Shown: one piece after another, positions 1-64,000 of the stretch
Numbering within the stretch: the first letter of the stretch is position 1
How the letters are laid out: the number at the start of each line of letters is the position of its first letter
Source of the DNA: Bacteroidota bacterium
Lineage (GTDB): Bacteria > Bacteroidota > Bacteroidia > Chitinophagales > Chitinophagaceae
Assembly: GCA_018268055.1 (NCBI GenBank)
Contig: JAFDXF010000080.1
Location: 1 to 64,000, forward strand
DNA length: 64,000 bases
Reading direction: 5' to 3'
Position numbers and translations under genes: made by a program
The notes under the pieces: generated by a model
What the model saw: only the letters and a program-made list of their open reading frames with translations
What the model was told of the DNA's origin: nothing
Database searches by the model: none

Positions 1-259
1 CAACATTTTATCCCACCTCGGGTAGCCTATTTGTTTTACAGTTTGCTCCACAAAATGCTTTTGATTGTTTACTCTTTGTAAATACGAAACTAAAGCCTTT
101 TCGGTTGCATCATTGCTTCGGTGGGAAGTGAAAAATATTTCCTCTACGGAATTATTTGTGTGGGGGGGGGGTAACTACTCTATCAACTTTACGACATGCG
201 GCATAAACAATGCCTGCTGTAATAGCTGTAGCAAGTAGTACTTTAGTATTTACCTTCAT
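1..259 (-). CDS. Lipoprotein gene with switchable poly-C tract, 5' end only (runs off the window)
   Basis: The ATG is at 257-259 and the gene continues beyond base 1. The first 22 codons give a lipoprotein signal ending in a YAAC lipobox, followed by RKVDRVVTPPP. The coding strand then has a run of C (10 G on the plus strand, 162-171). With 10 the frame stops after three more codons (TAA at 152-154). With 9 or 12 it stays open to the window edge and reads as the paralogue of the next lipoprotein gene, sharing LVSYLQRVNKQ-like and GYPRWDK stretches. As sequenced the gene is therefore out of phase. It could be a phase-variable lipoprotein, a decayed paralogue, or a homopolymer sequencing error. 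The function of its missing C-terminal part cannot be told. The 5' part is near-identical to 2519-2835. Confidence 0.55.
162..171. repeat. Poly-G tract (10 G) inside lipoprotein copy 1
   Basis: Ten consecutive G on the plus strand, read as C on the coding strand, directly after the lipoprotein signal. The frame needs 9 or 12. Such long G tracts are exceptional in this AT-rich sequence; the only comparable one is at the matching place in copy 2. Confidence 0.8.
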
Positions 260-449
260 TATCTGCAAGTTTGGTTGGTGGTGTTATTTATTTTGGCAGG
301 GCCAAGATAGAAAATTTATTGCAAAGGCAAAAGATATTTTTCAAAAATTAAATTTTGTACATGAACTTGATAATAGTTTAATTAAGGTTTTGTGCCCTTG
401 TGAGAAAGCGAGTTTTGTGTTTTCCGGATATCCCGAAAACAATATTGAG

Positions 450-920
450 CTAATCTATAAAAGAGTTTAAAACAAGTTCTTTTGTTATATACAAATTGGG
501 AATATAGCATTTTGAAATTTCTTTTAAAAAATTTAAATAGGTTGAAATATTTTTAAGGTTTTCAGCCTTAATATAATCACATGAGCTATAAACGATTGAA
601 ATTGGAATTAATATTACTGAGTTTTTCAAAAATTCAAATTTGAATTTTTCTTTAATTGAATCACTGACACGAAATATTTCTTTTTTGCACTCAGTGCTAT
701 CTAAAATTAAAGAATAGATGCTTTGAATATTGCCTGATGAATCAATAAAAATATTATAAATAAAAAAATCTATCTTACCTTGTTCGTGCCTTATAATCGG
801 GATATTAAAATTTGTTGAAATGTATTTTTGGACAACCAATATATTTGTATCATTTCTATTTTGAGCAGATAGAGAATTAGAATATAGAATAAAACATAAT
901 ATTATATAATACTTTCTCAT
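450..920 (-). CDS. Small secreted protein of unknown function, coupled to the upstream lipoprotein
   Basis: About 156 residues. I place the start at ATG 918-920 because the product then begins MRKYYIILCFILYSNSLSAQ, a good Sec signal peptide ending at SAQ. An in-frame ATG four codons earlier (930-932) lies 3 nt after the TAA of the upstream lipoprotein gene (936-938), so the two are probably translationally coupled. The mature part is rich in Ile, Ser, Lys and Asn, has three Cys and no motif I recognise. Because it directly follows a lipoprotein with a metallopeptidase-like C-terminal region, a partner, inhibitor or immunity role is possible, but this is inference from position only. Confidence 0.6.
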   Translation of the reverse strand: MRKYYIILCFILYSNSLSAQNRNDTNILVVQKYISTNFNIPIIRHEQGKIDFFIYNIFIDSSGNIQSIYSLILDSTECKKEIFRVSDSIKEKFKFEFLKNSVILIPISIVYSSCDYIKAENLKNISTYLNFLKEISKCYIPNLYITKELVLNSFID

Positions 921-935
921 TTGATATGTCATTAT

Positions 936-2776
936 TTAGTAACAGCTTCCTTGGATTGGCTTCCTCCCTTTTGCGCCAATAAGTGAATATCGCTCATTTG
1001 ATAAGACTTGATTATAAATTGTGTCGATACGTTGTAATGTAAGGGCATATTTTAAGCCTCTTGTGCTATCTTCAGATGGGGAAGGGTTTAGCGGAGGCCA
1101 ATTAGGAAAATTTGGCCAATGATACTTCCATGTTTTCACTTGTTTTCTTGTTAATCCAGCCCATGCAAGTTGCCAATAGTAACGGTCAGTTATATTATTA
1201 ATATTTGTAGAGGATTTTACTATATTTCCAATGTATTCTAATAATTTATCAGACATATAATTGTGTTGTAATGACTCGCTTTCATATAATAAAACTTGTG
1301 GATTTAAAGAATCGTACTTTCTTATAGTATCAATATATGAATTGAATATTTGATCATATTGCATTGAAGCTATTTGTTGTTGAGTAGCTCCTGCTGTCAG
1401 TTTCCCCCAAATGTAAGACATGTAAGCATGAATAATTTCATGTACTAATGTATTCATAACAAATAGATCAGTTGCATTATGTGTCATTGATGAATCAAGC
1501 GTAATTGTAGCCTCAAACTCTTTATTAATAGGATCGTAAAAAGTATTTGTAGTTAAAGCGTCATAATTATTAAGTGCTCCTATTTTAAAATGTAAAATAA
1601 ACTTATCAAGTGTATTTTTTATTCCAAGAGCTTTATCAAGTTTTGCTAAAAAGACACCTAAAGAGTTAGTTCCTATACTATTAATCAAATTACTTAGCAG
1701 CAGTCTTCTACAGCTATCAAGTTCTATTGTATCAATGTTATTGTTTTTCCAAAAATTTATCTTAGCTAAATCAAAAGAAGAAATTTCATTGGTTAAAAAA
1801 ACTGCTAATCCAGCATTTGGATTATATAATCCACCATCATCCTCCGGAATCCATCCCGGCTCACAGGGCGGATGTTGTCCGGGCGTGCAATTAGGTGGAG
1901 TGCCGCCGCCGCTTCCGCCGCCGCTGCCACTTCCACCGTCTCCGCCGCCAACACCACCTGCACCAATACCACCCCCACCTCCACCTGTTCCGTCATCTGC
2001 ATAATCATCCCAGCAGTAGGTATATGGATGCGGGGTAAGGCATAGAATACAGTGATCGCAACCATATTCACATTTAGGGGAATCTTTGTACGGACATTCT
2101 TCAAACCAGTATATAGTTCCTTCCTGACAAACTTCAATTTCAATAAGAACACTGTTTCGCCCGTTTAGTTTTACTGCCTCTGATAATGTAACATAGTAGC
2201 TTCTATGACTCCCGTTTCTGAACAAATTACTATCAACGATTTTAAATTTTGTGTGTCCAAATACAGACTTGTCCAAGGTCATTAAGAATACTGCAAAGTT
2301 TTCTGCGCTATCCATAACAGAATTAGGAGTATTTTGAAATTGCCGGTACTGCCAATCGCAGCTATATCCAAAAGTTGTATCAGCACCGGTGATTTTCAAA
2401 TTCAATGAAGCATTTACATAGTTTTCATTTTCTCTTACAAAAGGAATATTATAAATGTAGGTAGAATCAGCAGAGCTACGTCGCCCTGCTTTTGTTTTGT
2501 CCTTCTTTTTTGAAGCCATCATTTTATCCCACCTCGGGTAGCCTATTTGTTTTACGGTTTGCTCCACAAAATGCTTTTGATTGTTTACTCTTTGTAAATA
2601 CGAAACTAAAACCTTTTCGGTTGCATCATTGCTTCGGTGGGCATTGAAAAATTTTTCTTCAACTACTGAATTGTTCCGGGGGGGGGGGTAACTACTCTAT
2701 CAACTTTGCGGCAAGCGGCATAAACAATGCCCGCAGCAATAGTTACAGTAAGTAGTATTTTAGTATTTACCTTCAT
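936..2776 (-). CDS. Lipoprotein with HEIIH metallopeptidase-like domain, frame broken at a poly-C tract
   Basis: The ATG at 2774-2776 opens a 22-residue lipoprotein signal (GIVYAAC), then VVTPPP encoded by a C run (11 G on the plus strand, 2678-2688). With 11 the frame ends at a TAG a few codons on. With 12 (or 9) it continues through GYPRWDKMM into a frame open to the TAA at 936-938, giving about 613 residues. The downstream frame alone has only a GTG start (2565-2567) with no signal peptide. Reading on: a conserved N-terminal region, a Cys cluster (CEYGCDHCILC), a glycine-rich linker (about 1905-1990), then a C-terminal region with VHEIIHAY (HEIIH at 1428-1442). HExxH is the usual zinc-binding and catalytic motif of zincin metallopeptidases; the third ligand is not obvious. 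It is predicted to be lipid-anchored, perhaps at the surface. The architecture of constant front plus Gly linker plus C-terminal enzyme resembles polymorphic secreted effectors. Confidence 0.65.
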
Positions 2777-2835
2777 AATCTGCAAGTTTGGTTGGTGGTG
2801 TAATTTATTTTGGTAGAGCCAAGATAGAAAGAATT
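2519..2835. repeat. Direct repeat copy 2 (shared 5' module of two lipoprotein genes)
   Basis: Second copy of the module at 1-330, in the same orientation. Differences are scattered substitutions plus the length of the poly-G tract (11 here, 10 in copy 1). The wording GCCTATTTGTTTTAC and CTCCACAAAATGCTTTTG is shared exactly. Confidence 0.85.
2678..2688. repeat. Poly-G tract (11 G) inside lipoprotein copy 2
   Basis: Eleven G on the plus strand (C on the coding strand) between the lipoprotein signal and the rest of the protein. One more G, or two fewer, restores a single frame of about 613 codons. A change of one base would therefore switch the product on or off. Confidence 0.8.
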
Positions 2836-3001
2836 TTTAGAAAAGCAAAATGAATTGAAAGATGTTTTTTACCGAGTCTGTTTTGTTCTAAACTTATTTT
2901 CTCAGTAAAGGGTTTATTTTAAATCGTTTTGCTTATTATCTTTAAAAATATTATACAGTCTAAAAAAATCATTACTCAAACTTTCCATTTATCTTGTACC
3001 A

Positions 3002-3808
3002 ATGTTTCGCATCTTCATTATATTTTGTTTCTTTTTATTGGCTTGTCAGTCGGGTAAGAAAATTCTTTTGTCCGAGCGCAAGTCAACTATTACCGGAACA
3101 GCATTTTATCAACAAGCAGCTGCGATGAAATGGGCAGCACGAGATTCTTTTGTATTGAAAGAAATATTGGCAGGAGCTATTCCTTCTTTTCTGAAAAGAT
3201 TTGTACCGATACACACTTCAATCATTGATTCTGCAACAGGAAAAACCTTCAAAGCCATTTATTATGTTGCGCCTGATTATTTAAGTATTGGCACTGATGC
3301 AGATTGGGCAAGAGTGAACATCACACCCAAAGCAGCACAACAAATTGCGGATAATTTTAATTGTTTTTTGCCAACACGAAAAATGGTGGATGATATTTAT
3401 AGTGCAGCGAAAGTAAAACTCGCACCTGTACCTATGTATGCTTATCGGGATAGCACACCTACGATGTGGCAGCATCATCTGATTATTGAAGGGCAAAGAA
3501 AAGGCCGCAAAGGATTGATTGCAGGTATTATGAAAGATGTGGTCATCAGCGGAAAAATTTCTCGTGATGCGAAAAGTGACCGTGTAGCTATTTATGGGTG
3601 GCATCAGTTGGATGGGAAGCCGATTCAGCCACTTTATACCGGCCATATTTTTTGGTGGGTGGATTATAGTCAAGGAATCAGGTTAGTGTATCGCAAAATA
3701 AAAATTGAAGGAAATTGGATGGATTATGAAGATGTTTTGAAAAATCCGATTTTAATAAGATTGCTTTGTGATGAAGAATATGGTGATTTTTATCGTTATA
3801 ATTATTAG
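3002..3808 (+). CDS. Putative lipoprotein of unknown function
   Basis: 268 residues starting MFRIFIIFCFFLLACQSG: a signal peptide with a lipobox (LLAC), so a lipid-anchored envelope protein. The mature part has an ILAGAIPSFLKRF segment and a C-terminal half rich in Trp, Tyr and His (MWQHHLIIEGQRKGRKG, GHIFWWVDYSQGIRL). It is a well-behaved ORF with codon use like its neighbours. I recognise no catalytic motif and cannot place it in a named family. It stands alone: the preceding genes are on the other strand and the porin follows 85 nt later in the same direction. Confidence 0.7.
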   Translation: MFRIFIIFCFFLLACQSGKKILLSERKSTITGTAFYQQAAAMKWAARDSFVLKEILAGAIPSFLKRFVPIHTSIIDSATGKTFKAIYYVAPDYLSIGTDADWARVNITPKAAQQIADNFNCFLPTRKMVDDIYSAAKVKLAPVPMYAYRDSTPTMWQHHLIIEGQRKGRKGLIAGIMKDVVISGKISRDAKSDRVAIYGWHQLDGKPIQPLYTGHIFWWVDYSQGIRLVYRKIKIEGNWMDYEDVLKNPILIRLLCDEEYGDFYRYNY

Positions 3809-3893
3809 CCCTCAAACTTAAATTAACAAATCAGGTTAGCTCGTTTTAATTTTGTGGTGTTACTTTGCAGCCTGAATTTTAAATTTAAAACAA

Positions 3894-5969
3894 CTGAGTA
3901 AGAGAAAGCTATATCTGTTCGTTCTTGTATTGATTTTTTCCGGTGCACTGCACGGACAAGAGCAGATTATGCGTAATATTGGAAATAGAGCTCAGCAAAT
4001 AGGTGGCGCTGTCGGACAAAGAGGAATGGGAAGAATGGGAGGGATGCAACAAAGCGACAGTTTGCGACATAGAAACAAATTAGAAGATTCAATCACTATT
4101 AGTTTTCATTATTTAGACTCAAGTGCAAATTATAAATTAGATACTACGATCAATGATTTTACTCGAAGGTTTCCTGCACCGCCAACAAATATTTACCTCG
4201 GCAATATTGGCAACGCTTCACGCTCATTATTGTTTTCGCCTGTATTAACGTCCGGATTTGATGAAGGACTTCATTCTTATGATGTATATAAATGGAAGTT
4301 AGACAGAGTACGATTTTTTAATACTACAAGGCCATACTCCGAATTGGTTTATCAGTTAGGCAGTAGGGTAGAGCAAGTGATAGAAGTATTGCATACACAA
4401 AATATTAAGCCAAATTGGAATTTTTTGATTCAATACAGAATGATTAACTCACCCGGTTTTTTTAAAAATCAAAAAACCAATCACAATAATTATTTATTCA
4501 CTTCGCATTATCAATCTCGGAAGAAGCGTTACAATGCATTCGTGGTACTGTTGGCCAATAAATTACAATCGGGGGAAAATGGAGGAATACAAGATACTGC
4601 AAATTACATGACCAATCCTGTTTATAAAGATCGTTATTTAATACCGACAAAAATTGGGGGCTCAGATTTTTTCAGTGGAAATTTTTTCAGCAGCAAAATC
4701 ACAACAGGTAATAAATATTCCGAATTCACTTTTTTATTACGACAACAATATGATTTAGGGAAAAAAGATTCAATAGTTTCAGATTCTACAGTTGTACCAT
4801 TATTTTTTCCAAGGTTACGATTTGAACATACTTTTTCTTTCAGTAAATTAAATTATGAATTTGTAGATGGTGCTCGTCAGTCGGCAGGAGGTTATCCTTA
4901 CACACCCGATTCCTTATGGTATCAACGAAACTATAACTACACTTTGCTCAGTGATACATTTTCAGTTCAAGACAAATGGAAAGATATCACTAATGATTTT
5001 TCTATTATTCAATTTCCGGATGCTAAGAATTTGCAGCAGTTCGTTCGCTTAGGTTTAACCGTACAAAATCTATCGGGACAATTCGCTTCCGGCAAAAAAT
5101 CTTTCTTCAATACATTTGGGCATGCTGAATATCGCAATAAAACAAAAAATCAACAGTGGGATATTGAAGCCAATGGCAAATTATATTTTACAGGTTTGAA
5201 TGCCGGAGATTTTGATGCGCATATTAGCTTGCAAAAATTGCTGGGGAAAAAAATTGGTTCATTGAAAATCGGTTTTGAAAATGCAAATAGAACTCCTTCG
5301 TTTATTTTTGATAGCCGCAGTAGTTTTTATTTAATGCCTTCTTCAATAAGTCTTAAAAAAGAAAACAATACACATCTCTTTGCAGTGTATTCATTGCCTG
5401 TGCTGAATGTTACTTTTGCAGGCCATTATTATTTATTGACCAATTACACTTATATCACCAAGTATTATCAATTGAATCAAGAAAATGCTTTGTTTAATTT
5501 ATTGCAAATAGCAGTCAATAAAACGTTCACTTTTAAAAAGAAGTGGAAATGGCATAGTGATATTTACTTACAACAGAGAATTGGGAATGCCGCTGTGAAT
5601 GTTCCCTTTCTATATACACGAAACAGAATCGGCTACGAAGGAAAATTGGGCTTAAAAAACTTGAATGTAGCTTTTGGTTTAGAAGGGAGATACACTTCCG
5701 GATATTTTGCAGATAGCTATTCGCCTGTGTTGGGACAATTTTATTATCAGGATAGTTTAAAAATAAAAAATAAGATGCCGGATATATCTGCATATTTTCA
5801 TTTTCGAATTACCAACTTCAAAGCTTTTATTCGTGCAGAAAACCTGAATACCATTCAAAAGAAAAGCGGAAGTGGCTTAAATTTTACCAATAATTCTTTT
5901 GTTGCACCGGGATATGCGATGCCCGGCCTTCAGATTAGAGTAGGAGTTTATTGGGGTTTTGTTAATTGA
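3894..5969 (+). CDS. Outer-membrane porin of the Bacteroidota Porin_10 type
   Basis: About 691 residues. The product has a short N-terminal signal (KRKLYLFVLVLIFSGALHGQ), a Met/Gly/Arg-rich stretch, the segment TRRFPAPPTNIYLGNIGNAS and many alternating amphipathic strands typical of a beta-barrel. It ends in a strand with aromatic residues (RVGVYWGFVN), as outer-membrane barrels do. The order of these features fits the 'putative porin' family found across Bacteroidota. There is no ATG at the front: the signal peptide frame is open from 3876, and CTG 3894 or ATT 3876 is the likely initiation region. The TTG at 3930 would cut the signal in half. The substrate is not predictable; proximity to Cys-rich metal-binding proteins hints at a link to metals but does not show it. 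Confidence 0.8.
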   Translation: MSKRKLYLFVLVLIFSGALHGQEQIMRNIGNRAQQIGGAVGQRGMGRMGGMQQSDSLRHRNKLEDSITISFHYLDSSANYKLDTTINDFTRRFPAPPTNIYLGNIGNASRSLLFSPVLTSGFDEGLHSYDVYKWKLDRVRFFNTTRPYSELVYQLGSRVEQVIEVLHTQNIKPNWNFLIQYRMINSPGFFKNQKTNHNNYLFTSHYQSRKKRYNAFVVLLANKLQSGENGGIQDTANYMTNPVYKDRYLIPTKIGGSDFFSGNFFSSKITTGNKYSEFTFLLRQQYDLGKKDSIVSDSTVVPLFFPRLRFEHTFSFSKLNYEFVDGARQSAGGYPYTPDSLWYQRNYNYTLLSDTFSVQDKWKDITNDFSIIQFPDAKNLQQFVRLGLTVQNLSGQFASGKKSFFNTFGHAEYRNKTKNQQWDIEANGKLYFTGLNAGDFDAHISLQKLLGKKIGSLKIGFENANRTPSFIFDSRSSFYLMPSSISLKKENNTHLFAVYSLPVLNVTFAGHYYLLTNYTYITKYYQLNQENALFNLLQIAVNKTFTFKKKWKWHSDIYLQQRIGNAAVNVPFLYTRNRIGYEGKLGLKNLNVAFGLEGRYTSGYFADSYSPVLGQFYYQDSLKIKNKMPDISAYFHFRITNFKAFIRAENLNTIQKKSGSGLNFTNNSFVAPGYAMPGLQIRVGVYWGFVN

Positions 5970-6023
5970 TAGGTAAAATCTATTTCCAAACTGTCTTCGC
6001 TTTCTACGTAATTCAAAACAGAT

Positions 6024-6031
6024 TATCTTTG
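6024..6031 (+). promoter_or_regulatory. Candidate -7 promoter element TATCTTTG
   Basis: A perfect match to the Bacteroidota -7 consensus TAnnTTTG, 15 nt before the ATG of the HYC_CC_PP-type gene. No clear -33 TTTG is visible. Confidence 0.45.
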
Positions 6032-6046
6032 AGAAGCAATTTATTG

Positions 6047-6439
6047 ATGAAAAAGTTTTTATTTACCATAGCGTTTTTGAGCTACTTTTTTGCTGCTACT
6101 GGTGTCGTTGTGAGCACACATTATTGCATGAAAAAATTGGTTTCTGTAAAATTATTTGGCGGTGAAAGTGTTGTATGTGAAAAATGTGGAATGGATAAAC
6201 ATCAGTTTAGCGAATGTTGCCATGATGAAATGAAAGTAGTAAAGTTGCAACAAGATCAGGACAAATTCACGCCATTAAATTATAAAATAATTGTACCCGA
6301 ACAAACAATTGCACTTATATCAACATACATTGTATCACCTTTTTTGAATCAAAACAATACAATCAATTCAATCGTTCATCCACCACCTTTGCTATCAGAG
6401 CAAGATAACTATTTGAAACATAAGGTTTTCCGGATTTGA
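6047..6439 (+). CDS. HYC_CC_PP family periplasmic protein
   Basis: 130 residues from the ATG at 6047, chosen because the product then begins with a signal peptide or membrane anchor (MKKFLFTIAFLSYFFAATGV). The family signature is visible in order: STHYCMKKL (HYC), a CEKCGMD pair, SECCHDE (CC), and a late HPPPLL (PP). Proteins of this family in Bacteroidota usually lie beside heavy-metal-associated domain proteins or TonB receptors and are thought to handle metal, probably copper. Here an HMA-domain protein follows directly, in agreement. It acts at the inner membrane or in the periplasm. The exact role is unknown. Confidence 0.8.
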   Translation: MKKFLFTIAFLSYFFAATGVVVSTHYCMKKLVSVKLFGGESVVCEKCGMDKHQFSECCHDEMKVVKLQQDQDKFTPLNYKIIVPEQTIALISTYIVSPFLNQNNTINSIVHPPPLLSEQDNYLKHKVFRI

Positions 6440-6545
6440 TTTTTTTGGGCTTAATTTTTCTTCAAATAATTTTGAATAGAAAGCCGAATATCATTGTTTA
6501 GTTTCACGCAATTTATTATTATTACACCATAAAATATTGTAAAAA

Positions 6546-7100
6546 ATGAAGTCATTAAAATTATTTTCACTTGCAGTACTTGGATTTATGTTTTCCGTTG
6601 CTGCTTCTGCTCAAAGCAGTAAAGAAACTTTCAAAGTAAATGGTAACTGTGGTATGTGCAAAACAGCTATTGAGAAAGCTGCTAAAGCAGCCGGTGCTGA
6701 AAGCGCTGATTGGAACAAAGAAACAAAAGAGCTTACTGTAAGTTATCTTACTGCATCTACTGATGCTGCAAAAATTCAACAAAAAATAGCTGATGCCGGC
6801 TATGATAATGCTGGTTTCAAAACTACTGAGGCAGCTTACAAAAAATTGCCCGGTTGTTGCAAATATGATCGTTCTGTAAATGTTACAGCCGCAAAAGAAG
6901 AAGCAAGTTGCTGCAAAAAAGATGGTGAAGGCAAAATGGATTGCAGTAAAGATGCAAAAAATGAAATGGATTGCTGCAAAGACGGTAAATGCACTAAGCC
7001 AGGTCATGATGGAAAAGATTGCTGCAAAAAAGACGGCGAAAAAATGCAAGCATCAAAAGACGGAAAAGCTACAATGAGTTGCTGCAAAAAAGCCGAGTAA
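6546..7100 (+). CDS. Periplasmic heavy-metal-associated (HMA) protein with Cys-rich tail
   Basis: 184 residues: signal peptide ending VAASAQ, then one HMA fold (about residues 25-95) whose metal loop reads NGNCGMCKTAIE, a variant of the GMxCxxC copper-binding loop. After it comes a long Lys/Asp/Gly-rich tail with repeated CCK units (GCCK, SCCK, DCCK, DCCK, SCCK), so the tail could hold several metal ions in the manner of a metallothionein. It most likely binds Cu(I), or perhaps Hg or Zn, in the periplasm. It lies 106 nt after the HYC_CC_PP-type gene on the same strand, and a terminator follows. The repeated tail is unusual for the MerP-like family and may have grown by local duplication. Confidence 0.82.
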   Translation: MKSLKLFSLAVLGFMFSVAASAQSSKETFKVNGNCGMCKTAIEKAAKAAGAESADWNKETKELTVSYLTASTDAAKIQQKIADAGYDNAGFKTTEAAYKKLPGCCKYDRSVNVTAAKEEASCCKKDGEGKMDCSKDAKNEMDCCKDGKCTKPGHDGKDCCKKDGEKMQASKDGKATMSCCKKAE

Positions 7101-7151
7101 TATTTTTTGTAATTCATTAAGAATACATCATTATTTTTTAAAATATCTTCG

Positions 7152-7185
7152 TTACCTCTCGTGTTTTACGAGAGGTAATTTTTTT
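7152..7185 (+). terminator. Rho-independent terminator after the HMA gene
   Basis: A perfect 11-bp stem (TTACCTCTCGT with ACGAGAGGTAA) with a 5-nt loop, followed by seven T. It ends only 7 nt before the ATG of the next gene, leaving no room for a promoter between them. Confidence 0.85.
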
Positions 7186-7192
7186 ATACATT

Positions 7193-7669
7193 ATGAAGAA
7201 GTATTTTTATTTACTTATATTTTTTGTTGCATCGCTTACGGTAAATGCACAAATGAAATATGGCCAAATAGCGCCGGAAATATCATTGCCAACAGTAAAA
7301 GGCGATACAATAAAACTATCCAGTCTGAAAGGAAAAGTAGTGCTGTTAGATTTTTGGGCTTCATGGTGTGGCCCATGCCGATTTTCCAATAAAGAGTTGG
7401 TAAAGATTTATTCAAAATACAAAAACAAAGGGTTTGAAATTTTTGGTGTATCGTTAGATGATCAAAAAGATAAATGGATAAAAGCTATCGCCAAAGATAA
7501 AATCACTTGGTTGCAAGTAAATGATAAGGGCGGTTGGGAAGCACCTACAGCCTTACGTTGGGGCATTGATGCAATTCCTACTTCCTACCTCATCGATAAA
7601 ACCGGCAAATTAATAGCTATGGATCTGATGGGTAAGGATTTGGAAAAAGCCATTAAAGAGTTGCTATAA
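7193..7669 (+). CDS. TlpA-like periplasmic thioredoxin (thiol-disulfide oxidoreductase)
   Basis: 158 residues with a signal peptide ending NAQ and an AhpC/TSA-Redoxin type thioredoxin fold. The redox motif WCGPC lies at about residue 60 (FWASWCGPCR), and the cis-proline loop is AIPTSYLID near residue 132. Family members reduce disulfides in periplasmic proteins, for example during cytochrome c maturation, or act in oxidative defence. This one is compact, without an N-terminal extra domain. Its neighbours upstream are Cys-rich metal proteins, which could be substrates (inference). A strong terminator sits directly before the start codon, so how it is transcribed is unclear. Confidence 0.88.
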   Translation: MKKYFYLLIFFVASLTVNAQMKYGQIAPEISLPTVKGDTIKLSSLKGKVVLLDFWASWCGPCRFSNKELVKIYSKYKNKGFEIFGVSLDDQKDKWIKAIAKDKITWLQVNDKGGWEAPTALRWGIDAIPTSYLIDKTGKLIAMDLMGKDLEKAIKELL

Positions 7670-7690
7670 ATGATGCATGGCAGATTCAAC

Positions 7691-9226
7691 TCAAGGCTTC
7701 AATGATTTAAAATATTGAATAATAGATTTGCGAACATCTCCGGCTAATTCATTTTCTTTTGGTGTAGATACTTTTATAATGCCCGGTGTGTCTGCCTTCA
7801 AAAATGGAATATCCAATCCTAAAAGTAAATAATCACCCATGGCAATGCGATAAGTTTTTTCCGGATCCAGTATTGTATTTTGAATGAGCCATTCGCCTAG
7901 ATTATTTTGAGTAATGTTATCTCTTTGTAAATATGCTCCTGCACCTGCAGCATGTTGTCCAAATTCCAAAACTCTTTTTAATAATTCGCCTTTCATTTCC
8001 ACCAGAAGAGCTGAACCTCCAAAAGGAAGAATTCGGAAAATATCTTTTGCTGTAATGTGGCCGCTCAGTCTGTCATCTATTCTGATACTTCCGCCATTGG
8101 TGAATGCGCCATCTACATTATTGCTATACGCATACGCCATAGATTTGCAAATAATATTTCCCAGGTTTGTCTGTTTGTTTCTACTGTTAAAATCAGTTCC
8201 GTCTAATGGTTCAATGGCATCATAAACCACTTCATCCGGATTACTGATTACTGCTTTTAAATTTTGGTCAAGAATAATATTCCATTTATCCACTACCGAT
8301 TGAACTTCGGGCTTGGATGGATAAGCGTCTGTAACTTTTACTAATTCAGAATTTATTTTCAGTTTGTGTTTTTTTGTATTGTATTTTAAAGTGTGCACAT
8401 ATAAGCTGACCACATTTGCATCTGCTTTGGCAATAATCGTTTTACCTACTTTATGCAGCATATTATTATGCTCATGCCCTCCCATAATTAATGGTATGTT
8501 GGGAATTTGTCTTGCCAATTCTTTGTCTTGATCTATAGAAATATGTGTAAGCCCTAAAACAAAATCAGTTTTTGGAGACAATATATTGTAGGCTCTTTTT
8601 GCTTCTTCATAAACATCACCATAATAAACATAGTCTTTCGGATTAGAATTAATAGTAGTGCTTACCACACCAAAATTGACAGTTTGCCCTTTTGCATTAC
8701 TTGCTTTGAAAATTTCATAGTCTGAAACAGGGGTGTTGTTATTATTTTCAGTTTTTGCAAAAGGCGCTTTACTTCCATCTTTATGTATTTGCAGTGTATT
8801 AGCCGATGTCCATTTGAAATTTGATTCATTCATTCTTTTTTGCAAGTCAGCTTCTTTTAAATCAAATTCATGATTGCCAAATGTAACTAAGTCTAATCCG
8901 GTGTGATTTAAAACGTCCACCATTTGTTTGCCTTGTAGTCGTTCGCCATTTACCTTAATCGTTCCTAATAGTGATGGGTTTACAAAATCGCCTGCTAAGA
9001 AAAACCATGTATTCGGATTTTGTTTTTTTATTGAATCGCTGATGTATGCTACTCTTGCCAAGCCGCCATTCTTGCCATTATTGATGGCATCAATTTCATA
9101 AACGTCATTAATCTGTACAATTTTTATTACTACATTATCGGGCCTTACTGATTTGCCGGAATCTTTGAACAAATGACAACTGCTAAAAGTAAAAGCAAGA
9201 ATGGAGTATAATAAATATTTTCGCAT
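7691..9226 (-). CDS. 5'-nucleotidase / UshA-like bifunctional metallophosphatase lipoprotein
   Basis: About 511 residues from ATG 9224-9226, chosen because it gives a lipoprotein signal with lipobox SSC (MRKYLLYSILAFTFSSC); an in-frame start 19 codons earlier is less plausible. The metallophosphatase domain shows the two-metal motifs in order: QINDVYEI, LAGDFVNP, TFGNHEFD, LTHIS and GGHEHNN. The C-terminal 5'-nucleotidase domain shows FTNGGSIR, which shapes the substrate pocket. In UshA the first motif is D-x-H; here it is D-V-Y, a variant I believe occurs in other members. It probably hydrolyses nucleotides or other phosphate esters outside the inner membrane. It is convergent with the TlpA-like gene, with only about 20 nt between. 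Confidence 0.85.
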   Translation of the reverse strand: MRKYLLYSILAFTFSSCHLFKDSGKSVRPDNVVIKIVQINDVYEIDAINNGKNGGLARVAYISDSIKKQNPNTWFFLAGDFVNPSLLGTIKVNGERLQGKQMVDVLNHTGLDLVTFGNHEFDLKEADLQKRMNESNFKWTSANTLQIHKDGSKAPFAKTENNNNTPVSDYEIFKASNAKGQTVNFGVVSTTINSNPKDYVYYGDVYEEAKRAYNILSPKTDFVLGLTHISIDQDKELARQIPNIPLIMGGHEHNNMLHKVGKTIIAKADANVVSLYVHTLKYNTKKHKLKINSELVKVTDAYPSKPEVQSVVDKWNIILDQNLKAVISNPDEVVYDAIEPLDGTDFNSRNKQTNLGNIICKSMAYAYSNNVDGAFTNGGSIRIDDRLSGHITAKDIFRILPFGGSALLVEMKGELLKRVLEFGQHAAGAGAYLQRDNITQNNLGEWLIQNTILDPEKTYRIAMGDYLLLGLDIPFLKADTPGIIKVSTPKENELAGDVRKSIIQYFKSLKP

Positions 9227-9332
9227 AGTTGATGCAAGTTTTGCAGCACACAAGCTATAAAAAAATATCCATATTCTATTCACATCAATAACTTATCCAA
9301 ACAAACAAATTTTTTTCTTTTCTGACCAATAT

Positions 9333-9340
9333 TACATTTG
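9333..9340 (+). promoter_or_regulatory. Candidate -7 promoter element TACATTTG
   Basis: A match to TAnnTTTG, 17 nt before the tex start codon. A -33 box is not clear. Confidence 0.45.
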
Positions 9341-9357
9341 CTGCCCAAATTAATTTT

Positions 9358-11610
9358 ATGAATTCAAAATATGCACAACATATTGCAGGAATACTTAATT
9401 TATCGCTCAAGCAAATAAAAAGCGTTTATGATTTGCATCAGGAAGGCGCTACGATTCCCTTTATGTCCCGCTATCGTAAAGAAGCAACCGGAAACCTGGA
9501 TGAAGTGGCAATCGGAAATATCGTAGAACAAATAAATTATTTTACGGAGCTTGAAAAAAGAAAAGAGACAGTTTTGAAAACGATTGAGGAAATCGGTAAA
9601 TTAACTCCGGAACTTAAAAAGCGTATTGACGATTGTGTAAATGCTACAGAGCTGGAAGATATTTACCTACCATACAAACCCAAAAGAAAAACAAAGGCTA
9701 CCGTTGCCATTGAAAAAGGATTGGAGCCGCTTGCACATATTTTATTAGAACAGGGAAATATTAATCCGGATGAAGAAGCTGCCAAATTTATTTCTGAACA
9801 GGTAAAAGATATTGCAGATGCGCTGCAGGGAGCAAGAGATATTATTGCAGAATGGATATCGGAAAATGAACAAGCAAGAAATTTAATTCGTAAGTTATAT
9901 ACAGAAGAAGCTATTGTTGCATCAAGAGTATTGACAACAAAAAAAGAGGAGGAAGATGCTCAGAAATATAGAGACTATTTTGAGTTTAAAGAACCATTGG
10001 TAGATTGCCCTTCTCATAGAATAATGGCGATGAGAAGAGGAGAGAAAGAAGGATTTCTTATTATGACCATTTCTGTTGAAAAAGAATTGGCGCAATTGGA
10101 ATTGAAAAAAATATTCGTGAAGCATGGTGCTGCTGCTGCACAAGTGGCAATAGCTGCTGAGGATGCTTACAACAGATTGTTGCAACCATCGATTGAAACT
10201 GAATTTAGAATGGTGAGTAAGACTAAGGCGGATGAAGAAGCTATTCGGGTGTTCTCTGAAAATTTAAGACAATTGTTATTGGCGTCACCACTGGGTCAAA
10301 AAAGAATTTTAGCGATTGATCCCGGATTTAGAACAGGTTGTAAAGTAGTATGCTTAGATGAACAAGGAAATTTTTTAAAATATAATACGATCTATCCTCA
10401 TGCACCACAAAATGATTTGTTTGGTGCTGTGCAAACAATTAAAGAATTAGTAGCAACTTTTAAAATAGAAGCTATTGGTTATGGCAATGGTACTGCAAGC
10501 AAAGAAACGAGTGATATGTTGCGTAATATAGATTTTGGAAAGCCTGTTTCTATATTTATGGTGAATGAAAGTGGTGCTTCTATTTATTCTGCAAGTGAAG
10601 TAGCAAGAGAAGAATTTCCGAGTGAGGATGTAACGGTACGTGGTGCTATAAGTATCGGGCGCAGATTGCTTGATCCACTGAGTGAATTGGTTAAGATTGA
10701 TGCAAAAAGTATTGGTGTAGGCCAATATCAACACGATGTAAATCAGCATAAACTAAAAGAATCTTTGGATCATGTAGTTGAAAGTTGTGTAAACTATGTT
10801 GGTGTAGATGTGAATACGGCAAGCAAGCATTTATTAACTTATGTATCCGGATTGAGTGCTACGGTAGCAAAAAATATTGTAGAATACAGAACTAAGAATG
10901 GAGCTTTTAAAAGCAGAAATGAATTAAAAAAAGTACCCATGCTTGGCCCTAAGGCATTCGAGCAAAGTGCCGGATTTTTAAGAATACCGAATGCTGAAAA
11001 TCCCTTGGATAATTCAGCGGTACATCCGGAAAGCTATTTTGTAGTAGAAGAAATGGCTGTTAAAGCTAATAGCACAGTACAGGAGTTGATTCAAAAAGAA
11101 GATATTCGTAAACAGATAAAGGTTAAAGATTTTATTACTGAATCAACAGGTTTATTCACGATTGAAGATATCTTGAAAGAATTAGAAAAGCCCGGCCGTG
11201 ATCCACGAAGCCCTATTGAAGAATTTCGTTTTGCTGAAGGTGTGAGTAGTATGGAAGATTTAAAACAAGGTATGAGTGTTCCTGGTATCGTAACCAATAT
11301 TACCAACTTTGGAGCTTTTGTTGATGTGGGTGTAAAGCAAGATGGATTGGTACATATTTCTCATCTCTCCAATAGATATATCAGCGACCCAAATGAAGCT
11401 GTAAAGCTGGGACAAAAAGTAATGGCTACAGTTATAGAGGTAGATGTTGCAAGAAAAAGAATTTCTCTTTCACTGAAAGATACTCAGAAAAAGCAGGAAC
11501 AGAATGAAAGGCCGGTAAAAAAATTTAATAAAGAACAAGTTGTTAAACAAACTTCTGCAAACCCATTTCATTCCAAATTGATGGAGTTGAAGAAGAATTT
11601 TAAAGACTAA
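9358..11610 (+). CDS. tex: Tex-family RNA-binding transcription accessory protein
   Basis: 750 residues, the usual length for Tex/YhgF. Domains in order: helical Tex N-terminal region (1-190), YqgF-type RNase H-like fold beginning at RILAIDPGFRTGCK (about 315), helix-hairpin-helix repeats (about 480-545, GLSATVAKNIVEYR and PMLGPKAFEQ), and a C-terminal S1 RNA-binding domain from about 638 (GIVTNITNFGAFVDVGVKQD). The basic tail follows the S1 domain. Tex binds nucleic acid and the transcription elongation machinery in the cytoplasm; its precise role in Bacteroidota is not settled. It begins 17 nt after a TACATTTG element and is probably monocistronic. Confidence 0.95.
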   Translation: MNSKYAQHIAGILNLSLKQIKSVYDLHQEGATIPFMSRYRKEATGNLDEVAIGNIVEQINYFTELEKRKETVLKTIEEIGKLTPELKKRIDDCVNATELEDIYLPYKPKRKTKATVAIEKGLEPLAHILLEQGNINPDEEAAKFISEQVKDIADALQGARDIIAEWISENEQARNLIRKLYTEEAIVASRVLTTKKEEEDAQKYRDYFEFKEPLVDCPSHRIMAMRRGEKEGFLIMTISVEKELAQLELKKIFVKHGAAAAQVAIAAEDAYNRLLQPSIETEFRMVSKTKADEEAIRVFSENLRQLLLASPLGQKRILAIDPGFRTGCKVVCLDEQGNFLKYNTIYPHAPQNDLFGAVQTIKELVATFKIEAIGYGNGTASKETSDMLRNIDFGKPVSIFMVNESGASIYSASEVAREEFPSEDVTVRGAISIGRRLLDPLSELVKIDAKSIGVGQYQHDVNQHKLKESLDHVVESCVNYVGVDVNTASKHLLTYVSGLSATVAKNIVEYRTKNGAFKSRNELKKVPMLGPKAFEQSAGFLRIPNAENPLDNSAVHPESYFVVEEMAVKANSTVQELIQKEDIRKQIKVKDFITESTGLFTIEDILKELEKPGRDPRSPIEEFRFAEGVSSMEDLKQGMSVPGIVTNITNFGAFVDVGVKQDGLVHISHLSNRYISDPNEAVKLGQKVMATVIEVDVARKRISLSLKDTQKKQEQNERPVKKFNKEQVVKQTSANPFHSKLMELKKNFKD

Positions 11611-11757
11611 TGATCGCCATATTCTTTTAAAATCTTTTTTGTTTGATTTCTATGCACACGATTGATGTTAGCGAGTAACGTGGATTTTAGCCATTTGTCA
11701 AATAGTTTTTTTTATAATAAGGGTTTGTTTAATTTTCAGGACACTAAAGCTTCTATT

Positions 11758-14325
11758 ATGAAAAAATTAATGTTCTTGAGTATTGTGTTTTTTACACAAT
11801 TATCTTTATCGGCTCAGGATTTGAATTATTATTTACCTGCTAATGTGAGTTTCAATCCTGCAATACCCAAACCAAAAGATATTATTTATCATGAAGTAGG
11901 AGAATTTCATGTGACGCATGATCGCCTGGTGAATTACATGAAAGCTATTGCTGCTGCAGCACCCGATAGAGTGAAATTAGAAACAATGGGTTTTACATTC
12001 GAACGAAGGCCACAAGTGTTGCTCATTATTACTTCGCCTAAAAATCAACAACGGTTAGAAGAAATAAGACAGCAGCATCTCTTATTAAGTGATCCAACAA
12101 AATCAGCTTCAGTAAACATTGATAAAATGCCAATCGTAGTTTGGATAGGTCATTCTATTCACGGTAATGAGGCAAGCGGCGCTAACTCCAGTTTATTGGA
12201 GGCTTATTATTTAGCAGCTGCACAAGGAAAAGAGATAGAGGAGCTTTTGGAAAATACAGTAATATTATTTGATCCTTCTTTTAACCCCGATGGATTACAA
12301 CGATTTTCTACTTGGGCAAATGAGTATAAAGGAAAAACACCGGTGACTGATCCCAATTCAAGAGAGTTTAATGAAGTGTGGCCGGGTGGACGATACAATC
12401 ATTATTGGTTCGACATTAACCGCGATTGGTTGCCGGTAGTACATCCGGAAAGCCAAAACAGAATAGAATGGTTTCATAAATGGAAGCCTAATATACTTAC
12501 AGATCACCATGAGCAAGGAAGTAATTCCACCTTCTTTTTTCAACCCGGAGTTCCGTCAAGAGTAAATCCGCTTACGCCGGATCGCAATCAAGAGCTAACT
12601 GCAATGCTTGCAAAATTTCATGCAAAATATTTAGATAAGCTGGGTACTTTTTATTTTACAAAAGAAAACTATGATGACTTCTATTATGGTAAAGGCTCGA
12701 CTTATCCCGATATCAATGGCTGTGTGGGTATCTTATTTGAGCAAGCAAGCTCTCGCGGTCACGCACAAGAAACCGTAAATGGTGTTTTGACTTTTCCTTA
12801 TACTATTCGCAATCAGTTTAACACTGCACTTTCTACTTTGGAAGGCGCCAATACACTACGCAAAGAATTTTTAGAATGGCAAAGAAAATTTTATCAAGAT
12901 GTAATAGCAAGGCAAAACCCAATTTCCGGCTACGTGTTTGGTGATAAATATGATCCTGCAAAAACAAATCTTTTTTTACAAATTTTAATGCGACATAAAA
13001 TAGAAATAAGCGAACTATCAGATAATTACTCAGGTAATGATTTTAAGAAAGGTTTTGCTTTTTGTGTTTCATTGAATCAACCACAAGCTACTTTGGTAAA
13101 AGCCATTTTTGAAAATATCCCAACATATAAGGATAGCATTTTTTATGATATAACGGCTTGGAATATGCCATTGGCTTTTGATCTTCCTTATAAATCTATT
13201 GCAAATGGTACTACGAATGTTTTTGGAAAAAAATTGGAATCACTGCCTGTATTGCATGCAGGCCTTAGTGGAGACAAATCCAATGTTGGCTATATGATGA
13301 ATTGGGATGGTTATTTTGCGCCGGCTGCATTATATGAATTATTAAATGCCGGTATCAGAGCCAAGGTAGTCACCAATCCTCTTGAAATAGAAGTGCAGAC
13401 CGGCAAACAAAAGTTTGATTACGGAACGATTATCATACCGGTTGCGATGCAATCACTATCCGGCGATGAGATATATACTAAAATACAATCCGTAGCCATA
13501 AAATATAATGTTCCTGCCTGGTCAATGATTACAAATGATGTAACGAGTGGCAGCAATCCGGGTTCACCCAAGATAAAAGCACTCACAACGCCTAAAATTG
13601 CTTTAATCGTTGGTCCCGGTGTGAATGCGATTGATGCCGGCGAAGTATGGTATTTACTGGATCAGCGAATGAATATTCCCGCAGCACAATTGGATCAAGC
13701 TATATTCAATCGTGCAGATATTGGAAAATATAATACTATCATTATGGTGGGAGGGAGCTATGGAGAGTTGAATAAAGAAAAATTAAAATCTTGGGTACAA
13801 GCCGGAGGCACACTTATAGTATCGGAAGAAGCTGTAAGCTGGGCTGCACAAAATGGGTTAACCAATTTGAAATTCAAATCTACAAAGTCGCCGGTGGATA
13901 GTACACAAAGACTGAGCTATGTACAAAAAGAACAAATTGATGGAGCGCAACAAATGTTCGGGTCTATTTTAGGCGCCGATGTAGATTTAACACATCCACT
14001 TGCTTATGGGTATCATAATAAAACGGTGAGCCTGTTTAAAGCGAATAAAATTTTCCCTGAAAAGAGTAAGAGCCCTTATGCCACACCATTTTATTATGGC
14101 AATAATCCGTTGCAAAGCGGTTGGGTAAGTCGTCAGAATGGTGAGGCTATAAAAAATACTGCAGCAGTAGTGGCAAGCTCATTGGGAAGCGGTCGAATTA
14201 TCAGCATTGCAGATAATCCAAATTTCAGAGCTTATTGGCTTGGTGGGACAAAACTGTTTATGAATGCAATCTTCTTTGGAAATATCATTGATGCGGGGAC
14301 TACTAATAGGGCAGATGAAGAATAA
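11758..14325 (+). CDS. Secreted M14-family zinc carboxypeptidase with ThuA-like C-terminal domain
   Basis: About 855 residues from ATG 11758, chosen because it gives a signal peptide (MKKLMFLSIVFFTQLSLSAQ). The catalytic domain has the M14 zinc ligands HGNE (H135, E138) and a later His in TDHHEQGSN (about 249), and the general-base Glu in ILFEQASSRG (about 326). A region near residues 610-700 (KIALIVGPGVNAIDAGE... YNTIIMVGGSYG... WVQAGGTLIVSEE) looks like a class I glutamine-amidotransferase/ThuA fold without the nucleophilic Cys. It probably trims peptides in the periplasm or outside the cell. A paralogue of 846 residues lies at 51284-53824. A strong terminator follows. Confidence 0.88.
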   Translation: MKKLMFLSIVFFTQLSLSAQDLNYYLPANVSFNPAIPKPKDIIYHEVGEFHVTHDRLVNYMKAIAAAAPDRVKLETMGFTFERRPQVLLIITSPKNQQRLEEIRQQHLLLSDPTKSASVNIDKMPIVVWIGHSIHGNEASGANSSLLEAYYLAAAQGKEIEELLENTVILFDPSFNPDGLQRFSTWANEYKGKTPVTDPNSREFNEVWPGGRYNHYWFDINRDWLPVVHPESQNRIEWFHKWKPNILTDHHEQGSNSTFFFQPGVPSRVNPLTPDRNQELTAMLAKFHAKYLDKLGTFYFTKENYDDFYYGKGSTYPDINGCVGILFEQASSRGHAQETVNGVLTFPYTIRNQFNTALSTLEGANTLRKEFLEWQRKFYQDVIARQNPISGYVFGDKYDPAKTNLFLQILMRHKIEISELSDNYSGNDFKKGFAFCVSLNQPQATLVKAIFENIPTYKDSIFYDITAWNMPLAFDLPYKSIANGTTNVFGKKLESLPVLHAGLSGDKSNVGYMMNWDGYFAPAALYELLNAGIRAKVVTNPLEIEVQTGKQKFDYGTIIIPVAMQSLSGDEIYTKIQSVAIKYNVPAWSMITNDVTSGSNPGSPKIKALTTPKIALIVGPGVNAIDAGEVWYLLDQRMNIPAAQLDQAIFNRADIGKYNTIIMVGGSYGELNKEKLKSWVQAGGTLIVSEEAVSWAAQNGLTNLKFKSTKSPVDSTQRLSYVQKEQIDGAQQMFGSILGADVDLTHPLAYGYHNKTVSLFKANKIFPEKSKSPYATPFYYGNNPLQSGWVSRQNGEAIKNTAAVVASSLGSGRIISIADNPNFRAYWLGGTKLFMNAIFFGNIIDAGTTNRADEE

Positions 14326-14343
14326 TTCTTTCAGTGAGTTTAA

Positions 14344-14377
14344 AAAAAATGGGACTGTGAAAACAGTCCCATTTTTT
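14344..14377. terminator. Bidirectional terminator between M14 peptidase and repeat protein
   Basis: A long perfect stem: A-run plus ATGGGACTGT, a GAAA tetraloop, then ACAGTCCCAT plus T-run. It serves both convergent genes. Confidence 0.9.
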
Positions 14378-14391
14378 ATTTCTATTATAAT

Positions 14392-14805
14392 TTAGTTATT
14401 CGCTTTTGGCTTATTTTCTTTAAAGCGTTTGTCAGGAGTACCGTCTTTTTTCAAATGTTTGCTGTCTTTAAAACGTTTATCAGGAGTGCCATCTTTTTTT
14501 AAATGCTCACCACTGTTTGTTGTGGGCTTTGGTTCTTTTACTTTTGCGGCTTCATGTTTTGCTTCAGTAGCTTTTTCTTTTGTTGCTTTAGTCGCTTCAT
14601 GTTTTGCTTCAGTAGCTTTTTCTTTTGTTGCTTTAGTTGCTTCGTGTTTTGCTTCAGTAGCTTTTTCTTTAGTTGCCTTAGTTGCTTCGTTTTTTACTTC
14701 AGTAGCTTTTTCTTTTGCTGCTTTAGGTTTAGTCACCGGTGTTTGAGCATTGGTTATTCCGGCAAAAAGAAGTGCGGCGAATGATAAAAAGATAATCTTT
14801 TTCAT
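14392..14805 (-). CDS. Secreted Lys/Ala/Glu-rich repeat protein
   Basis: 137 residues: signal peptide ending ITNAQ, then about four copies of a 15-residue unit of the form ATEAKHEATKATKEK, then two copies of a C-terminal unit LKKDGTPDKRFK. The first part is strongly amphipathic and helix-forming, similar in composition to LEA-like or apolipoprotein-like proteins. The second motif (KDGTPDKRFK) appears in small exported Bacteroidota proteins, as far as I recall, without known function. The DNA repeat (45-bp period, about 14540-14715) makes copy-number change likely. A role in stress or envelope protection is possible but not shown. It is convergent with the M14 gene across a shared terminator. 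Confidence 0.75.
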   Translation of the reverse strand: MKKIIFLSFAALLFAGITNAQTPVTKPKAAKEKATEVKNEATKATKEKATEAKHEATKATKEKATEAKHEATKATKEKATEAKHEAAKVKEPKPTTNSGEHLKKDGTPDKRFKDSKHLKKDGTPDKRFKENKPKANN

Positions 14806-14968
14806 TTTCTTTAATTTTGAGTTGTTTAAAATTGTTTCAGCAAAGATTATCCATGTATAATATATATGACAAATTTCTTTATCCTGTTAACGTGTAATTA
14901 ACCTGCATTTAACTTGTTGTTTTAATTTGGAATATTGGTTTACTTATATCTGTTAAAGAGTTTAAAAT

Positions 14969-16237
14969 ATGAGGTCTTACACCACAAAGTTGATTTTAGT
15001 TTTTTCCGCTGTGCTGATGGCAATTATTATCAGTATGCAGATATATTGGTTGAATAAGACATACTCTTATGAAAAGCATGAATTTACTACTGCTGTACTG
15101 AAAGCAATTCGGGGTGTATATGAAGACATACCGTTACTCTATAGCACCACTACTCCGTTGGATAGCCTTGTGGAAAAATACAGTGAAAGTGGATTTATAT
15201 TTCGTATTTACTCCATCCCTCAAGAGGAGCCTCTTATGGCTTCCATATCGGCCGAGTTGGAAGATTTTAAAGTATTTACTGACTGCCAGGTGGCTTTGTA
15301 TGATAGTAAACAAAATAAATATCTATTCGATAATTATATTCCAGCTTACTCCGGCAAAAAGAAGGCAGATTCAAATGCTCATTTACCATTACTAAAACGT
15401 TCCTATAATTATGTGCATCTTTTTTTTCCTAATCGTAACAACTATATCATTGACCAGTTGCAAAGTTGGATTTTCACCAGTGTGTTAGTGCTCGTTTTAT
15501 TGGTTGGTTTTGCATTTTCTATTTATTTTCTTTATCGTCAAAAGTTTTTAGTAGAGGTTCAAAAAGATTTTATCAATAATGTGACACACGAATTCAGTAC
15601 GCCACTTTCTGTAATAGAAATAGCAGTGAATGGATTGCAAAAACCAACTACACCGACACAGCCTGAGCAGTATAAAAAATATGTAGATGCGATACATTAT
15701 CAATCTGACTATTTGAAGTCTCATATTTCTAATTTGATCAAAACAGTTATTGCAGGGAATTATCATTTTGCCATTCAGAAGAGTGAAGTCATTCCGAATG
15801 ATTTATTAAAAAGAGCTGTGGCCCAATTGGAAACGATTCTTGAGAAATCAACCGGCAGCGTGGTCTGGAATCTGGAAACTGAAAACCTATCTATCAATGC
15901 CGATGGAGCTAACTTATATCTTGCATTATTTAATATTATCAACAATGCAATCAAATATGCTAAAAACCCTGAAATAGTTATTACAACTCAGCGAAAAGAA
16001 AATAACTATTTAATCAGTATCAAGGATAATGGAATTGGTATTGACGCTTCGCAGGTTAAAAAAATATTCAATAAGTTTTATCGGGTACAATCCGGTAATT
16101 TGCATAATGTAAAAGGCCTGGGGTTGGGCTTATACTTCACAGACAAAGTGGTAAAAGCACATAACGGCACGATACATGTCCATAGCACTCTGGGCACGGG
16201 CACTGAATTTGTAATTGAACTACCTATCAATAAATAA
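14969..16237 (+). CDS. Sensor histidine kinase
   Basis: 422 residues. Two membrane helices (about 8-28 and 166-190) enclose a periplasmic sensor region of about 140 residues with no family I recognise. Then come the kinase motifs: H-box NNVTHEFSTPLS with phospho-accepting His near residue 206, N-box NIINNAIKYA, G1 DNGIGI, F-box-like NKFYR, and G2 GLGLGLYF. It is a HisKA/HATPase_c enzyme of the common OmpR-partner class. The response regulator starts 4 nt after its stop codon, so they form one two-component system. No target genes can be deduced from the window. Confidence 0.93.
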   Translation: MRSYTTKLILVFSAVLMAIIISMQIYWLNKTYSYEKHEFTTAVLKAIRGVYEDIPLLYSTTTPLDSLVEKYSESGFIFRIYSIPQEEPLMASISAELEDFKVFTDCQVALYDSKQNKYLFDNYIPAYSGKKKADSNAHLPLLKRSYNYVHLFFPNRNNYIIDQLQSWIFTSVLVLVLLVGFAFSIYFLYRQKFLVEVQKDFINNVTHEFSTPLSVIEIAVNGLQKPTTPTQPEQYKKYVDAIHYQSDYLKSHISNLIKTVIAGNYHFAIQKSEVIPNDLLKRAVAQLETILEKSTGSVVWNLETENLSINADGANLYLALFNIINNAIKYAKNPEIVITTQRKENNYLISIKDNGIGIDASQVKKIFNKFYRVQSGNLHNVKGLGLGLYFTDKVVKAHNGTIHVHSTLGTGTEFVIELPINK

Positions 16238-16241
16238 ACGT

Positions 16242-16934
16242 ATGGAAAATAAATTGAGAATACTTTTAGCAGAAGATGATGAGCTTCTGAGAAATTTAAT
16301 TAAAGGCGAACTTGAAGAAGAAGGCTATCTGATAACTGCTTGTTCCGATGGGCATGAGGCTATCGACATTTTTGATAAAAACAAATTTGATCTTTGCCTA
16401 TTGGATATAATGATGCCTGTTAAAGATGGATTTGCAGTAGCTAAAAAAATCAGACAGCAAAGTGATATTATTCCAATCATATTTATCAGCACAAAAGCTT
16501 TAATTGAAGATAAGATTGAAGGATATAATCGGGGGGCAGATGATTATATCGTGAAGCCTTTTAATATGCGAGAACTATTGATGAAAATGGAAGTTTTCCT
16601 GCGTAGAACAAAAAAATTATTCAGTGAAGAGAAGAGTGTTCTTCATTTTGGAAAATTTGAATTCTCCCCTAAAGATTTAAGACTTGTTGGACCTGAAGGA
16701 GAAACTAAGTTGAAGCAGAAAGAATCTGATTTGCTTCAATTTCTAAGCACACATCCCAATCAAATATTAAAGAGAGAAGAAATACTACTGGCTGTTTGGG
16801 GAAAGGATGATTATTTTTTAGGGCGAAGTATGGATGTATTTATGAGTAAACTCAGAAAGTATCTGAAGCCCGATGCACAGGTCATTTTGGAAACAATTCA
16901 CGGTCTTGGCTATAGATTTACAATACCTACTTGA
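16242..16934 (+). CDS. OmpR/PhoB-type response regulator
   Basis: About 230 residues from ATG 16242, which lies 4 nt after the kinase stop; an earlier in-frame start at 16215 would overlap the kinase and add residues unlike a receiver. Receiver domain: acidic pocket AEDDE, phospho-acceptor D55 in LLDIMMPVKDG, conserved Ser/Thr in FISTKA and Lys in YIVKPFNMRE. The C-terminal winged helix (about 130-228) ends GLGYRFTIPT as in OmpR/PhoB proteins. It is a DNA-binding regulator in the cytoplasm, paired with the adjacent kinase. Confidence 0.94.
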   Translation: MENKLRILLAEDDELLRNLIKGELEEEGYLITACSDGHEAIDIFDKNKFDLCLLDIMMPVKDGFAVAKKIRQQSDIIPIIFISTKALIEDKIEGYNRGADDYIVKPFNMRELLMKMEVFLRRTKKLFSEEKSVLHFGKFEFSPKDLRLVGPEGETKLKQKESDLLQFLSTHPNQILKREEILLAVWGKDDYFLGRSMDVFMSKLRKYLKPDAQVILETIHGLGYRFTIPT

Positions 16935-17037
16935 GTTTTTTTCGTTTAACCGACAATTAACGTGGATATTAAAATGACCTATTTATTTTTACAACGTTAA
17001 AAACATAGTTTTTTTCTCTATCTGCAGTTTTGGTGGC

Positions 17038-17067
17038 AGGGCCGGGTGGTTCCGGCCCTATTTTTTT
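17038..17067 (+). terminator. Terminator after the two-component system
   Basis: GC-rich stem AGGGCCGG with CCGGCCCT, loop of six, followed closely by seven T. It lies in the 216-nt gap before ssb; nothing else is evident there. Confidence 0.85.
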
Positions 17068-17150
17068 GTATCTACTTTAATGCAACTTATGGGTAAATAA
17101 TTGTAAATTGCCCGTTCAAAAAAATTACGTCACTTAAAAAAACGAGTACT

Positions 17151-17585
17151 ATGATTAAAATGCAAGTAATTGGCAATCTTGGTAAGGATTGCGTAGTAAA
17201 CACCGTTAACGGAAAAAATGTGATCAACTTTACGGTGGCACACACTGAAAAGTACAAAGACAGCCAGGGAAACCTTCAAGAAAAAACAACTTGGGTGGAC
17301 TGTGCCTATTGGACAGATCGTACAACTGTTGCCCAGTATTTAACTAAAGGAAAGCAGGTATTCGTGGAAGGTCAGCCGGAAGCACGTTCATTTCAAAGAA
17401 ATGATGGCACGCCCGGATCTTCACTTTCTTTAAGAGTTAGAGAAGTGCAATTATTGGGAGGTCGTAGTGATAGTGGATCTTATCAGCAAAATGCAAGTGC
17501 AGGTTCTATGGCTGCTCCTCAATCAAGCAGTGCTGCTGAAGTTGCTGGAGAAGCGATACCTCAGTCAGATGATTTACCATTTTAA
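17151..17585 (+). CDS. ssb: Single-stranded DNA-binding protein
   Basis: 144 residues with an OB-fold over about the first 105 (MIKMQVIGNLGKDCV, INFTVAHTEKYKD, TTWVDCAYW, KGKQVFVEGQ), a short Gly/Ser/Ala-rich linker, and the acidic C-terminal tip SDDLPF that SSB uses to bind partner proteins. It coats single-stranded DNA in replication, repair and recombination. It is slightly shorter than E. coli SSB, which fits other Bacteroidota copies. Many Bacteroidota carry more than one SSB; whether this is the main one cannot be told here. Confidence 0.93.
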   Translation: MIKMQVIGNLGKDCVVNTVNGKNVINFTVAHTEKYKDSQGNLQEKTTWVDCAYWTDRTTVAQYLTKGKQVFVEGQPEARSFQRNDGTPGSSLSLRVREVQLLGGRSDSGSYQQNASAGSMAAPQSSSAAEVAGEAIPQSDDLPF

Positions 17586-17604
17586 CACAATTTCTTAACA
17601 CTAT

Positions 17605-17637
17605 AAATGGCTGTCATTCATTGACGGCCATTTTCTT
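17605..17637. terminator. Bidirectional terminator between ssb and the WG-repeat gene
   Basis: A 12-bp stem (AAATGGCTGTCA with TGACGGCCATTT, one G-T pair), 5-nt loop and flanking T- and A-rich runs. It lies directly beside the stop codon of the minus-strand gene. Confidence 0.8.
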
Positions 17638-18579
17638 TTATTGCACTATCTTATCTGCTTTATCAATATAAAACCATTTTCCGTTTAGTTTTACTTTTGA
17701 AGCTCCATTTGTGAATTGCCAAGCTTCATCATATTTTATTGGAATTACCACTTTGCCATTTGTATTGGCAAAGCCCCATTTATTATTTAGCTTCACTTTT
17801 ACTAAACCTTCGGAGAATGTACGCACATCATCATATTTAATCGGAACTATTTCTTTTCCGGCTTTGTTAATAAATCCCCATTTGTTATTGAATTTCATCG
17901 GTGCCAAACCATCTGCAAAAGACCAACCTTCATCATATTTAAAAGGTATCATTGTATTGCCCGATTGATTAATAAATCCCCACTTATTGTTTAGTTTAAC
18001 AGAAGCCAATCCTTCTGTAAACGATCGTGCCTCATCATACTTGATTGGGATAATGATATTCCCTTTGTTATTAATAAATCCCCATTTATTATTTTGTTTT
18101 GCTAACGAAAGCCCTTCGGTAAAAGGGCGCACATCATCATATATTGTTGGGATAATTTCTTTTCCTGTTTTATTAATAAACCCCCATTTATTATTTGATT
18201 TTATAGAAACTAATTCTTCTGAAAAACTTCCGATATAATCATATTTTATGGGTGTAATTTCTTTTCCCGTTTTATTAATCAACCCATATTTTTCATTCAA
18301 CTTAACAATAGCAATGTTTTCAACGAAAGAGTAGATGTTGTCATATTTTGTACTGATGATTTCTTTTCCTGTTTTATCAATATACCCGTGCTTGCCTTTT
18401 AAAGTAGTCTCGGCCATGCCATTTACAAATGAATCAATGCGTTCAAATTTTCCGGAAATAATTATTTTACCTTGATCATCTTTAAGGCCATATTTCCCGT
18501 TTTTGTCCAAAAAAATTTTTTGAGCAGAAGCATTAGTACAGAAATTAAACAAAATAAATGAAAAGAAAACAGTCTTCAT
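17638..18579 (-). CDS. Secreted WG-repeat protein
   Basis: 313 residues: signal peptide ending NASAQ, then about nine tandem WG repeats of some 34 residues each with core NKWGFINKTGKEIIPIKYD. The first three units have KYG or KHG in place of KWG, and the last is cut short (GKWFYIDK). WG repeats probably form a beta-propeller-like or solenoid surface; many bacterial WG proteins are exported, but no common function is known. The repeat also shows at the DNA level with a period of about 102 bp (17640-18520), so repeat number may differ between strains. Confidence 0.88.
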   Translation of the reverse strand: MKTVFFSFILFNFCTNASAQKIFLDKNGKYGLKDDQGKIIISGKFERIDSFVNGMAETTLKGKHGYIDKTGKEIISTKYDNIYSFVENIAIVKLNEKYGLINKTGKEITPIKYDYIGSFSEELVSIKSNNKWGFINKTGKEIIPTIYDDVRPFTEGLSLAKQNNKWGFINNKGNIIIPIKYDEARSFTEGLASVKLNNKWGFINQSGNTMIPFKYDEGWSFADGLAPMKFNNKWGFINKAGKEIVPIKYDDVRTFSEGLVKVKLNNKWGFANTNGKVVIPIKYDEAWQFTNGASKVKLNGKWFYIDKADKIVQ

Positions 18580-18707
18580 AAATACAATATTATTGCTTGG
18601 CTTTTGCGAGCAATATAATTTTTTTTTAATTCAAATCATGTGAGATTAGATCAAAGAAATAAAATTCATTCACAGAGTATTAATGTTATACAAGGTTAAG
18701 GAAGCAT

Positions 18708-18736
18708 AAAAAAAGGCTGCCCTTTAGAGGCAGCCT
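18708..18736 (-). terminator. Terminator of the M1 peptidase gene
   Basis: Read on the minus strand: AGGCTGCC, 7-nt loop, GGCAGCCT, then a T-run. Confidence 0.85.
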
Positions 18737-18758
18737 ATGTAATAATGATTTTTATTTT

Positions 18759-21143
18759 TTAGAAAGCTTTTTTCTCTTGTGCTTTTTGCATTGGATTGGT
18801 ACCGGATTGTCCAGCACCTCTTGGGAAGCCCATATTGCCTTTGAAGATGGTAAACTTAGAAGGTTCAGGCATTACATTCCAAGAGTTATTTTCTGTATTA
18901 ATATCAGCCGTCTCTTTATATGGGTCAATCATGATTGAAGCAACTTCTTTATTCTTAATAAAAGTTTTGACCACTTTATTTTCATTCAAACGCCATACTT
19001 GTGCAGGAATCCTTTCAATTTCAGTAGTGCCGTCTTTATATTTCCATTCAATTATGATAGGCATTACCAAGCCGCCTTTATTACTGAAGGTGAGTTCATA
19101 AATATTAGTGTTCTTATATTTTTCTTTTTCGGCATCTGTAAGCCCCTGTGGTGTCATAGCAGGAATAGTTACAGCATACTTTGCTGTATCATAAGGCTCA
19201 AGTCCTCTATCATATCTCCAATAAAAATCACGGAGTGTTGTGTCAACATCAGTTCTGAACTTGATGCTTTTATCTTCTCTGTTTCTTGTTTTTGTAATAT
19301 CGTTATCGGGCACAAGCTGTGGCTTTTCCACACTGCGTTTTATCGTAGCCTCTCTCGTAGGTGTAGGTACATAACTTAAATCAGGCTTTGAAGCTCTTAC
19401 ACTATCTAATGAAATATCGCAAGCTTCGGTGCTGTAAAACCATCCTCTCCAAAACCAAGAAAGGTCTTCACCACTTGCATCGCCCATTGTGCGGAAGAAA
19501 TCGGCTGGCTCAGGATGTTTAAATGCCCAACGTCTTGCATATTCACGAAATGCGTAATCAAAATTATTACGACCCATTATAGTTTCTCTTAAAATATTTA
19601 AACCGGTAGCGGGTTTTGAATATGCATTAGGGCCAAATTGAACAATGTTTTCACTATTCGTCATAATTGGCTCTAATTGATCTTTGGGCAGTTTCATATA
19701 ATCTGTAATGAATGCAGCAGGGCCTCTGTTGTTCGCAAATTTATTATCCCATAATTCTTGTGTGAGGTATTGTACAAATGTATTTAATCCTTCATCCATC
19801 CAGCTCCATTGGCGCTCATCACTGTTGATGATCATGGGGAAGAAATTGTGTCCCACTTCGTGCGTTACTACACCAATCATTCCATTCTTTGTTCCTTCAC
19901 TATATGTTCCGTCTTTTTCGGTGCGGCCGTAGTTGAAGCAGATCATCGGGTATTCCATTCCATTAGATGCTTCCATACTGATAGCAACCGGGTATGGGTA
20001 AGGAATGGTGAATTTCGAATAAGTTTGAATCGTATGCTCCACTACTTTTGTTGAAAATTTTCTATAAAGGCCGTAAGATTCTTTTGAATAACCACTCATA
20101 CACATCACTTTTTTGCCCTCTACTTTTGTAGCTAATGCATCCCAAACAAATTTTCTGGAAGATCCCCAAGCAAAGTCACGAACATTATCCGCTTTGAAAA
20201 TCCAAGTTTTCTTTTTATCACTTTTTTGTTTTTCAGCAGCTTTTGCTTCGTCCAATGTTACTACTTCTATTGGTTCACTGGAGGTTTGCGCTTTATTCCA
20301 GCGTGCAAGTTGAGCTGGAGACAAAACAGCAGGATAATTTTGACACTCACCCGTTCCTAAAATAATATGATCGGCAGGCACCGTCATCGCTACTTTAAAG
20401 TTGCCAAAGGTGAGTGCAAACTCTCCACGACCTGTAAACTGATGATTCTGCCATCCTTGAAAATCGCTATACACACACAGGCGCGGGTACCACTGTGTCA
20501 TTGTAAATTCATGGTTGCCATCTTCTGGAAAATATTCATAACCACCACGACCTCCACGTCCCATACGATCTGTAATGTTGTAATACCAGTCTAATTTGAA
20601 AGTAAATTTTTGTCCGGGTTTTAATGCAGCAGGTAGCTCTACTCTCATCATTGTTTTATTGATACTGAAGCTCAGCTTTTTTCCGGTTGCATCTGTGATA
20701 TTTGTAATTTTATCTCCTAATCCATTGTCTTTTTCATTTTCTTCTGTGCGGTCTATTTGTGTAGCGCCCACACGACTATTCATGGTACTGCCATTTTGAT
20801 AATTAGCGTTATTAACACTGCTGTGCTGGTTTTCGTCTAATTGTAACCATAAATAAGTTAAAGTATTCGGAGAGTTGTTAAAGTAAGTAACGGTTTCTGT
20901 TCCGGTTAATTTTAAATTTTTCTCATCCAGTTCGCATTTGATGTCGTAATCGCATCGCTGTTGCCAATATTTTGGACCCGGCGCTCCACTTGCAGTACGG
21001 TATTCATTTGGTGTGGGAAATATTGTTCCCATTTGCTCAAACTTATTTCCGTGATTGCTGCCCGGATTGTTTTGAGGGTTCTGGGCATTTGTAAGAGATG
21101 CGATGCATAAAATGCAAAGAACGAAATAAAATTTTTTTTTCAT
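18759..21143 (-). CDS. Secreted M1-family aminopeptidase-like metallopeptidase
   Basis: 794 residues with a signal peptide (MKKKFYFVLCILCIASLTNAQ). The gluzincin site is HEVGH near residue 428 with the third ligand Glu in WMDEGLN about 18 residues later, and the N-terminal part is a beta-rich region as in M1 enzymes. The sequence SMEASNGMEYPMICF replaces the usual GAMEN loop, a difference seen in the Bacteroidota exported M1 group, so substrate choice may differ from classical aminopeptidase N. It is likely periplasmic or extracellular and acts on peptides. The HupE-like gene lies upstream on the same strand 129 nt away. Confidence 0.9.
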   Translation of the reverse strand: MKKKFYFVLCILCIASLTNAQNPQNNPGSNHGNKFEQMGTIFPTPNEYRTASGAPGPKYWQQRCDYDIKCELDEKNLKLTGTETVTYFNNSPNTLTYLWLQLDENQHSSVNNANYQNGSTMNSRVGATQIDRTEENEKDNGLGDKITNITDATGKKLSFSINKTMMRVELPAALKPGQKFTFKLDWYYNITDRMGRGGRGGYEYFPEDGNHEFTMTQWYPRLCVYSDFQGWQNHQFTGRGEFALTFGNFKVAMTVPADHIILGTGECQNYPAVLSPAQLARWNKAQTSSEPIEVVTLDEAKAAEKQKSDKKKTWIFKADNVRDFAWGSSRKFVWDALATKVEGKKVMCMSGYSKESYGLYRKFSTKVVEHTIQTYSKFTIPYPYPVAISMEASNGMEYPMICFNYGRTEKDGTYSEGTKNGMIGVVTHEVGHNFFPMIINSDERQWSWMDEGLNTFVQYLTQELWDNKFANNRGPAAFITDYMKLPKDQLEPIMTNSENIVQFGPNAYSKPATGLNILRETIMGRNNFDYAFREYARRWAFKHPEPADFFRTMGDASGEDLSWFWRGWFYSTEACDISLDSVRASKPDLSYVPTPTREATIKRSVEKPQLVPDNDITKTRNREDKSIKFRTDVDTTLRDFYWRYDRGLEPYDTAKYAVTIPAMTPQGLTDAEKEKYKNTNIYELTFSNKGGLVMPIIIEWKYKDGTTEIERIPAQVWRLNENKVVKTFIKNKEVASIMIDPYKETADINTENNSWNVMPEPSKFTIFKGNMGFPRGAGQSGTNPMQKAQEKKAF

Positions 21144-21272
21144 TTGCTGATTTTTATTAGTGATATATACAAAAAGTAAAAAACGACTATCAAATCTAAA
21201 TAATTCAGGAAATCTTAAGCTTTATTTAAGCAATTAAAATTATTTCTTTTTGATGAGCGGTTTATGGATTAT

Positions 21273-21851
21273 TTAAAACGGGATTCTATCAATTGCCATT
21301 GATAAAGCATAGATAAATGCCCCGCCGGAAATAAAAAGTACCCATTCCCGCCGATTGACCTTGAATAAGTCAACGAAAAGAAATGACAAGGCAAGAATAA
21401 TAGCTACTACAACAATTTGACCGGCTTCCAAACCAACATTAAATCCAAATAAACCCCATCCTAAACTTTGATCGCTGGCTAAAGCCACTCTTATAATATT
21501 TGCAAAACCTAACCCATGTATTAACCCAAAAAAAAGTGCGAGAAAATAATTGATGCGTATCGCTTTAGGGGAAAATTTTTTTTGAAATAAATTGGTTAAT
21601 GCGGTTACTAAAATAGTGCAGGGAATTAAAAATTCTACCCAGCGGGTACTTGCCGTTAAAATTCCTTTTACACTTAAAAATAAAGTAATAGAATGGCCAA
21701 TGGTAAATGCGGTAACCAAAATGAGCACTTGACGCCAATCTTTAATAAGATAAATAGCGGCTAATGCCAATATAAAAAGTTGATGATCTAATGCATCTTT
21801 GCTGATGATGTGTTCCCAGCCAATTTTAAAATAAAAAAGAAAATCATTCAT
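21273..21851 (-). CDS. HupE/UreJ-family membrane protein
   Basis: 192 residues, almost all in membrane helices (about six). Family marks are FTIGHSITLF and the LIHGLGFANI motif, with conserved His residues that may bind metal. HupE/UreJ proteins are associated with nickel or cobalt transport in hydrogenase and urease loci, but this Bacteroidota branch is found away from such genes and its substrate is not known. Here it lies between an M1 peptidase and a divergently transcribed DUF6702 protein, a neighbourhood I recall from other Bacteroidota. No nickel enzyme appears in the window. Confidence 0.85.
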   Translation of the reverse strand: MNDFLFYFKIGWEHIISKDALDHQLFILALAAIYLIKDWRQVLILVTAFTIGHSITLFLSVKGILTASTRWVEFLIPCTILVTALTNLFQKKFSPKAIRINYFLALFFGLIHGLGFANIIRVALASDQSLGWGLFGFNVGLEAGQIVVVAIILALSFLFVDLFKVNRREWVLFISGGAFIYALSMAIDRIPF

Positions 21852-21958
21852 AATATTATGGAGTATGATGACAACCTAAAATCAAAAATTATCATCATCC
21901 TATAAATTTTGCATCAAAATAAAGCAGACTTTTGTATTTGTAAAATAATATTTGCTAT

Positions 21959-22498
21959 ATGGTAAAAATGTTCAATAAATGGTTAGTGCTGACCATAGCG
22001 ATAATACTCGGGTTTCCTGCAACCCATTTCGCAAAAAATGATTTGCCTTATAAATATCATCCTGTGCATATAGCTACTGTAGAAATAGATCATAATGCAA
22101 CAGATAAAACACTGGAAATTACCTGTAAAATGTTTTGGGATGATTTTGAAACAATTCTTACCAGAATGAATAATAAAGTTAAAGTGGATCTGACCAACCC
22201 AAAAGCCAAAACTGAAAACAATCAACGGGTTTTTAATTATATTAAATCACATCTTAAACTTATTGTGGATGGAGTGGCTGTACCGCTAAATTTTTTGGGC
22301 TTTGAACGAGAAGATATTATTGTTTATTCTTACTTGCAAATTAATAATATCAGCAGTGTTAAGCAAGTTGATATTACCAGTTCATTGATGTATGATGTTT
22401 TTGAAGATCAATCTGAAATAATTCACGTAGTGGTGAATGGTAAAAGACAAAGTACCAAACTAAACTATCCGAGCACGCAAGCTAATTTTAGTTTTTAA
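21959..22498 (+). CDS. DUF6702 family secreted protein
   Basis: 179 residues; two ATGs three codons apart (21959, 21968) both give a signal peptide ending near THFA. The mature part begins with HPVHIATVEIDHN and continues LEITCKMFWDDFETIL, the features by which I recognise DUF6702. The rest is a beta-sandwich-like sequence. Function unknown; it sits divergently to the HupE-like gene and may form a functional set with it and the M1 peptidase. It is convergent with the CorC-like gene, with 5 nt between stops. Confidence 0.78.
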   Translation: MVKMFNKWLVLTIAIILGFPATHFAKNDLPYKYHPVHIATVEIDHNATDKTLEITCKMFWDDFETILTRMNNKVKVDLTNPKAKTENNQRVFNYIKSHLKLIVDGVAVPLNFLGFEREDIIVYSYLQINNISSVKQVDITSSLMYDVFEDQSEIIHVVVNGKRQSTKLNYPSTQANFSF

Positions 22499-22503
22499 AA
22501 AAT

Positions 22504-23796
22504 TTACTCCATCTCATCTCTTATTTCTTCGCTGATGTTGACGAGAACTTTGTCAATACGATGCCCATCCATATCTACAATTTCAATAGAGAAGCCTTTC
22601 CATGTAAGTTGTTCACCCGTTTTTGGTATGTGTTCTAAATCATGTAGTATAAAACCTGCAAGGGTGTCAAATTCATGCTCTCCTTCATTCATCCATTCAG
22701 TTTTTTCAAAATAGCTTAAAAAATCATAAAATGGAATTTGTGCATCTACTAAGTAAGAGCCATCCGTTCGCATCACTATTTCATAATCAGGTACATCGGG
22801 CTGAGGTATATCACCTACAATTGCTTCCAATATATCATTGAGCGTAATCATACCAAGTACACTGCCATATTCATCCACAATAAAACATGAATGTTCTTTT
22901 GATTCTTTGAATTTCTCCAATACTTGATAGGCGCTATTGTTTTCAGGGACAAACAAAGCCGGTTTCATGATTTCTTTGAACAAAGTATTGTCGGGGCTTA
23001 TATATAAATCCTTGATAGACACAACACCTTTAATGTTATCCATTTCTCCATCACAAATAGGATATACAGAGTGCGGCTCTTGTAATATTTTCTGTTTGAT
23101 TTTATCTTCATTATCATCCAGGTTAAACCAGATAATATCGCTGCGATGTGTCATCAGGGAAGTAATATTTCTATCGCCTAAATGAAACACACGTTCTATA
23201 ATTTCCTGTTCGGCTTCATCTATCGTACCGGCTTCTGTACCCTCTGTTATGAGTGTTTTAATTTCTTCTTCTGTTACTGCATCGTCTTTGGATTTCTTGA
23301 TATTGAAAATATTAAAAAACAGAGCACTTAATTTGTTTAATACCCAAACAAAGGGGTAAGTAATTTTTGCAAAACCATTCATAGGGCCTGCCGAAATTCT
23401 TGCAATACGTTCTGCACGAAGAAGACCAAATCTTTTTGGAATCAGTTCTCCAAAAAGAATAGAAAGGAATGTAACGATAATAACGATAATGGTTGTAGCA
23501 ATCGCATCGGCATACGGCTTTAGAAAATCAATATTTTCAAACCATGGCTTTAAATGATGGCTGAATTTTTCGCCGGAATACACACCGGTTAAAATTGCAA
23601 TAAACGTTATACCGATTTGTGCGGCCGCTAAAAATAATTCAGGATGACTGGATAGTTCAAGTGCTTTTTTTGCTTTTTGATCTCCTTTGTCAGTAAGCGT
23701 TTCCAGTTTAGATTTACGAACGGATACTAAAGAAATTTCTGCCATTACAAATAATCCATTCAGCAGAATTAGAAAAATAAGAATAAAAATCTCCAT
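22504..23796 (-). CDS. CNNM/CorC-type hemolysin-family membrane protein
   Basis: 430 residues. Order: N-terminal CNNM (DUF21) membrane domain with about four helices (1-185; NGLFVMAEISLVSVRKSKLE, GELIPKRFGLL), an acidic cytoplasmic linker (TEEEIKTLITEGTEAGTIDE), two CBS repeats (about 205-330; SIKDLYI, VDEYGSVLGMITLNDILEAIVGD), and a CorC/HlyC C-terminal domain (about 345-425). Related proteins take part in magnesium or cobalt efflux; the historic hemolysin label is not a demonstrated role. The start codon abuts the stop of the PAP2 gene (TAGATG), so the two are probably translated in sequence. Confidence 0.9.
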   Translation of the reverse strand: MEIFILIFLILLNGLFVMAEISLVSVRKSKLETLTDKGDQKAKKALELSSHPELFLAAAQIGITFIAILTGVYSGEKFSHHLKPWFENIDFLKPYADAIATTIIVIIVTFLSILFGELIPKRFGLLRAERIARISAGPMNGFAKITYPFVWVLNKLSALFFNIFNIKKSKDDAVTEEEIKTLITEGTEAGTIDEAEQEIIERVFHLGDRNITSLMTHRSDIIWFNLDDNEDKIKQKILQEPHSVYPICDGEMDNIKGVVSIKDLYISPDNTLFKEIMKPALFVPENNSAYQVLEKFKESKEHSCFIVDEYGSVLGMITLNDILEAIVGDIPQPDVPDYEIVMRTDGSYLVDAQIPFYDFLSYFEKTEWMNEGEHEFDTLAGFILHDLEHIPKTGEQLTWKGFSIEIVDMDGHRIDKVLVNISEEIRDEME

Positions 23797-24405
23797 CTAT
23801 GTTGGTCGTTGATTATCGAAGATAGAAAATTTTATGTGCTTATTGAAAAGAATACCTGATAAAAGGCCAAAGACACTTCCCCAAGCGGCACCCACAAGTA
23901 TATCGGATGGATAGTGAACACCTACATAAATCTGTGCATATACTATAAAAGTAGCCCAAACTATTGATAGATAAGCCCACTTGCCGATAATAGGTTTCAG
24001 GGTGGTAAAAAAGAATACGGCCATTGCAAAATGATTTACCGCATGGTTGGAAACAAAACTATAACCGCCGGGGCAATGATCTAATAACAATCTTACTTTG
24101 TCTGAAAAACTGCCATCAGAGCAGGGGCGTATTCGTTGTATCCGGTCTTTAAAAATATATTTCCCTGAAATATCTGCAAGGCTTACAGTACTTACAAAAA
24201 ATAACGACCACCAAAGCCCTTTAAGTTTGAAATTGATAAGTATAAAAAGAAGTAGAAATAAATAAAGCGGTATCCAAAAAACAGATTCACGAAGCAACGG
24301 CATTATCTTGTCAAATAAACTATTGCTGCCCTTGCTATTAATCAACACGAATAAATCTCTATCAAGTTCTTCTATTTTATGAAAAAAGGTGTTCAGCAAA
24401 TGCAT
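23797..24405 (-). CDS. PAP2-family membrane phosphatase
   Basis: About 202 residues from ATG 24403-24405 (MHLLNTFFHKIEELDRDLF); an earlier start 14 codons upstream is possible but would approach the divergent gene. The PAP2 signature is present: KDRIQRIRPC, a CPGGYSFVSNHAVN segment, and VGVHYPSDILVG. Several membrane helices surround it. Such enzymes dephosphorylate undecaprenyl diphosphate, phosphatidic acid or lipid A; which one cannot be told. The Pro-Ser-Gly-His core normally reads PSGH; here it is S-x-x-S-N-H-A, a known variation. Stop and next start abut (TAGATG), forming an operon with the CorC-like gene. Confidence 0.88.
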   Translation of the reverse strand: MHLLNTFFHKIEELDRDLFVLINSKGSNSLFDKIMPLLRESVFWIPLYLFLLLFILINFKLKGLWWSLFFVSTVSLADISGKYIFKDRIQRIRPCSDGSFSDKVRLLLDHCPGGYSFVSNHAVNHFAMAVFFFTTLKPIIGKWAYLSIVWATFIVYAQIYVGVHYPSDILVGAAWGSVFGLLSGILFNKHIKFSIFDNQRPT

Positions 24406-24470
24406 ATTACAAATGTACAGGATGATGAGATTGTTTGTTGTCATCATTTGGTTTGCTTCAGCCGGTTAAA

Positions 24471-26498
24471 TTGATTAAATTGTGCCTTTTTTATAGATTG
24501 AAAGAATTTTTAGCAAAATATAAAGTACCAAAAACCTTGATTTGGGTAGGTGGCCTGATGGTCATCTTTGTTATTTTGTTTACCTTCTATCGCTTAGCTA
24601 CTTACTTTGTACTGCGCCAATGGTTTCAGACTTATGACATTAGCTTTGGTGAGTTATTTCCCGCATTCTTAATGGGATTACGCTACGATCTACGTTGGAT
24701 TTCTATACTTCTCTTGCCGATTGTATTAGTCAGTATGATACCGAAATGGTCGCCATTTCATTCGACTACAAATAAGAAAATATGGAGTTGGTACCTGGCT
24801 GTTGTAACCTTTCTCGTATTCTTCTTTTTTGCTGCAGGTTTTGTAAATATTGATTACAATATTGAACCACTTGATGCCGGTGCAATGAATTTTGCCGAAG
24901 ATCCAAAGATTTCGTGGAGAATGATTAAAGAGAGCTATCCTTTGTTTTGGATAATTGCCGGATTGGTTTTGGCAGTTTTGTTTTTTAGATGGATGTATCA
25001 TAAAAATCATGGTGCGGTAATAAATTATACAGACGGGAAAGGCATCCCTTACAATAGAAAATATTTCGTTATTGCTGCTTTTGTTTTGGGTTTGATAGCT
25101 TGGGGCAATATCGGGATAGAACCACTTACGAGAAAAGATAGCTTCCGATTTAAAAACAAATACAAATCGTATTTAGCTATAAATCCTATACAAAACTTTT
25201 TTTCTACATTGAAAGAACGAAAACCAAATTTTGATAGAAAAAAAGTGAAGGAAGCATTTCCCGTAATGGCTGAGTGGATGCAATTGCCTGTAACAGATAC
25301 CGGTATTTCATTTAGACGAATCATTATTCCTGCAGATAGTTTTCATACTACTGCACCGAACATTGTGCTGGTTCAATTAGAATCTTTTAGCATGTACAAA
25401 AGCAGTATGAGTGGAAATCCGTTAAACACAACGCCTTATTTTCGTTCGCTGTGTGATAGCGGTATTTTCTTTGATAGATGTTTTACACCTCACTTTTCTA
25501 CAGCGAGAGGATTGTTTGCAATCCTTACAGGTATTCCTGATGCACAGTTATTCAAATTTTCTACACGTATCCCCGAAGCATTGAATCAACGCACGATTAT
25601 CAATGATTTTAAAGGGTATGATAAACATTATTTTCTAGGAGGTAGCCCCAGTTTCAACAATTTCGAAGGCATTTTAAAAAATATTGATAGCCTGCACATG
25701 CATACCGAAGGTAGCTTTCATTCAAAGCCAATCAATGTTTGGGGCATTAGCGATAAAGATCTTTATTTAGAAGCAAATGAGGTTTTGAAAAAAGAAACCA
25801 AACCATTCTTTGCTTATATTCAAACAGCGGGCAATCATCATCCTTATGAAAAATCCATTTCAGAAAGTGATACCGATTTTAAGCAATTGGATTTAGATAA
25901 AGAAGAGTTGAAAAAATATGGATTCAGAAGTGAAGATGAGTTTAATGCATTTCGCTATTCTGATTATTGTATTGAGAAATTTATGGAAGCAGCAAAAAAG
26001 GAAGCCTATTTTCGAAACACCATTTTTGTTTTTATAGGAGATCATGGCGTAGCGGGCGATGCTACCGAAATGTATCCTGCTGTTTGGACACAACAAAGCC
26101 TTACCAATGAACACGTACCTTTATTGTTTTATGCGCCATACAGATTGCAACATCAAAAAAGAGAAGAGATCGTTTCAATGATTGACATTTTGCCCACCAT
26201 TGCAGGGCTTGCTCAAATTCCTTATGAAAACACAACTTTGGGTAGAGACCTATTGAACCCTGCTAAGAAAAACGATTTTGCTTTTGTAACCAGCACCACC
26301 GGTAATATAGGAATGATTACCGATAATTTTTTCTTTACAAAAAACATCAACTTCCCCGATGAACAATTAGTTCCGATGCATTCAGGCATTTCATTTACTG
26401 CACAACAAATGGATTCTGTAAGAAAGCAAATGGAACAGTTTACTATTGCTTTTTTTGAAACAGCAAAATTTCTCATCATGAATAATAAGCGAGAGTAA
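24471..26498 (+). CDS. LTA synthase-like membrane sulfatase-fold transferase
   Basis: About 675 residues. Five membrane helices in the first 230 residues, then an extracytoplasmic alkaline-phosphatase/sulfatase-fold domain: PNIVLVQLESFS (metal Glu), a STARGLFAILTG nucleophile region, SPSFNN, TAGNHHPY and FIGDHGVAGDA (metal Asp-His). Family members transfer glycerol-phosphate or phosphoethanolamine groups from phospholipids; in a Gram-negative host the target may be a glycan or lipid rather than lipoteichoic acid. There is no ATG before the first helix: TTG 24471 or TTG 24498 is the probable start, and the frame is open back to TTG 24435. It is divergent from the PAP2 phosphatase, also an envelope lipid enzyme. 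Confidence 0.85.
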   Translation: MIKLCLFYRLKEFLAKYKVPKTLIWVGGLMVIFVILFTFYRLATYFVLRQWFQTYDISFGELFPAFLMGLRYDLRWISILLLPIVLVSMIPKWSPFHSTTNKKIWSWYLAVVTFLVFFFFAAGFVNIDYNIEPLDAGAMNFAEDPKISWRMIKESYPLFWIIAGLVLAVLFFRWMYHKNHGAVINYTDGKGIPYNRKYFVIAAFVLGLIAWGNIGIEPLTRKDSFRFKNKYKSYLAINPIQNFFSTLKERKPNFDRKKVKEAFPVMAEWMQLPVTDTGISFRRIIIPADSFHTTAPNIVLVQLESFSMYKSSMSGNPLNTTPYFRSLCDSGIFFDRCFTPHFSTARGLFAILTGIPDAQLFKFSTRIPEALNQRTIINDFKGYDKHYFLGGSPSFNNFEGILKNIDSLHMHTEGSFHSKPINVWGISDKDLYLEANEVLKKETKPFFAYIQTAGNHHPYEKSISESDTDFKQLDLDKEELKKYGFRSEDEFNAFRYSDYCIEKFMEAAKKEAYFRNTIFVFIGDHGVAGDATEMYPAVWTQQSLTNEHVPLLFYAPYRLQHQKREEIVSMIDILPTIAGLAQIPYENTTLGRDLLNPAKKNDFAFVTSTTGNIGMITDNFFFTKNINFPDEQLVPMHSGISFTAQQMDSVRKQMEQFTIAFFETAKFLIMNNKRE

Positions 26499-26500
26499 TT

Positions 26501-27238
26501 TTATTTTTTGGCAATGATGATTAAGCGCGGCGATTTACGAATATCATAATGACCTAATTTATAATCGCCGAATACTTCTTGAACTTGCATTCCTTGAAAT
26601 GAAAGCATATCTGTAAAATCACCTAAAGAAAATTTTGCTACACGTTCTGTAAATTCCATTGGTTTATGCAACGATGGGTCTGTTGTGGTAATTTTTTTAT
26701 AAAAATGGGTTTCATCATCCCATTTTTTTATTTCATAAGTTGTATGACCGATTTTTTTTGTCGCAGAGCTAATGACATGCTCTTCTTCAAAATGCACGTT
26801 TAAAAAATCTATCACCACTTGTCCGCCGGACTTTAAACTACTTTCAATGGTGCGCATGGCATTGTCATGCTCTCGTCTTGTTTTGAAATAGCCAAAACTT
26901 GTAAAAAAATTAAAAGCATAATCAAAATAATTGGCTCTTAATGGTAGTCGCATATCATGCACAAAAAATTCAAGATTATTACTTTCAAATTTTTTGGCAT
27001 AATCAATGCTTTCGGGAGAAATATCAATACCTGTCACATTATATCCCAAGGAAGCCAATGTTTTGCTGTGTCGTCCACGGCCACAGGCAATGTCCAGCAT
27101 TGTAGCACCACTCGCAGGTTTCAGATGCTCCACCAATTTGATGATAAAAGCATTTGCCTCTTTTTCATCTCTGCCAAAATATAATTTGTGATAAAAAGAA
27201 GTGTTAAACCATTCTTTGTACCATTCTTGCTCTTCCAT
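26501..27238 (-). CDS. Class I SAM-dependent methyltransferase
   Basis: 245 residues. Motif I is MLDIACGRGRHSKTLASLGY, followed by VTGIDISPES (motif II acidic residue binds the ribose of SAM) and FDYAFNFFTSFGYF in the motif IV-V area. It is a small-molecule methyltransferase by fold; the substrate is not predictable from the sequence. It is convergent with the LTA synthase-like gene (2 nt between stops) and divergent from glmM. Confidence 0.85.
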   Translation of the reverse strand: MEEQEWYKEWFNTSFYHKLYFGRDEKEANAFIIKLVEHLKPASGATMLDIACGRGRHSKTLASLGYNVTGIDISPESIDYAKKFESNNLEFFVHDMRLPLRANYFDYAFNFFTSFGYFKTRREHDNAMRTIESSLKSGGQVVIDFLNVHFEEEHVISSATKKIGHTTYEIKKWDDETHFYKKITTTDPSLHKPMEFTERVAKFSLGDFTDMLSFQGMQVQEVFGDYKLGHYDIRKSPRLIIIAKK

Positions 27239-27290
27239 AATGCAAAGATAACTCTGCTGTAACTTATTTTCTCATTGCATAGCGCTTTTG

Positions 27291-27298
27291 TATTTTTG
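27291..27298 (+). promoter_or_regulatory. Candidate -7 promoter element TATTTTTG
   Basis: A match to TAnnTTTG, 17 nt before the glmM start. Confidence 0.45.
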
Positions 27299-27315
27299 CA
27301 ACCTTAAATTTTAAA

Positions 27316-28695
27316 ATGGCACTAATAAAAAGTATCTCAGGAATCAGAGGAACGATTGGAGGAAAACCGGGTGATAATCTTACACCGATCGACATGGTAA
27401 AGTTTGCTGCTGCTTATGGCTCTATTATTGCAAAAGAAAATAAAACAACACGCATTGTAATGGGTCGGGATGGCAGAATAAGTGGTGCAATGGTTCATTC
27501 GATTGTCGCCAACACACTTACCGGATTAGGAATTGATGTGATTGATTTAGGTCTTTCTACAACTCCCACAGTTGAAGTAGCCGTGAAAATGGAAAATGCA
27601 GATGGTGGTATTATCATTACTGCAAGCCATAACCCCAAAGAATGGAATGCATTGAAATTATTGAATCGTGATGGCGAATTTATTTCTGCCGAGTTAGGTG
27701 CACAAGTGTTAGAACTTGCTGCCAAAGAAGATTTTTTATTTGCTCCGGTAGATCAGTTGGGCCGAATATCATCTGTAAATTATTTGCAAAAGCATATAGA
27801 TGCAATTATTCAATATCCATTGGTGAACGCACGATTAATCAAGAAGCAGGATTTTAAAGTAGTTGTAGATGCCATAAACTCTACCGGTGCCACTTATGTA
27901 CCGGCACTCTTACAGGCTTTAGGCGTAAATGATGTTATTGTATTGAACGAAGAAATTACCGGAAATTTTGCACACAACCCAGAGCCACTTCCTGAAAATT
28001 TGAAACAACTAAGTGCTGAAGTAGTAAAACATGGAGCTCATTTGGGAATCGCTGTCGATCCTGATGTGGATAGACTTTGTTTTGTATGTGAAGATGGAAC
28101 AATGTTTGGCGAAGAATATACTTTGGTAGCAGTAGCCGATTATGTTTTAAGTAAAATCAAAGGCAACACAGTAAGTAATATGAGCAGCACCAAGGCGCTG
28201 AAAGATATTACGATCCAACACGGTGGTCAATATTTCCCATCTGCAGTAGGAGAGGTGAACGTGGTAAAGAAAATGAAAGAAGTGGATGCAATTATCGGCG
28301 GCGAAGGGAACGGAGGAATTATAGTTCCTGATTTTCATTACGGAAGAGATGCATTGATCGGAATTGGTTTATTTCTAAGTCATTTGGCTGCTTTCGGAAA
28401 AGGAATGAAATCTTTACGGAGTACTTACCCTGATTATTTTATTTCTAAAAACAAAATAGAGTTAACTAAAGACACAGATGTAAAAGTCATTTTTGAAAAG
28501 ATAAAAAATAAGTACAAGAATAATCCTGTGAATACAGAAGATGGATTGAAAATTGAGTTTGAAGATGGTTGGGTACATCTGCGCACTTCCAATACAGAGC
28601 CAATTATTCGCATTTATGCCGAAAGTGATTTTGAAACCAAAGCAAATAATATGGCACTGCAATTAATGCGAGATATAAATGAATTTAAAGCATAA
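27316..28695 (+). CDS. glmM: Phosphoglucosamine mutase (alpha-D-phosphohexomutase family)
   Basis: 459 residues, normal length. The phosphoserine loop ITASHNPKEWNALK has the catalytic serine at about residue 104; the metal loop is DPDVDRL; the sugar-binding loop is GGEGNGGII; and the phosphate-binding C-terminal loop is RTSNTEPIIR. The enzyme interconverts glucosamine-6-phosphate and glucosamine-1-phosphate for UDP-GlcNAc, peptidoglycan and lipid A. A phosphomannomutase role is the alternative for this family in Bacteroidota. The unknown gene at 28714 follows after 18 nt and is probably co-transcribed. Confidence 0.88.
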   Translation: MALIKSISGIRGTIGGKPGDNLTPIDMVKFAAAYGSIIAKENKTTRIVMGRDGRISGAMVHSIVANTLTGLGIDVIDLGLSTTPTVEVAVKMENADGGIIITASHNPKEWNALKLLNRDGEFISAELGAQVLELAAKEDFLFAPVDQLGRISSVNYLQKHIDAIIQYPLVNARLIKKQDFKVVVDAINSTGATYVPALLQALGVNDVIVLNEEITGNFAHNPEPLPENLKQLSAEVVKHGAHLGIAVDPDVDRLCFVCEDGTMFGEEYTLVAVADYVLSKIKGNTVSNMSSTKALKDITIQHGGQYFPSAVGEVNVVKKMKEVDAIIGGEGNGGIIVPDFHYGRDALIGIGLFLSHLAAFGKGMKSLRSTYPDYFISKNKIELTKDTDVKVIFEKIKNKYKNNPVNTEDGLKIEFEDGWVHLRTSNTEPIIRIYAESDFETKANNMALQLMRDINEFKA

Positions 28696-28713
28696 CCTAT
28701 AATAGATTTTGTA

Positions 28714-29703
28714 ATGAATACAGCTGCACGAGGATATCAACGTTTCGATTATTTTCTGAATCAATTGCAGGAAATTTTTTCCAAAGCAAAACAAACAGAT
28801 AATATTGGTCTTTCCGTTTATCAGCAAGGCGCCCGTACACCACTTTTTATGTTGGAAGCCTTGAGTAGGATTTATCTAAAATCGTTGTCAGATGATCCGT
28901 TTAAAAAATTAAGACAGCATTTTAAATCTATTGAAGATCAGTTAGGCGCAGTTGATTATTATGATGGTTTTAGAAAAGAATTTTCAGAAAATCAATCAAT
29001 ACCACAGGAGATTAGAGACTTTATTTCAAAAAGAATGGATGAAGAATTGGTAAAATTAAATTCATTATTAACAGAAGAAGGATGGACTGATACAGAAAAC
29101 AACCGAATTGTAAAAACATACAATAAGCTCAATGAAGTAGCCTGGCCAACTGATGAAAATGATAGTGAAGGAATTAAAAATTACTATACTTCAAGCATAA
29201 ATAAAATTGCCGGAAAAGTAGCAGATGGAGAAATTGCATTCAAAGATGTAGAAAACGATGTACATGAATTGAGAAGAGAAATAAGATGGTTGAGCATTTA
29301 TCCGCATTCGCTTCGTGGAATTATACAGTTGAAGCCTTCTTCGGAAACACCTGATTATATTCAAAAATATCTGACACAGTCTGTATTGAATTCTCCATAT
29401 AATAAAATGCCTGATATTGGTAATTTGGAAAACCCAATCTATTTAGACGCCAATCATTTTTATGCGATGAGCTGGCTTATTGCAACACTTGGAGATTTAA
29501 AAGATAATGGCCTGCGTATCGAAGTTATTGCTGAAGCCATTAGTGCATCCGATACTGAACTTGATAAAACTCATGCAGAAGCAAAAGCTTTCTCTATTTG
29601 TGGGGATAATCAAATGTCACTTGAATTTATTCTGAATAAATCAAAAGAAATCAGTACAACTTTTTTTAATGAACAGGTGCTTCAAAAACTCCCTGCCTGG
29701 TAG
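28714..29703 (+). CDS. Conserved-looking protein of unknown function
   Basis: 329 residues, soluble, no signal peptide, mostly helical and charged. Notable segments are RTPLFMLEALSRIYL near the front, DVHELRREIRWLSIYPHSLR in the middle (faintly like the His/Arg helices of CHAD-type phosphate-binding proteins) and LDANHFYAMSWLIATLGDLK near the end. I do not recognise a family with confidence. It lies 18 nt after glmM and 48 nt before a cysteine desulfurase that has its own promoter-like element. Codon use matches its neighbours. Confidence 0.75.
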   Translation: MNTAARGYQRFDYFLNQLQEIFSKAKQTDNIGLSVYQQGARTPLFMLEALSRIYLKSLSDDPFKKLRQHFKSIEDQLGAVDYYDGFRKEFSENQSIPQEIRDFISKRMDEELVKLNSLLTEEGWTDTENNRIVKTYNKLNEVAWPTDENDSEGIKNYYTSSINKIAGKVADGEIAFKDVENDVHELRREIRWLSIYPHSLRGIIQLKPSSETPDYIQKYLTQSVLNSPYNKMPDIGNLENPIYLDANHFYAMSWLIATLGDLKDNGLRIEVIAEAISASDTELDKTHAEAKAFSICGDNQMSLEFILNKSKEISTTFFNEQVLQKLPAW

Positions 29704-29716
29704 TCGCCTTGTTTGC

Positions 29717-29724
29717 TATCTTTG
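29717..29724 (+). promoter_or_regulatory. Candidate -7 promoter element TATCTTTG
   Basis: A match to TAnnTTTG, 27 nt before the cysteine desulfurase ATG. Confidence 0.45.
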
Positions 29725-29751
29725 CATGATTAAAAATTCGCTTCTATCTAT

Positions 29752-30879
29752 ATGAGCCGTATATATTTTGATAATGCAGCTACCACACAACTTGATTCAG
29801 AAGTATTGGATGCTATGATGCCTTATCTGACTGAAAAGTTTGGTAATCCTTCATCTATTTATTCTTATGGCAGAGAAACAAGATTGGCTATTGAAAATGC
29901 AAGAAGATCGGTAGCCAATTTATTAAATGCACATCCCGGCGAAATATTTTTTACAAGCGGCGGCACAGAAAGTAATAACACCGCTATCGGAGCTGCTATT
30001 CGTGATTTAGGATGCAAACATATTATTTCATCACCTATTGAACATCATGCAGTATTGCATACGGTAGAGCATTATGACCACGATGGATTAGTAACTACAA
30101 GCCAGGTACATCTATACAGCAATGGGCATGTGAATCTTGTAGATTTGGAAGAGCAACTCTCTTCTCGAAAAGAGCGTTGTTTGGTTTCTTTGATGCATGC
30201 CAATAATGAAATTGGTAATTTATTAAATATTGAAGCTGTTGGTGAATTATGCGCCAGACACAATGCCATATTTCATTCGGACTGTGTACAAACAGTGGGG
30301 CACTATCCCATTGATTTACGTAAAACACCGGTGCATTTTATTTCCGCAGCAGGACATAAATTTCATGGGCCGAAAGGTGTCGGTGTTTTATATGTAAATG
30401 ATAATATTAAGATTAAGCCTTTTATACTGGGTGGTAGTCAAGAGCGCAATATGCGTGCAGGAACAGAAAATGTTTATGGTATAGTAGGTTTTGCTAAAGC
30501 ATTGGAAAAAGCAATGGCAGGATTTGAAAAGGAAAGTACACATATTCAGGGCGTGAAATCGTATATGATAGCGCAACTTAGAAAAAATATTCCCGGAGTA
30601 GAATTTAATGGGGATCAGGAAGGGAAATGCCTTTATACTGTACTTAGTGTTTCTTTTCCCAAATCTGAAAAATCGGAAATGATTTTATTCAGTTTAGATA
30701 TGAATAATATTTGTGCTTCCGGTGGTAGTGCTTGCAGCAGCGGGGCAGATGTGGGTAGCCACGTTATACGAGCTTTGAACAGTAACCCAAACAGAGTAAC
30801 TGTTCGTTTTTCATTCAGTAAATACAATACAAAAGAAGAAGTAGATATTGTAGTGGCAAAATTGAAAGATATTATTTAA
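29752..30879 (+). CDS. Cysteine desulfurase (NifS/IscS class V aminotransferase)
   Basis: 375 residues. PLP-binding lysine K203 in AAGHKFHGPKG, the N-terminal YFDNAATTQLD, the FTSGGTESNN loop, GGSQERNMRAGTENV, and the active-site cysteine C328 in SGGSACSSGAD. The enzyme takes sulfur from cysteine for Fe-S clusters or thiolated tRNA. It is somewhat shorter than IscS, as in the IscS-like or NifS-like branch used by many Bacteroidota. A functional pairing with the Fe-S enzyme aconitase downstream is attractive but not evidence of regulation. Confidence 0.92.
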   Translation: MSRIYFDNAATTQLDSEVLDAMMPYLTEKFGNPSSIYSYGRETRLAIENARRSVANLLNAHPGEIFFTSGGTESNNTAIGAAIRDLGCKHIISSPIEHHAVLHTVEHYDHDGLVTTSQVHLYSNGHVNLVDLEEQLSSRKERCLVSLMHANNEIGNLLNIEAVGELCARHNAIFHSDCVQTVGHYPIDLRKTPVHFISAAGHKFHGPKGVGVLYVNDNIKIKPFILGGSQERNMRAGTENVYGIVGFAKALEKAMAGFEKESTHIQGVKSYMIAQLRKNIPGVEFNGDQEGKCLYTVLSVSFPKSEKSEMILFSLDMNNICASGGSACSSGADVGSHVIRALNSNPNRVTVRFSFSKYNTKEEVDIVVAKLKDII

Positions 30880-30898
30880 AGTCCCTTTTTATAAAATT

Positions 30899-31120
30899 CT
30901 ATAAATAATACCACGGATTTCGCTTAGCATCCCAAATATACTTGCGGGCGTTTCTCCAAAAGGCTAAAATCAGATAGAGAATAATGGGTGAGCCCATTGT
31001 AAGAATAGAAGCATACATAAAATACTGACGAATTTTGCCAGCAGCTATTCCCATTCTGTTACCAATAGCTGAGCAAACGCCAAAAGCATTCCACTCTACA
31101 AAATTTTTTAGCGATTTCAT
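30899..31120 (-). CDS. PspC-domain membrane protein
   Basis: 73 residues. The whole protein is one PspC domain: GVCSAIGNRMGI, then a membrane helix (ASILTMGSPIILYLILAFW), ending with a short basic and aromatic tail. PspC proteins act in envelope stress responses or toxin-antitoxin-like pairs; in Bacteroidota many are short and of unknown role. It stands alone on the minus strand between two plus-strand genes. Confidence 0.85.
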   Translation of the reverse strand: MKSLKNFVEWNAFGVCSAIGNRMGIAAGKIRQYFMYASILTMGSPIILYLILAFWRNARKYIWDAKRNPWYYL

Positions 31121-31194
31121 AAGGCTAATTTAAGAAAATTGACGAATACCCTTAATACTTGAATTAAGTACTTTATTCGCAGGTAGTTTTTTCG

Positions 31195-31202
31195 TAATTT
31201 TG
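31195..31202 (+). promoter_or_regulatory. Candidate -7 promoter element TAATTTTG
   Basis: A match to TAnnTTTG, 34 nt before the aconitase ATG. Confidence 0.45.
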
Positions 31203-31236
31203 CACCACTTTTTACTCAACTTAAAGCAACTTCAAA

Positions 31237-33507
31237 ATGGTATTTGATTTAGATCTGATAAAAAAATTATATGCCGCCATGCCGGCTAAAATTGATGCTG
31301 CACGTAAAACGCTAGGTCGCCCACTTACATTGGCAGAAAAAATATTGTATGCACACCTTTGGAAAGGAGTGGAAATAAAAGATTTTAAAAGAGGAAAAGA
31401 CTATGTGGATTTTGCTCCGGATAGAGTGGCAATGCAAGATGCAACGGCACAGATGGCCTTGCTTCAGTTTGATACTACCGGACGTAAAAAAGTGGCGGTA
31501 CCTTCTACTGTACATTGCGACCATTTGATTGTTGCAAAAACAGAAAGTAAAACAGACTTGGCAAAAGCTGTATCAGACAATGAAGAAGTATATAATTTCC
31601 TTTCTTCTATTTCAAATAAGTATGGAATTGGTTTTTGGAAGCCCGGTGCAGGTATTATACATCAGGTAGTATTAGAAAATTATGCTTTCCCCGGCGGAAT
31701 GATGATAGGCACCGACAGTCATACTGTAAATGCAGGAGGCTTGGGTATGGTGGCTATTGGTGTGGGTGGTGCTGATGCCTGTGATGTAATGGCCGGTTTG
31801 AGCTGGGAATTATTGATGCCAAAATTGATCGGAGTAAAACTTACAGGAAAACTAAACGGATGGGCTGCTCCTAAAGATGTAATATTAAAAGTAGCAGGAA
31901 TACTTACAGTGAAAGGTGGTACTAATGCAATTGTGGAGTACTTTGGTGAAGGTGCTACAAATATGAGCTGCACCGGAAAAGGAACAATTTGTAACATGGG
32001 TGCAGAGATTGGCGCTACAACTTCTACATTCGGTTATGATGAAAGTATGAGCCGCTATCTGAAAGCAACAGGAAGAACTGAAGTGGCTGATGCAGCAGAT
32101 AAGATAAAAGAATATCTTACTGGCGATGCAGATGTATATGCAAATCCAGAAAAATATTTTGATCAAGTAATTGAAATAAATCTGAGCGAACTGGAGCCTC
32201 ATTTGAATGGACCATTTACGCCGGATTTGGCTACACCCATTTCTAAAATGAAAGAAGCAGCTGTAAAAAATGGCTGGCCCACAAGAGTAGAAGTAGGTTT
32301 AATCGGTAGTTGTACCAATTCGTCTTATGAAGATATTAGCAGAGCCGTAAGCCTTGCAAAGCAGGTATCGGAGAAAGGATTACAATTAAAATCAGAATTC
32401 ACTATTACTCCCGGTAGTGAACTAGTTCGATATACTATTGAGCGTGATGGCTTCCTGAATGTATTTGAAAAAATCGGCGCTACAGTTTTTGCAAATGCAT
32501 GCGGCCCTTGCATAGGTATGTGGGAGCGTGTAGGTGCTGAAAAGCAAGAACGTAATACAATCGTTCACTCTTTCAATAGAAACTTTGCGAAGCGTGCAGA
32601 TGGAAATCCCAATACAATGGCGTTTGTGGCTTCTCCCGAATTGGTGACTGCGCTTGCAATTGCCGGAGATTTAACCTTTAATCCATTAACAGATACATTA
32701 GTGAATGATAAAGGCGAAACGGTGAAGTTAGACCCACCAAATGGAGATGAACTTCCTGTAAAAGGATTTTCTGTAGAAGATGCCGGCTATCAAGCGCCTG
32801 CCGAAGATGGAAGTAAAGTAGTGGTAGATGTAAAACAAGACAGTAAGCGATTGCAACTTCTATATCCATTTGCAAAATGGGAAGGTACTGATTTGAAAGG
32901 GTTGAAATTATTGATAAAAGCGAAAGGGAAGTGTACTACCGATCATATATCAATGGCAGGTCCTTGGTTGAAATTTCGCGGGCATCTTGATAATATCAGT
33001 AATAATATGCTGATAGGCGCTGTAAACTTTTTCAACGAGAAAACTGACAATGTAAAGAATCAACTTACAGGCGAATACGGCACAGTACCCAACACGCAAA
33101 GAGCATATAAGGCCGCAGGTGTAGGTACTATTGTTGTGGGCGATGAAAACTATGGTGAAGGATCGAGTCGTGAGCATGCTGCGATGGAGCCAAGGCACTT
33201 AGGCGTAAGAGTTGTATTGGTTAAATCTTTTGCCCGCATACACGAAACCAACTTGAAAAAACAGGGTATGCTGGCAATAACATTTGCTGATAAAGAAGAT
33301 TACAATAAAATTCAGGAGGATGATGTGATTGATGTAATTGGATTGACAAGTTTCACACCGGGCACTCCTTTACAATTAGCTTTGCATCACAAAGACGGAA
33401 ATACTGATACGATAACGGTGAACCATAGCTACAATGCACAACAAATAGAATGGTTTAAAGCAGGCGGCGCTCTGAATGTTATTCGTGCAGAATTTTCTAA
33501 AGCATAA
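31237..33507 (+). CDS. Aconitate hydratase (mitochondrial-type aconitase)
   Basis: 756 residues, the size of the mitochondrial-like branch rather than the longer AcnA. The three cysteine ligands of the [4Fe-4S] cluster are C359 (GSCTNSS), C422 and C425 ([11 protein letters not shown]). Other marks: [14 protein letters not shown] and [15 protein letters not shown], which carries the substrate-binding residues, and [12 protein letters not shown] in the swivel domain. It converts citrate to isocitrate in the TCA cycle in the cytoplasm. It stands as a single gene with a terminator after it. Confidence 0.95.
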
Positions 33508-33527
33508 AACAACTTTAATATTTTTAT

Positions 33528-33554
33528 AAACCCTTCAGCAATGGAGGGTTTTTT
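33528..33554 (+). terminator. Terminator of the aconitase gene
   Basis: AAACCCT ... AGGGTTT stem with 10-nt loop and following T-run. Confidence 0.75.
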
Positions 33555-33664
33555 ATGCATATCATTTTTTCAATCTTTGTGTATCTTCATAAAAATTAAG
33601 AGTTCATTAATTGGCACTTTATTTGCCCGAAAGGGGCGATTAGTTACTTTTACAGCATAAATTA

Positions 33665-36600
33665 TTGGTACTGAAGATTTTTAAAAAAATATTACTGTGG
33701 GTAGTCGGCATTCTGCTATTTTTAATTTTAGCGGTTTGGATATTTATTAATACCGATTTTGGACAAAACTGGATTGCCCAAAAAATAACGAAACGTCTGT
33801 CAAAAGACCTGCACACAAATGTCAGCATCAAACATGTCGATTTTTCACTTTTCAATAAAATGCACCTTGAAGGCCTAATGATAGAAGATCAAAAAGGCGA
33901 TACATTGCTCTTTGCAGGTGATGCAAAAGTGAGAATTACCGATTGGTTCTTTTTCAAAAAAAATATTGAACTTAAATATATAGGGTTAGATAATGCATTA
34001 ATCAAACTGCAAAGAACAGACTCAGTCTGGAATCATCAATTTCTGCTTGACTATTTTGGAGGGGATACTACCAGTCAAACAAATAAAAGCGGCGGTACAA
34101 AATTGAACCTGAAAGAAATTGAATTAAATAACATTTCATTGATTCAAAAAGATCAATGGCATGGCCACGATATGCAGATAAGTTTAGGGCAAATGAATAT
34201 GAATGCCCAAAACATTGATTTTGATACTAAAACAGTTGTGATCAATTCCATCAATATAGATAAGCCTTTTGTATGGCTCAGCAACTATTATGGATTAGAC
34301 CCGCTTGATTCATTAGACATTCCAAAACAAGCAACTATTGTTGCAGACTCCATGCTCAAATGGAATAGCGCCGGCTGGATTGCGAATATCAACAAAATAA
34401 AAATTACCAACGGAACTTTTAAAAATGACAAAAAGGGAATAATACCCACTGCACATTTTGATGGCAGACATATTGAATTCACAAACGCAGGTATTGATAT
34501 CAACAATCTTAAATGGATCAAAGATACCATCACAGCAAATGTTTCCATTGCTACGAAAGAACGAAGTGGTTTTGAAGTAAAAAAACTTTTGACAGATGCT
34601 AAGTTTACGCCTCAGCAAATGGCTTTTTCCAACCTGGACATACAGACAAACCGAAGCACCATACGTCATTATTTCAGTATGAGCTATAAGGATATGGACG
34701 ACCTTAGCGATTTCATTCATGCTGTAAAACTTCAAGCCAACTTTGATGATTCAAACATAGACAGTGATGACCTTGCGTATTTTGCCCCTGCATTAAAAAA
34801 TTGGAAAAAGAAATTTCAACTGAAAGGAAAAGCAGTTGGGACAATCGATGCGATGAAATGTTCTGAGATGATTGTAAGAACAGATGGGGGTACTTTGTTA
34901 GATGGCGATATCAGTCTTACCGGTTTACCGGAAATTAATGAAACTTTTATTGACTTAAAAGCCAAAAATGCACGTACAACTTATAATGATGCATTATCAA
35001 TATTTCCTGCAATAAAAAGAATGACCGTACCTGATCTTCGCAAATTGCAGTTTGTAGATTTCACCGGAAATTTCACCGGGTTTATTAGAGATTTTGTAGC
35101 CTTCGGTACCATACATACTAATTTAGGAGCATTAAAATCTGACTTAAATTTAAAACTACCTAATGGTAAAGAACCTATATACTCCGGAACTTTGGCGGCT
35201 GATTATTTTAAAATCGGCACATTCTTAAACTCGAATGATCTTGGAGCTACTTCATTTAATATAAAATTGATGGGTAGCGGATTTAGTGACACAAAAAGAA
35301 ATACTACCATTGATGGCAATATCGGTTTCATTGATTTCAAAGGATACAGGTACAATAAAATAAATATAAAAGGCACGCTTGATAAGAATCTGTTTGCAGG
35401 CAATGCTTCTATTGAAGATAGTAATGTGACCATCAAAAATATTACAGGCGCCGTGGATCTTAATAAGAATGAACCACACTATAATATCAAGGGGAATGTG
35501 GCAACATTGTTTTTAAAAAACCTTGGACTCGTCAATGAAGATTTAAGTTTTAAAGGAAATGTGGATTTAGATTTCAGTGGAAATAATTTAGATAATATTA
35601 TCGGCACTGCAAAACTTAATGATGCTGAACTATTGAGAGAAGGGAAGCATCTTCCTTTTGATTCCTTAATCCTTACATCACAAGTTTTTGAGCATGGTAG
35701 AAAACTATCAGTTGCATCCAATGAATTCAAAGCAGACATTAGTGGCGCTTATAAAATAAACGAATTAGCAGATGGTTTTGCATGGATGTTGAATAAATAT
35801 TACCCTTCTTATTTTAAAGTACCTAAAGTAATACCACAAAATCAGGAAATCAATTTTGATCTTTCAACCTATTACTTTGAAGACTATGTGCAACTCATTC
35901 ATCCGAAACTATCTGGGTTTAATAACAGCCGAATCGTTGGTTATCTAAATCCCGACAAGAATGAATTTTCAATGCAAGATAGTATTCCACAATTTAGTTG
36001 GGGGCAATATAGTTTTGACGAAGTAAATATTCATGCAAAAGGTGATTCAGAGAAACTTTCATTGACTGGGGAATCAAGAAATTTCAGATTGAATGACAGT
36101 TTGAATTTTCCACTGGTAAACTTCACTGTAAATGCCAGTAAAGACTCCTCTCATATTTCTTTGCAAACAGGCGCAAATCAAGCTTTGGAAAAAGCAAATA
36201 TCAATGCTTGGGTAATCACAAATAATGATGGCGTAAGTATAAATTTAGAGCCTTCTGATTTTACGGTTAATGGAAAAAAATGGATCAGCGAACCTGATGG
36301 CCAACTCATAATCAAAAACAACAACCCAATCAATGGGAAACTAGCGTTTAATGAAGGAGATGATAAGAGTGGTCGACAGAAAATTGTCATAAGTACCATT
36401 CCCTCGAATAATAAAGAGGTAAATGATATCACAGTGGCACTTACAAACATTAATCTTGGAGATTTTGGCCCTTACATTTTACCGCATAATAAATTAGTGG
36501 GTTCTGTATCGGGAAATGTATTAGTGAAAAATATATTTGACAGCCTACAAATTACTTCAGACGATATTCGAACCAAAGATTTGCAATTAGATAAAGATTC

Positions 36601-38479
36601 TTTAGGTGAAGTACAGGCCTCTGTTAATTATAACCATTTAAAAAAAGAATTGAATTTTAAAGGGAACACATTGAATCAAGAAAACTTTCTTGGATTTAAT
36701 GGAAAAATAATTATTGGTGATGAATTAAAAGCAAAACAAAATAATTCCATTTCTATACAAGCAAAAAAATATCAGATCAAAGTATTAGAACGCTTTTTGG
36801 GCGACCTGTTTTCTGATATGCAAGGATATCTAACAGGTGATATAAAATTAAAAGGTGAATTTGATAACCTCGCTGTAACCGGAAAGGGTAATTTGTATGA
36901 CGCAGGAATGAAAGTAAATTTCACACAATGTTACTATAAAATAAAGGACACCGTTATTTCCATCACACCTGAAAAAATTAATCTTGATGGATTAGTACTT
37001 ACGGATACTGTAACCAAAAATCCTATTTATGTAAAAGGCGGTATCGAACACGAGTCGTTTAAAAACATGTTTTACAATCTTGACGTAACAACACAAAAGC
37101 CGAAAACCATTGGGAAAGAATTTAATAAACCCGTATTGCTATTAAATACAACTATTAAAGATAGTAAGCAATTCTATGGAAAAGTTTATGGCACAGGCTC
37201 ATTTTCATTATTGGGGCCGCAGTCGGAAATGTTTATGGATATTGATGCTGTTGGTCAAGCATTTGGAAAAGACAGCAGTCACATTGTAATTCCTCCTACT
37301 ACCGGTCGCGAATCTGGTGAAGCAGACTTTTTGGTAGAACGAAAGTTTGGAAAGGAAATGCAAGAAATTAATGCACCCACTAATTCAAGTAATATTATTT
37401 ATAATGTAAAAGTGACTGCTACACCTGCCGTGAATTTGGAAGTGCAAATTGATGAGCTAACCGGAGATGTGATTAAAGGACGTGGTACCGGTACATTAAA
37501 TATTATTTCCGGCACTGCAGAGCCCTTACAAATGCGTGGCCGTTTTGATATTGATGAAGGGAATTATCTTTTTACTTTCCAATCGTTTTTTAAAAAACCA
37601 TTTATACTGAAGAAAGGAAGCGACAATTACATAGAATGGAACGGCGATCCATATAATGCGATTGTAAATCTCACTGCTACATACACGGCGAATAGAGTAA
37701 GTTATGCACCATTAAAAAATTCATTGCCTTCATTAGATGATAAAGTTGCCAATGCCTATTCTGATGTATATGTAGTTGCCAAGCTTACCGATCAGTTGTT
37801 TAGTCCAAAAATTGAATTTAGTTTGGATTTCCCGCCTACCAGTGTTGCGGTGAATGATCCGGGCCTTGCATTTGGTTTAGAACAATTGCAAAAAAATGCT
37901 AATGAATTACAAAAGCAGGCAACCTATCTTGTTGTATTTGGTTCTTTCGCTCCGGTAGAATTAACGGCAAAAAATTCCATTCAAGAAATTACAAATAGTT
38001 TATCCGGTATTTTCTTTGGCGTAATCAATGAGCAAATCAAAAAAGTAATTACGGAAATTTTTAACTCTCCAAAATATTCTATCAACTTTAATAGCTCTGT
38101 TTACAATCGTAATGTCATTACACAAGGCACAGGACTGAATGTTGGTAGCGATGTAAATCTTACAATTGGTCGTTCATTTTTAAATGACCGAGTAATAATA
38201 TCTGTTGGTGGCACTGTAGAAGGCTTAAATCTGGTACAGAACACAGCCATTCAACAAGAAGCTCAAGGGTTGCTCAATGCAAATTTGGAGATTTTGCTTA
38301 ACCCTGCAGGCACATTTAGAGCAAATTTATTTTTCAGACAAAACACTGATTATTTAACCACCAGCACTACAGGGCCGGGCAGAGCTAACAAGTATGGGGT
38401 TGGACTTAGTTATCGAAAAGAAGCGGATAATTTTTGGAGATTATTTTTCAAGAAAAAGAGTGAAAAAGCAGTAAAATAG
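33665..38479 (+). CDS. tamB: TamB-like translocation and assembly module protein
   Basis: 1604 residues. An N-terminal signal anchor (VVGILLFLILAVWIFI) follows a few basic residues; the start is TTG at 33665, as no ATG is near. The long middle is repeated amphipathic beta-strands, as in AsmA/TamB proteins that bridge the inner and outer membranes. The C-terminal DUF490-type region shows GRGTGTLNI, GRFDIDEGNYLFTF and a late Gly/Asn strand block. TamB works in assembling or transporting envelope components, recently linked to phospholipid transport. Proteobacterial tamA is usually adjacent; no Omp85 gene is next to it here. Confidence 0.9.
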   Translation: MVLKIFKKILLWVVGILLFLILAVWIFINTDFGQNWIAQKITKRLSKDLHTNVSIKHVDFSLFNKMHLEGLMIEDQKGDTLLFAGDAKVRITDWFFFKKNIELKYIGLDNALIKLQRTDSVWNHQFLLDYFGGDTTSQTNKSGGTKLNLKEIELNNISLIQKDQWHGHDMQISLGQMNMNAQNIDFDTKTVVINSINIDKPFVWLSNYYGLDPLDSLDIPKQATIVADSMLKWNSAGWIANINKIKITNGTFKNDKKGIIPTAHFDGRHIEFTNAGIDINNLKWIKDTITANVSIATKERSGFEVKKLLTDAKFTPQQMAFSNLDIQTNRSTIRHYFSMSYKDMDDLSDFIHAVKLQANFDDSNIDSDDLAYFAPALKNWKKKFQLKGKAVGTIDAMKCSEMIVRTDGGTLLDGDISLTGLPEINETFIDLKAKNARTTYNDALSIFPAIKRMTVPDLRKLQFVDFTGNFTGFIRDFVAFGTIHTNLGALKSDLNLKLPNGKEPIYSGTLAADYFKIGTFLNSNDLGATSFNIKLMGSGFSDTKRNTTIDGNIGFIDFKGYRYNKINIKGTLDKNLFAGNASIEDSNVTIKNITGAVDLNKNEPHYNIKGNVATLFLKNLGLVNEDLSFKGNVDLDFSGNNLDNIIGTAKLNDAELLREGKHLPFDSLILTSQVFEHGRKLSVASNEFKADISGAYKINELADGFAWMLNKYYPSYFKVPKVIPQNQEINFDLSTYYFEDYVQLIHPKLSGFNNSRIVGYLNPDKNEFSMQDSIPQFSWGQYSFDEVNIHAKGDSEKLSLTGESRNFRLNDSLNFPLVNFTVNASKDSSHISLQTGANQALEKANINAWVITNNDGVSINLEPSDFTVNGKKWISEPDGQLIIKNNNPINGKLAFNEGDDKSGRQKIVISTIPSNNKEVNDITVALTNINLGDFGPYILPHNKLVGSVSGNVLVKNIFDSLQITSDDIRTKDLQLDKDSLGEVQASVNYNHLKKELNFKGNTLNQENFLGFNGKIIIGDELKAKQNNSISIQAKKYQIKVLERFLGDLFSDMQGYLTGDIKLKGEFDNLAVTGKGNLYDAGMKVNFTQCYYKIKDTVISITPEKINLDGLVLTDTVTKNPIYVKGGIEHESFKNMFYNLDVTTQKPKTIGKEFNKPVLLLNTTIKDSKQFYGKVYGTGSFSLLGPQSEMFMDIDAVGQAFGKDSSHIVIPPTTGRESGEADFLVERKFGKEMQEINAPTNSSNIIYNVKVTATPAVNLEVQIDELTGDVIKGRGTGTLNIISGTAEPLQMRGRFDIDEGNYLFTFQSFFKKPFILKKGSDNYIEWNGDPYNAIVNLTATYTANRVSYAPLKNSLPSLDDKVANAYSDVYVVAKLTDQLFSPKIEFSLDFPPTSVAVNDPGLAFGLEQLQKNANELQKQATYLVVFGSFAPVELTAKNSIQEITNSLSGIFFGVINEQIKKVITEIFNSPKYSINFNSSVYNRNVITQGTGLNVGSDVNLTIGRSFLNDRVIISVGGTVEGLNLVQNTAIQQEAQGLLNANLEILLNPAGTFRANLFFRQNTDYLTTSTTGPGRANKYGVGLSYRKEADNFWRLFFKKKSEKAVK

Positions 38480-38746
38480 AGCATAAAAAGCAAATTTTTC
38501 ACGATAATAAGAGCTTTTTCGTACGAAATTGTGTTTTTTACTTTTGAATATATCCATAAAAATTACACCTACATTGCAACATATAATGGTAATTTCAATA
38601 GAAAAAAATCGGCTCAAATAGGGCAATCTATATTAGGAAGTAAAAAAAAACATATAAAGCCTTATCTTTCAGGCAAAGAATGTTGATATTTACCTAATTT
38701 TAATCGGGAATTATTCCTTTTCTTTGCAACCGAAAACCAAAAATTT

Positions 38747-41700
38747 ATGCTTAAGAGAATAGTCTTCTTCTTTGCGATGACCTTGATGGTCAGTCCGTTG
38801 TTATTTGCGCAGATAACAACCTCTTCACTGAATGGCTCTGTAACAGGTGGTGTCAATGGTACTGAACCATTGGTAGGAGCAACGATTGTTGCGACACACG
38901 TACCTACAGGAACAAAGTATTCTACAACCAGTAAGAATGGCGGTAGTTTCAGTATTCAAAATATGAGACCCGGTGGTCCATATACAATTGAGATTACTTA
39001 TGTAGATCACAAGCCAGTAACGTATAACGATATTTATCTGCAACTTGCAGAATCGTTTATCCTTAATTCTGTAATGGAAAACAAAGATCAACTGGCAGGC
39101 GTAACTGTTTCAGCTGCCGGTCGAAGAACAAATGTGTTAAATCCAAACAGAACTGGTAATGTTACCAACATCAACTCCAGACAAATTGGTTTGTCTCCTT
39201 CTATTAACAGAAGTATAAACGATTTGACAAAAATTACGCCGCAATCAAATGGATCATCCATTGGAGGTGGTAACTATCGTCAAAATAATTTTACAATTGA
39301 TGGTGCTGATTTCAATAATAGCTTTGGTATTGGAACTAACCTTCCTGCCAATGGCGCTCCAATCTCAATAGATGCGATTGATGAAATTTCTGTAAGTATT
39401 AATCCTTACGATATTCGTCAATCTGGTTTTATCGGTAGTGCTATCAACGCTGTTACAAAATCCGGTACAAATACTTTCTCAGGCTCAGTTTACAAATATT
39501 TTAGAAATGAGCGTCTTCGTGGCCGTCGTGTGGATAAAACATACTTCACTAGAAACCCTGAAGATTTCAAACAATATGGTGTTCGCTTTGGTGGTCCATT
39601 GATTAAGGATAAACTTTTCTTTTTCGTAAACTACGAATCTGAAACACAACCGAAAACAATTAACTCAAACTTTGCTGCTACAGCAGGAGCACCTTATGGT
39701 AGTGCAAACAACATTGCAAGACCCACTGCTGATTCTTTAAATTATATCAGCAATTATCTGTTGAACAATTATGGCTATGTAACCGGACCTTTTGATGGTT
39801 ATACTCCTAATATTACACGTAAAAAAGTAATGGCTCGTTTAGACTGGAATATCAGTCGCAATCATAAATTTAATATTCGCTATAGCCAGGTAGAAGGTGG
39901 CGAACCAAATCCTGTGAGCACATCAGTAGGTGGTGCAGGAACTGTATCCGGATCTACTGCTACAAGACAAGCAATAACTGCACTTTGGTTTAAAAATTCA
40001 AATTATTTCCAAGGAGCTAATTTTTATTCATTTGCAGGTGAGCTAAACTCTAATTTCCGTGGATTATCTAATACACTTCGTGCTACTTATACTTATCAAA
40101 ATGACTCAAGAAGCACAGAAAGCCAAATTTTTCCACTTGTTGATATCATGAGTAATGGCGGAGGTTCTTCTACTCAAGCTATCACTGGTATCGGTTCTGT
40201 ATATACTACTTTCGGATATGAGCCTTTTAGCTTTGGTAATTTACGTAAAGTAAAAATGTATTCTATTGTTGACAATATCACATTTAAAGTAAATAAGCAT
40301 CATTGGACAATGGGTGGTCAGGTTGATTTCAACCAAACAATCAATGGCTTCCAGCGTTTCGCTACAAGCTATTATCGTTTTGCATCTTGGGCTGATTTTG
40401 CAAGTGCATTGGACCCTAACCCTGCTCTTCGTAAGTTGCCTACCGACTTTGCGATTACTTATTCATTATCTAAAAATTTCGCTCCTGCATTTTCAAGATT
40501 CGACTTCCGTCAATACTCTGCATACTTCCAGGATGAAATATATATGACGAAGAATTTCCGCTTAACACTTGGTGCACGTTTTGACTTGCCAACTTATCCG
40601 GGCGTTCCTCAGATATTAACACACCCATTAGTACTTGCACAAAACTTTGCGCAGGGTGAAAAAGTAAATACAGGTGTACTACCTAAAAGTGTAGTAATGA
40701 TTTCTCCACGCCTTGGATTCAACTGGGATTTATATGGCGACCGTTCTCTGCAAATTCGTGGTGGTACCGGTATCTTCACAGGAAAAATTCCTTTCGTATG
40801 GATTGTTAGCCAATCAGGTGATAATGGTATGATTCAAATTACGCAGGCATTCAATATGTATAATACAAACGGTACTTCAACCGGTGTATTAACGCCTGGC
40901 CCATTCAATCCAGACCCAGCAGCATATAGACCATCTACTGTTCCTGCTGCAGGTACTATTGTACCTTCTTCAGTTACAGCAATGAGTCCTACCTTTAAGA
41001 ACCCACAAACATGGAAATCAAGCATTGCAATAGATGCTAAAATGCCTTGGGGTGTAATTGGAACTTTTGAAGCTAACTTTAATAAAGACCTTAATACAGC
41101 ATTTTTTAGAAGTCCAAATTATATTGCACCACAAAACATGAACATTACAGGCTATCCTGATAACAGACCAATCTATGGTGCAACAAACCAAACTAGATTT
41201 ATCAATACATTAAATGCGGGTGGTCAGTTTGTAGCTGGTGGTTCTTCTGCATTTACTCCTGTTATCATTGATAATGGTAAAAGAGGATACAGCATGTATT
41301 TAACAGCTAAGTTTGAAAAACCTTTCACAAAAGGATTTATGGCTTCAGTAGCTTATACAAAAGCAATGGCTGCAAACTTGTTTGATGGTGGTGGCGACCA
41401 AGCACTTGGCGCATATCAAGGAACACAACAAGTGATGGGTTTGAATACGCCAAATTTGGCAGCTACGAACTATATCATGCCGGATCGTGTTGTAGCAACA
41501 GTATCTTATCGTAAAGAATATCTGAAGCATTTGGCTACAACAATCGCATTAGTATATCAAGGTTCAGCAGATGGACGTTTCTCTTATGTTTACAATGGCG
41601 ACTACAATCGTGATGGCGTAAGTGGAAATGATCTTCTTTATATTCCAACAAAAACAGAAGTGCAGCAAATGTTATTTGCTAATCAGACAGTAAACGGTGT

Positions 41701-42133
41701 TGTGTTTGATCAAACTGCTCAGCGTAACCTTTTTGAGTCTTATATTATGCAAGATAAATACATGCGTACTCATCGTGGTCAATATGCAGAACGTAATGGT
41801 GGATTGTTCCCATGGAGAAATCAAGTGGATGCTAAATTTATTCAGGATATTTTTGCTAAAACCGGTAAAAACAAGAATACGCTTCAATTCACTATTGACG
41901 TATTTAATTTAGGAAATCTATTGAATCCGGCTTGGGGTAAAGTAAAAACTATCAACGCAAGTAATATTTTAGTTCCTCAGAATATGTCTAGCGTTGTTCC
42001 CGGAGGTTCAGTAGTTCCTCAGTTCAGATTAGCTACAGCTAATGGACAAATTGTAACCAGAACTTTCAGAGATGTAATAAGCACTGCTTCTACATATTCT
42101 GTTCAGTTTGGTATCAGATATTTGTTCAACTAA
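38747..42133 (+). CDS. Oar-like TonB-dependent receptor with N-terminal carboxypeptidase-regulatory-like domain
   Basis: 1128 residues. Signal peptide ends LLFAQ; residues about 25-110 form a CarboxypepD_reg-like beta domain (PLVGATIVATHVPTGTKYST, FSIQNMRPGGPYTIEITY); then a plug-like region (INRSINDLTKITPQSNG, INAVTKSGTNTFSGSVYKYF); then a long beta-barrel. The protein ends in VQFGIRYLFN, an outer-membrane terminal strand with aromatic C-terminus. Such Oar proteins are the commonest large receptors of Bacteroidota; the substrate is unknown. No SusD partner is adjacent, so it is not a classical Sus locus. The 267-nt upstream gap has a TACTTTTG (38539) as a possible promoter element. Confidence 0.88.
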   Translation: MLKRIVFFFAMTLMVSPLLFAQITTSSLNGSVTGGVNGTEPLVGATIVATHVPTGTKYSTTSKNGGSFSIQNMRPGGPYTIEITYVDHKPVTYNDIYLQLAESFILNSVMENKDQLAGVTVSAAGRRTNVLNPNRTGNVTNINSRQIGLSPSINRSINDLTKITPQSNGSSIGGGNYRQNNFTIDGADFNNSFGIGTNLPANGAPISIDAIDEISVSINPYDIRQSGFIGSAINAVTKSGTNTFSGSVYKYFRNERLRGRRVDKTYFTRNPEDFKQYGVRFGGPLIKDKLFFFVNYESETQPKTINSNFAATAGAPYGSANNIARPTADSLNYISNYLLNNYGYVTGPFDGYTPNITRKKVMARLDWNISRNHKFNIRYSQVEGGEPNPVSTSVGGAGTVSGSTATRQAITALWFKNSNYFQGANFYSFAGELNSNFRGLSNTLRATYTYQNDSRSTESQIFPLVDIMSNGGGSSTQAITGIGSVYTTFGYEPFSFGNLRKVKMYSIVDNITFKVNKHHWTMGGQVDFNQTINGFQRFATSYYRFASWADFASALDPNPALRKLPTDFAITYSLSKNFAPAFSRFDFRQYSAYFQDEIYMTKNFRLTLGARFDLPTYPGVPQILTHPLVLAQNFAQGEKVNTGVLPKSVVMISPRLGFNWDLYGDRSLQIRGGTGIFTGKIPFVWIVSQSGDNGMIQITQAFNMYNTNGTSTGVLTPGPFNPDPAAYRPSTVPAAGTIVPSSVTAMSPTFKNPQTWKSSIAIDAKMPWGVIGTFEANFNKDLNTAFFRSPNYIAPQNMNITGYPDNRPIYGATNQTRFINTLNAGGQFVAGGSSAFTPVIIDNGKRGYSMYLTAKFEKPFTKGFMASVAYTKAMAANLFDGGGDQALGAYQGTQQVMGLNTPNLAATNYIMPDRVVATVSYRKEYLKHLATTIALVYQGSADGRFSYVYNGDYNRDGVSGNDLLYIPTKTEVQQMLFANQTVNGVVFDQTAQRNLFESYIMQDKYMRTHRGQYAERNGGLFPWRNQVDAKFIQDIFAKTGKNKNTLQFTIDVFNLGNLLNPAWGKVKTINASNILVPQNMSSVVPGGSVVPQFRLATANGQIVTRTFRDVISTASTYSVQFGIRYLFN

Positions 42134-42151
42134 AAGCGACAAATACTTAAA

Positions 42152-42190
42152 AGAGAGAGGCTGCCTTCAACAAGCAGCCTCTCTCTTTTT
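42152..42190 (+). terminator. Strong terminator of the Oar-like receptor gene
   Basis: A perfect 13-bp stem, AGAGAGAGGCTGC with GCAGCCTCTCTCT, 9-nt loop, then a T-run. Confidence 0.92.
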
Positions 42191-42238
42191 ATTTGATTGC
42201 AGGCAATCAATTTATAGTAAGATTATTTTCACCGTATC

Positions 42239-43051
42239 TTATTTCTTATTCCACCCCCATTTTAAAAATGCAGGGAATGCTCTTGCCCATGTAGGCACAT
42301 CATGACGGCCATCCGGTATTTCAAAATATTTTATATCAGCTTCCGTATAGCCTTTGGCAGTTAATTCATTTATTAAATCTAATGTATCGTCTATAGAGTC
42401 TATAATGCCATTATTATTTCGGTCTCTGGTTTCATCCATATTCCCGCACTCAAAGAAAAATTGTAACCCCTGTTTATACTTACCTTCCTTTATTTGATGA
42501 TGCATTATTCTATGTTTATTATCATCATAGTTTGGTAACTCTTGATCTACACTTCGCCACCATAAAGAGCCTGAAAATACACCTGCTCTGTTAAAAATAT
42601 CCGGATGATTCCATACTATATCTAAAGCGGAAAGAGCACCTAATGAAAAGCCGGCAAATGCTAACTTATCTTTTGATGCTTTTGGAAATTTATGTGCAAT
42701 GATTGGCAATAATTCGTGTAAAATAAATCGGGTATATAAATTGGCCTTATCGCCCCGTTCTTTGTAATCAGGGATGTCAGCTACACCATATTCTCGTTTT
42801 CGCTCAGGTCCACATTGAATACCGACACAGATTAAAGAAGCAATTTCACCACTGGCATACATCTTATCCAGAATTTCAGCGAAATCCATTCGTATCAAGT
42901 CCTGCCCGTCATTGATCAGCAGTATATCCGGTTGGTCCGCCAATTGATGCTTTTCCGGGAAATAGATATCTACGACCACAGGCCGTTTTAAATAAGTAGA
43001 GTTGATGATGTTCTGTTCTGTATAGATTAGTGGAATTCTTATCGAAGACAT
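42239..43051 (-). CDS. Esterase D-type alpha/beta hydrolase
   Basis: 270 residues, no signal peptide. The PF00756-type fold shows LINDGQDL near the front, the nucleophile elbow GFSLG (FAGFSLGALSALDI), VFSGSLWWR after it, a DRNNNGIIDSIDD loop with an EF-hand-like look, and the catalytic His in DGRHDVPTWARAF. It is probably a cytoplasmic carboxylesterase or a trans-esterase acting on a small-molecule ester. It is divergent from an ATP-grasp gene with 136 nt between, so the two may share a control region and function. Confidence 0.85.
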   Translation of the reverse strand: MSSIRIPLIYTEQNIINSTYLKRPVVVDIYFPEKHQLADQPDILLINDGQDLIRMDFAEILDKMYASGEIASLICVGIQCGPERKREYGVADIPDYKERGDKANLYTRFILHELLPIIAHKFPKASKDKLAFAGFSLGALSALDIVWNHPDIFNRAGVFSGSLWWRSVDQELPNYDDNKHRIMHHQIKEGKYKQGLQFFFECGNMDETRDRNNNGIIDSIDDTLDLINELTAKGYTEADIKYFEIPDGRHDVPTWARAFPAFLKWGWNKK

Positions 43052-43109
43052 ATCAGCAAAACTAAGGGTTTCTGATTTTTTAAAACCAATTGTAAAAATT
43101 CAATATTAG

Positions 43110-43141
43110 TTTGTTTTTGTGAAACTGATAAGATAAATTTG
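43110..43141 (+). promoter_or_regulatory. Bacteroidota-type promoter for the ATP-grasp operon
   Basis: A TTTG (-33) at 43110-43113, 20 nt spacer, then TAAATTTG (-7) at 43134-43141, close to the Bacteroidota consensus TTTG-N19-21-TAnnTTTG. The start codon follows 46 nt later. It is the clearest promoter in the window. Confidence 0.6.
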
Positions 43142-43187
43142 GAACAAGCAATTAATACAGTTATTTTCAACCAACAAAATAAAGTAT

Positions 43188-44141
43188 ATGAAGAAAATTG
43201 GAATCCTACATGGCAAAGAAAGATCTTTTCCTGAGGCCTTTGTGGCAAGAGTAAATAGTAAAAATGTAAACGGAATTATTGCCGAGCCTGTGAAAATTGA
43301 TAAGGCAATGCAAGGCGTGAGCAGTGGATATGCAGTGATCATTGATCGTATATCGCAAGACGTTCCATTCTACCGTACATGGTTGAAAAATGCTGCTGTT
43401 ACAGGTACTGCGGTTATCAATAATCCATTCTGGTGGAGTGCAGATGATAAATACTTTAATAATTGTTTGATGACAAAGATTGGTGTGCCGGTACCTAAAA
43501 CAGCAATCATACCTTCGAGAGATTTACCTGACGATACATCTAACGAATCGTTTAATAATCTTGCTTATCCATTAGACTGGGAAAATATTTTTAAGTATGT
43601 AGGTTTTCCCGCTTACATGAAACCTTTTGCAGGTGGTGGATGGAAGCATGTATATAAACTTACCGATCAAGAAGATTTTTTTACAAAGCATAGTGAAACA
43701 GGCCAATTGGTTATGTTGCTTCAAGAAGAAATTGTTTTTACAGAGTATTATCGTTGTTATTGCATTGGTGGAAAATATGTTCGGATCATGTCTTATGAGC
43801 CACGCAATCCACACCATTTACGTTATGTAGCAGATTTTAAACCATCTGCAGAAAGATTGCAACAAATGACTGATATTGTTCTCCGCATCAATAAATATCT
43901 TGGCTATGATTTTAACACTGTAGAATTAGCTGTAAGAGATGGCGTTCCGTATGCGATTGATTTTTGCAATCCAGCCCCCGATGCAGATCGAAACAGCGTA
44001 GGAGATGAAAATTTTGAGTGGGTGGTAGAAACATCAGCAAATTATGCCATTGAAAAAGCATTGGCTCAGAAAGATGATCAAGATAATCTGACTTGGGGTG
44101 AATATGTAAAGAGAAGCAGTAATAAAAATCCTTTAGTGTAA
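43188..44141 (+). CDS. ATP-grasp family ligase
   Basis: 317 residues, soluble. The N-terminal part (MKKIGILHGKERSFPEAFVARV) is a pre-ATP-grasp domain. The ATP-grasp domain shows a Lys in AYMKPFAGGGWKHVYKL, a QEEIVFTEYYR acidic segment, and the metal-binding Asp/Asn ladder in YAIDFCNPAPDADR. The fold makes acyl-phosphate intermediates and joins a carboxylate to an amine. The next gene, 15 nt downstream, is a GCS2-type ligase, which suggests the two act in sequence to make a peptide-like compound. The substrate is not known. Confidence 0.82.
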   Translation: MKKIGILHGKERSFPEAFVARVNSKNVNGIIAEPVKIDKAMQGVSSGYAVIIDRISQDVPFYRTWLKNAAVTGTAVINNPFWWSADDKYFNNCLMTKIGVPVPKTAIIPSRDLPDDTSNESFNNLAYPLDWENIFKYVGFPAYMKPFAGGGWKHVYKLTDQEDFFTKHSETGQLVMLLQEEIVFTEYYRCYCIGGKYVRIMSYEPRNPHHLRYVADFKPSAERLQQMTDIVLRINKYLGYDFNTVELAVRDGVPYAIDFCNPAPDADRNSVGDENFEWVVETSANYAIEKALAQKDDQDNLTWGEYVKRSSNKNPLV

Positions 44142-44156
44142 ATCCAAATTTTGATA

Positions 44157-45266
44157 ATGAGTTTAAATTATAAAAATTTTACATTGGGCGTAGAAGAAGA
44201 GTACATGGTACTCGACCCACATACTTTTGAGTTAAAAAGCCACGAACAAAAAATTGTACACGAAGGACAAAAAGCAATCAAAGACAAAGTAAAAGCAGAA
44301 ATGCATCAAGCCGTAGTAGAAGTAGGTACAGATATTTGTGCTGATGCCGACGAAGCTTTCAAAGATGTGGCGACCCTACGACATACAATTGGCAGTATTG
44401 CCGGCAATCTGGGATTTGCAATGGGCGCTGCAGGCACACATCCTTTCAGTCATTGGGAAAGTCAGTTGATTACGGATCATATTCGCTATAATGAAATTGT
44501 AAATGAATTACAAGATGCTGCTCGTAGTAATTTAATCTTTGGCTTGCACGTACATGTAGGTATGGAGAGCAGAGAAATGGCCAACCATATTGCTAATAGC
44601 ACACGCTATTTCTTGCCACATGTTTTCGCATTGAGTACAAACTCACCTTTTTGGGAAGGAAGGATGACGGGTTATAAATCTTTCCGAACAAAAGTATTTG
44701 ATAAATTTCCGCGTACAGGTATTCCCGATGCATTTGAAAGCATTGAAGCTTATGACAACTATGTGAAAATTTTGATCAAGACTAATTGCATTGATAATGC
44801 CAAAAAGATATGGTGGGATTTAAGAGTACATCCTTTCTTCAACACAGTTGAGTTTAGAATATGTGATATCCCAATGACGGTAGATGAAACTATCACGATT
44901 GCTGCATTGTTTCAAGCTATCTGTGCCCGTATTTATATGTTACGTTCCAAGAATTTGAATTTTATCCAATATTCAAGAGCCTTAGTGAATGAAAATAAAT
45001 GGCGTGCAAGTCGCTATGGAGTAGATGGACATCTTATAGATTTTGGAAAAGAAGAAGAAGTAAACACTCGTGCTTTAATCTTAGAGCTTTTAGATTTTCT
45101 AGACCCTGTTTTAGATCATTTAGGCAGCCGACACAGAGTAGTTAATGTTGTAAATATGCTTGAAAAAGGTACCGGTGCCGATAGGCAATTGGCGGTTTAT
45201 GAAAAAACAAAAAACCTTACCGAAGTAGCCAAGTACATCAATAGTTCATTTCTATCGGGAATATAA
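44157..45266 (+). CDS. YbdK-type carboxylate-amine ligase (GCS2 family)
   Basis: About 369 residues from the ATG at 44157; a TTG two codons earlier is in frame. The GCS2 fold is recognisable from LGVEEEYMVLD at the front, EMHQAVVEVGTDIC, NLIFGLHVHVGMES, and LRVHPFFNTVEFRICDI. Family members have glutamate-cysteine-ligase-like ATP-dependent activity with broad amine acceptance; the in vivo product is unknown for most. It follows the ATP-grasp gene by 15 nt, so an operon is likely. A strong terminator follows. Confidence 0.87.
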   Translation: MSLNYKNFTLGVEEEYMVLDPHTFELKSHEQKIVHEGQKAIKDKVKAEMHQAVVEVGTDICADADEAFKDVATLRHTIGSIAGNLGFAMGAAGTHPFSHWESQLITDHIRYNEIVNELQDAARSNLIFGLHVHVGMESREMANHIANSTRYFLPHVFALSTNSPFWEGRMTGYKSFRTKVFDKFPRTGIPDAFESIEAYDNYVKILIKTNCIDNAKKIWWDLRVHPFFNTVEFRICDIPMTVDETITIAALFQAICARIYMLRSKNLNFIQYSRALVNENKWRASRYGVDGHLIDFGKEEEVNTRALILELLDFLDPVLDHLGSRHRVVNVVNMLEKGTGADRQLAVYEKTKNLTEVAKYINSSFLSGI

Positions 45267-45288
45267 TTTGTAATGTTATAATACTCAA

Positions 45289-45325
45289 AAATAGCCTGCA
45301 CTAAACCTGCAGGCTATTTAATTTT
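45289..45325. terminator. Bidirectional terminator after the carboxylate-amine ligase
   Basis: Stem AAATAGCCTGCA with TGCAGGCTATTT, 7-nt loop, T-rich on both outer sides. It serves both the ligase and the convergent serine hydrolase gene. Confidence 0.85.
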
Positions 45326-45329
45326 TAAG

Positions 45330-46430
45330 TTATTTTTTATCTAACCAATTTTCTTTTTTTATCAGATCAAAGAGTTTAGTCCGTATTTGTAAAATTGGCT
45401 TTGGAATATTACATAGTAATACATAAAAAATTTTCTGATTGGGTATCCAACAGTAATCAGCTATAAAACCACCTTGTGAGCCGGTATGCTCAATAGTTCT
45501 TTCTCCGGCTACTTGTGTAATAAACCAACTTAATCCCAGTTTTGATGGAATTGTATCTTTCCACTCTGCTAATGGATATACTACTCGTGATTTTGTTATC
45601 CATTCATTGCTCAAGAAAAGATTTTTTTGAATAGCTTGTTCATATTTCCATAATTCAGTTACGCTACTCCACACACCGCCATTCCCTGCTGCTGCAAAAG
45701 TTGGCTCTTCTCCATAGTCCAGCTCTTCAAATTCACCGTCTTTATTTTGATAATAAGCATGTGCTACATTTTTTTCCGGATGCGGCCCGTCGGTAATCGT
45801 ACTATGTTTCATTCCTGCTGGTTGGAAAATTTCTTTAGCAATATAATCTTGCCACTTTATCCCACTTACCTTTTCAATAATTAATGCTAATCCATTGAAT
45901 GCAGGGTTGGAGTAATGATATTTTGACCCCGGTTCAAACTCCAATTTTTCTGTCTGTTTTAATGGGACAAAATTTTCTTCATCCTTCGCGGTAAGATAAA
46001 AGTCAAATTCTTCATCTATTTTCCTGCTATCCGGCAATCCTGATGTGTGCGTCAACAGATGATATATTTTTATTTGTTTGGCTATATTTTTGTTTTTAAA
46101 ATCAGGAAAGTATTTATAAATATCATCAGTCAATGATAATTTGTTTTCTGATGCCAGTTTTAAAATACCGTAAGCTACAAATGTCTTACTGATAGAACCG
46201 AGGTTAAAAATAGTTTGTTCCGTAATTGGCTTTTTTGTTTTCATGTCTTCCAAGCCAAAAGCATTTTTATAAATTACTTTACCATTTTTCACTAATAATA
46301 CTGAGCCGCCCGGCTCGTTTTCAGCAAAATATGATTGAAATAAAGAATCTAATTGCATAGATCGTTTTTTATTCTTTTGTGCTGCACTCAATAGAGGTAG
46401 CATACAAAAACAAATTAAAATATATTTCAT
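45330..46430 (-). CDS. Serine hydrolase of the class C beta-lactamase / penicillin-binding fold
   Basis: 366 residues with a short signal peptide (MKYILICFCMLPLLSAAQ). The active site is S-x-x-K in GSISKTFVAYG, YSN in KYHYSNPAFNGL, and the third motif HTGSQGGF in place of KTG. It is probably a periplasmic esterase, D-aminopeptidase or peptidoglycan-related hydrolase; beta-lactam hydrolysis is unlikely for this group. It is the last gene of a run of three minus-strand genes (37 nt after the small protein). Confidence 0.9.
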   Translation of the reverse strand: MKYILICFCMLPLLSAAQKNKKRSMQLDSLFQSYFAENEPGGSVLLVKNGKVIYKNAFGLEDMKTKKPITEQTIFNLGSISKTFVAYGILKLASENKLSLTDDIYKYFPDFKNKNIAKQIKIYHLLTHTSGLPDSRKIDEEFDFYLTAKDEENFVPLKQTEKLEFEPGSKYHYSNPAFNGLALIIEKVSGIKWQDYIAKEIFQPAGMKHSTITDGPHPEKNVAHAYYQNKDGEFEELDYGEEPTFAAAGNGGVWSSVTELWKYEQAIQKNLFLSNEWITKSRVVYPLAEWKDTIPSKLGLSWFITQVAGERTIEHTGSQGGFIADYCWIPNQKIFYVLLCNIPKPILQIRTKLFDLIKKENWLDKK

Positions 46431-46467
46431 CGGTGTTGAACAATTTAATTTTATTGAACAAATTATT

Positions 46468-46893
46468 TCACTTCAATATTTTTAAAAACTTTTTCAACTC
46501 TTCTGATTCAATTACGGTGAGTGTTTTATGATTATCACATTTAGATTTTAAAAATAATACTCTTTTATGTAGCGGGTATTTTTCTAAAATTTTATTTATG
46601 ATTTCCAATGCGCCTTCATCCTTCATGTATAATGGAGTTATTTCCGGTTTTTCCGATTTTTGCTTTTCTTTTTTGCGTAAGATAATCGCTTCTAAAGTCG
46701 CTAATTTATTTTGCGGTATCTCTTTTATTTTTTGTGCTTTACCAAACAAACCTTCTAATTGCTTTTTACTGAGGCCGCCTCTCTCTTGGTACTGTCTCAA
46801 AATGCTTTGGGCAAAATGATTCTCCGGTTGTTTTTCGGCAACTGTTTGTAGTATATCCAACACTATATCTACGCCAGGTTTTAAGCGATTCAT
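46468..46893 (-). CDS. Small helical protein of unknown function
   Basis: 141 residues, highly charged, no signal. The segment FAQSILRQYQERGGLSKKQLEGLFGKA resembles a short helical motif found in some DNA-linked and phage proteins, but this is too weak to name a function. It starts 11 nt after the stop of the dioxygenase gene, and the two genes are likely co-transcribed. Confidence 0.65.
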   Translation of the reverse strand: MNRLKPGVDIVLDILQTVAEKQPENHFAQSILRQYQERGGLSKKQLEGLFGKAQKIKEIPQNKLATLEAIILRKKEKQKSEKPEITPLYMKDEGALEIINKILEKYPLHKRVLFLKSKCDNHKTLTVIESEELKKFLKILK

Positions 46894-46904
46894 TGGTTTT
46901 TAGT

Positions 46905-47735
46905 TTATGTAAATGTAACAGATGTCATGTTTATCGAACCGGCGACTAACTTATCATTAAAGAAATGCGGTATTTCATTCTTCCCCTGTAGTCCTAAAAT
47001 GTAAATCAATGGATAATAATGATCGGGAGTTGGTATCGCTAATGTTGCCGCTTTACTAAGTGATTTGTAGTCAATCAATGACTGATGATCACCCATTAAA
47101 ATTTTTTGTTTCAAAAGTTCATTCATTTCAATTGCCCAGTCATAACCAAAACCTGATACATCCATTTTATCCCATGCGATCATACGTAGGTTGTGTACCA
47201 TATTACCACTACCAATTATTAAAACTCCTTTCTTGCGTAATGAAGTAAGTTCTTTTGCAAGATTATAATGATAAGAAGCCGGCTTTGCGTAGTCAATACT
47301 TAATTGTAAAATTGGAACATCGGCATCCGGGTACATTCGCCGAGCTACAACCCAGGCTCCATGATCTAATCCCCATTCATGATCCAAACCAATATTTGTG
47401 CTTTTGATTAATTCTTTTGTTTCTGATGCGACTTGTACACTGCCCGGTGCGGGATATTGCACTGCATATAATTCATTAGGAAAGCCTCCAAAATCATGAA
47501 TGGTCTTTGGATGCTCCATAGCCGTTATAAAAGTGCCATCGGTGAGCCAATGAGCCGATATGACTAATACTGCATTTGGCCTTGGTAATTCTTTGCCCAA
47601 CTGTTCCCATTTCATGCTAAATTCATTTTCTTCAATACCATTCATCGGGGAACCATGACCTATAAAGAGTAATGGCATTGATTTACTTTGTTCTTTAAAA
47701 TTGTCGCTAATTTTTTTTAAAGTGGCTAAACTCAT
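46905..47735 (-). CDS. ygiD: LigB-superfamily extradiol dioxygenase (4,5-DOPA dioxygenase type, YgiD-like)
   Basis: About 276 residues from ATG 47733-47735, chosen because MSLATLKKI starts where homologues do; 15 more codons upstream are in frame. Motifs: the FIGHGSPMN loop and VISAHWLTDGTFI at the N-terminal end, DHGAWVVARRMYPDADVP, and LIIGSGNMVHNL near 180, whose His residues fit the Zn/Fe site of this family. Homologues cleave catechol rings such as DOPA; E. coli YgiD binds zinc and opens DOPA. The physiological substrate in Bacteroidota is not known. Confidence 0.88.
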   Translation of the reverse strand: MSLATLKKISDNFKEQSKSMPLLFIGHGSPMNGIEENEFSMKWEQLGKELPRPNAVLVISAHWLTDGTFITAMEHPKTIHDFGGFPNELYAVQYPAPGSVQVASETKELIKSTNIGLDHEWGLDHGAWVVARRMYPDADVPILQLSIDYAKPASYHYNLAKELTSLRKKGVLIIGSGNMVHNLRMIAWDKMDVSGFGYDWAIEMNELLKQKILMGDHQSLIDYKSLSKAATLAIPTPDHYYPLIYILGLQGKNEIPHFFNDKLVAGSINMTSVTFT

Positions 47736-47913
47736 AATAACAAAGTTATACATGTTTGCGTGATTAACCGTAGCACACAAAATAAATTAAGTGGCTAAAC
47801 ACTTGCAATAAATAATACAAATGACTAACTAATTATGTCAGGCACTTGCTCAAAGAAACTTCTTGAATTGTAAATTTCTATAATTTATTCACCGTCAAGG
47901 AGTAGGCGTTTTT

Positions 47914-48591
47914 TTACTCTTTGTTTTTTGTATTCAATACAACTTTTTTAGATCGGAGATATTTACCAATAGTTAAGCCATAAACTCTATGACGAATTTT
48001 AGGGCCTCCATCTTCATTATTTATACTTGCAGCACCATGAGTGTATTGTGTAGAAACAAAAAAACCATTCCCTGTTTCGTAACCCAATTGAAGCAACAGA
48101 TTTCCTCCTACATAGCCGTAATTCCCATTGAAGTCAAACTTCATTTTGCGGTCAACAGTGCCACCGCTTTTTAAATCAAATTTTTCTTTTCCATAAATAT
48201 TGAACTCCAAGGATGGACCAAATTTTATGTAAAAATGATTGGCTGCTTTACCGAGATTATATTGAAGCAATGCAGCCATTTCAATTGTGTGGATGCTTGT
48301 GTTATTATTTAGTGCTGCTGTGTCAGGTGGATTGACAAATTGTGCAAATGTTACTTTGTAACCTTTTAAACTATAAAATAATTCTGGCGCAAATAGTAAG
48401 TTGTTTTCAAATGCAGTTTTTAAACCAACGCCTGCATGAAAACCATACTTAACTTCATTTTTCTGCTTTTGATTAAGAATGGTATAGCGAGCTGCGGTTG
48501 CCTGTGGTCCTGCAAATATGCTCCAATCTACTTGCCCGTTTGCATACGATAAAATCAAAATAAGACCTATCAAAAAAAATATTTTTTTCAT
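47914..48591 (-). CDS. PorT-like outer-membrane beta-barrel protein
   Basis: 225 residues: signal peptide ending YANGQ, then alternating strands (VDWSIFAGPQATAARYTI, FHAGVGLKTAFENNLLFAPE, FYIKFGPSLEFNIYG, LLLQLGYETGNGFFVSTQYT) of an eight-stranded PorT or OmpA-like barrel. The last 30 residues are basic, unlike the usual aromatic end. Function is unknown; small barrels of this type are common in Bacteroidota and their roles vary. It stands alone between gaps of 178 and 199 nt. Confidence 0.8.
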   Translation of the reverse strand: MKKIFFLIGLILILSYANGQVDWSIFAGPQATAARYTILNQKQKNEVKYGFHAGVGLKTAFENNLLFAPELFYSLKGYKVTFAQFVNPPDTAALNNNTSIHTIEMAALLQYNLGKAANHFYIKFGPSLEFNIYGKEKFDLKSGGTVDRKMKFDFNGNYGYVGGNLLLQLGYETGNGFFVSTQYTHGAASINNEDGGPKIRHRVYGLTIGKYLRSKKVVLNTKNKE

Positions 48592-48790
48592 TCGAGTTTC
48601 TGTTAAAAATTATGGCGTTTTCATTTGGTTGGCTTTTCGGATTATGGTATTCTATAGCGCCTATAGCGTTGTAGAATTCATGATAAATTTGGTGGTTTTT
48701 GACAGGGGATTGGTTGATAATTGAAATTAGTGGATAAAAGTAGTTACAAAAATTGGTGTGTGCAAGCATTAATGCCAATAAATTCAGAAA

Positions 48791-49336
48791 TCAAAATTTC
48801 TTTGCAGGATCTTTTATTTCATTACTTTGATTGAACTGTTGTGAATGTCCTTTTGGAATAGAAAGGGTTTGCCAATTTTGGTTCTTTATCATTTTCCCGA
48901 TGAATAATATTTGTCCTATGTGCGAAGCATAATGCGCCAATTGTCTATTGATGGCATCCAATGCTGTCAATGGCTCTTTGCGGACATATACATTAGTTAA
49001 TAAATCTTTTTCTTCAAGGCTTGTAAGTGCATTTAATAGGCAAGTCCAGCCTTTTTCCCACTGTTCGATGATCTGTGCTTTTGTATTTTTATGCGTTTCA
49101 AATTCATCGTCTCTGTCGCGCCATTCTTTTTCACCATCTTCTGTCAGGAAATTGGTAAACCTGCTCAGCATATTTCCGGAAATATGATGTACTAATATGG
49201 CGATACTATTCGATTCTGATGAAGCTAAAAAATGAAAATCATTTTCATCCAACTGATCAAAAGTTTTGTCGGCTAATTCTTTATATGATTTTAAACGCGC
49301 AATTGCAGAACTCAAATATTCATTTCCGATTGTCAT
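48791..49336 (-). CDS. DinB-like / DUF1572 family protein
   Basis: 181 residues, cytoplasmic, four-helix DinB-type fold. The metal-binding histidines appear to be in ILVHHISGNM and RQLAHYASHIGQI, as in DUF1572 or YfiT-like members, which resemble bacillithiol- or mycothiol-dependent transferases. No catalytic activity can be inferred. It starts 17 nt after the gamma-glutamyltransferase stop codon on the same strand, so an operon is likely. Confidence 0.82.
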   Translation of the reverse strand: MTIGNEYLSSAIARLKSYKELADKTFDQLDENDFHFLASSESNSIAILVHHISGNMLSRFTNFLTEDGEKEWRDRDDEFETHKNTKAQIIEQWEKGWTCLLNALTSLEEKDLLTNVYVRKEPLTALDAINRQLAHYASHIGQILFIGKMIKNQNWQTLSIPKGHSQQFNQSNEIKDPAKKF

Positions 49337-49353
49337 AGTTTTACTTTTTTATA

Positions 49354-51075
49354 TTAATATCCTTCGGCAGAATCATCGCCTCTGTTGTCGGCAACAGCTT
49401 CAATTTTTTTATTAGTTAATACTTTGATTACTTCTGTGCGGCCAATGCCTCCACGAAGACTTAATTTATATCCCATTTTACGCAATGCATTTTGTACCTC
49501 ATCCGGTATTCCTTTTTCCATTGCTATTTCATCGGGCAGCCATTGATGATGAAATTTTGGTTTCCATACTGCATCTTCTGTATTCATATTAAATTCTATA
49601 ATATCAATGATGGTCTGAAAAACAGAAGTAGGAATAGTTGTTCCTCCGGGAGTGCCCACTACTAAAAATGGTTTGTTATCCTTCAATACAATTGTAGGAG
49701 CCATAGAACTCAACATTCTTTTTCCGGGTTGAATAGCATTTGCTTCGCCACCAACTGCGCCATACATATTAGGTGTGCCGGGCTTAATACTAAAATCATC
49801 CATTTCGTCATTTAAAAAAAATCCTGCTCCACCTACTACCGTTCTGCTACCATACGAATTATTTAAAGTAGTTGTTACAGCTACTGCATTTCCGTCTTTA
49901 TCCAAAACGCTTAGGTGTGTTGTCTCCTCACTTTCATATCCACTGATTGCGCCCGGTTGAATAGTCGAGCTGGGTGTAGCTTTTGTAGGTTCATAGCTTT
50001 TCATTCGCTCTTTTAAATAAGCATCACTTGTAAGTGTTGCTACCGGCACTTTGTAAAAATCTGCATCGCCCATATATCGTGCCCTATCGGCATAGGCTCT
50101 TCTTTCTACTTCTGTCATTAACTGAATGGATTGTGCTGTAAGAAAGCCCATTTGATCAATATTTCTATCTTCCACCATCTTCATCATTTGATTCAAAAGC
50201 AACCCACCGCTGCTTGGCATCGGCATACTTACTACTTTGTAGCCTTTGTAATCAAAAGTGAGCGGTACTCTTGATTTTGCTTGATAATTTTTTAAATCAT
50301 TCAATGTAATAATACCATTGCCTCTTTTCATTTCTTCAACGATGAGCTGCGCCGTTTCTCCTTCATAAAAACCTGATTGGCCTTTTGCTTTTATTCTTTT
50401 TAATGTGTTGGCTAATTCTTTTTGAACTAATGTATCACCTGCTTTCCAATGATCTTTTACAAAAACAGGCATTACCGAATTGCATTTTTTTAAATCTTTT
50501 TGTAATGCATTGAATGAACGGGCTTCGCTTTCGCTAATCGTGAATCCTTTTTCTGCAAGGTCAATAGCAGGCTGAATCAATTTTTCAAAAGGTAGTTTTG
50601 CATATTTATAAGAAGCGAAAAGGCCTGCTACCGTTCCTGGTACTCCGCTTGACAAATGTCCATTCTGACTATTGTTCAGCATCGGATTTCCATCCTTATC
50701 CAAATACATATCTCTGCTTGCACTTGCGGGAGCCATTTCTCTATAATCAAGCGCTAATAATTGTCCGTCATTCAGCCTTGCTACCAAAAAACCTCCGCCA
50801 CCAAGATTACCCGCATTGGGATAAACAACTGCTAATGCTAATTGAGTGGCAATTGCAGCATCAACGGCATTACCACCTTGCTTTAAAATTTCTACACCTA
50901 CTTTACTTGCCAAAGGATGTGCAGATACTACAGCACCATTTTCACAAACAACTTTTTTACTGCCGACATATTGATATGGATTGATAGAACTACTTCGCTT
51001 TGCAGCATCCTTGGCGGTACCACAGGAAAAAGAATAAAGAATCAATGCAGTGATAAAGATTGAAAGTTTGCGCAT
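49354..51075 (-). CDS. ggt: Gamma-glutamyltransferase lipoprotein
   Basis: About 573 residues from ATG 51073-51075, giving a lipobox (LYSFSC) in MRKLSIFITALILYSFSC; 12 more codons upstream are in frame but would spoil the signal. The Ntn-hydrolase self-cleavage site is at TTHLS (T385), which becomes the N-terminal nucleophile of the small subunit. VGGAGFFLNDEMDDF and MLSSMAPTI are further family motifs. The enzyme moves the gamma-glutamyl group of glutathione and similar compounds in the periplasm. Placement in the same genome region as a GCS2-like ligase is interesting but the two are 4 kb apart with other genes between. Confidence 0.93.
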   Translation of the reverse strand: MRKLSIFITALILYSFSCGTAKDAAKRSSSINPYQYVGSKKVVCENGAVVSAHPLASKVGVEILKQGGNAVDAAIATQLALAVVYPNAGNLGGGGFLVARLNDGQLLALDYREMAPASASRDMYLDKDGNPMLNNSQNGHLSSGVPGTVAGLFASYKYAKLPFEKLIQPAIDLAEKGFTISESEARSFNALQKDLKKCNSVMPVFVKDHWKAGDTLVQKELANTLKRIKAKGQSGFYEGETAQLIVEEMKRGNGIITLNDLKNYQAKSRVPLTFDYKGYKVVSMPMPSSGGLLLNQMMKMVEDRNIDQMGFLTAQSIQLMTEVERRAYADRARYMGDADFYKVPVATLTSDAYLKERMKSYEPTKATPSSTIQPGAISGYESEETTHLSVLDKDGNAVAVTTTLNNSYGSRTVVGGAGFFLNDEMDDFSIKPGTPNMYGAVGGEANAIQPGKRMLSSMAPTIVLKDNKPFLVVGTPGGTTIPTSVFQTIIDIIEFNMNTEDAVWKPKFHHQWLPDEIAMEKGIPDEVQNALRKMGYKLSLRGGIGRTEVIKVLTNKKIEAVADNRGDDSAEGY

Positions 51076-51283
51076 ACTGTGTTTTATTTTAGGAAAGGTA
51101 CTTCTTTTCAAAAATAAATTTAAGATACTTGTATAAATTCTGAAATTTTACTCAAAAGGTTTTCTTAAATTGCCGTTCTAATTATTCGCTACTAAAACCA
51201 AAATACTTTTATCTAAACCTTGAGGATAGTTGTTTAATAGTTGAACTTGCTACATGATTTTTTAAACGATAAATTTTAAACGT

Positions 51284-53824
51284 ATGAGAAAATTATTTAC
51301 TTTATTGTTGATGACAGTTGCTTCTGTTACTTTGTTGTCCGGGCAGTTAAAATCTCCTGATGAATTTTTGGGTTATAAAATAGGAAGTCGTTATACGCCG
51401 CACTTCAATATTGTAAACTATTTCCAACAAGTAGCTGCAGCAATGCCCAATAATGTAAAGCTGCAACAGTATGGACGCACCAATGAAGGTCGTCCATTAA
51501 TAGTGGCATTTGTTTCTTCTACTGAAAATATATCCAATCTGGAAGATATCAGGATGAATAATATGAGACTGGCTAACTTGGCTAAAGATAAAAGAGCGCC
51601 TGCGGAAGATAATGTTCCCGCTTTAGTATGGTTGAGCTATAATGTACATGGCAATGAAACATCATCATCCGAAGCCGCATTGATGACTCTATGGGCATTG
51701 GTAGATCCTGCTAATACAAAAACAAAAGAATGGTTGAAGAATACAGTGGTGATAATTGATCCATGTATGAATCCTGATGGAAGAGATAGATATGTTAACT
51801 GGTTTAATACGATGGTAGGAAAAACACCGAATCCGGATATTACTGCACGCGAACATAATGAACCTTGGCCGGGTGGTCGCAGTAATCATTATAATTATGA
51901 TTTGAACAGAGATTGGGCATGGCAAACGCAAGTAGAGAGTGCACAAAGAGCAAAAATTTATCAGCAATGGATGCCTTATGTGCATGTGGACTTTCATGAG
52001 CAATCATATAATCATCCTTATTATTTTCCACCGGCTGCACAGCCTTATCATGAGATAATTACTTCATGGCAGCGTGATTTTCAAACTATGATTGGAAAAA
52101 ATCATGCAAAATATTTTGATGCAAATGGTTGGCTTTATTTTACTAAAGAAATTTTTGATCTCTTGTATCCTTCTTATGGAGATACATACCCAATTTATAA
52201 TGGTGCAATAGGAATGACTTATGAACAAGCTGGCGGTGGTGCTGCAGGCTCCGCTGTAATCACAAAAGAAGGAGACACACTTACCCTCTTAGACAGAGCT
52301 ACGCACCATTTCACTACATCACTGAGTACTATTGAAACTTCTTCTATCAATGCAGGACGTTTGGTAAAAGAGTTCAGAAAGTTTTTTAATGATGCAGTAG
52401 CAAATGGTTCGGGCGAATACAAATCTTATTTAGTAAAATATTCAGATGCAGGAAAACAGCGGATGAATGCATTGATGGATTTGTTGGATAAAAACGGCAT
52501 CCAATATGAATTAGCTGCTGCTTCATCACGATCCTTAACAAATGGATATCGGTATTTCACCGGAAAAGATGAACCATTTACTATAGATCAATATGATTTG
52601 ATCGTGCAATCACAACAGCCACGCAGTACGTTATTAAAAGTTTTATTTGAACCCAAAACTAAATTAGTAGATTCTGCTACTTATGATATTACTGCATGGG
52701 CACTGCCTTATGTATATGGATTAGAGTCTTATGCATTAAAAAATAAATTGCAATTGGGTGGAGGTAAAAGAGCAGAGTCTGCTAATAATAATTTAAGTAG
52801 TGCTTATGGCTATGTAATAAAGTGGGAGGGAATACAAAGTGCAAAAGCATTAGGTCAGTTATTACAAAAGGGAATACGTGTTCGTATTTCCGAAAGCCCC
52901 TTTTCAGTTGATGGTCAGGATTTCGGGCGAGGGTCATTAATCGTTATAAAAAATGGCAATGAAAAATTTGGAAACACTTTGGCTTCATTGGTAAGTCAAG
53001 CATGTAATGAATATAATGTCGTGGCAAAAAACATCAGCACCGGATTTGTGGATAAAGGATTCGACTTTGGTAGTCAGAGAGTACATGCAATCGCTACGCC
53101 TAAAGTTGCTCTATTAACTGGCACAGGTGTTAATGCAAATGCAGCAGGCGAGATTTGGCACTTTATGGATCAAGAGTTGAATTATCCTGCCACTTTGGTA
53201 AATGCAACGAGTTTTAACAATATCAATTTGTCGGATTTCAATGTATTGATAATGACTTCAGGCAATTATTCTTTTTTGAATGATAAAAATTCAGTTGATA
53301 AGTTGCAGAGTTGGATTAGTAATGGAGGCCGGCTTATTACGCTGGAAGATGCAGTGAAACGAATGTCCAAATTTGATTGGAGTTTAAAAAGTAAAAAGGA
53401 AGATGACAGTGCGGATAAGAAATCAAATAAAAATGATTATAGCTCATTGGCAAAATTTGAAGATCAAGAAAGAGATCACTTGCGAGATTTAATTGCCGGA
53501 TCCATTTTTAAAGTGGAATTGGATAATACAAATCCATTAGCTTTTGGCTATCCTGATTATTATTTTACTTTGAAGCAGGATGATAATATGTATGAGTTTA
53601 TGAAAGATGGTGGATGGAATGTAGGAGTGATCAAAAAATCTGCACAAGTTGCCGGATTTGTAGGCAGTAATTTAAAAAATAAACTACAAGACGGGATGAT
53701 TTTTGGTGTGCAACCGATGGGGCAAGGTCAAATTGTTTATCTGGCGGATGATGTGCTCTTCCGTAGTTTTTGGGAAAATGGCAAATTGTTTTTCTGTAAT
53801 GCTGTTTTTATGGTGGGGCAATAA
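51284..53824 (+). CDS. Secreted M14-family zinc carboxypeptidase with GATase-like C-terminal region
   Basis: 846 residues: signal peptide ending LLSGQ, M14 motifs HGNE (about 121-124), HVDFHEQSYN (about 235) and TYEQAGGG with the catalytic Glu (about 311). The C-terminal part (from about 605) repeats the ThuA-like look of the paralogue at 11758 (VALLTGTGVNANAAGEIWHF, FNVLIMTSGNYSFL, WISNGGRLITLEDA, GQIVYLADDVLFRSFW). Together they are two diverged copies; this one has a shorter linker. It lies just before a PIG-L deacetylase with a similar tail, and a terminator separates the two. Confidence 0.88.
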   Translation: MRKLFTLLLMTVASVTLLSGQLKSPDEFLGYKIGSRYTPHFNIVNYFQQVAAAMPNNVKLQQYGRTNEGRPLIVAFVSSTENISNLEDIRMNNMRLANLAKDKRAPAEDNVPALVWLSYNVHGNETSSSEAALMTLWALVDPANTKTKEWLKNTVVIIDPCMNPDGRDRYVNWFNTMVGKTPNPDITAREHNEPWPGGRSNHYNYDLNRDWAWQTQVESAQRAKIYQQWMPYVHVDFHEQSYNHPYYFPPAAQPYHEIITSWQRDFQTMIGKNHAKYFDANGWLYFTKEIFDLLYPSYGDTYPIYNGAIGMTYEQAGGGAAGSAVITKEGDTLTLLDRATHHFTTSLSTIETSSINAGRLVKEFRKFFNDAVANGSGEYKSYLVKYSDAGKQRMNALMDLLDKNGIQYELAAASSRSLTNGYRYFTGKDEPFTIDQYDLIVQSQQPRSTLLKVLFEPKTKLVDSATYDITAWALPYVYGLESYALKNKLQLGGGKRAESANNNLSSAYGYVIKWEGIQSAKALGQLLQKGIRVRISESPFSVDGQDFGRGSLIVIKNGNEKFGNTLASLVSQACNEYNVVAKNISTGFVDKGFDFGSQRVHAIATPKVALLTGTGVNANAAGEIWHFMDQELNYPATLVNATSFNNINLSDFNVLIMTSGNYSFLNDKNSVDKLQSWISNGGRLITLEDAVKRMSKFDWSLKSKKEDDSADKKSNKNDYSSLAKFEDQERDHLRDLIAGSIFKVELDNTNPLAFGYPDYYFTLKQDDNMYEFMKDGGWNVGVIKKSAQVAGFVGSNLKNKLQDGMIFGVQPMGQGQIVYLADDVLFRSFWENGKLFFCNAVFMVGQ

Positions 53825-53847
53825 GTACTACAATAATTAATTAACGC

Positions 53848-53892
53848 AATAATCGGGCAAAGGCAAATTTCTGCTTTTGCCCGATTATTTTT
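53848..53892 (+). terminator. Terminator of the M14 gene at 51.3-53.8 kb
   Basis: Stem AATAATCGGGC ... GCCCGATTATT, with extra pairing inside (GGCAAA/TTTGC-like), followed by T-rich sequence. Confidence 0.85.
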
Positions 53893-53968
53893 ATCAAGAT
53901 TCTTTCATTTTATGAATGGCAAAAATCTCTTTCTGAATAAAACTTATATTCGCTGATAAATTTTGAAG

Positions 53969-56476
53969 ATGCGAAGATGTTTATTTATAGTTTTCGGCTT
54001 ATTAATATTTTCAGTAAAATCAATTGCGCAGGCACCTCAAAGTTGGACTGCCGGTGAAATGTATCAGGCAATAAAAAAGTTGAATGTACTGGGTTCTGTA
54101 CTTTACATTGCAGCACATCCCGATGATGAAAACACCAGACTGATAGCTTATTTATCAAAAGACAAATTATATCGCACCGGATACTTGTCACTTACTCGTG
54201 GTGACGGCGGACAAAACCTTATTGGTGATGAACAAGGCGTTGATCTCGGCTTGATAAGAACACAAGAGCTACTCGCTGCAAGAAGATTGGATGGCGGTGA
54301 ACAGTTTTTTTCCAGAGCTTTTGATTTTGGATATTCTAAAAACCCTGAAGAAACATTTTCTAAATGGGATAAAGAAAAAATATTGAGTGATGTGGTTTGG
54401 GTAATCAGAAAATTTCAACCGGATATTATTATTACACGATTTCCGACAACTGGCGAAGGCGGTCACGGACATCATACAGCTTCTGCAATTTTGGCTAATG
54501 AAGCATTTGCTACTGCTGCTGACCCAACTCGTTTTCCTGAGCAGTTTAAATATGGTGTTCATCCTTGGCAAGTAAAAAGAATTTTATGGAATACTTTTAA
54601 TTTCGGAGGGAATAACACTACCAAAGAAGATCAATTTAAATTAGATGTTGGTGGATACAATTCTTTATTAGGTGAAAGCTATGGAGAGATTGCGGCTGAG
54701 AGTAGAAGCCAACATAAAAGCCAGGGCTTTGGCGTACCTGCTTCACGTGGCGAAGCAATAGAATATTTTTCTACTACAAAAGGCAATATTCCAAAAAGCA
54801 GTTTGTTGGATGATATCAATATTTCATGGAGTAGAATTGAAGGAGGTAATGCAATAGAGCAATCTGTTGATAGCATTTTGAAAAACTTTGATTTTTTGCA
54901 TCCTGAAAATTCAGTAAAAGATTTAGTGGGCATATATCAAAAAATATTAGCTCTGTCAGAAAGTATTTGGAAAAATATAAAACTCAATGAAGTCAAAATG
55001 CTAATTGCTCAATGCAGCGGCCTATTTATAGAAGTAGTAACCAATAGTCAGTATGCAGTGCAAACAGATTCTATAAAAATAAATTTTAACTTAAATAATC
55101 GCTTAGGCGCAGATGCTGTTTTGGCAAAAATTAATTTAGATAGTTTTGATTCGACTTTGACTGTTTCACTTGGGAAAAATAAAAATATTGGTTTTTCAAA
55201 AATATTTTTTATTCCCAATACTAAATCACTGACACAGCCTTATTGGCTGACAGAGCCAAAATCTGAAGGATATTTCAATGTGTCTGATCAGCAAAAAATT
55301 GGGCAACCGAATGTAGATCCTGCTTATTTAGCCAATGTGCAAATTAAGTTTTATAACATCCCACTTGATTTTTCTATTCCTGTACAATATAAATTTACTG
55401 ATCCGGTAAAAGGTGAATTGTATGAACCCGTAGTTGTTATTCCTACAGTATTATTATCACTTGATTCAAAATTGAAAATAACCAGAGGTAATAATAATTT
55501 TAAAGGAACAATTTATTTGACACCACAAAAAGACAGCAGCGCTGTTTACTTTGGAAAACTTTACAAAAAAGAAATGGGCAAATTTTCATATCAATATATT
55601 CCGAAGCAACTTTTATTAACCCAAAAATCTAAAAAGTATGAAGTAGGTTATACCATTAATGCAAATGAGGATAATCAATATTACATGGGAACACAAAGAG
55701 AAGATGTTGCGCTGATGATTACAGATTTAAAAACACCTTTTCTTTATTATCAAGAATTGCATACAATTAAATATGATCACATTCCATATATTAATTACCT
55801 CACCAATATTTCTGCGGTGAACCGTAAGCTTGACTTGAAAATAGTAGGAAAAAAAATTGGATATATTACTGGTGCGGGAGATAAAGTGCCACAAGCATTA
55901 GAGCTGATGGGCTATCAGGTTACAATACTTGATGAAAAGGAATTGGAAAAAAATAATCTTAGTCAATTTGATGCTATTATAACAGGTGTACGAACATATA
56001 ACACACACGATTGGATGAATACTTATTATGACAAGCTGATGAAATACGTCAATGATGGCGGCAATTTGATTGTACAGTATAATACTAGCAATCAGATTGG
56101 CCCGGTGCGTGCTAAAATTGGTCCATATAATTTTGATATTACCAGAAATCGTGTAACTGATGAAAATGCAAAAGTTATTTTGCTGAAGCCTGCAAGCCCT
56201 GTATTTAATTTTCCGAATAAGATAACAGAAAAAGATTTTGATGGTTGGATTCAAGAACGCAGTATTTATCATGCCAGTGACCCAAGCGGTAAGTATGAAA
56301 AATTGTTAGGAATGTCAGACCCCGGCGAAAAATCAGATGATGGTAGTTTGATTGTAACAAAGTATGGCAAAGGCTGGTTTACTTATACAGGTCTAGTATT
56401 TTTCAGAGAACTGCCAGCTGGCGTGCCGGGTGCATACAGATTATTCGCTAACTTAATTGCTTTAAACCAAAAATAA
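53969..56476 (+). CDS. PIG-L (LmbE-like) deacetylase with GATase-like C-terminal domain
   Basis: About 835 residues from ATG 53969, giving a signal peptide (MRRCLFIVFGLLIFSVKSIAQ). The PIG-L domain (about 30-260) has the metal motif AAHPDDE, SLTRGDGGQN, RTQELLAARRLDGGEQ and the late His residues in EGGHGHHTASA. A long beta-rich middle follows, then a ThuA-like end (KIGYITGAGDKVPQALELMG, FDAIITGVRTYN, YVNDGGNLIVQY, YGKGWFTYTGLVFFREL). It probably deacetylates N-acetylated sugars outside the inner membrane. It may head an operon with the two tiny membrane-protein genes and the symporter that follow. Confidence 0.88.
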   Translation: MRRCLFIVFGLLIFSVKSIAQAPQSWTAGEMYQAIKKLNVLGSVLYIAAHPDDENTRLIAYLSKDKLYRTGYLSLTRGDGGQNLIGDEQGVDLGLIRTQELLAARRLDGGEQFFSRAFDFGYSKNPEETFSKWDKEKILSDVVWVIRKFQPDIIITRFPTTGEGGHGHHTASAILANEAFATAADPTRFPEQFKYGVHPWQVKRILWNTFNFGGNNTTKEDQFKLDVGGYNSLLGESYGEIAAESRSQHKSQGFGVPASRGEAIEYFSTTKGNIPKSSLLDDINISWSRIEGGNAIEQSVDSILKNFDFLHPENSVKDLVGIYQKILALSESIWKNIKLNEVKMLIAQCSGLFIEVVTNSQYAVQTDSIKINFNLNNRLGADAVLAKINLDSFDSTLTVSLGKNKNIGFSKIFFIPNTKSLTQPYWLTEPKSEGYFNVSDQQKIGQPNVDPAYLANVQIKFYNIPLDFSIPVQYKFTDPVKGELYEPVVVIPTVLLSLDSKLKITRGNNNFKGTIYLTPQKDSSAVYFGKLYKKEMGKFSYQYIPKQLLLTQKSKKYEVGYTINANEDNQYYMGTQREDVALMITDLKTPFLYYQELHTIKYDHIPYINYLTNISAVNRKLDLKIVGKKIGYITGAGDKVPQALELMGYQVTILDEKELEKNNLSQFDAIITGVRTYNTHDWMNTYYDKLMKYVNDGGNLIVQYNTSNQIGPVRAKIGPYNFDITRNRVTDENAKVILLKPASPVFNFPNKITEKDFDGWIQERSIYHASDPSGKYEKLLGMSDPGEKSDDGSLIVTKYGKGWFTYTGLVFFRELPAGVPGAYRLFANLIALNQK

Positions 56477-56485
56477 TAATTAACA

Positions 56486-56665
56486 ATGTCAGCACAACAA
56501 AAACCTGATGCTCGGAGAGGAGAAATGGCATTTATCTTTGCTATTATTTTAGGCTTGGCGTTGGGTACAGCAATTAAAAAAATTCGAGTCGGAATTATTA
56601 TTGGAATTGTGTTAGGTCTTTTCGTTGTATTTACAGGGTGGTTACGTTCATCTAAAAACAAATGA
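56486..56665 (+). CDS. Small membrane protein (59 aa), coupled to symporter
   Basis: Reads MSAQQKPDARRGEMAFIF, then two hydrophobic segments (AIILGLALGTAI; IRVGIIIGIVLGLFVVFTGW), and ends RSSKNK. It starts 9 nt after the PIG-L stop. The TGA overlaps the next ATG (ATGA at 56662-56665). Coupling on both sides and the membrane character argue that it is real, although it is too short for most gene callers. It resembles the small subunits that accompany some transporters (inference). Confidence 0.6.
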   Translation: MSAQQKPDARRGEMAFIFAIILGLALGTAIKKIRVGIIIGIVLGLFVVFTGWLRSSKNK

Positions 56666-56787
56666 AATCTGACAATAACGATAAAGCACCATTATTTAAA
56701 AGCTGGAACTATTGGTATTTGCTGGTAGTGTTATTCCTTGCATTTTTGATTGTATTATTTTTTTTCTTTACCAAACATTTTGAATGA
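56662..56787 (+). CDS. Very small membrane protein (41 aa), coupled to symporter
   Basis: Reads MKSDNNDKAPLFKSWNYWYL, then one hydrophobic helix (LLVVLFLAFLIVLFFFF), and TKHFE. Both ends use ATGA overlaps: with the 59-residue gene before it, and with the symporter gene after it (56784-56787). Such dual coupling is hard to explain by chance. Confidence 0.6.
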   Translation: MKSDNNDKAPLFKSWNYWYLLVVLFLAFLIVLFFFFTKHFE

Positions 56788-58520
56788 GCCAACTCGACTG
56801 GATAGTACTCATTGCCACTTTGCTTGGAATCATAACCTATGGTTTGTATAGAAGTCGTACTACTAAAACATTGGATGGATATTTTTTGTCCAATAGAAGT
56901 ATGCACTGGGGTTTAATCCTGCTCAGTATCATGGGCACACAGGCAAGTGCCATTACTTTCCTAACTGCTCCCGGTCAGGCTTATGATGATGGGATGCGCT
57001 TTGTTCAATACTATTTCGGTTTGCCTATTGCAATGATTATTATCTGCATTTTTTTTGTACCGATCTTCAGCCGAATGAAAGTTTATACTGCGTATGAATA
57101 TTTAGGAAGTAGGTTTGACAATAAAACAAGATCACTCACTTCATTTTTATTTTTATTGCAGCGGGGATTGTCCACCGGCATCAGTGTGTTTGCACCATCT
57201 ATTATATTATCATCATTGCTCGGCTGGGATATTTACTGGACCAATATTTTTATGGGCGGCTTGCTTATTATTTATACCATCAGCGGCGGTGCAAAAGCTG
57301 TTGCTTATACTCAACAACTGCAATTAATTATTATTTTCTCAGGAATGTTCATCGCTGCATATATGTTGGTAAAATTATTGCCGACCGGTGTTGCATTTTT
57401 TGATGCTTTAAAATCCGGTGGTAATGCAGGAAAAATAAATGTAATTACATCTGGATTTGCCAATGGTAAATTCAACTGGGGCGATCAGTACAATATATTC
57501 AGTGGAATCATTGGAGGTTTCTTTTTGGCACTGTCTTATTTTGGTACGGATCAAAGTCAAGTGGGGCGTTACCTTACTGCAAAGAACCTGAAAGAAAGCA
57601 AGCTTGGTTTAATTATGAATGGGTTGGTGAAAGTGCCTATGCAATTTTTAATTCTACTTATCGGTGTGTTGGTATTTGCATTTTATCAATTCAAAGGTGC
57701 ACCGATATTTTTTAATCAGTCATTAGCGGCGCGAGCACATCAAACGGTTTATGATGATGAATTATCAAAACTTGAAACAAAATATCAAGAACAATTTTCT
57801 GTAATACCCGGCTATCAGCAACAATTGACTGAGCTGAAAGGAAGTGCTAATACCATTGGAGTAGAGGCCTTAAAAGAAAAAATTAAAATTGCTAATGAGG
57901 AAGCAGCCAATACAAGGAAAGAATATAAAGCAGTTATCAAGAAAGCAATACCGGGAGAGGACACGAAGGATACGAATTATATTTTTCTTCGCTTCGTGGT
58001 GGACTATTTACCGGCAGGATTAGTAGGCTTATTAATTGCAATAATTTTTTTAGCATCGTGGGGAAGTATAGCAGCTGCTTTGAATTCGTTGGCATCCAGC
58101 ACGATGATAGATTTTCATAAAAGATTTTCTAAGATAGAGGCAAATGAAGAATACGAATATCGGCTTTCCAAGTGGTACACATTTGGTTGGGGTGTGTTTA
58201 GTATTATTGTCGCCATGTTTGCTTACGATTTGGGCAACAGCTTGATAGAAGCTGTAAATGTATTAGGCTCGCTATTCTATGGAGTAATTCTCGGCGTATT
58301 TTTAGTCGCATTCTTATTTAAAAAAATAAAAAACGGTACTGTTGTTTTTTGGGCAGCCATACTTGCAGAAATATTAGTGCTTTCTGTATTTGTTTTTTCT
58401 AAAATGGGATTTTTTAATTTAGGCTTTTTATGGCTCAATCCCATTGGTGCATTGAGTGTGATGTTGTTTGCATTGTTGTTGAATTTGTGCTTGAAAAAGA
58501 AAAGCCCCACTATTATGTGA
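56784..58520 (+). CDS. Sodium:solute symporter (SSS/SLC5 family)
   Basis: 578 residues with about 13 membrane helices. Family features are the first helix (LDWIVLIATLLGIITYGLY), SIMGTQASAITFLTAPGQAY with the Na+-site Ser region, and LSYFGTDQSQVGRYLTAKNLK around helix 7. A cytoplasmic or periplasmic charged loop of about 100 residues (about 310-400) is longer than usual. The substrate is unknown; homologues take sugars, amino acids, carboxylates or sialic acid. A sugar released by the PIG-L deacetylase would fit the operon, but this is inference. The stop codon lies inside the terminator stem. Confidence 0.88.
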   Translation: MSQLDWIVLIATLLGIITYGLYRSRTTKTLDGYFLSNRSMHWGLILLSIMGTQASAITFLTAPGQAYDDGMRFVQYYFGLPIAMIIICIFFVPIFSRMKVYTAYEYLGSRFDNKTRSLTSFLFLLQRGLSTGISVFAPSIILSSLLGWDIYWTNIFMGGLLIIYTISGGAKAVAYTQQLQLIIIFSGMFIAAYMLVKLLPTGVAFFDALKSGGNAGKINVITSGFANGKFNWGDQYNIFSGIIGGFFLALSYFGTDQSQVGRYLTAKNLKESKLGLIMNGLVKVPMQFLILLIGVLVFAFYQFKGAPIFFNQSLAARAHQTVYDDELSKLETKYQEQFSVIPGYQQQLTELKGSANTIGVEALKEKIKIANEEAANTRKEYKAVIKKAIPGEDTKDTNYIFLRFVVDYLPAGLVGLLIAIIFLASWGSIAAALNSLASSTMIDFHKRFSKIEANEEYEYRLSKWYTFGWGVFSIIVAMFAYDLGNSLIEAVNVLGSLFYGVILGVFLVAFLFKKIKNGTVVFWAAILAEILVLSVFVFSKMGFFNLGFLWLNPIGALSVMLFALLLNLCLKKKSPTIM

Positions 58521-58527
58521 GGCTTTT
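58500..58527 (+). terminator. Terminator overlapping the symporter stop codon
   Basis: AAAAGCC-CAC stem with GTG-GGCTTTT and short loop, spanning the TGA at 58518-58520. Confidence 0.65.
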
Positions 58528-58551
58528 CAAAAATTATTTTTTTTAAGGAGT

Positions 58552-59388
58552 TTATTTATTCAGCTCAGCCAGCAATTTTTCATTCAATTTTACATAGTCA
58601 TCATTTTTTGCTTCTGCAGCCATTGCTTTAGATTTTTCTGCAGCTGCTTTGGCTTCTGCTTTCTTACCCAACTTTGCTAAGCAAGTAGCACGTTGATATT
58701 GAAGCCAGAAGGCTTTAGGTTGTTGTTCTACTGCTTTATCATACCATGCAAGTGATTGATTCAAATCTTTATTATTCTCCATATAATATAAAGCTGCAGC
58801 ACCGTAAGGACGAGTGTCTTTATTCATCATCTGATCTATCTGTGACATAATCTTTGAATCAACATCAGTAGAAACAGGTAATAAAACATAGGTTTTATCC
58901 CAGCCGATTTGAATATCACAAGTTGTAGGTTTGATGTTTGCTACTTCAATGGTGAATGTTTCTATCGATTCATTAGTGCTCAATGCTTTTGACTGAACTC
59001 TAACAACATCTTCGTCTTGCTTGTAGTCAGCAGGGCTTGTTACATCTGTTTGTTTAGAAATGATAATAGTCCAGCTATTTTTATCAGGAATAGTTAATAA
59101 ACCATATTTGCCGGCTTTTACTTTTGTTTCGCCAATTGTTACATCATCACCAAATGTAACAGTAGTAGCTGAATTTGCTCCGGTGCGCCATACTTTATTA
59201 TATGGAACTAAGTCACCAAATATTTTTCTTCCTTTCATGCCAGGGCGTGAATACGATAACTCAATAGTTGAAAGACCAAAGTTTTGTTTTAATGTTTGCG
59301 TCGGGCTGGGCTGTGGTGTGTTGAGGCTTTGAGCTTCGGTGGTTGTAAGAAATGCTACTGCCATCATTGCAAGAAATAGTTTTTTCAT
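58552..59388 (-). CDS. DUF2911 domain protein with TPR-like C-terminus
   Basis: About 278 residues from ATG 59386-59388, chosen because a signal peptide (MKKLFLAMMAVAFLTTTEAQ) begins there; the frame is open 25 codons further upstream. DUF2911 features: LSYSRPGMKGRKIFG, VPYNKVWRTGANSATTVTF, KAGKYGLLTIPD and WTIIISKQ. The C-terminal quarter (about 200-270) has one or two TPR-like helix pairs (WYDKAVEQQPKAFWLQYQRA). Function unknown; it is exported. It is convergent with the symporter gene. Confidence 0.88.
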   Translation of the reverse strand: MKKLFLAMMAVAFLTTTEAQSLNTPQPSPTQTLKQNFGLSTIELSYSRPGMKGRKIFGDLVPYNKVWRTGANSATTVTFGDDVTIGETKVKAGKYGLLTIPDKNSWTIIISKQTDVTSPADYKQDEDVVRVQSKALSTNESIETFTIEVANIKPTTCDIQIGWDKTYVLLPVSTDVDSKIMSQIDQMMNKDTRPYGAAALYYMENNKDLNQSLAWYDKAVEQQPKAFWLQYQRATCLAKLGKKAEAKAAAEKSKAMAAEAKNDDYVKLNEKLLAELNK

Positions 59389-59537
59389 ATCTGAAGTTTT
59401 TGTGTTGCCAAAGATACGAAATTGAATGTAGCAGGGATTGAGGAAAAATGGTTTTTGACCCATAAAACTATTAAGAAACAGAAAGTGTTGCTCTAAATCT
59501 GTTGAACCCTTTTAATGCTTTTGAGAAGCTAATTGTT

Positions 59538-60947
59538 TTAAAAGTCTATCAGAACTTTAGTTCTGTTTCCTTTTATTGTTGTGTTTTTCCATTTTGGACC
59601 ATCTTTGATGAGGCGTATAGCTTCTTTATCACATTTATTGCAAAGCGATTTTTCTATTTTAAAATTCATTGGCTCACCATATTTGTTTACTTCAAAAGAA
59701 ACTTCAACAGTGCCTGATTTTCCACTCGTTTTGCTTCTGAATTCATCCGGCGATTCTAAGTTATTGGCAATATAGCTGTCATAGTTTGACCAACCATCAA
59801 CAGGCTCAGACTCTTCTAATTTCATATTGGCATCACGCTTTCTATCTGCATTGATTTTTTTATTACTCAATACTATACCGGTAGTGCTTTTATCTTCTTG
59901 CAGTATAATATTATTTCCGGTAGTAATGTTATGCAAGCTCGCAGTAGTATTGTCAAAACCTAAAGATTTTATTTGAACGCTTAGCGTAGTGTCCGGATAT
60001 GTAATGGTGAAATATCCTTTCGCATCGGTGTAAGTTCCTGCATTATTATCTGCAGGATTGGATATTTTGGCAAATGGAAGGCCAATCCCATTTTCATCGG
60101 TAATGCGTCCTTTAAAAACATTCGCTCTTGGAGCAGCACTTAATGTCCTTACTTTTTCCGATACATTTCCTGATGCAACAGCAGAAATTTCTTTCGTTTC
60201 ATTTATACGTGTATCATCTATTACATTATTGCCTTTTGCAATTTTTGCTTTGGCAACCTGATTGCTTTCATCTTTTGCAGTAGCGTTTACATTTGTAATG
60301 CTAATGCTATCTGCATTTATAGTATTTACTTTACCGATGATGGGTTCAGTGATGGGTTCAGCAGATGCTGAACGAGATGCGATTGTAGCAGGTTGAGTTG
60401 AGTAATTACTTTTTTTATCTGCTACTACTTTCTTTTCTTGATCAACAGTAGCTGCACCGGTTAAATTTTTTTGATTGTCATTTTTTTCATTCTTTGCAAT
60501 GGCAATATCCGGGTTCAGTACTGTGTTATTATCAATTTGTGGTTGTGTTGTATTTGTATGAGAGGGATTTAATTGTGTATTGCTATTCTGGGCCACTTCC
60601 TGCTTGGGGTTATTGGCGGTGAAATAAAAATTTTGTGCTAAGAATCCTGCACCGCCTACGATTAAGATAAGAGCTGCTATTCTAAGCCATGAGAGTTTTT
60701 TACGGTTTTCTGAAATACCTACCACTTTGCCGCTTTCTGTTTTTTGAGCAAGCCTTTGTTTTAACTCATTAATATCTGTTGTTATATTAACACCCGGCAA
60801 AGCATAACCTTCTAAGGCATCTGCCAAGAACGAATCTTCCAGTGCAGCCTTCTCCAGTTCATTCATTTCTTTTGGAGACAATAAACCTTGATGATATTTT
60901 TCAATATCAACTGCCGAATAATTTTTTATTTTTTTGCCTTCGTTCAT
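59538..60947 (-). CDS. Membrane anti-sigma-like protein with CarboxypepD_reg and TonB-like C-terminal domains
   Basis: 469 residues. Cytoplasmic front (1-84; VDIEKYHQGLLSPKEMNELE like the helix region of anti-sigma proteins), one membrane helix at about 87-103 (LRIAALILIVGGAGFLA), a long Asn/Thr-rich low-complexity region, a carboxypeptidase-regulatory-like domain (about 275-350; GLPFAKISN, GYFTITYPD) and a TonB-type C-terminal domain (about 395-469; GTVEVSFEVNKYGEPMNFKI). It lies 37 nt after the ECF sigma gene, so it probably controls that factor and may read a state of the outer membrane. This is an unusual domain mix for an anti-sigma protein. Confidence 0.78.
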   Translation of the reverse strand: MNEGKKIKNYSAVDIEKYHQGLLSPKEMNELEKAALEDSFLADALEGYALPGVNITTDINELKQRLAQKTESGKVVGISENRKKLSWLRIAALILIVGGAGFLAQNFYFTANNPKQEVAQNSNTQLNPSHTNTTQPQIDNNTVLNPDIAIAKNEKNDNQKNLTGAATVDQEKKVVADKKSNYSTQPATIASRSASAEPITEPIIGKVNTINADSISITNVNATAKDESNQVAKAKIAKGNNVIDDTRINETKEISAVASGNVSEKVRTLSAAPRANVFKGRITDENGIGLPFAKISNPADNNAGTYTDAKGYFTITYPDTTLSVQIKSLGFDNTTASLHNITTGNNIILQEDKSTTGIVLSNKKINADRKRDANMKLEESEPVDGWSNYDSYIANNLESPDEFRSKTSGKSGTVEVSFEVNKYGEPMNFKIEKSLCNKCDKEAIRLIKDGPKWKNTTIKGNRTKVLIDF

Positions 60948-60984
60948 TTTATTTTTTCAAAAATAAAAACTCTTTTTATTGTTC

Positions 60985-61560
60985 TTATTCAATGTCTTTA
61001 TTCTCCATACAATTTTTCAAATTTCTACGACCATTCTGAATAAAACTTCTGATTTGATTCCATTCAAAACCGGTTATCTCTACAATTTCATTATAGCATT
61101 TCCCATCTAAATAAAAGAGCCTGATGGCTTTCTGCTGATTGTCTGTTAATGTACCTAAGCAGTATTCCATTTTTGTCAAATTCTCTTCTTTTTCCAACAC
61201 ACCATTCAGATGCACTTCTTCTTCGTTTTGCATAAGCTCCGGCTTAAATTCTGTGGTTTTCAGGTTTTTAGGTGTTCGGAGCTGCATGAGGCAATAGTTT
61301 TTGGCCAAAATATGCAGCCATCCTTTGAAATTATCCACTTCATGCTTCTTTAACTTGACAACCAATTCTTCAAAAATCTGCATCACACCGTCTTTTGCTT
61401 TTTCGCTATCCTTAAAATATTTCAGACAAACGCCATAGACCAAATCCATATAGCGTTGGTACAATTCCCCCAGAACTTGCATGTCGCCATCGGCTTTGTA
61501 TAGAGCTATAAGTTCCTTATCCTCAAGGTTTGAGTGTGATATGTTGCGTATAAATGCCAA
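60985..61560 (-). CDS. ECF-type RNA polymerase sigma factor
   Basis: 191 residues. Region 2: LYQRYMDLVYGVCLKYFKD and FKGWLHILAKNYCLMQLR. Region 4: MEYCLGTLTDNQQKAIRLFY and YNEIVEITGFEWNQIRSFIQ, a helix-turn-helix. Regions 1 and 3 are absent, as in ECF factors. The downstream gene for a membrane-bound partner follows on the same strand after 37 nt, and a VWA protein gene is divergent from it. The regulon cannot be told from the window. Confidence 0.92.
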   Translation of the reverse strand: MAFIRNISHSNLEDKELIALYKADGDMQVLGELYQRYMDLVYGVCLKYFKDSEKAKDGVMQIFEELVVKLKKHEVDNFKGWLHILAKNYCLMQLRTPKNLKTTEFKPELMQNEEEVHLNGVLEKEENLTKMEYCLGTLTDNQQKAIRLFYLDGKCYNEIVEITGFEWNQIRSFIQNGRRNLKNCMENKDIE

Positions 61561-61679
61561 TGCGTAAAAGTAACTATTTCAGAATGATTTTTAGATTTAA
61601 TAAACACCATTTTTGAATTAGCTAAAAATTATTTTATGCAATTTTTTCAAATGTTGCATCAGTCAAAAAAAACTTATTT

Positions 61680-63653
61680 ATGAAGAAATTAATGTTATTG
61701 ATAGTGCCGCTGATTTTAGTGTTATTGGCTTTTCATCCTGTTAAGTCAATTACAATCACCGGAAAAGTTATTGATGATTCAGGTAATCCTGTTGTTAGCG
61801 CTTCTGTTATTGTAAAAGGAACAACAATCGCAACTACAACAGATATAAACGGTGTTTTTAAATTAGTAATTGCCGATCAAAATACAACGCTGATTGTTTC
61901 GGCTGCTGGCTTTGATACAAAGGAAATAAAGTTGAACGGGAAGACCTCTGTAACTATTTTACTAATTGCACAAAAACAAAAAATGCAGGAGGTTGTTGTA
62001 ACAGCGATGGGGTATGGTAGTTCTATACGATTGCGAGGCATAGCTTCCATTAGCAATTCTAATTATCCTATAGGCTATGCTATGCCATCAATGAAAGTTG
62101 GTTATTATAACAACAAAAGTAATGGAAATATAGGAGGTGATTTTGAACGCGAAGGCTATGATAATATCGTAGAGAATCAATTTTTAAGAGTCGCTGATAA
62201 TCCACTTTCTACTTTTTCTATTGATGTAGATGCTGCTTCGTATAGTAATGTACGTCGCTTCTTGAATGGCGGACAATTGCCTCCTGCCGGTGCCGTACGC
62301 ATTGAAGAAATGGTAAACTATTTCCATTATGAATACCCACAACCAACGAACGGTGATCCGTTTTCAATTTCTACAGAGATTGCTCAAAGCCCTTGGAACA
62401 AGAAAAATAAATTAGTGTTAATCGGTTTGCAAGGCAAAAAAATTCCAACGGAAAATCTTCCTCCATCTAATCTTGTTTTTTTGATTGATGTATCGGGCTC
62501 AATGTATTCTGAAGAGAAATTGCCTTTGGTAAAATCATCTATGAAAATGTTGGTAGATCAGTTGCGTGAACAGGATAAAATTTCTATGGTCGTATATGCA
62601 GGAGCCGCCGGTATAGTATTACCACCTACAAGCGGAAGTGAGAAAACAAAAATTAAAGATGCGATTAATCGCTTGGAAGCAGGTGGTTCCACTGCAGGTG
62701 GTGCCGGATTAAAACTTGCTTATCAAACAGCAGAAAAGAACTTTGTAAAAGAAGGAAACAATCGCATTATTCTTTGCACCGATGGCGATTTTAATGTAGG
62801 GGAAAGCAGTGACGATGCAATGGTGCGATTGATTGAAAAAGAACGGGAGAGTGGCGTGTTCCTGACTGTATTAGGTTTTGGTATGGGTAATTATCAAGAT
62901 GCCAAAATGCAAAAGCTGGCGGATAAAGGGAATGGTAATCATGCATACATTGATGGAATAAGTGAAGCAAGAAAAGTTTTGGTGAATGAATTTGGCGGCA
63001 CCTTGTTTACGATTGCCAAAGATGTAAAACTTCAAGTTGAATTTAATCCGGCAAAAGTGAAAGGTTATCGCTTGATTGGTTATGAAAATAGAATGTTGGC
63101 CAAAGAAGATTTTAATGATGATAAAAAAGATGCCGGTGAGTTAGGCAGCGGTCATACTGTTACAGCACTGTATGAGATTATTCCTGCAGGAGTAGAAAGT
63201 GATTTTTTGAAAAAAGTGGATGATTTAAAATATCAATCCAATAAGAATAATACTAAAAATTCAAATTCGAATGAAATGCTTACAGTGAAATTCAGATACA
63301 AAGCTCCTGATGGTGATGTAAGTAAACTGATTGAGCATCCTGTAGCTGATGCACCAAGTCTTTGGGCTGCTACTTCCAACAATTTCAAATTTGCTGCCTC
63401 TGTTGCAGAATTTGGTTTATTACTACGCAATTCTGAGTTTAAGGCTGATGCTTCTTATTCAAATGTTTTATCGCTTGCAAAAGATGGAATAGGGAAAGAT
63501 GAAGAAGGATATCGTACAGAATTTATTAAATTAGTGAAGAGTGCAAATAAATTGGCAAAAAAAGCTAAGAATAACAAACCTGATATTGATGATGAAGAAG
63601 ATGAAGATGGAGTAGGAATCATAACGCCAAGTAAAGTGAAGCGTTCAAATTAA
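61680..63653 (+). CDS. VWA-domain protein (YfbK type) with N-terminal CarboxypepD_reg domain
   Basis: 657 residues. Signal peptide region (MKKLMLLIVPLILVLLAFHP); CarboxypepD_reg-like domain (about 20-105; TGKVIDDSGNPVVSASVIVK, ATTTDINGVFKLV); a YfbK N-terminal region (about 165-240; TFSIDVDAASYSNVRRFLN, RIEEMVNYFHYEYPQP); a VWA domain with MIDAS motif DVSGSMYS (about residue 271) and CTDGDF; then a DUF3520-like C-terminal region. It lies at the envelope. The ECF sigma factor is divergent with 119 nt between. A role in envelope signalling or protein display is plausible but not shown. Confidence 0.88.
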   Translation: MKKLMLLIVPLILVLLAFHPVKSITITGKVIDDSGNPVVSASVIVKGTTIATTTDINGVFKLVIADQNTTLIVSAAGFDTKEIKLNGKTSVTILLIAQKQKMQEVVVTAMGYGSSIRLRGIASISNSNYPIGYAMPSMKVGYYNNKSNGNIGGDFEREGYDNIVENQFLRVADNPLSTFSIDVDAASYSNVRRFLNGGQLPPAGAVRIEEMVNYFHYEYPQPTNGDPFSISTEIAQSPWNKKNKLVLIGLQGKKIPTENLPPSNLVFLIDVSGSMYSEEKLPLVKSSMKMLVDQLREQDKISMVVYAGAAGIVLPPTSGSEKTKIKDAINRLEAGGSTAGGAGLKLAYQTAEKNFVKEGNNRIILCTDGDFNVGESSDDAMVRLIEKERESGVFLTVLGFGMGNYQDAKMQKLADKGNGNHAYIDGISEARKVLVNEFGGTLFTIAKDVKLQVEFNPAKVKGYRLIGYENRMLAKEDFNDDKKDAGELGSGHTVTALYEIIPAGVESDFLKKVDDLKYQSNKNNTKNSNSNEMLTVKFRYKAPDGDVSKLIEHPVADAPSLWAATSNNFKFAASVAEFGLLLRNSEFKADASYSNVLSLAKDGIGKDEEGYRTEFIKLVKSANKLAKKAKNNKPDIDDEEDEDGVGIITPSKVKRSN

Positions 63654-63710
63654 TTATTGTATTATATCCAAAAGTTAATGGGTAGTTCGTTTTGGTTGTA
63701 GCATAGAGCA

Positions 63711-63737
63711 AGGGTTGGTTTCTACCAGCCCTTTTTG
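63711..63737 (+). terminator. Terminator of the VWA gene
   Basis: AGGGTTGG with CCAGCCCT (one G-T pair), 6-nt loop, T-run after it. Confidence 0.75.
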
Positions 63738-63844
63738 TTTTTCTCACTTTTGAATTGAATCAAAAAGCAATAAATACTTCAACTTTCTAAATAAATATTT
63801 GTACATCATCCCGCTTTAAGATTTTTTTGATAGTGCAAAATTTA

Positions 63845-64000
63845 TCATTTAAACCCCGGGTGAAACTGCTCCAATGTCTTTCTTAAAAATGCACGGTCAA
63901 GATGTGTGTAGATTTCTGTGGTAGTGATGCTTTCATGCCCCAGCATTTCTTGCACTGCACGAAGGTCGGCTCCACCTTCTACTAAGTGAGTGGCAAATGA
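63845..64000 (-). CDS. xerD: Tyrosine recombinase XerD-like, C-terminal end only
   Basis: The frame is open from the window edge to TGA at 63845-63847 and encodes the last 51 residues. They read [20 protein letters not shown], then [20 protein letters not shown], then [24 protein letters not shown] and [13 protein letters not shown] with the catalytic tyrosine are the end of the XerC/XerD catalytic domain. This is typical of the chromosomal dimer-resolution recombinase XerD; a phage-type integrase is less likely because this ending is close to the XerD norm. The N-terminal part is outside the window. Confidence 0.85.

What the first reader, a model, noticed from the sequence alone, without database searches (positions are those of the whole stretch)
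160..172. Second poly-G tract, also out of phase, at the same place in the neighbouring paralogue
Copy 1 has 10 G (162-171) where the open frame needs 9 or 12, and stops within a few codons. Two genes with the same kind of tract at the same site, of different lengths and both off, suggests a conserved switch rather than a chance error. It would allow independent switching of the two genes.
Basis: partly seen in the sequence, partly recalled or inferred. Interest (0 to 1): 0.6.

Follow-up and report, generated by a model that had tools for sequence, protein, structure and literature searches.

The report
Poly-C switch in toxin-like lipoproteins
A run of ten C/G letters just after the export signal of a surface-protein gene puts the gene out of frame, and because every one of its sister genes in this genome and one in a related species carries the same kind of run at the same spot, it is most likely a reversible on/off switch on a family of bacterial weapon-like lipoproteins, each with its own probable antidote gene next door.

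Summary
Window 162-171 is a G10 run (C10 on the coding, minus strand). It follows the lipobox of a lipoprotein leader and puts leader and body out of frame; copy 2 has C11 at the same site. The genome holds 8 leader copies, all with a C8-C12 tract there. Seven are out of frame; the one in frame is a truncated remnant. Bodies stay open and the sequence just after the tract is under purifying selection, so these are not dead genes. In 21 related loci of the genus the same leader runs in frame with no tract at that site. One other species has C12 at the same site, and two more MAGs have tracts nearer the start; all three are out of frame. The bodies are a conserved N-domain, a Gly/Pro linker and a polymorphic C-terminal domain (SprT-like HEXXH, JAB-like, Tae4), followed closely by a small, usually signal-peptide-bearing gene whose type tracks the C-terminal domain. 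That is polymorphic toxin-immunity architecture. Best reading: slipped-strand phase variation of an antibacterial lipoprotein-toxin family, mostly OFF, with immunity genes having their own starts. Known kinds of switch and weapon, a combination I did not find described. Switching itself is unshown: no reads.

The parts
162..171 (-). C10 tract (G10 on +), copy 1, out of frame (+1)
152..259 (-). copy 1 lipoprotein leader (signal peptide, lipobox YAAC, RKVDRVVTPPPHK) to the premature stop just after the tract
1..156 (-). copy 1, start of the conserved N-domain in the shifted frame; cut by the contig end at base 1
2678..2688 (-). C11 tract, copy 2, out of frame (-1)
2663..2776 (-). copy 2 lipoprotein leader to its premature stop after the tract
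2229..2675 (-). copy 2 conserved N-domain (family marker, IGYPRWDK motif), open, in the shifted frame
936..2228 (-). copy 2 Gly/Pro-rich linker and C-terminal SprT-like domain with HEIIH (codons 1428-1442)
450..932 (-). small gene with signal peptide right after copy 2; immunity-protein candidate, with homologues right after the closest relatives of copy 2's C-terminal domain in two other species

Best explanation
The tract is a slipped-strand (homopolymeric) phase-variation switch in the coding sequence of a lipoprotein gene, placed right after the lipobox. Gain or loss of C residues during replication moves the body in or out of frame with the export leader: in frame gives a full lipid-anchored exported protein, out of frame gives a leader peptide of about 35 residues. 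The switched proteins form a polymorphic family: a conserved N-domain, a linker and an exchangeable C-terminal enzyme-like domain, each followed by a small, usually exported, immunity-like gene. They most likely act as antibacterial effectors carried on the cell surface. The immunity gene has its own start, so the switch would silence the toxin while sparing its antidote. Shown here: tract, frame states, selection, same-site tracts in all copies and in a second species, pairing of partner type with C-terminal type. Inferred: the slippage itself, toxicity, immunity, delivery to neighbours.
For: All 8 leader copies in the genome have C8-C12 at this codon, of differing lengths although the surrounding DNA is 75-95% identical to copy 2. 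Only 13 distinct C/G runs of 9 or more exist in 3.2 Mb and 6 of them sit here. Post-tract bodies are open as far as sequenced, four of them complete at about 500-580 codons, with dN/dS about 0-0.18 just after the tract. 21 related loci keep leader and body in one frame without a tract at the site, so the fusion is the normal gene. Same-site C12 in species G002; tracts near the start in UBA4412 and PH2015_01D, and a G11 upstream of the start in G033. In the named relatives 4 of 5 C/G runs of 8 or more lie within 250 bases upstream of the N-domain, P about 2e-5. Partner similarity occurs only where C-terminal domains are similar: 20 of 20 pairs. Tae4 amidase domain on one member, E 7e-17. Copy 2's partner is conserved beside its closest C-terminal relatives.
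Against: No read-level or strain-level length variation could be examined. No copy with a readable body is ON in this assembly: 0 of 7, P about 0.06 under random states; 0 of 10 with the relatives, P about 0.02. Toxicity and immunity are inferred from architecture only. Pfam support for SprT-like is below its cut-off, both structure models are of low confidence, and the JAB-like model found no match.
Confidence: 0.73

Rival explanations
1. Homopolymer miscall or consensus error: the true length is in frame and the gene is constitutively ON.
For: The genome looks like a draft MAG in 94 contigs; long G/C runs are hard to call; no copy with a readable body is in frame.
Against: Tract-bearing members occur in four separate assemblies. 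Other intragenic C/G tracts in the same assembly are in frame in 4 of 5 cases, against 0 of 7 here, P = 0.010. Even if a count is wrong, tracts of 8-12 at one codon in all copies need explaining.
Confidence: 0.12
2. Recoding: ribosomal frameshifting or transcriptional slippage on the C run makes a little fusion protein from an always out-of-frame gene.
For: All readable copies are out of frame, including in other species, which fits a constant low-level read-through.
Against: Needed shifts differ in direction (five +1, two -1) and lengths differ (8-12), so no single programmed shift fits; stimulatory elements were not looked for. Transcriptional slippage remains possible and could act alongside phase variation.
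Confidence: 0.1
3. Decaying pseudogenes: tract expansion has killed a redundant family.
For: One copy (C91) is a truncated remnant and C49:466 is a 39-bp scrap.
Against: Open bodies of about 500-580 codons and strong purifying selection just after the tract.
Confidence: 0.04
4. Phase-variable surface antigens or enzymes with no toxin role (e.g. nutrient capture, grazing or phage escape).
For: Phase-variable surface proteins elsewhere are mostly adhesins, receptors and antigens (PMC5472700, PMC5953494); no toxicity was tested.
Against: Exchangeable hydrolase-like C-termini, a Tae4 domain, and partner genes matched to the C-terminal type and sometimes in tandem.
Confidence: 0.2

Closest known systems
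PilC of pathogenic Neisseria (phase-variable by homopolymeric tract in the reading frame)
   Same: Homopolymeric G/C tract inside the open frame of an exported protein, two paralogues each with its own tract (PMC5953494); placement in the signal-peptide region is from own knowledge
   Different: PilC is a pilus protein; no lipobox, no polymorphic C-terminal domain, no partner gene (own knowledge); no sequence comparison made
NalP of Neisseria meningitidis (poly-C in coding region)
   Same: Exported surface protein switched by a poly-C tract in its coding sequence (PMC5472700); that it is lipid-anchored is from own knowledge
   Different: Autotransporter serine protease; no toxin-immunity layout
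SitA/SitI lipoprotein toxins of myxobacteria
   Same: Lipoprotein toxins with diverse C-terminal domains and a cognate immunity gene downstream (PMC5562445)
   Different: Different phylum; delivered by TraA-dependent outer membrane exchange; I found no mention of a tract switch in the passages read; no sequence comparison was made
Polymorphic toxin systems with lineage-specific N-domains (MafB; APD1/APD2 after a lipobox in Amoebophilus; Tox-JAB-1/Imm65)
   Same: Lipobox or signal plus conserved N-domain, polymorphic C-termini, exported immunity protein in Bacteroidetes for Tox-JAB-1 (PMC3482391)
   Different: The held text of that paper has no 'phase variation'; the N-domain here matched no Pfam or NCBIfam model above cut-off

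Membership tests
Phase-variable gene by homopolymeric tract (contingency locus) | Long homopolymer in the coding frame or promoter whose length sets ON/OFF | tested here: met
Phase-variable gene by homopolymeric tract (contingency locus) | Leader and body on either side of the tract both kept under selection | tested here: met
   (dN below dS on both sides for most pairs; strongest after the tract)
Phase-variable gene by homopolymeric tract (contingency locus) | Length differs between otherwise similar copies or strains | tested here: met
   between paralogues: 8, 8, 9, 9, 10, 10, 11, 12; between strains of the species not available
Phase-variable gene by homopolymeric tract (contingency locus) | Reversible high-frequency switching in a population | not testable with these tools
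   no reads
Polymorphic toxin-immunity system | Shared N-terminal region with exchangeable C-terminal toxin-like domains | tested here: met
Polymorphic toxin-immunity system | Small cognate gene immediately downstream, co-varying with the C-terminal type | tested here: met
Polymorphic toxin-immunity system | C-terminal domain of a known antibacterial toxin family | tested here: inconclusive
   met for one relative (L113 has Tae4 above Pfam cut-off); copy 2's own SprT-like match is below cut-off; copy 1's C-terminus is not in the assembly
Polymorphic toxin-immunity system | Toxicity and specific neutralisation | not testable with these tools
   needs experiment
SitA family | Homologous N-terminal region, TraA/B outer membrane exchange | not tested
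   no SitA or TraA search was run

The most novel reading that the evidence does not exclude
A whole arsenal of lipoprotein toxins under independent stochastic frame switches that silence the toxin but leave each immunity gene expressed, evolved more than once in the Chitinophagaceae: most cells are immune non-producers and rare cells are armed with random subsets.
Probability: 0.4. Interest if true: 0.78.

Novelty: new variant of a known kind. Interest (0 to 1): 0.62.

Why it matters
Homopolymer phase variation is best known from surface genes of mucosal bacteria. Here it appears in uncultured Bacteroidota on what look like interbacterial weapons, with all readable copies OFF. If true, it suggests that costs of carrying toxins are handled by bet-hedging rather than regulation, and that metagenomic annotation can miss such genes: by the ATG/GTG/TTG rule, copy 2's post-tract frame starts only at an internal GTG downstream of the lipobox, so a plain ORF call would see no lipoprotein.

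Tried and rejected
Recovering the body of copy 1: the contig ends at window base 1 and no other contig matching the leader region could be assigned as its continuation. Strict tract pattern over 394 genomes of the family found only this genome, but the pattern demanded a fixed motif and drew only 8 genus members, so it missed G002; it is not evidence of absence. Viral contigs: no relative. Mismatch-repair loss as a cause of tract growth: MutS_V domain proteins are present, three matches over the cut-off, so no support. Structure models of the SprT-like and JAB-like domains: mean pLDDT 48 and 50; the first drew many zinc peptidases at Z 5-7, suggestive only; the second gave nothing useful. No solved-structure relative of the N-domain by sequence (one chance-level match). 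No open-access paper in the library held Chitinophagaceae, homopolymer and phase variation together; papers on phase-variable polymorphic toxins of this type were not found; subscription literature not covered.

Full report
WHAT IS THERE. The window is the first 64 kb of a 109-kb contig (C78) in a 3.2-Mb, 94-contig draft genome. At 162-171 there is a G10 run, read on the minus strand as C10 within a lipoprotein gene. Leader: MKVNTKVLLATAITAGIVYAACRKVDRVVT, lipobox YAAC, then prolines from the tract, then a stop. The conserved body begins in the +1 frame. Copy 2 has the same layout with C11 and the opposite shift. Order on the minus strand: copy 2 (2776-936), a small partner gene (932-450), copy 1 (259-1, running off the contig).

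THE FAMILY IN THIS GENOME. A DNA search with the leader region found nine places; eight are leader copies and one is a 39-bp scrap. All eight have a C8-C12 tract at the same codon: lengths 8, 8, 9, 9, 10, 10, 11, 12. Seven are out of frame (five by +1, two by -1). The only one in frame (C91) is a remnant truncated about 38 codons after the tract. Of the seven, four are complete (copy 2; C82 twice; C78 near 70.6 kb) and three run off contig ends (copy 1, C14, C49). Genome-wide, C or G runs of at least 9 occur at 13 places, six of them here.

NOT DEAD GENES. Bodies of about 500-580 codons are open. In the 50 codons just after the tract, pairs of copies have dS 0.12-0.77 and dN 0-0.10; the leader also shows dN below dS in most pairs. 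In 21 related loci of the genus the leader is continuous with the body and has no tract at the site, so the ancestral gene is a plain lipoprotein and the tract probably grew where prolines follow the lipobox.

OTHER SPECIES. G002 (UR.bin153) has C12 at the same site, out of frame. UBA4412 has C12 a few codons after an ATG at the start of the signal peptide and PH2015_01D has C10 between an ATG and the leader, both out of frame; G033 has G11 about 60 bases before its start codon. In 154 kb of named-relative loci, 4 of 5 C/G runs of 8 or more fall within 250 bases upstream of the N-domain (6.75 kb), P about 2e-5. This suggests repeated origin of switching in one family.

WHAT IS SWITCHED. The bodies share an N-domain with motif IGYPRWDK, a Gly/Pro-rich linker, and differing C-terminal domains: SprT-like HEXXH, JAB-like HxH...S..D, Tae4 amidase in L113, E 7e-17, and others unassigned. 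Immediately after most of them (start within -38 to +57 bases of the stop) lies a small ORF, mostly with a signal peptide. Partner proteins resemble each other only when the C-terminal domains do: 20 pairs against 0 (some pairs are from one genome or are the same gene fetched twice, so the P-value there overstates independence). Copy 2's partner (450-932) has homologues (E 5e-14 and 1e-5) right behind the two closest relatives of copy 2's C-terminal domain. Tandem partner copies occur. These are hallmarks of polymorphic toxin-immunity systems (PMC3482391); lipoprotein toxins of that kind are known in myxobacteria as SitA (PMC5562445).

ALL OFF. No copy with a readable body is ON: 0 of 7 here, 0 of 10 with three relatives (P 0.06 and 0.02 if states were random with one third ON). 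Other intragenic C/G tracts of the same assembly are in frame in 4 of 5 cases, so this is not a general assembly bias (P 0.010, small numbers, tested after seeing the data). I read it as selection for OFF in most cells; recoding on the tract is the rival I could not exclude.

LIMITS. Length variation within a population, toxicity, immunity and delivery are untested. Structure models were weak. The literature search covered open-access papers only.

Noticed in passing
G000:C24:9390-9404 (L047): C15 tract a few codons after the ATG of a signal peptide of a protein that looks SprB-repeat-like, out of frame; a second likely phase-variable surface gene.
   Followed up: partly
G000:C87:179635-179644 (L051): C10 tract in the N-terminal part of another lipoprotein leader, in frame (MKFYRNSPPPSTNCKSVKDLIFTFLAFFVILLTSCSKE).
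   Followed up: partly
G000:C73:84126-84134 (L050): G9 tract inside a signal peptide, in frame.
   Followed up: partly
G000:C25:1091-1100 (L048): 10-base C/G tract about 36 bases before the ATG of a lipoprotein; possible promoter or leader switch.
   Followed up: no
L059/L104 (G033:C105): G11 about 60 bases upstream of the start of a family member without the post-lipobox tract; candidate promoter-spacing switch.
   Followed up: partly
L118:646-1038 (G030:C23): A second small exported gene after the partner gene, resembling by eye the partner type that goes with JAB-like domains elsewhere; possible orphan immunity gene.
   Followed up: partly
L095:5793-5802 (G002:C144): C10 tract downstream of the family gene in repetitive, non-coding-looking sequence.
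   Followed up: partly
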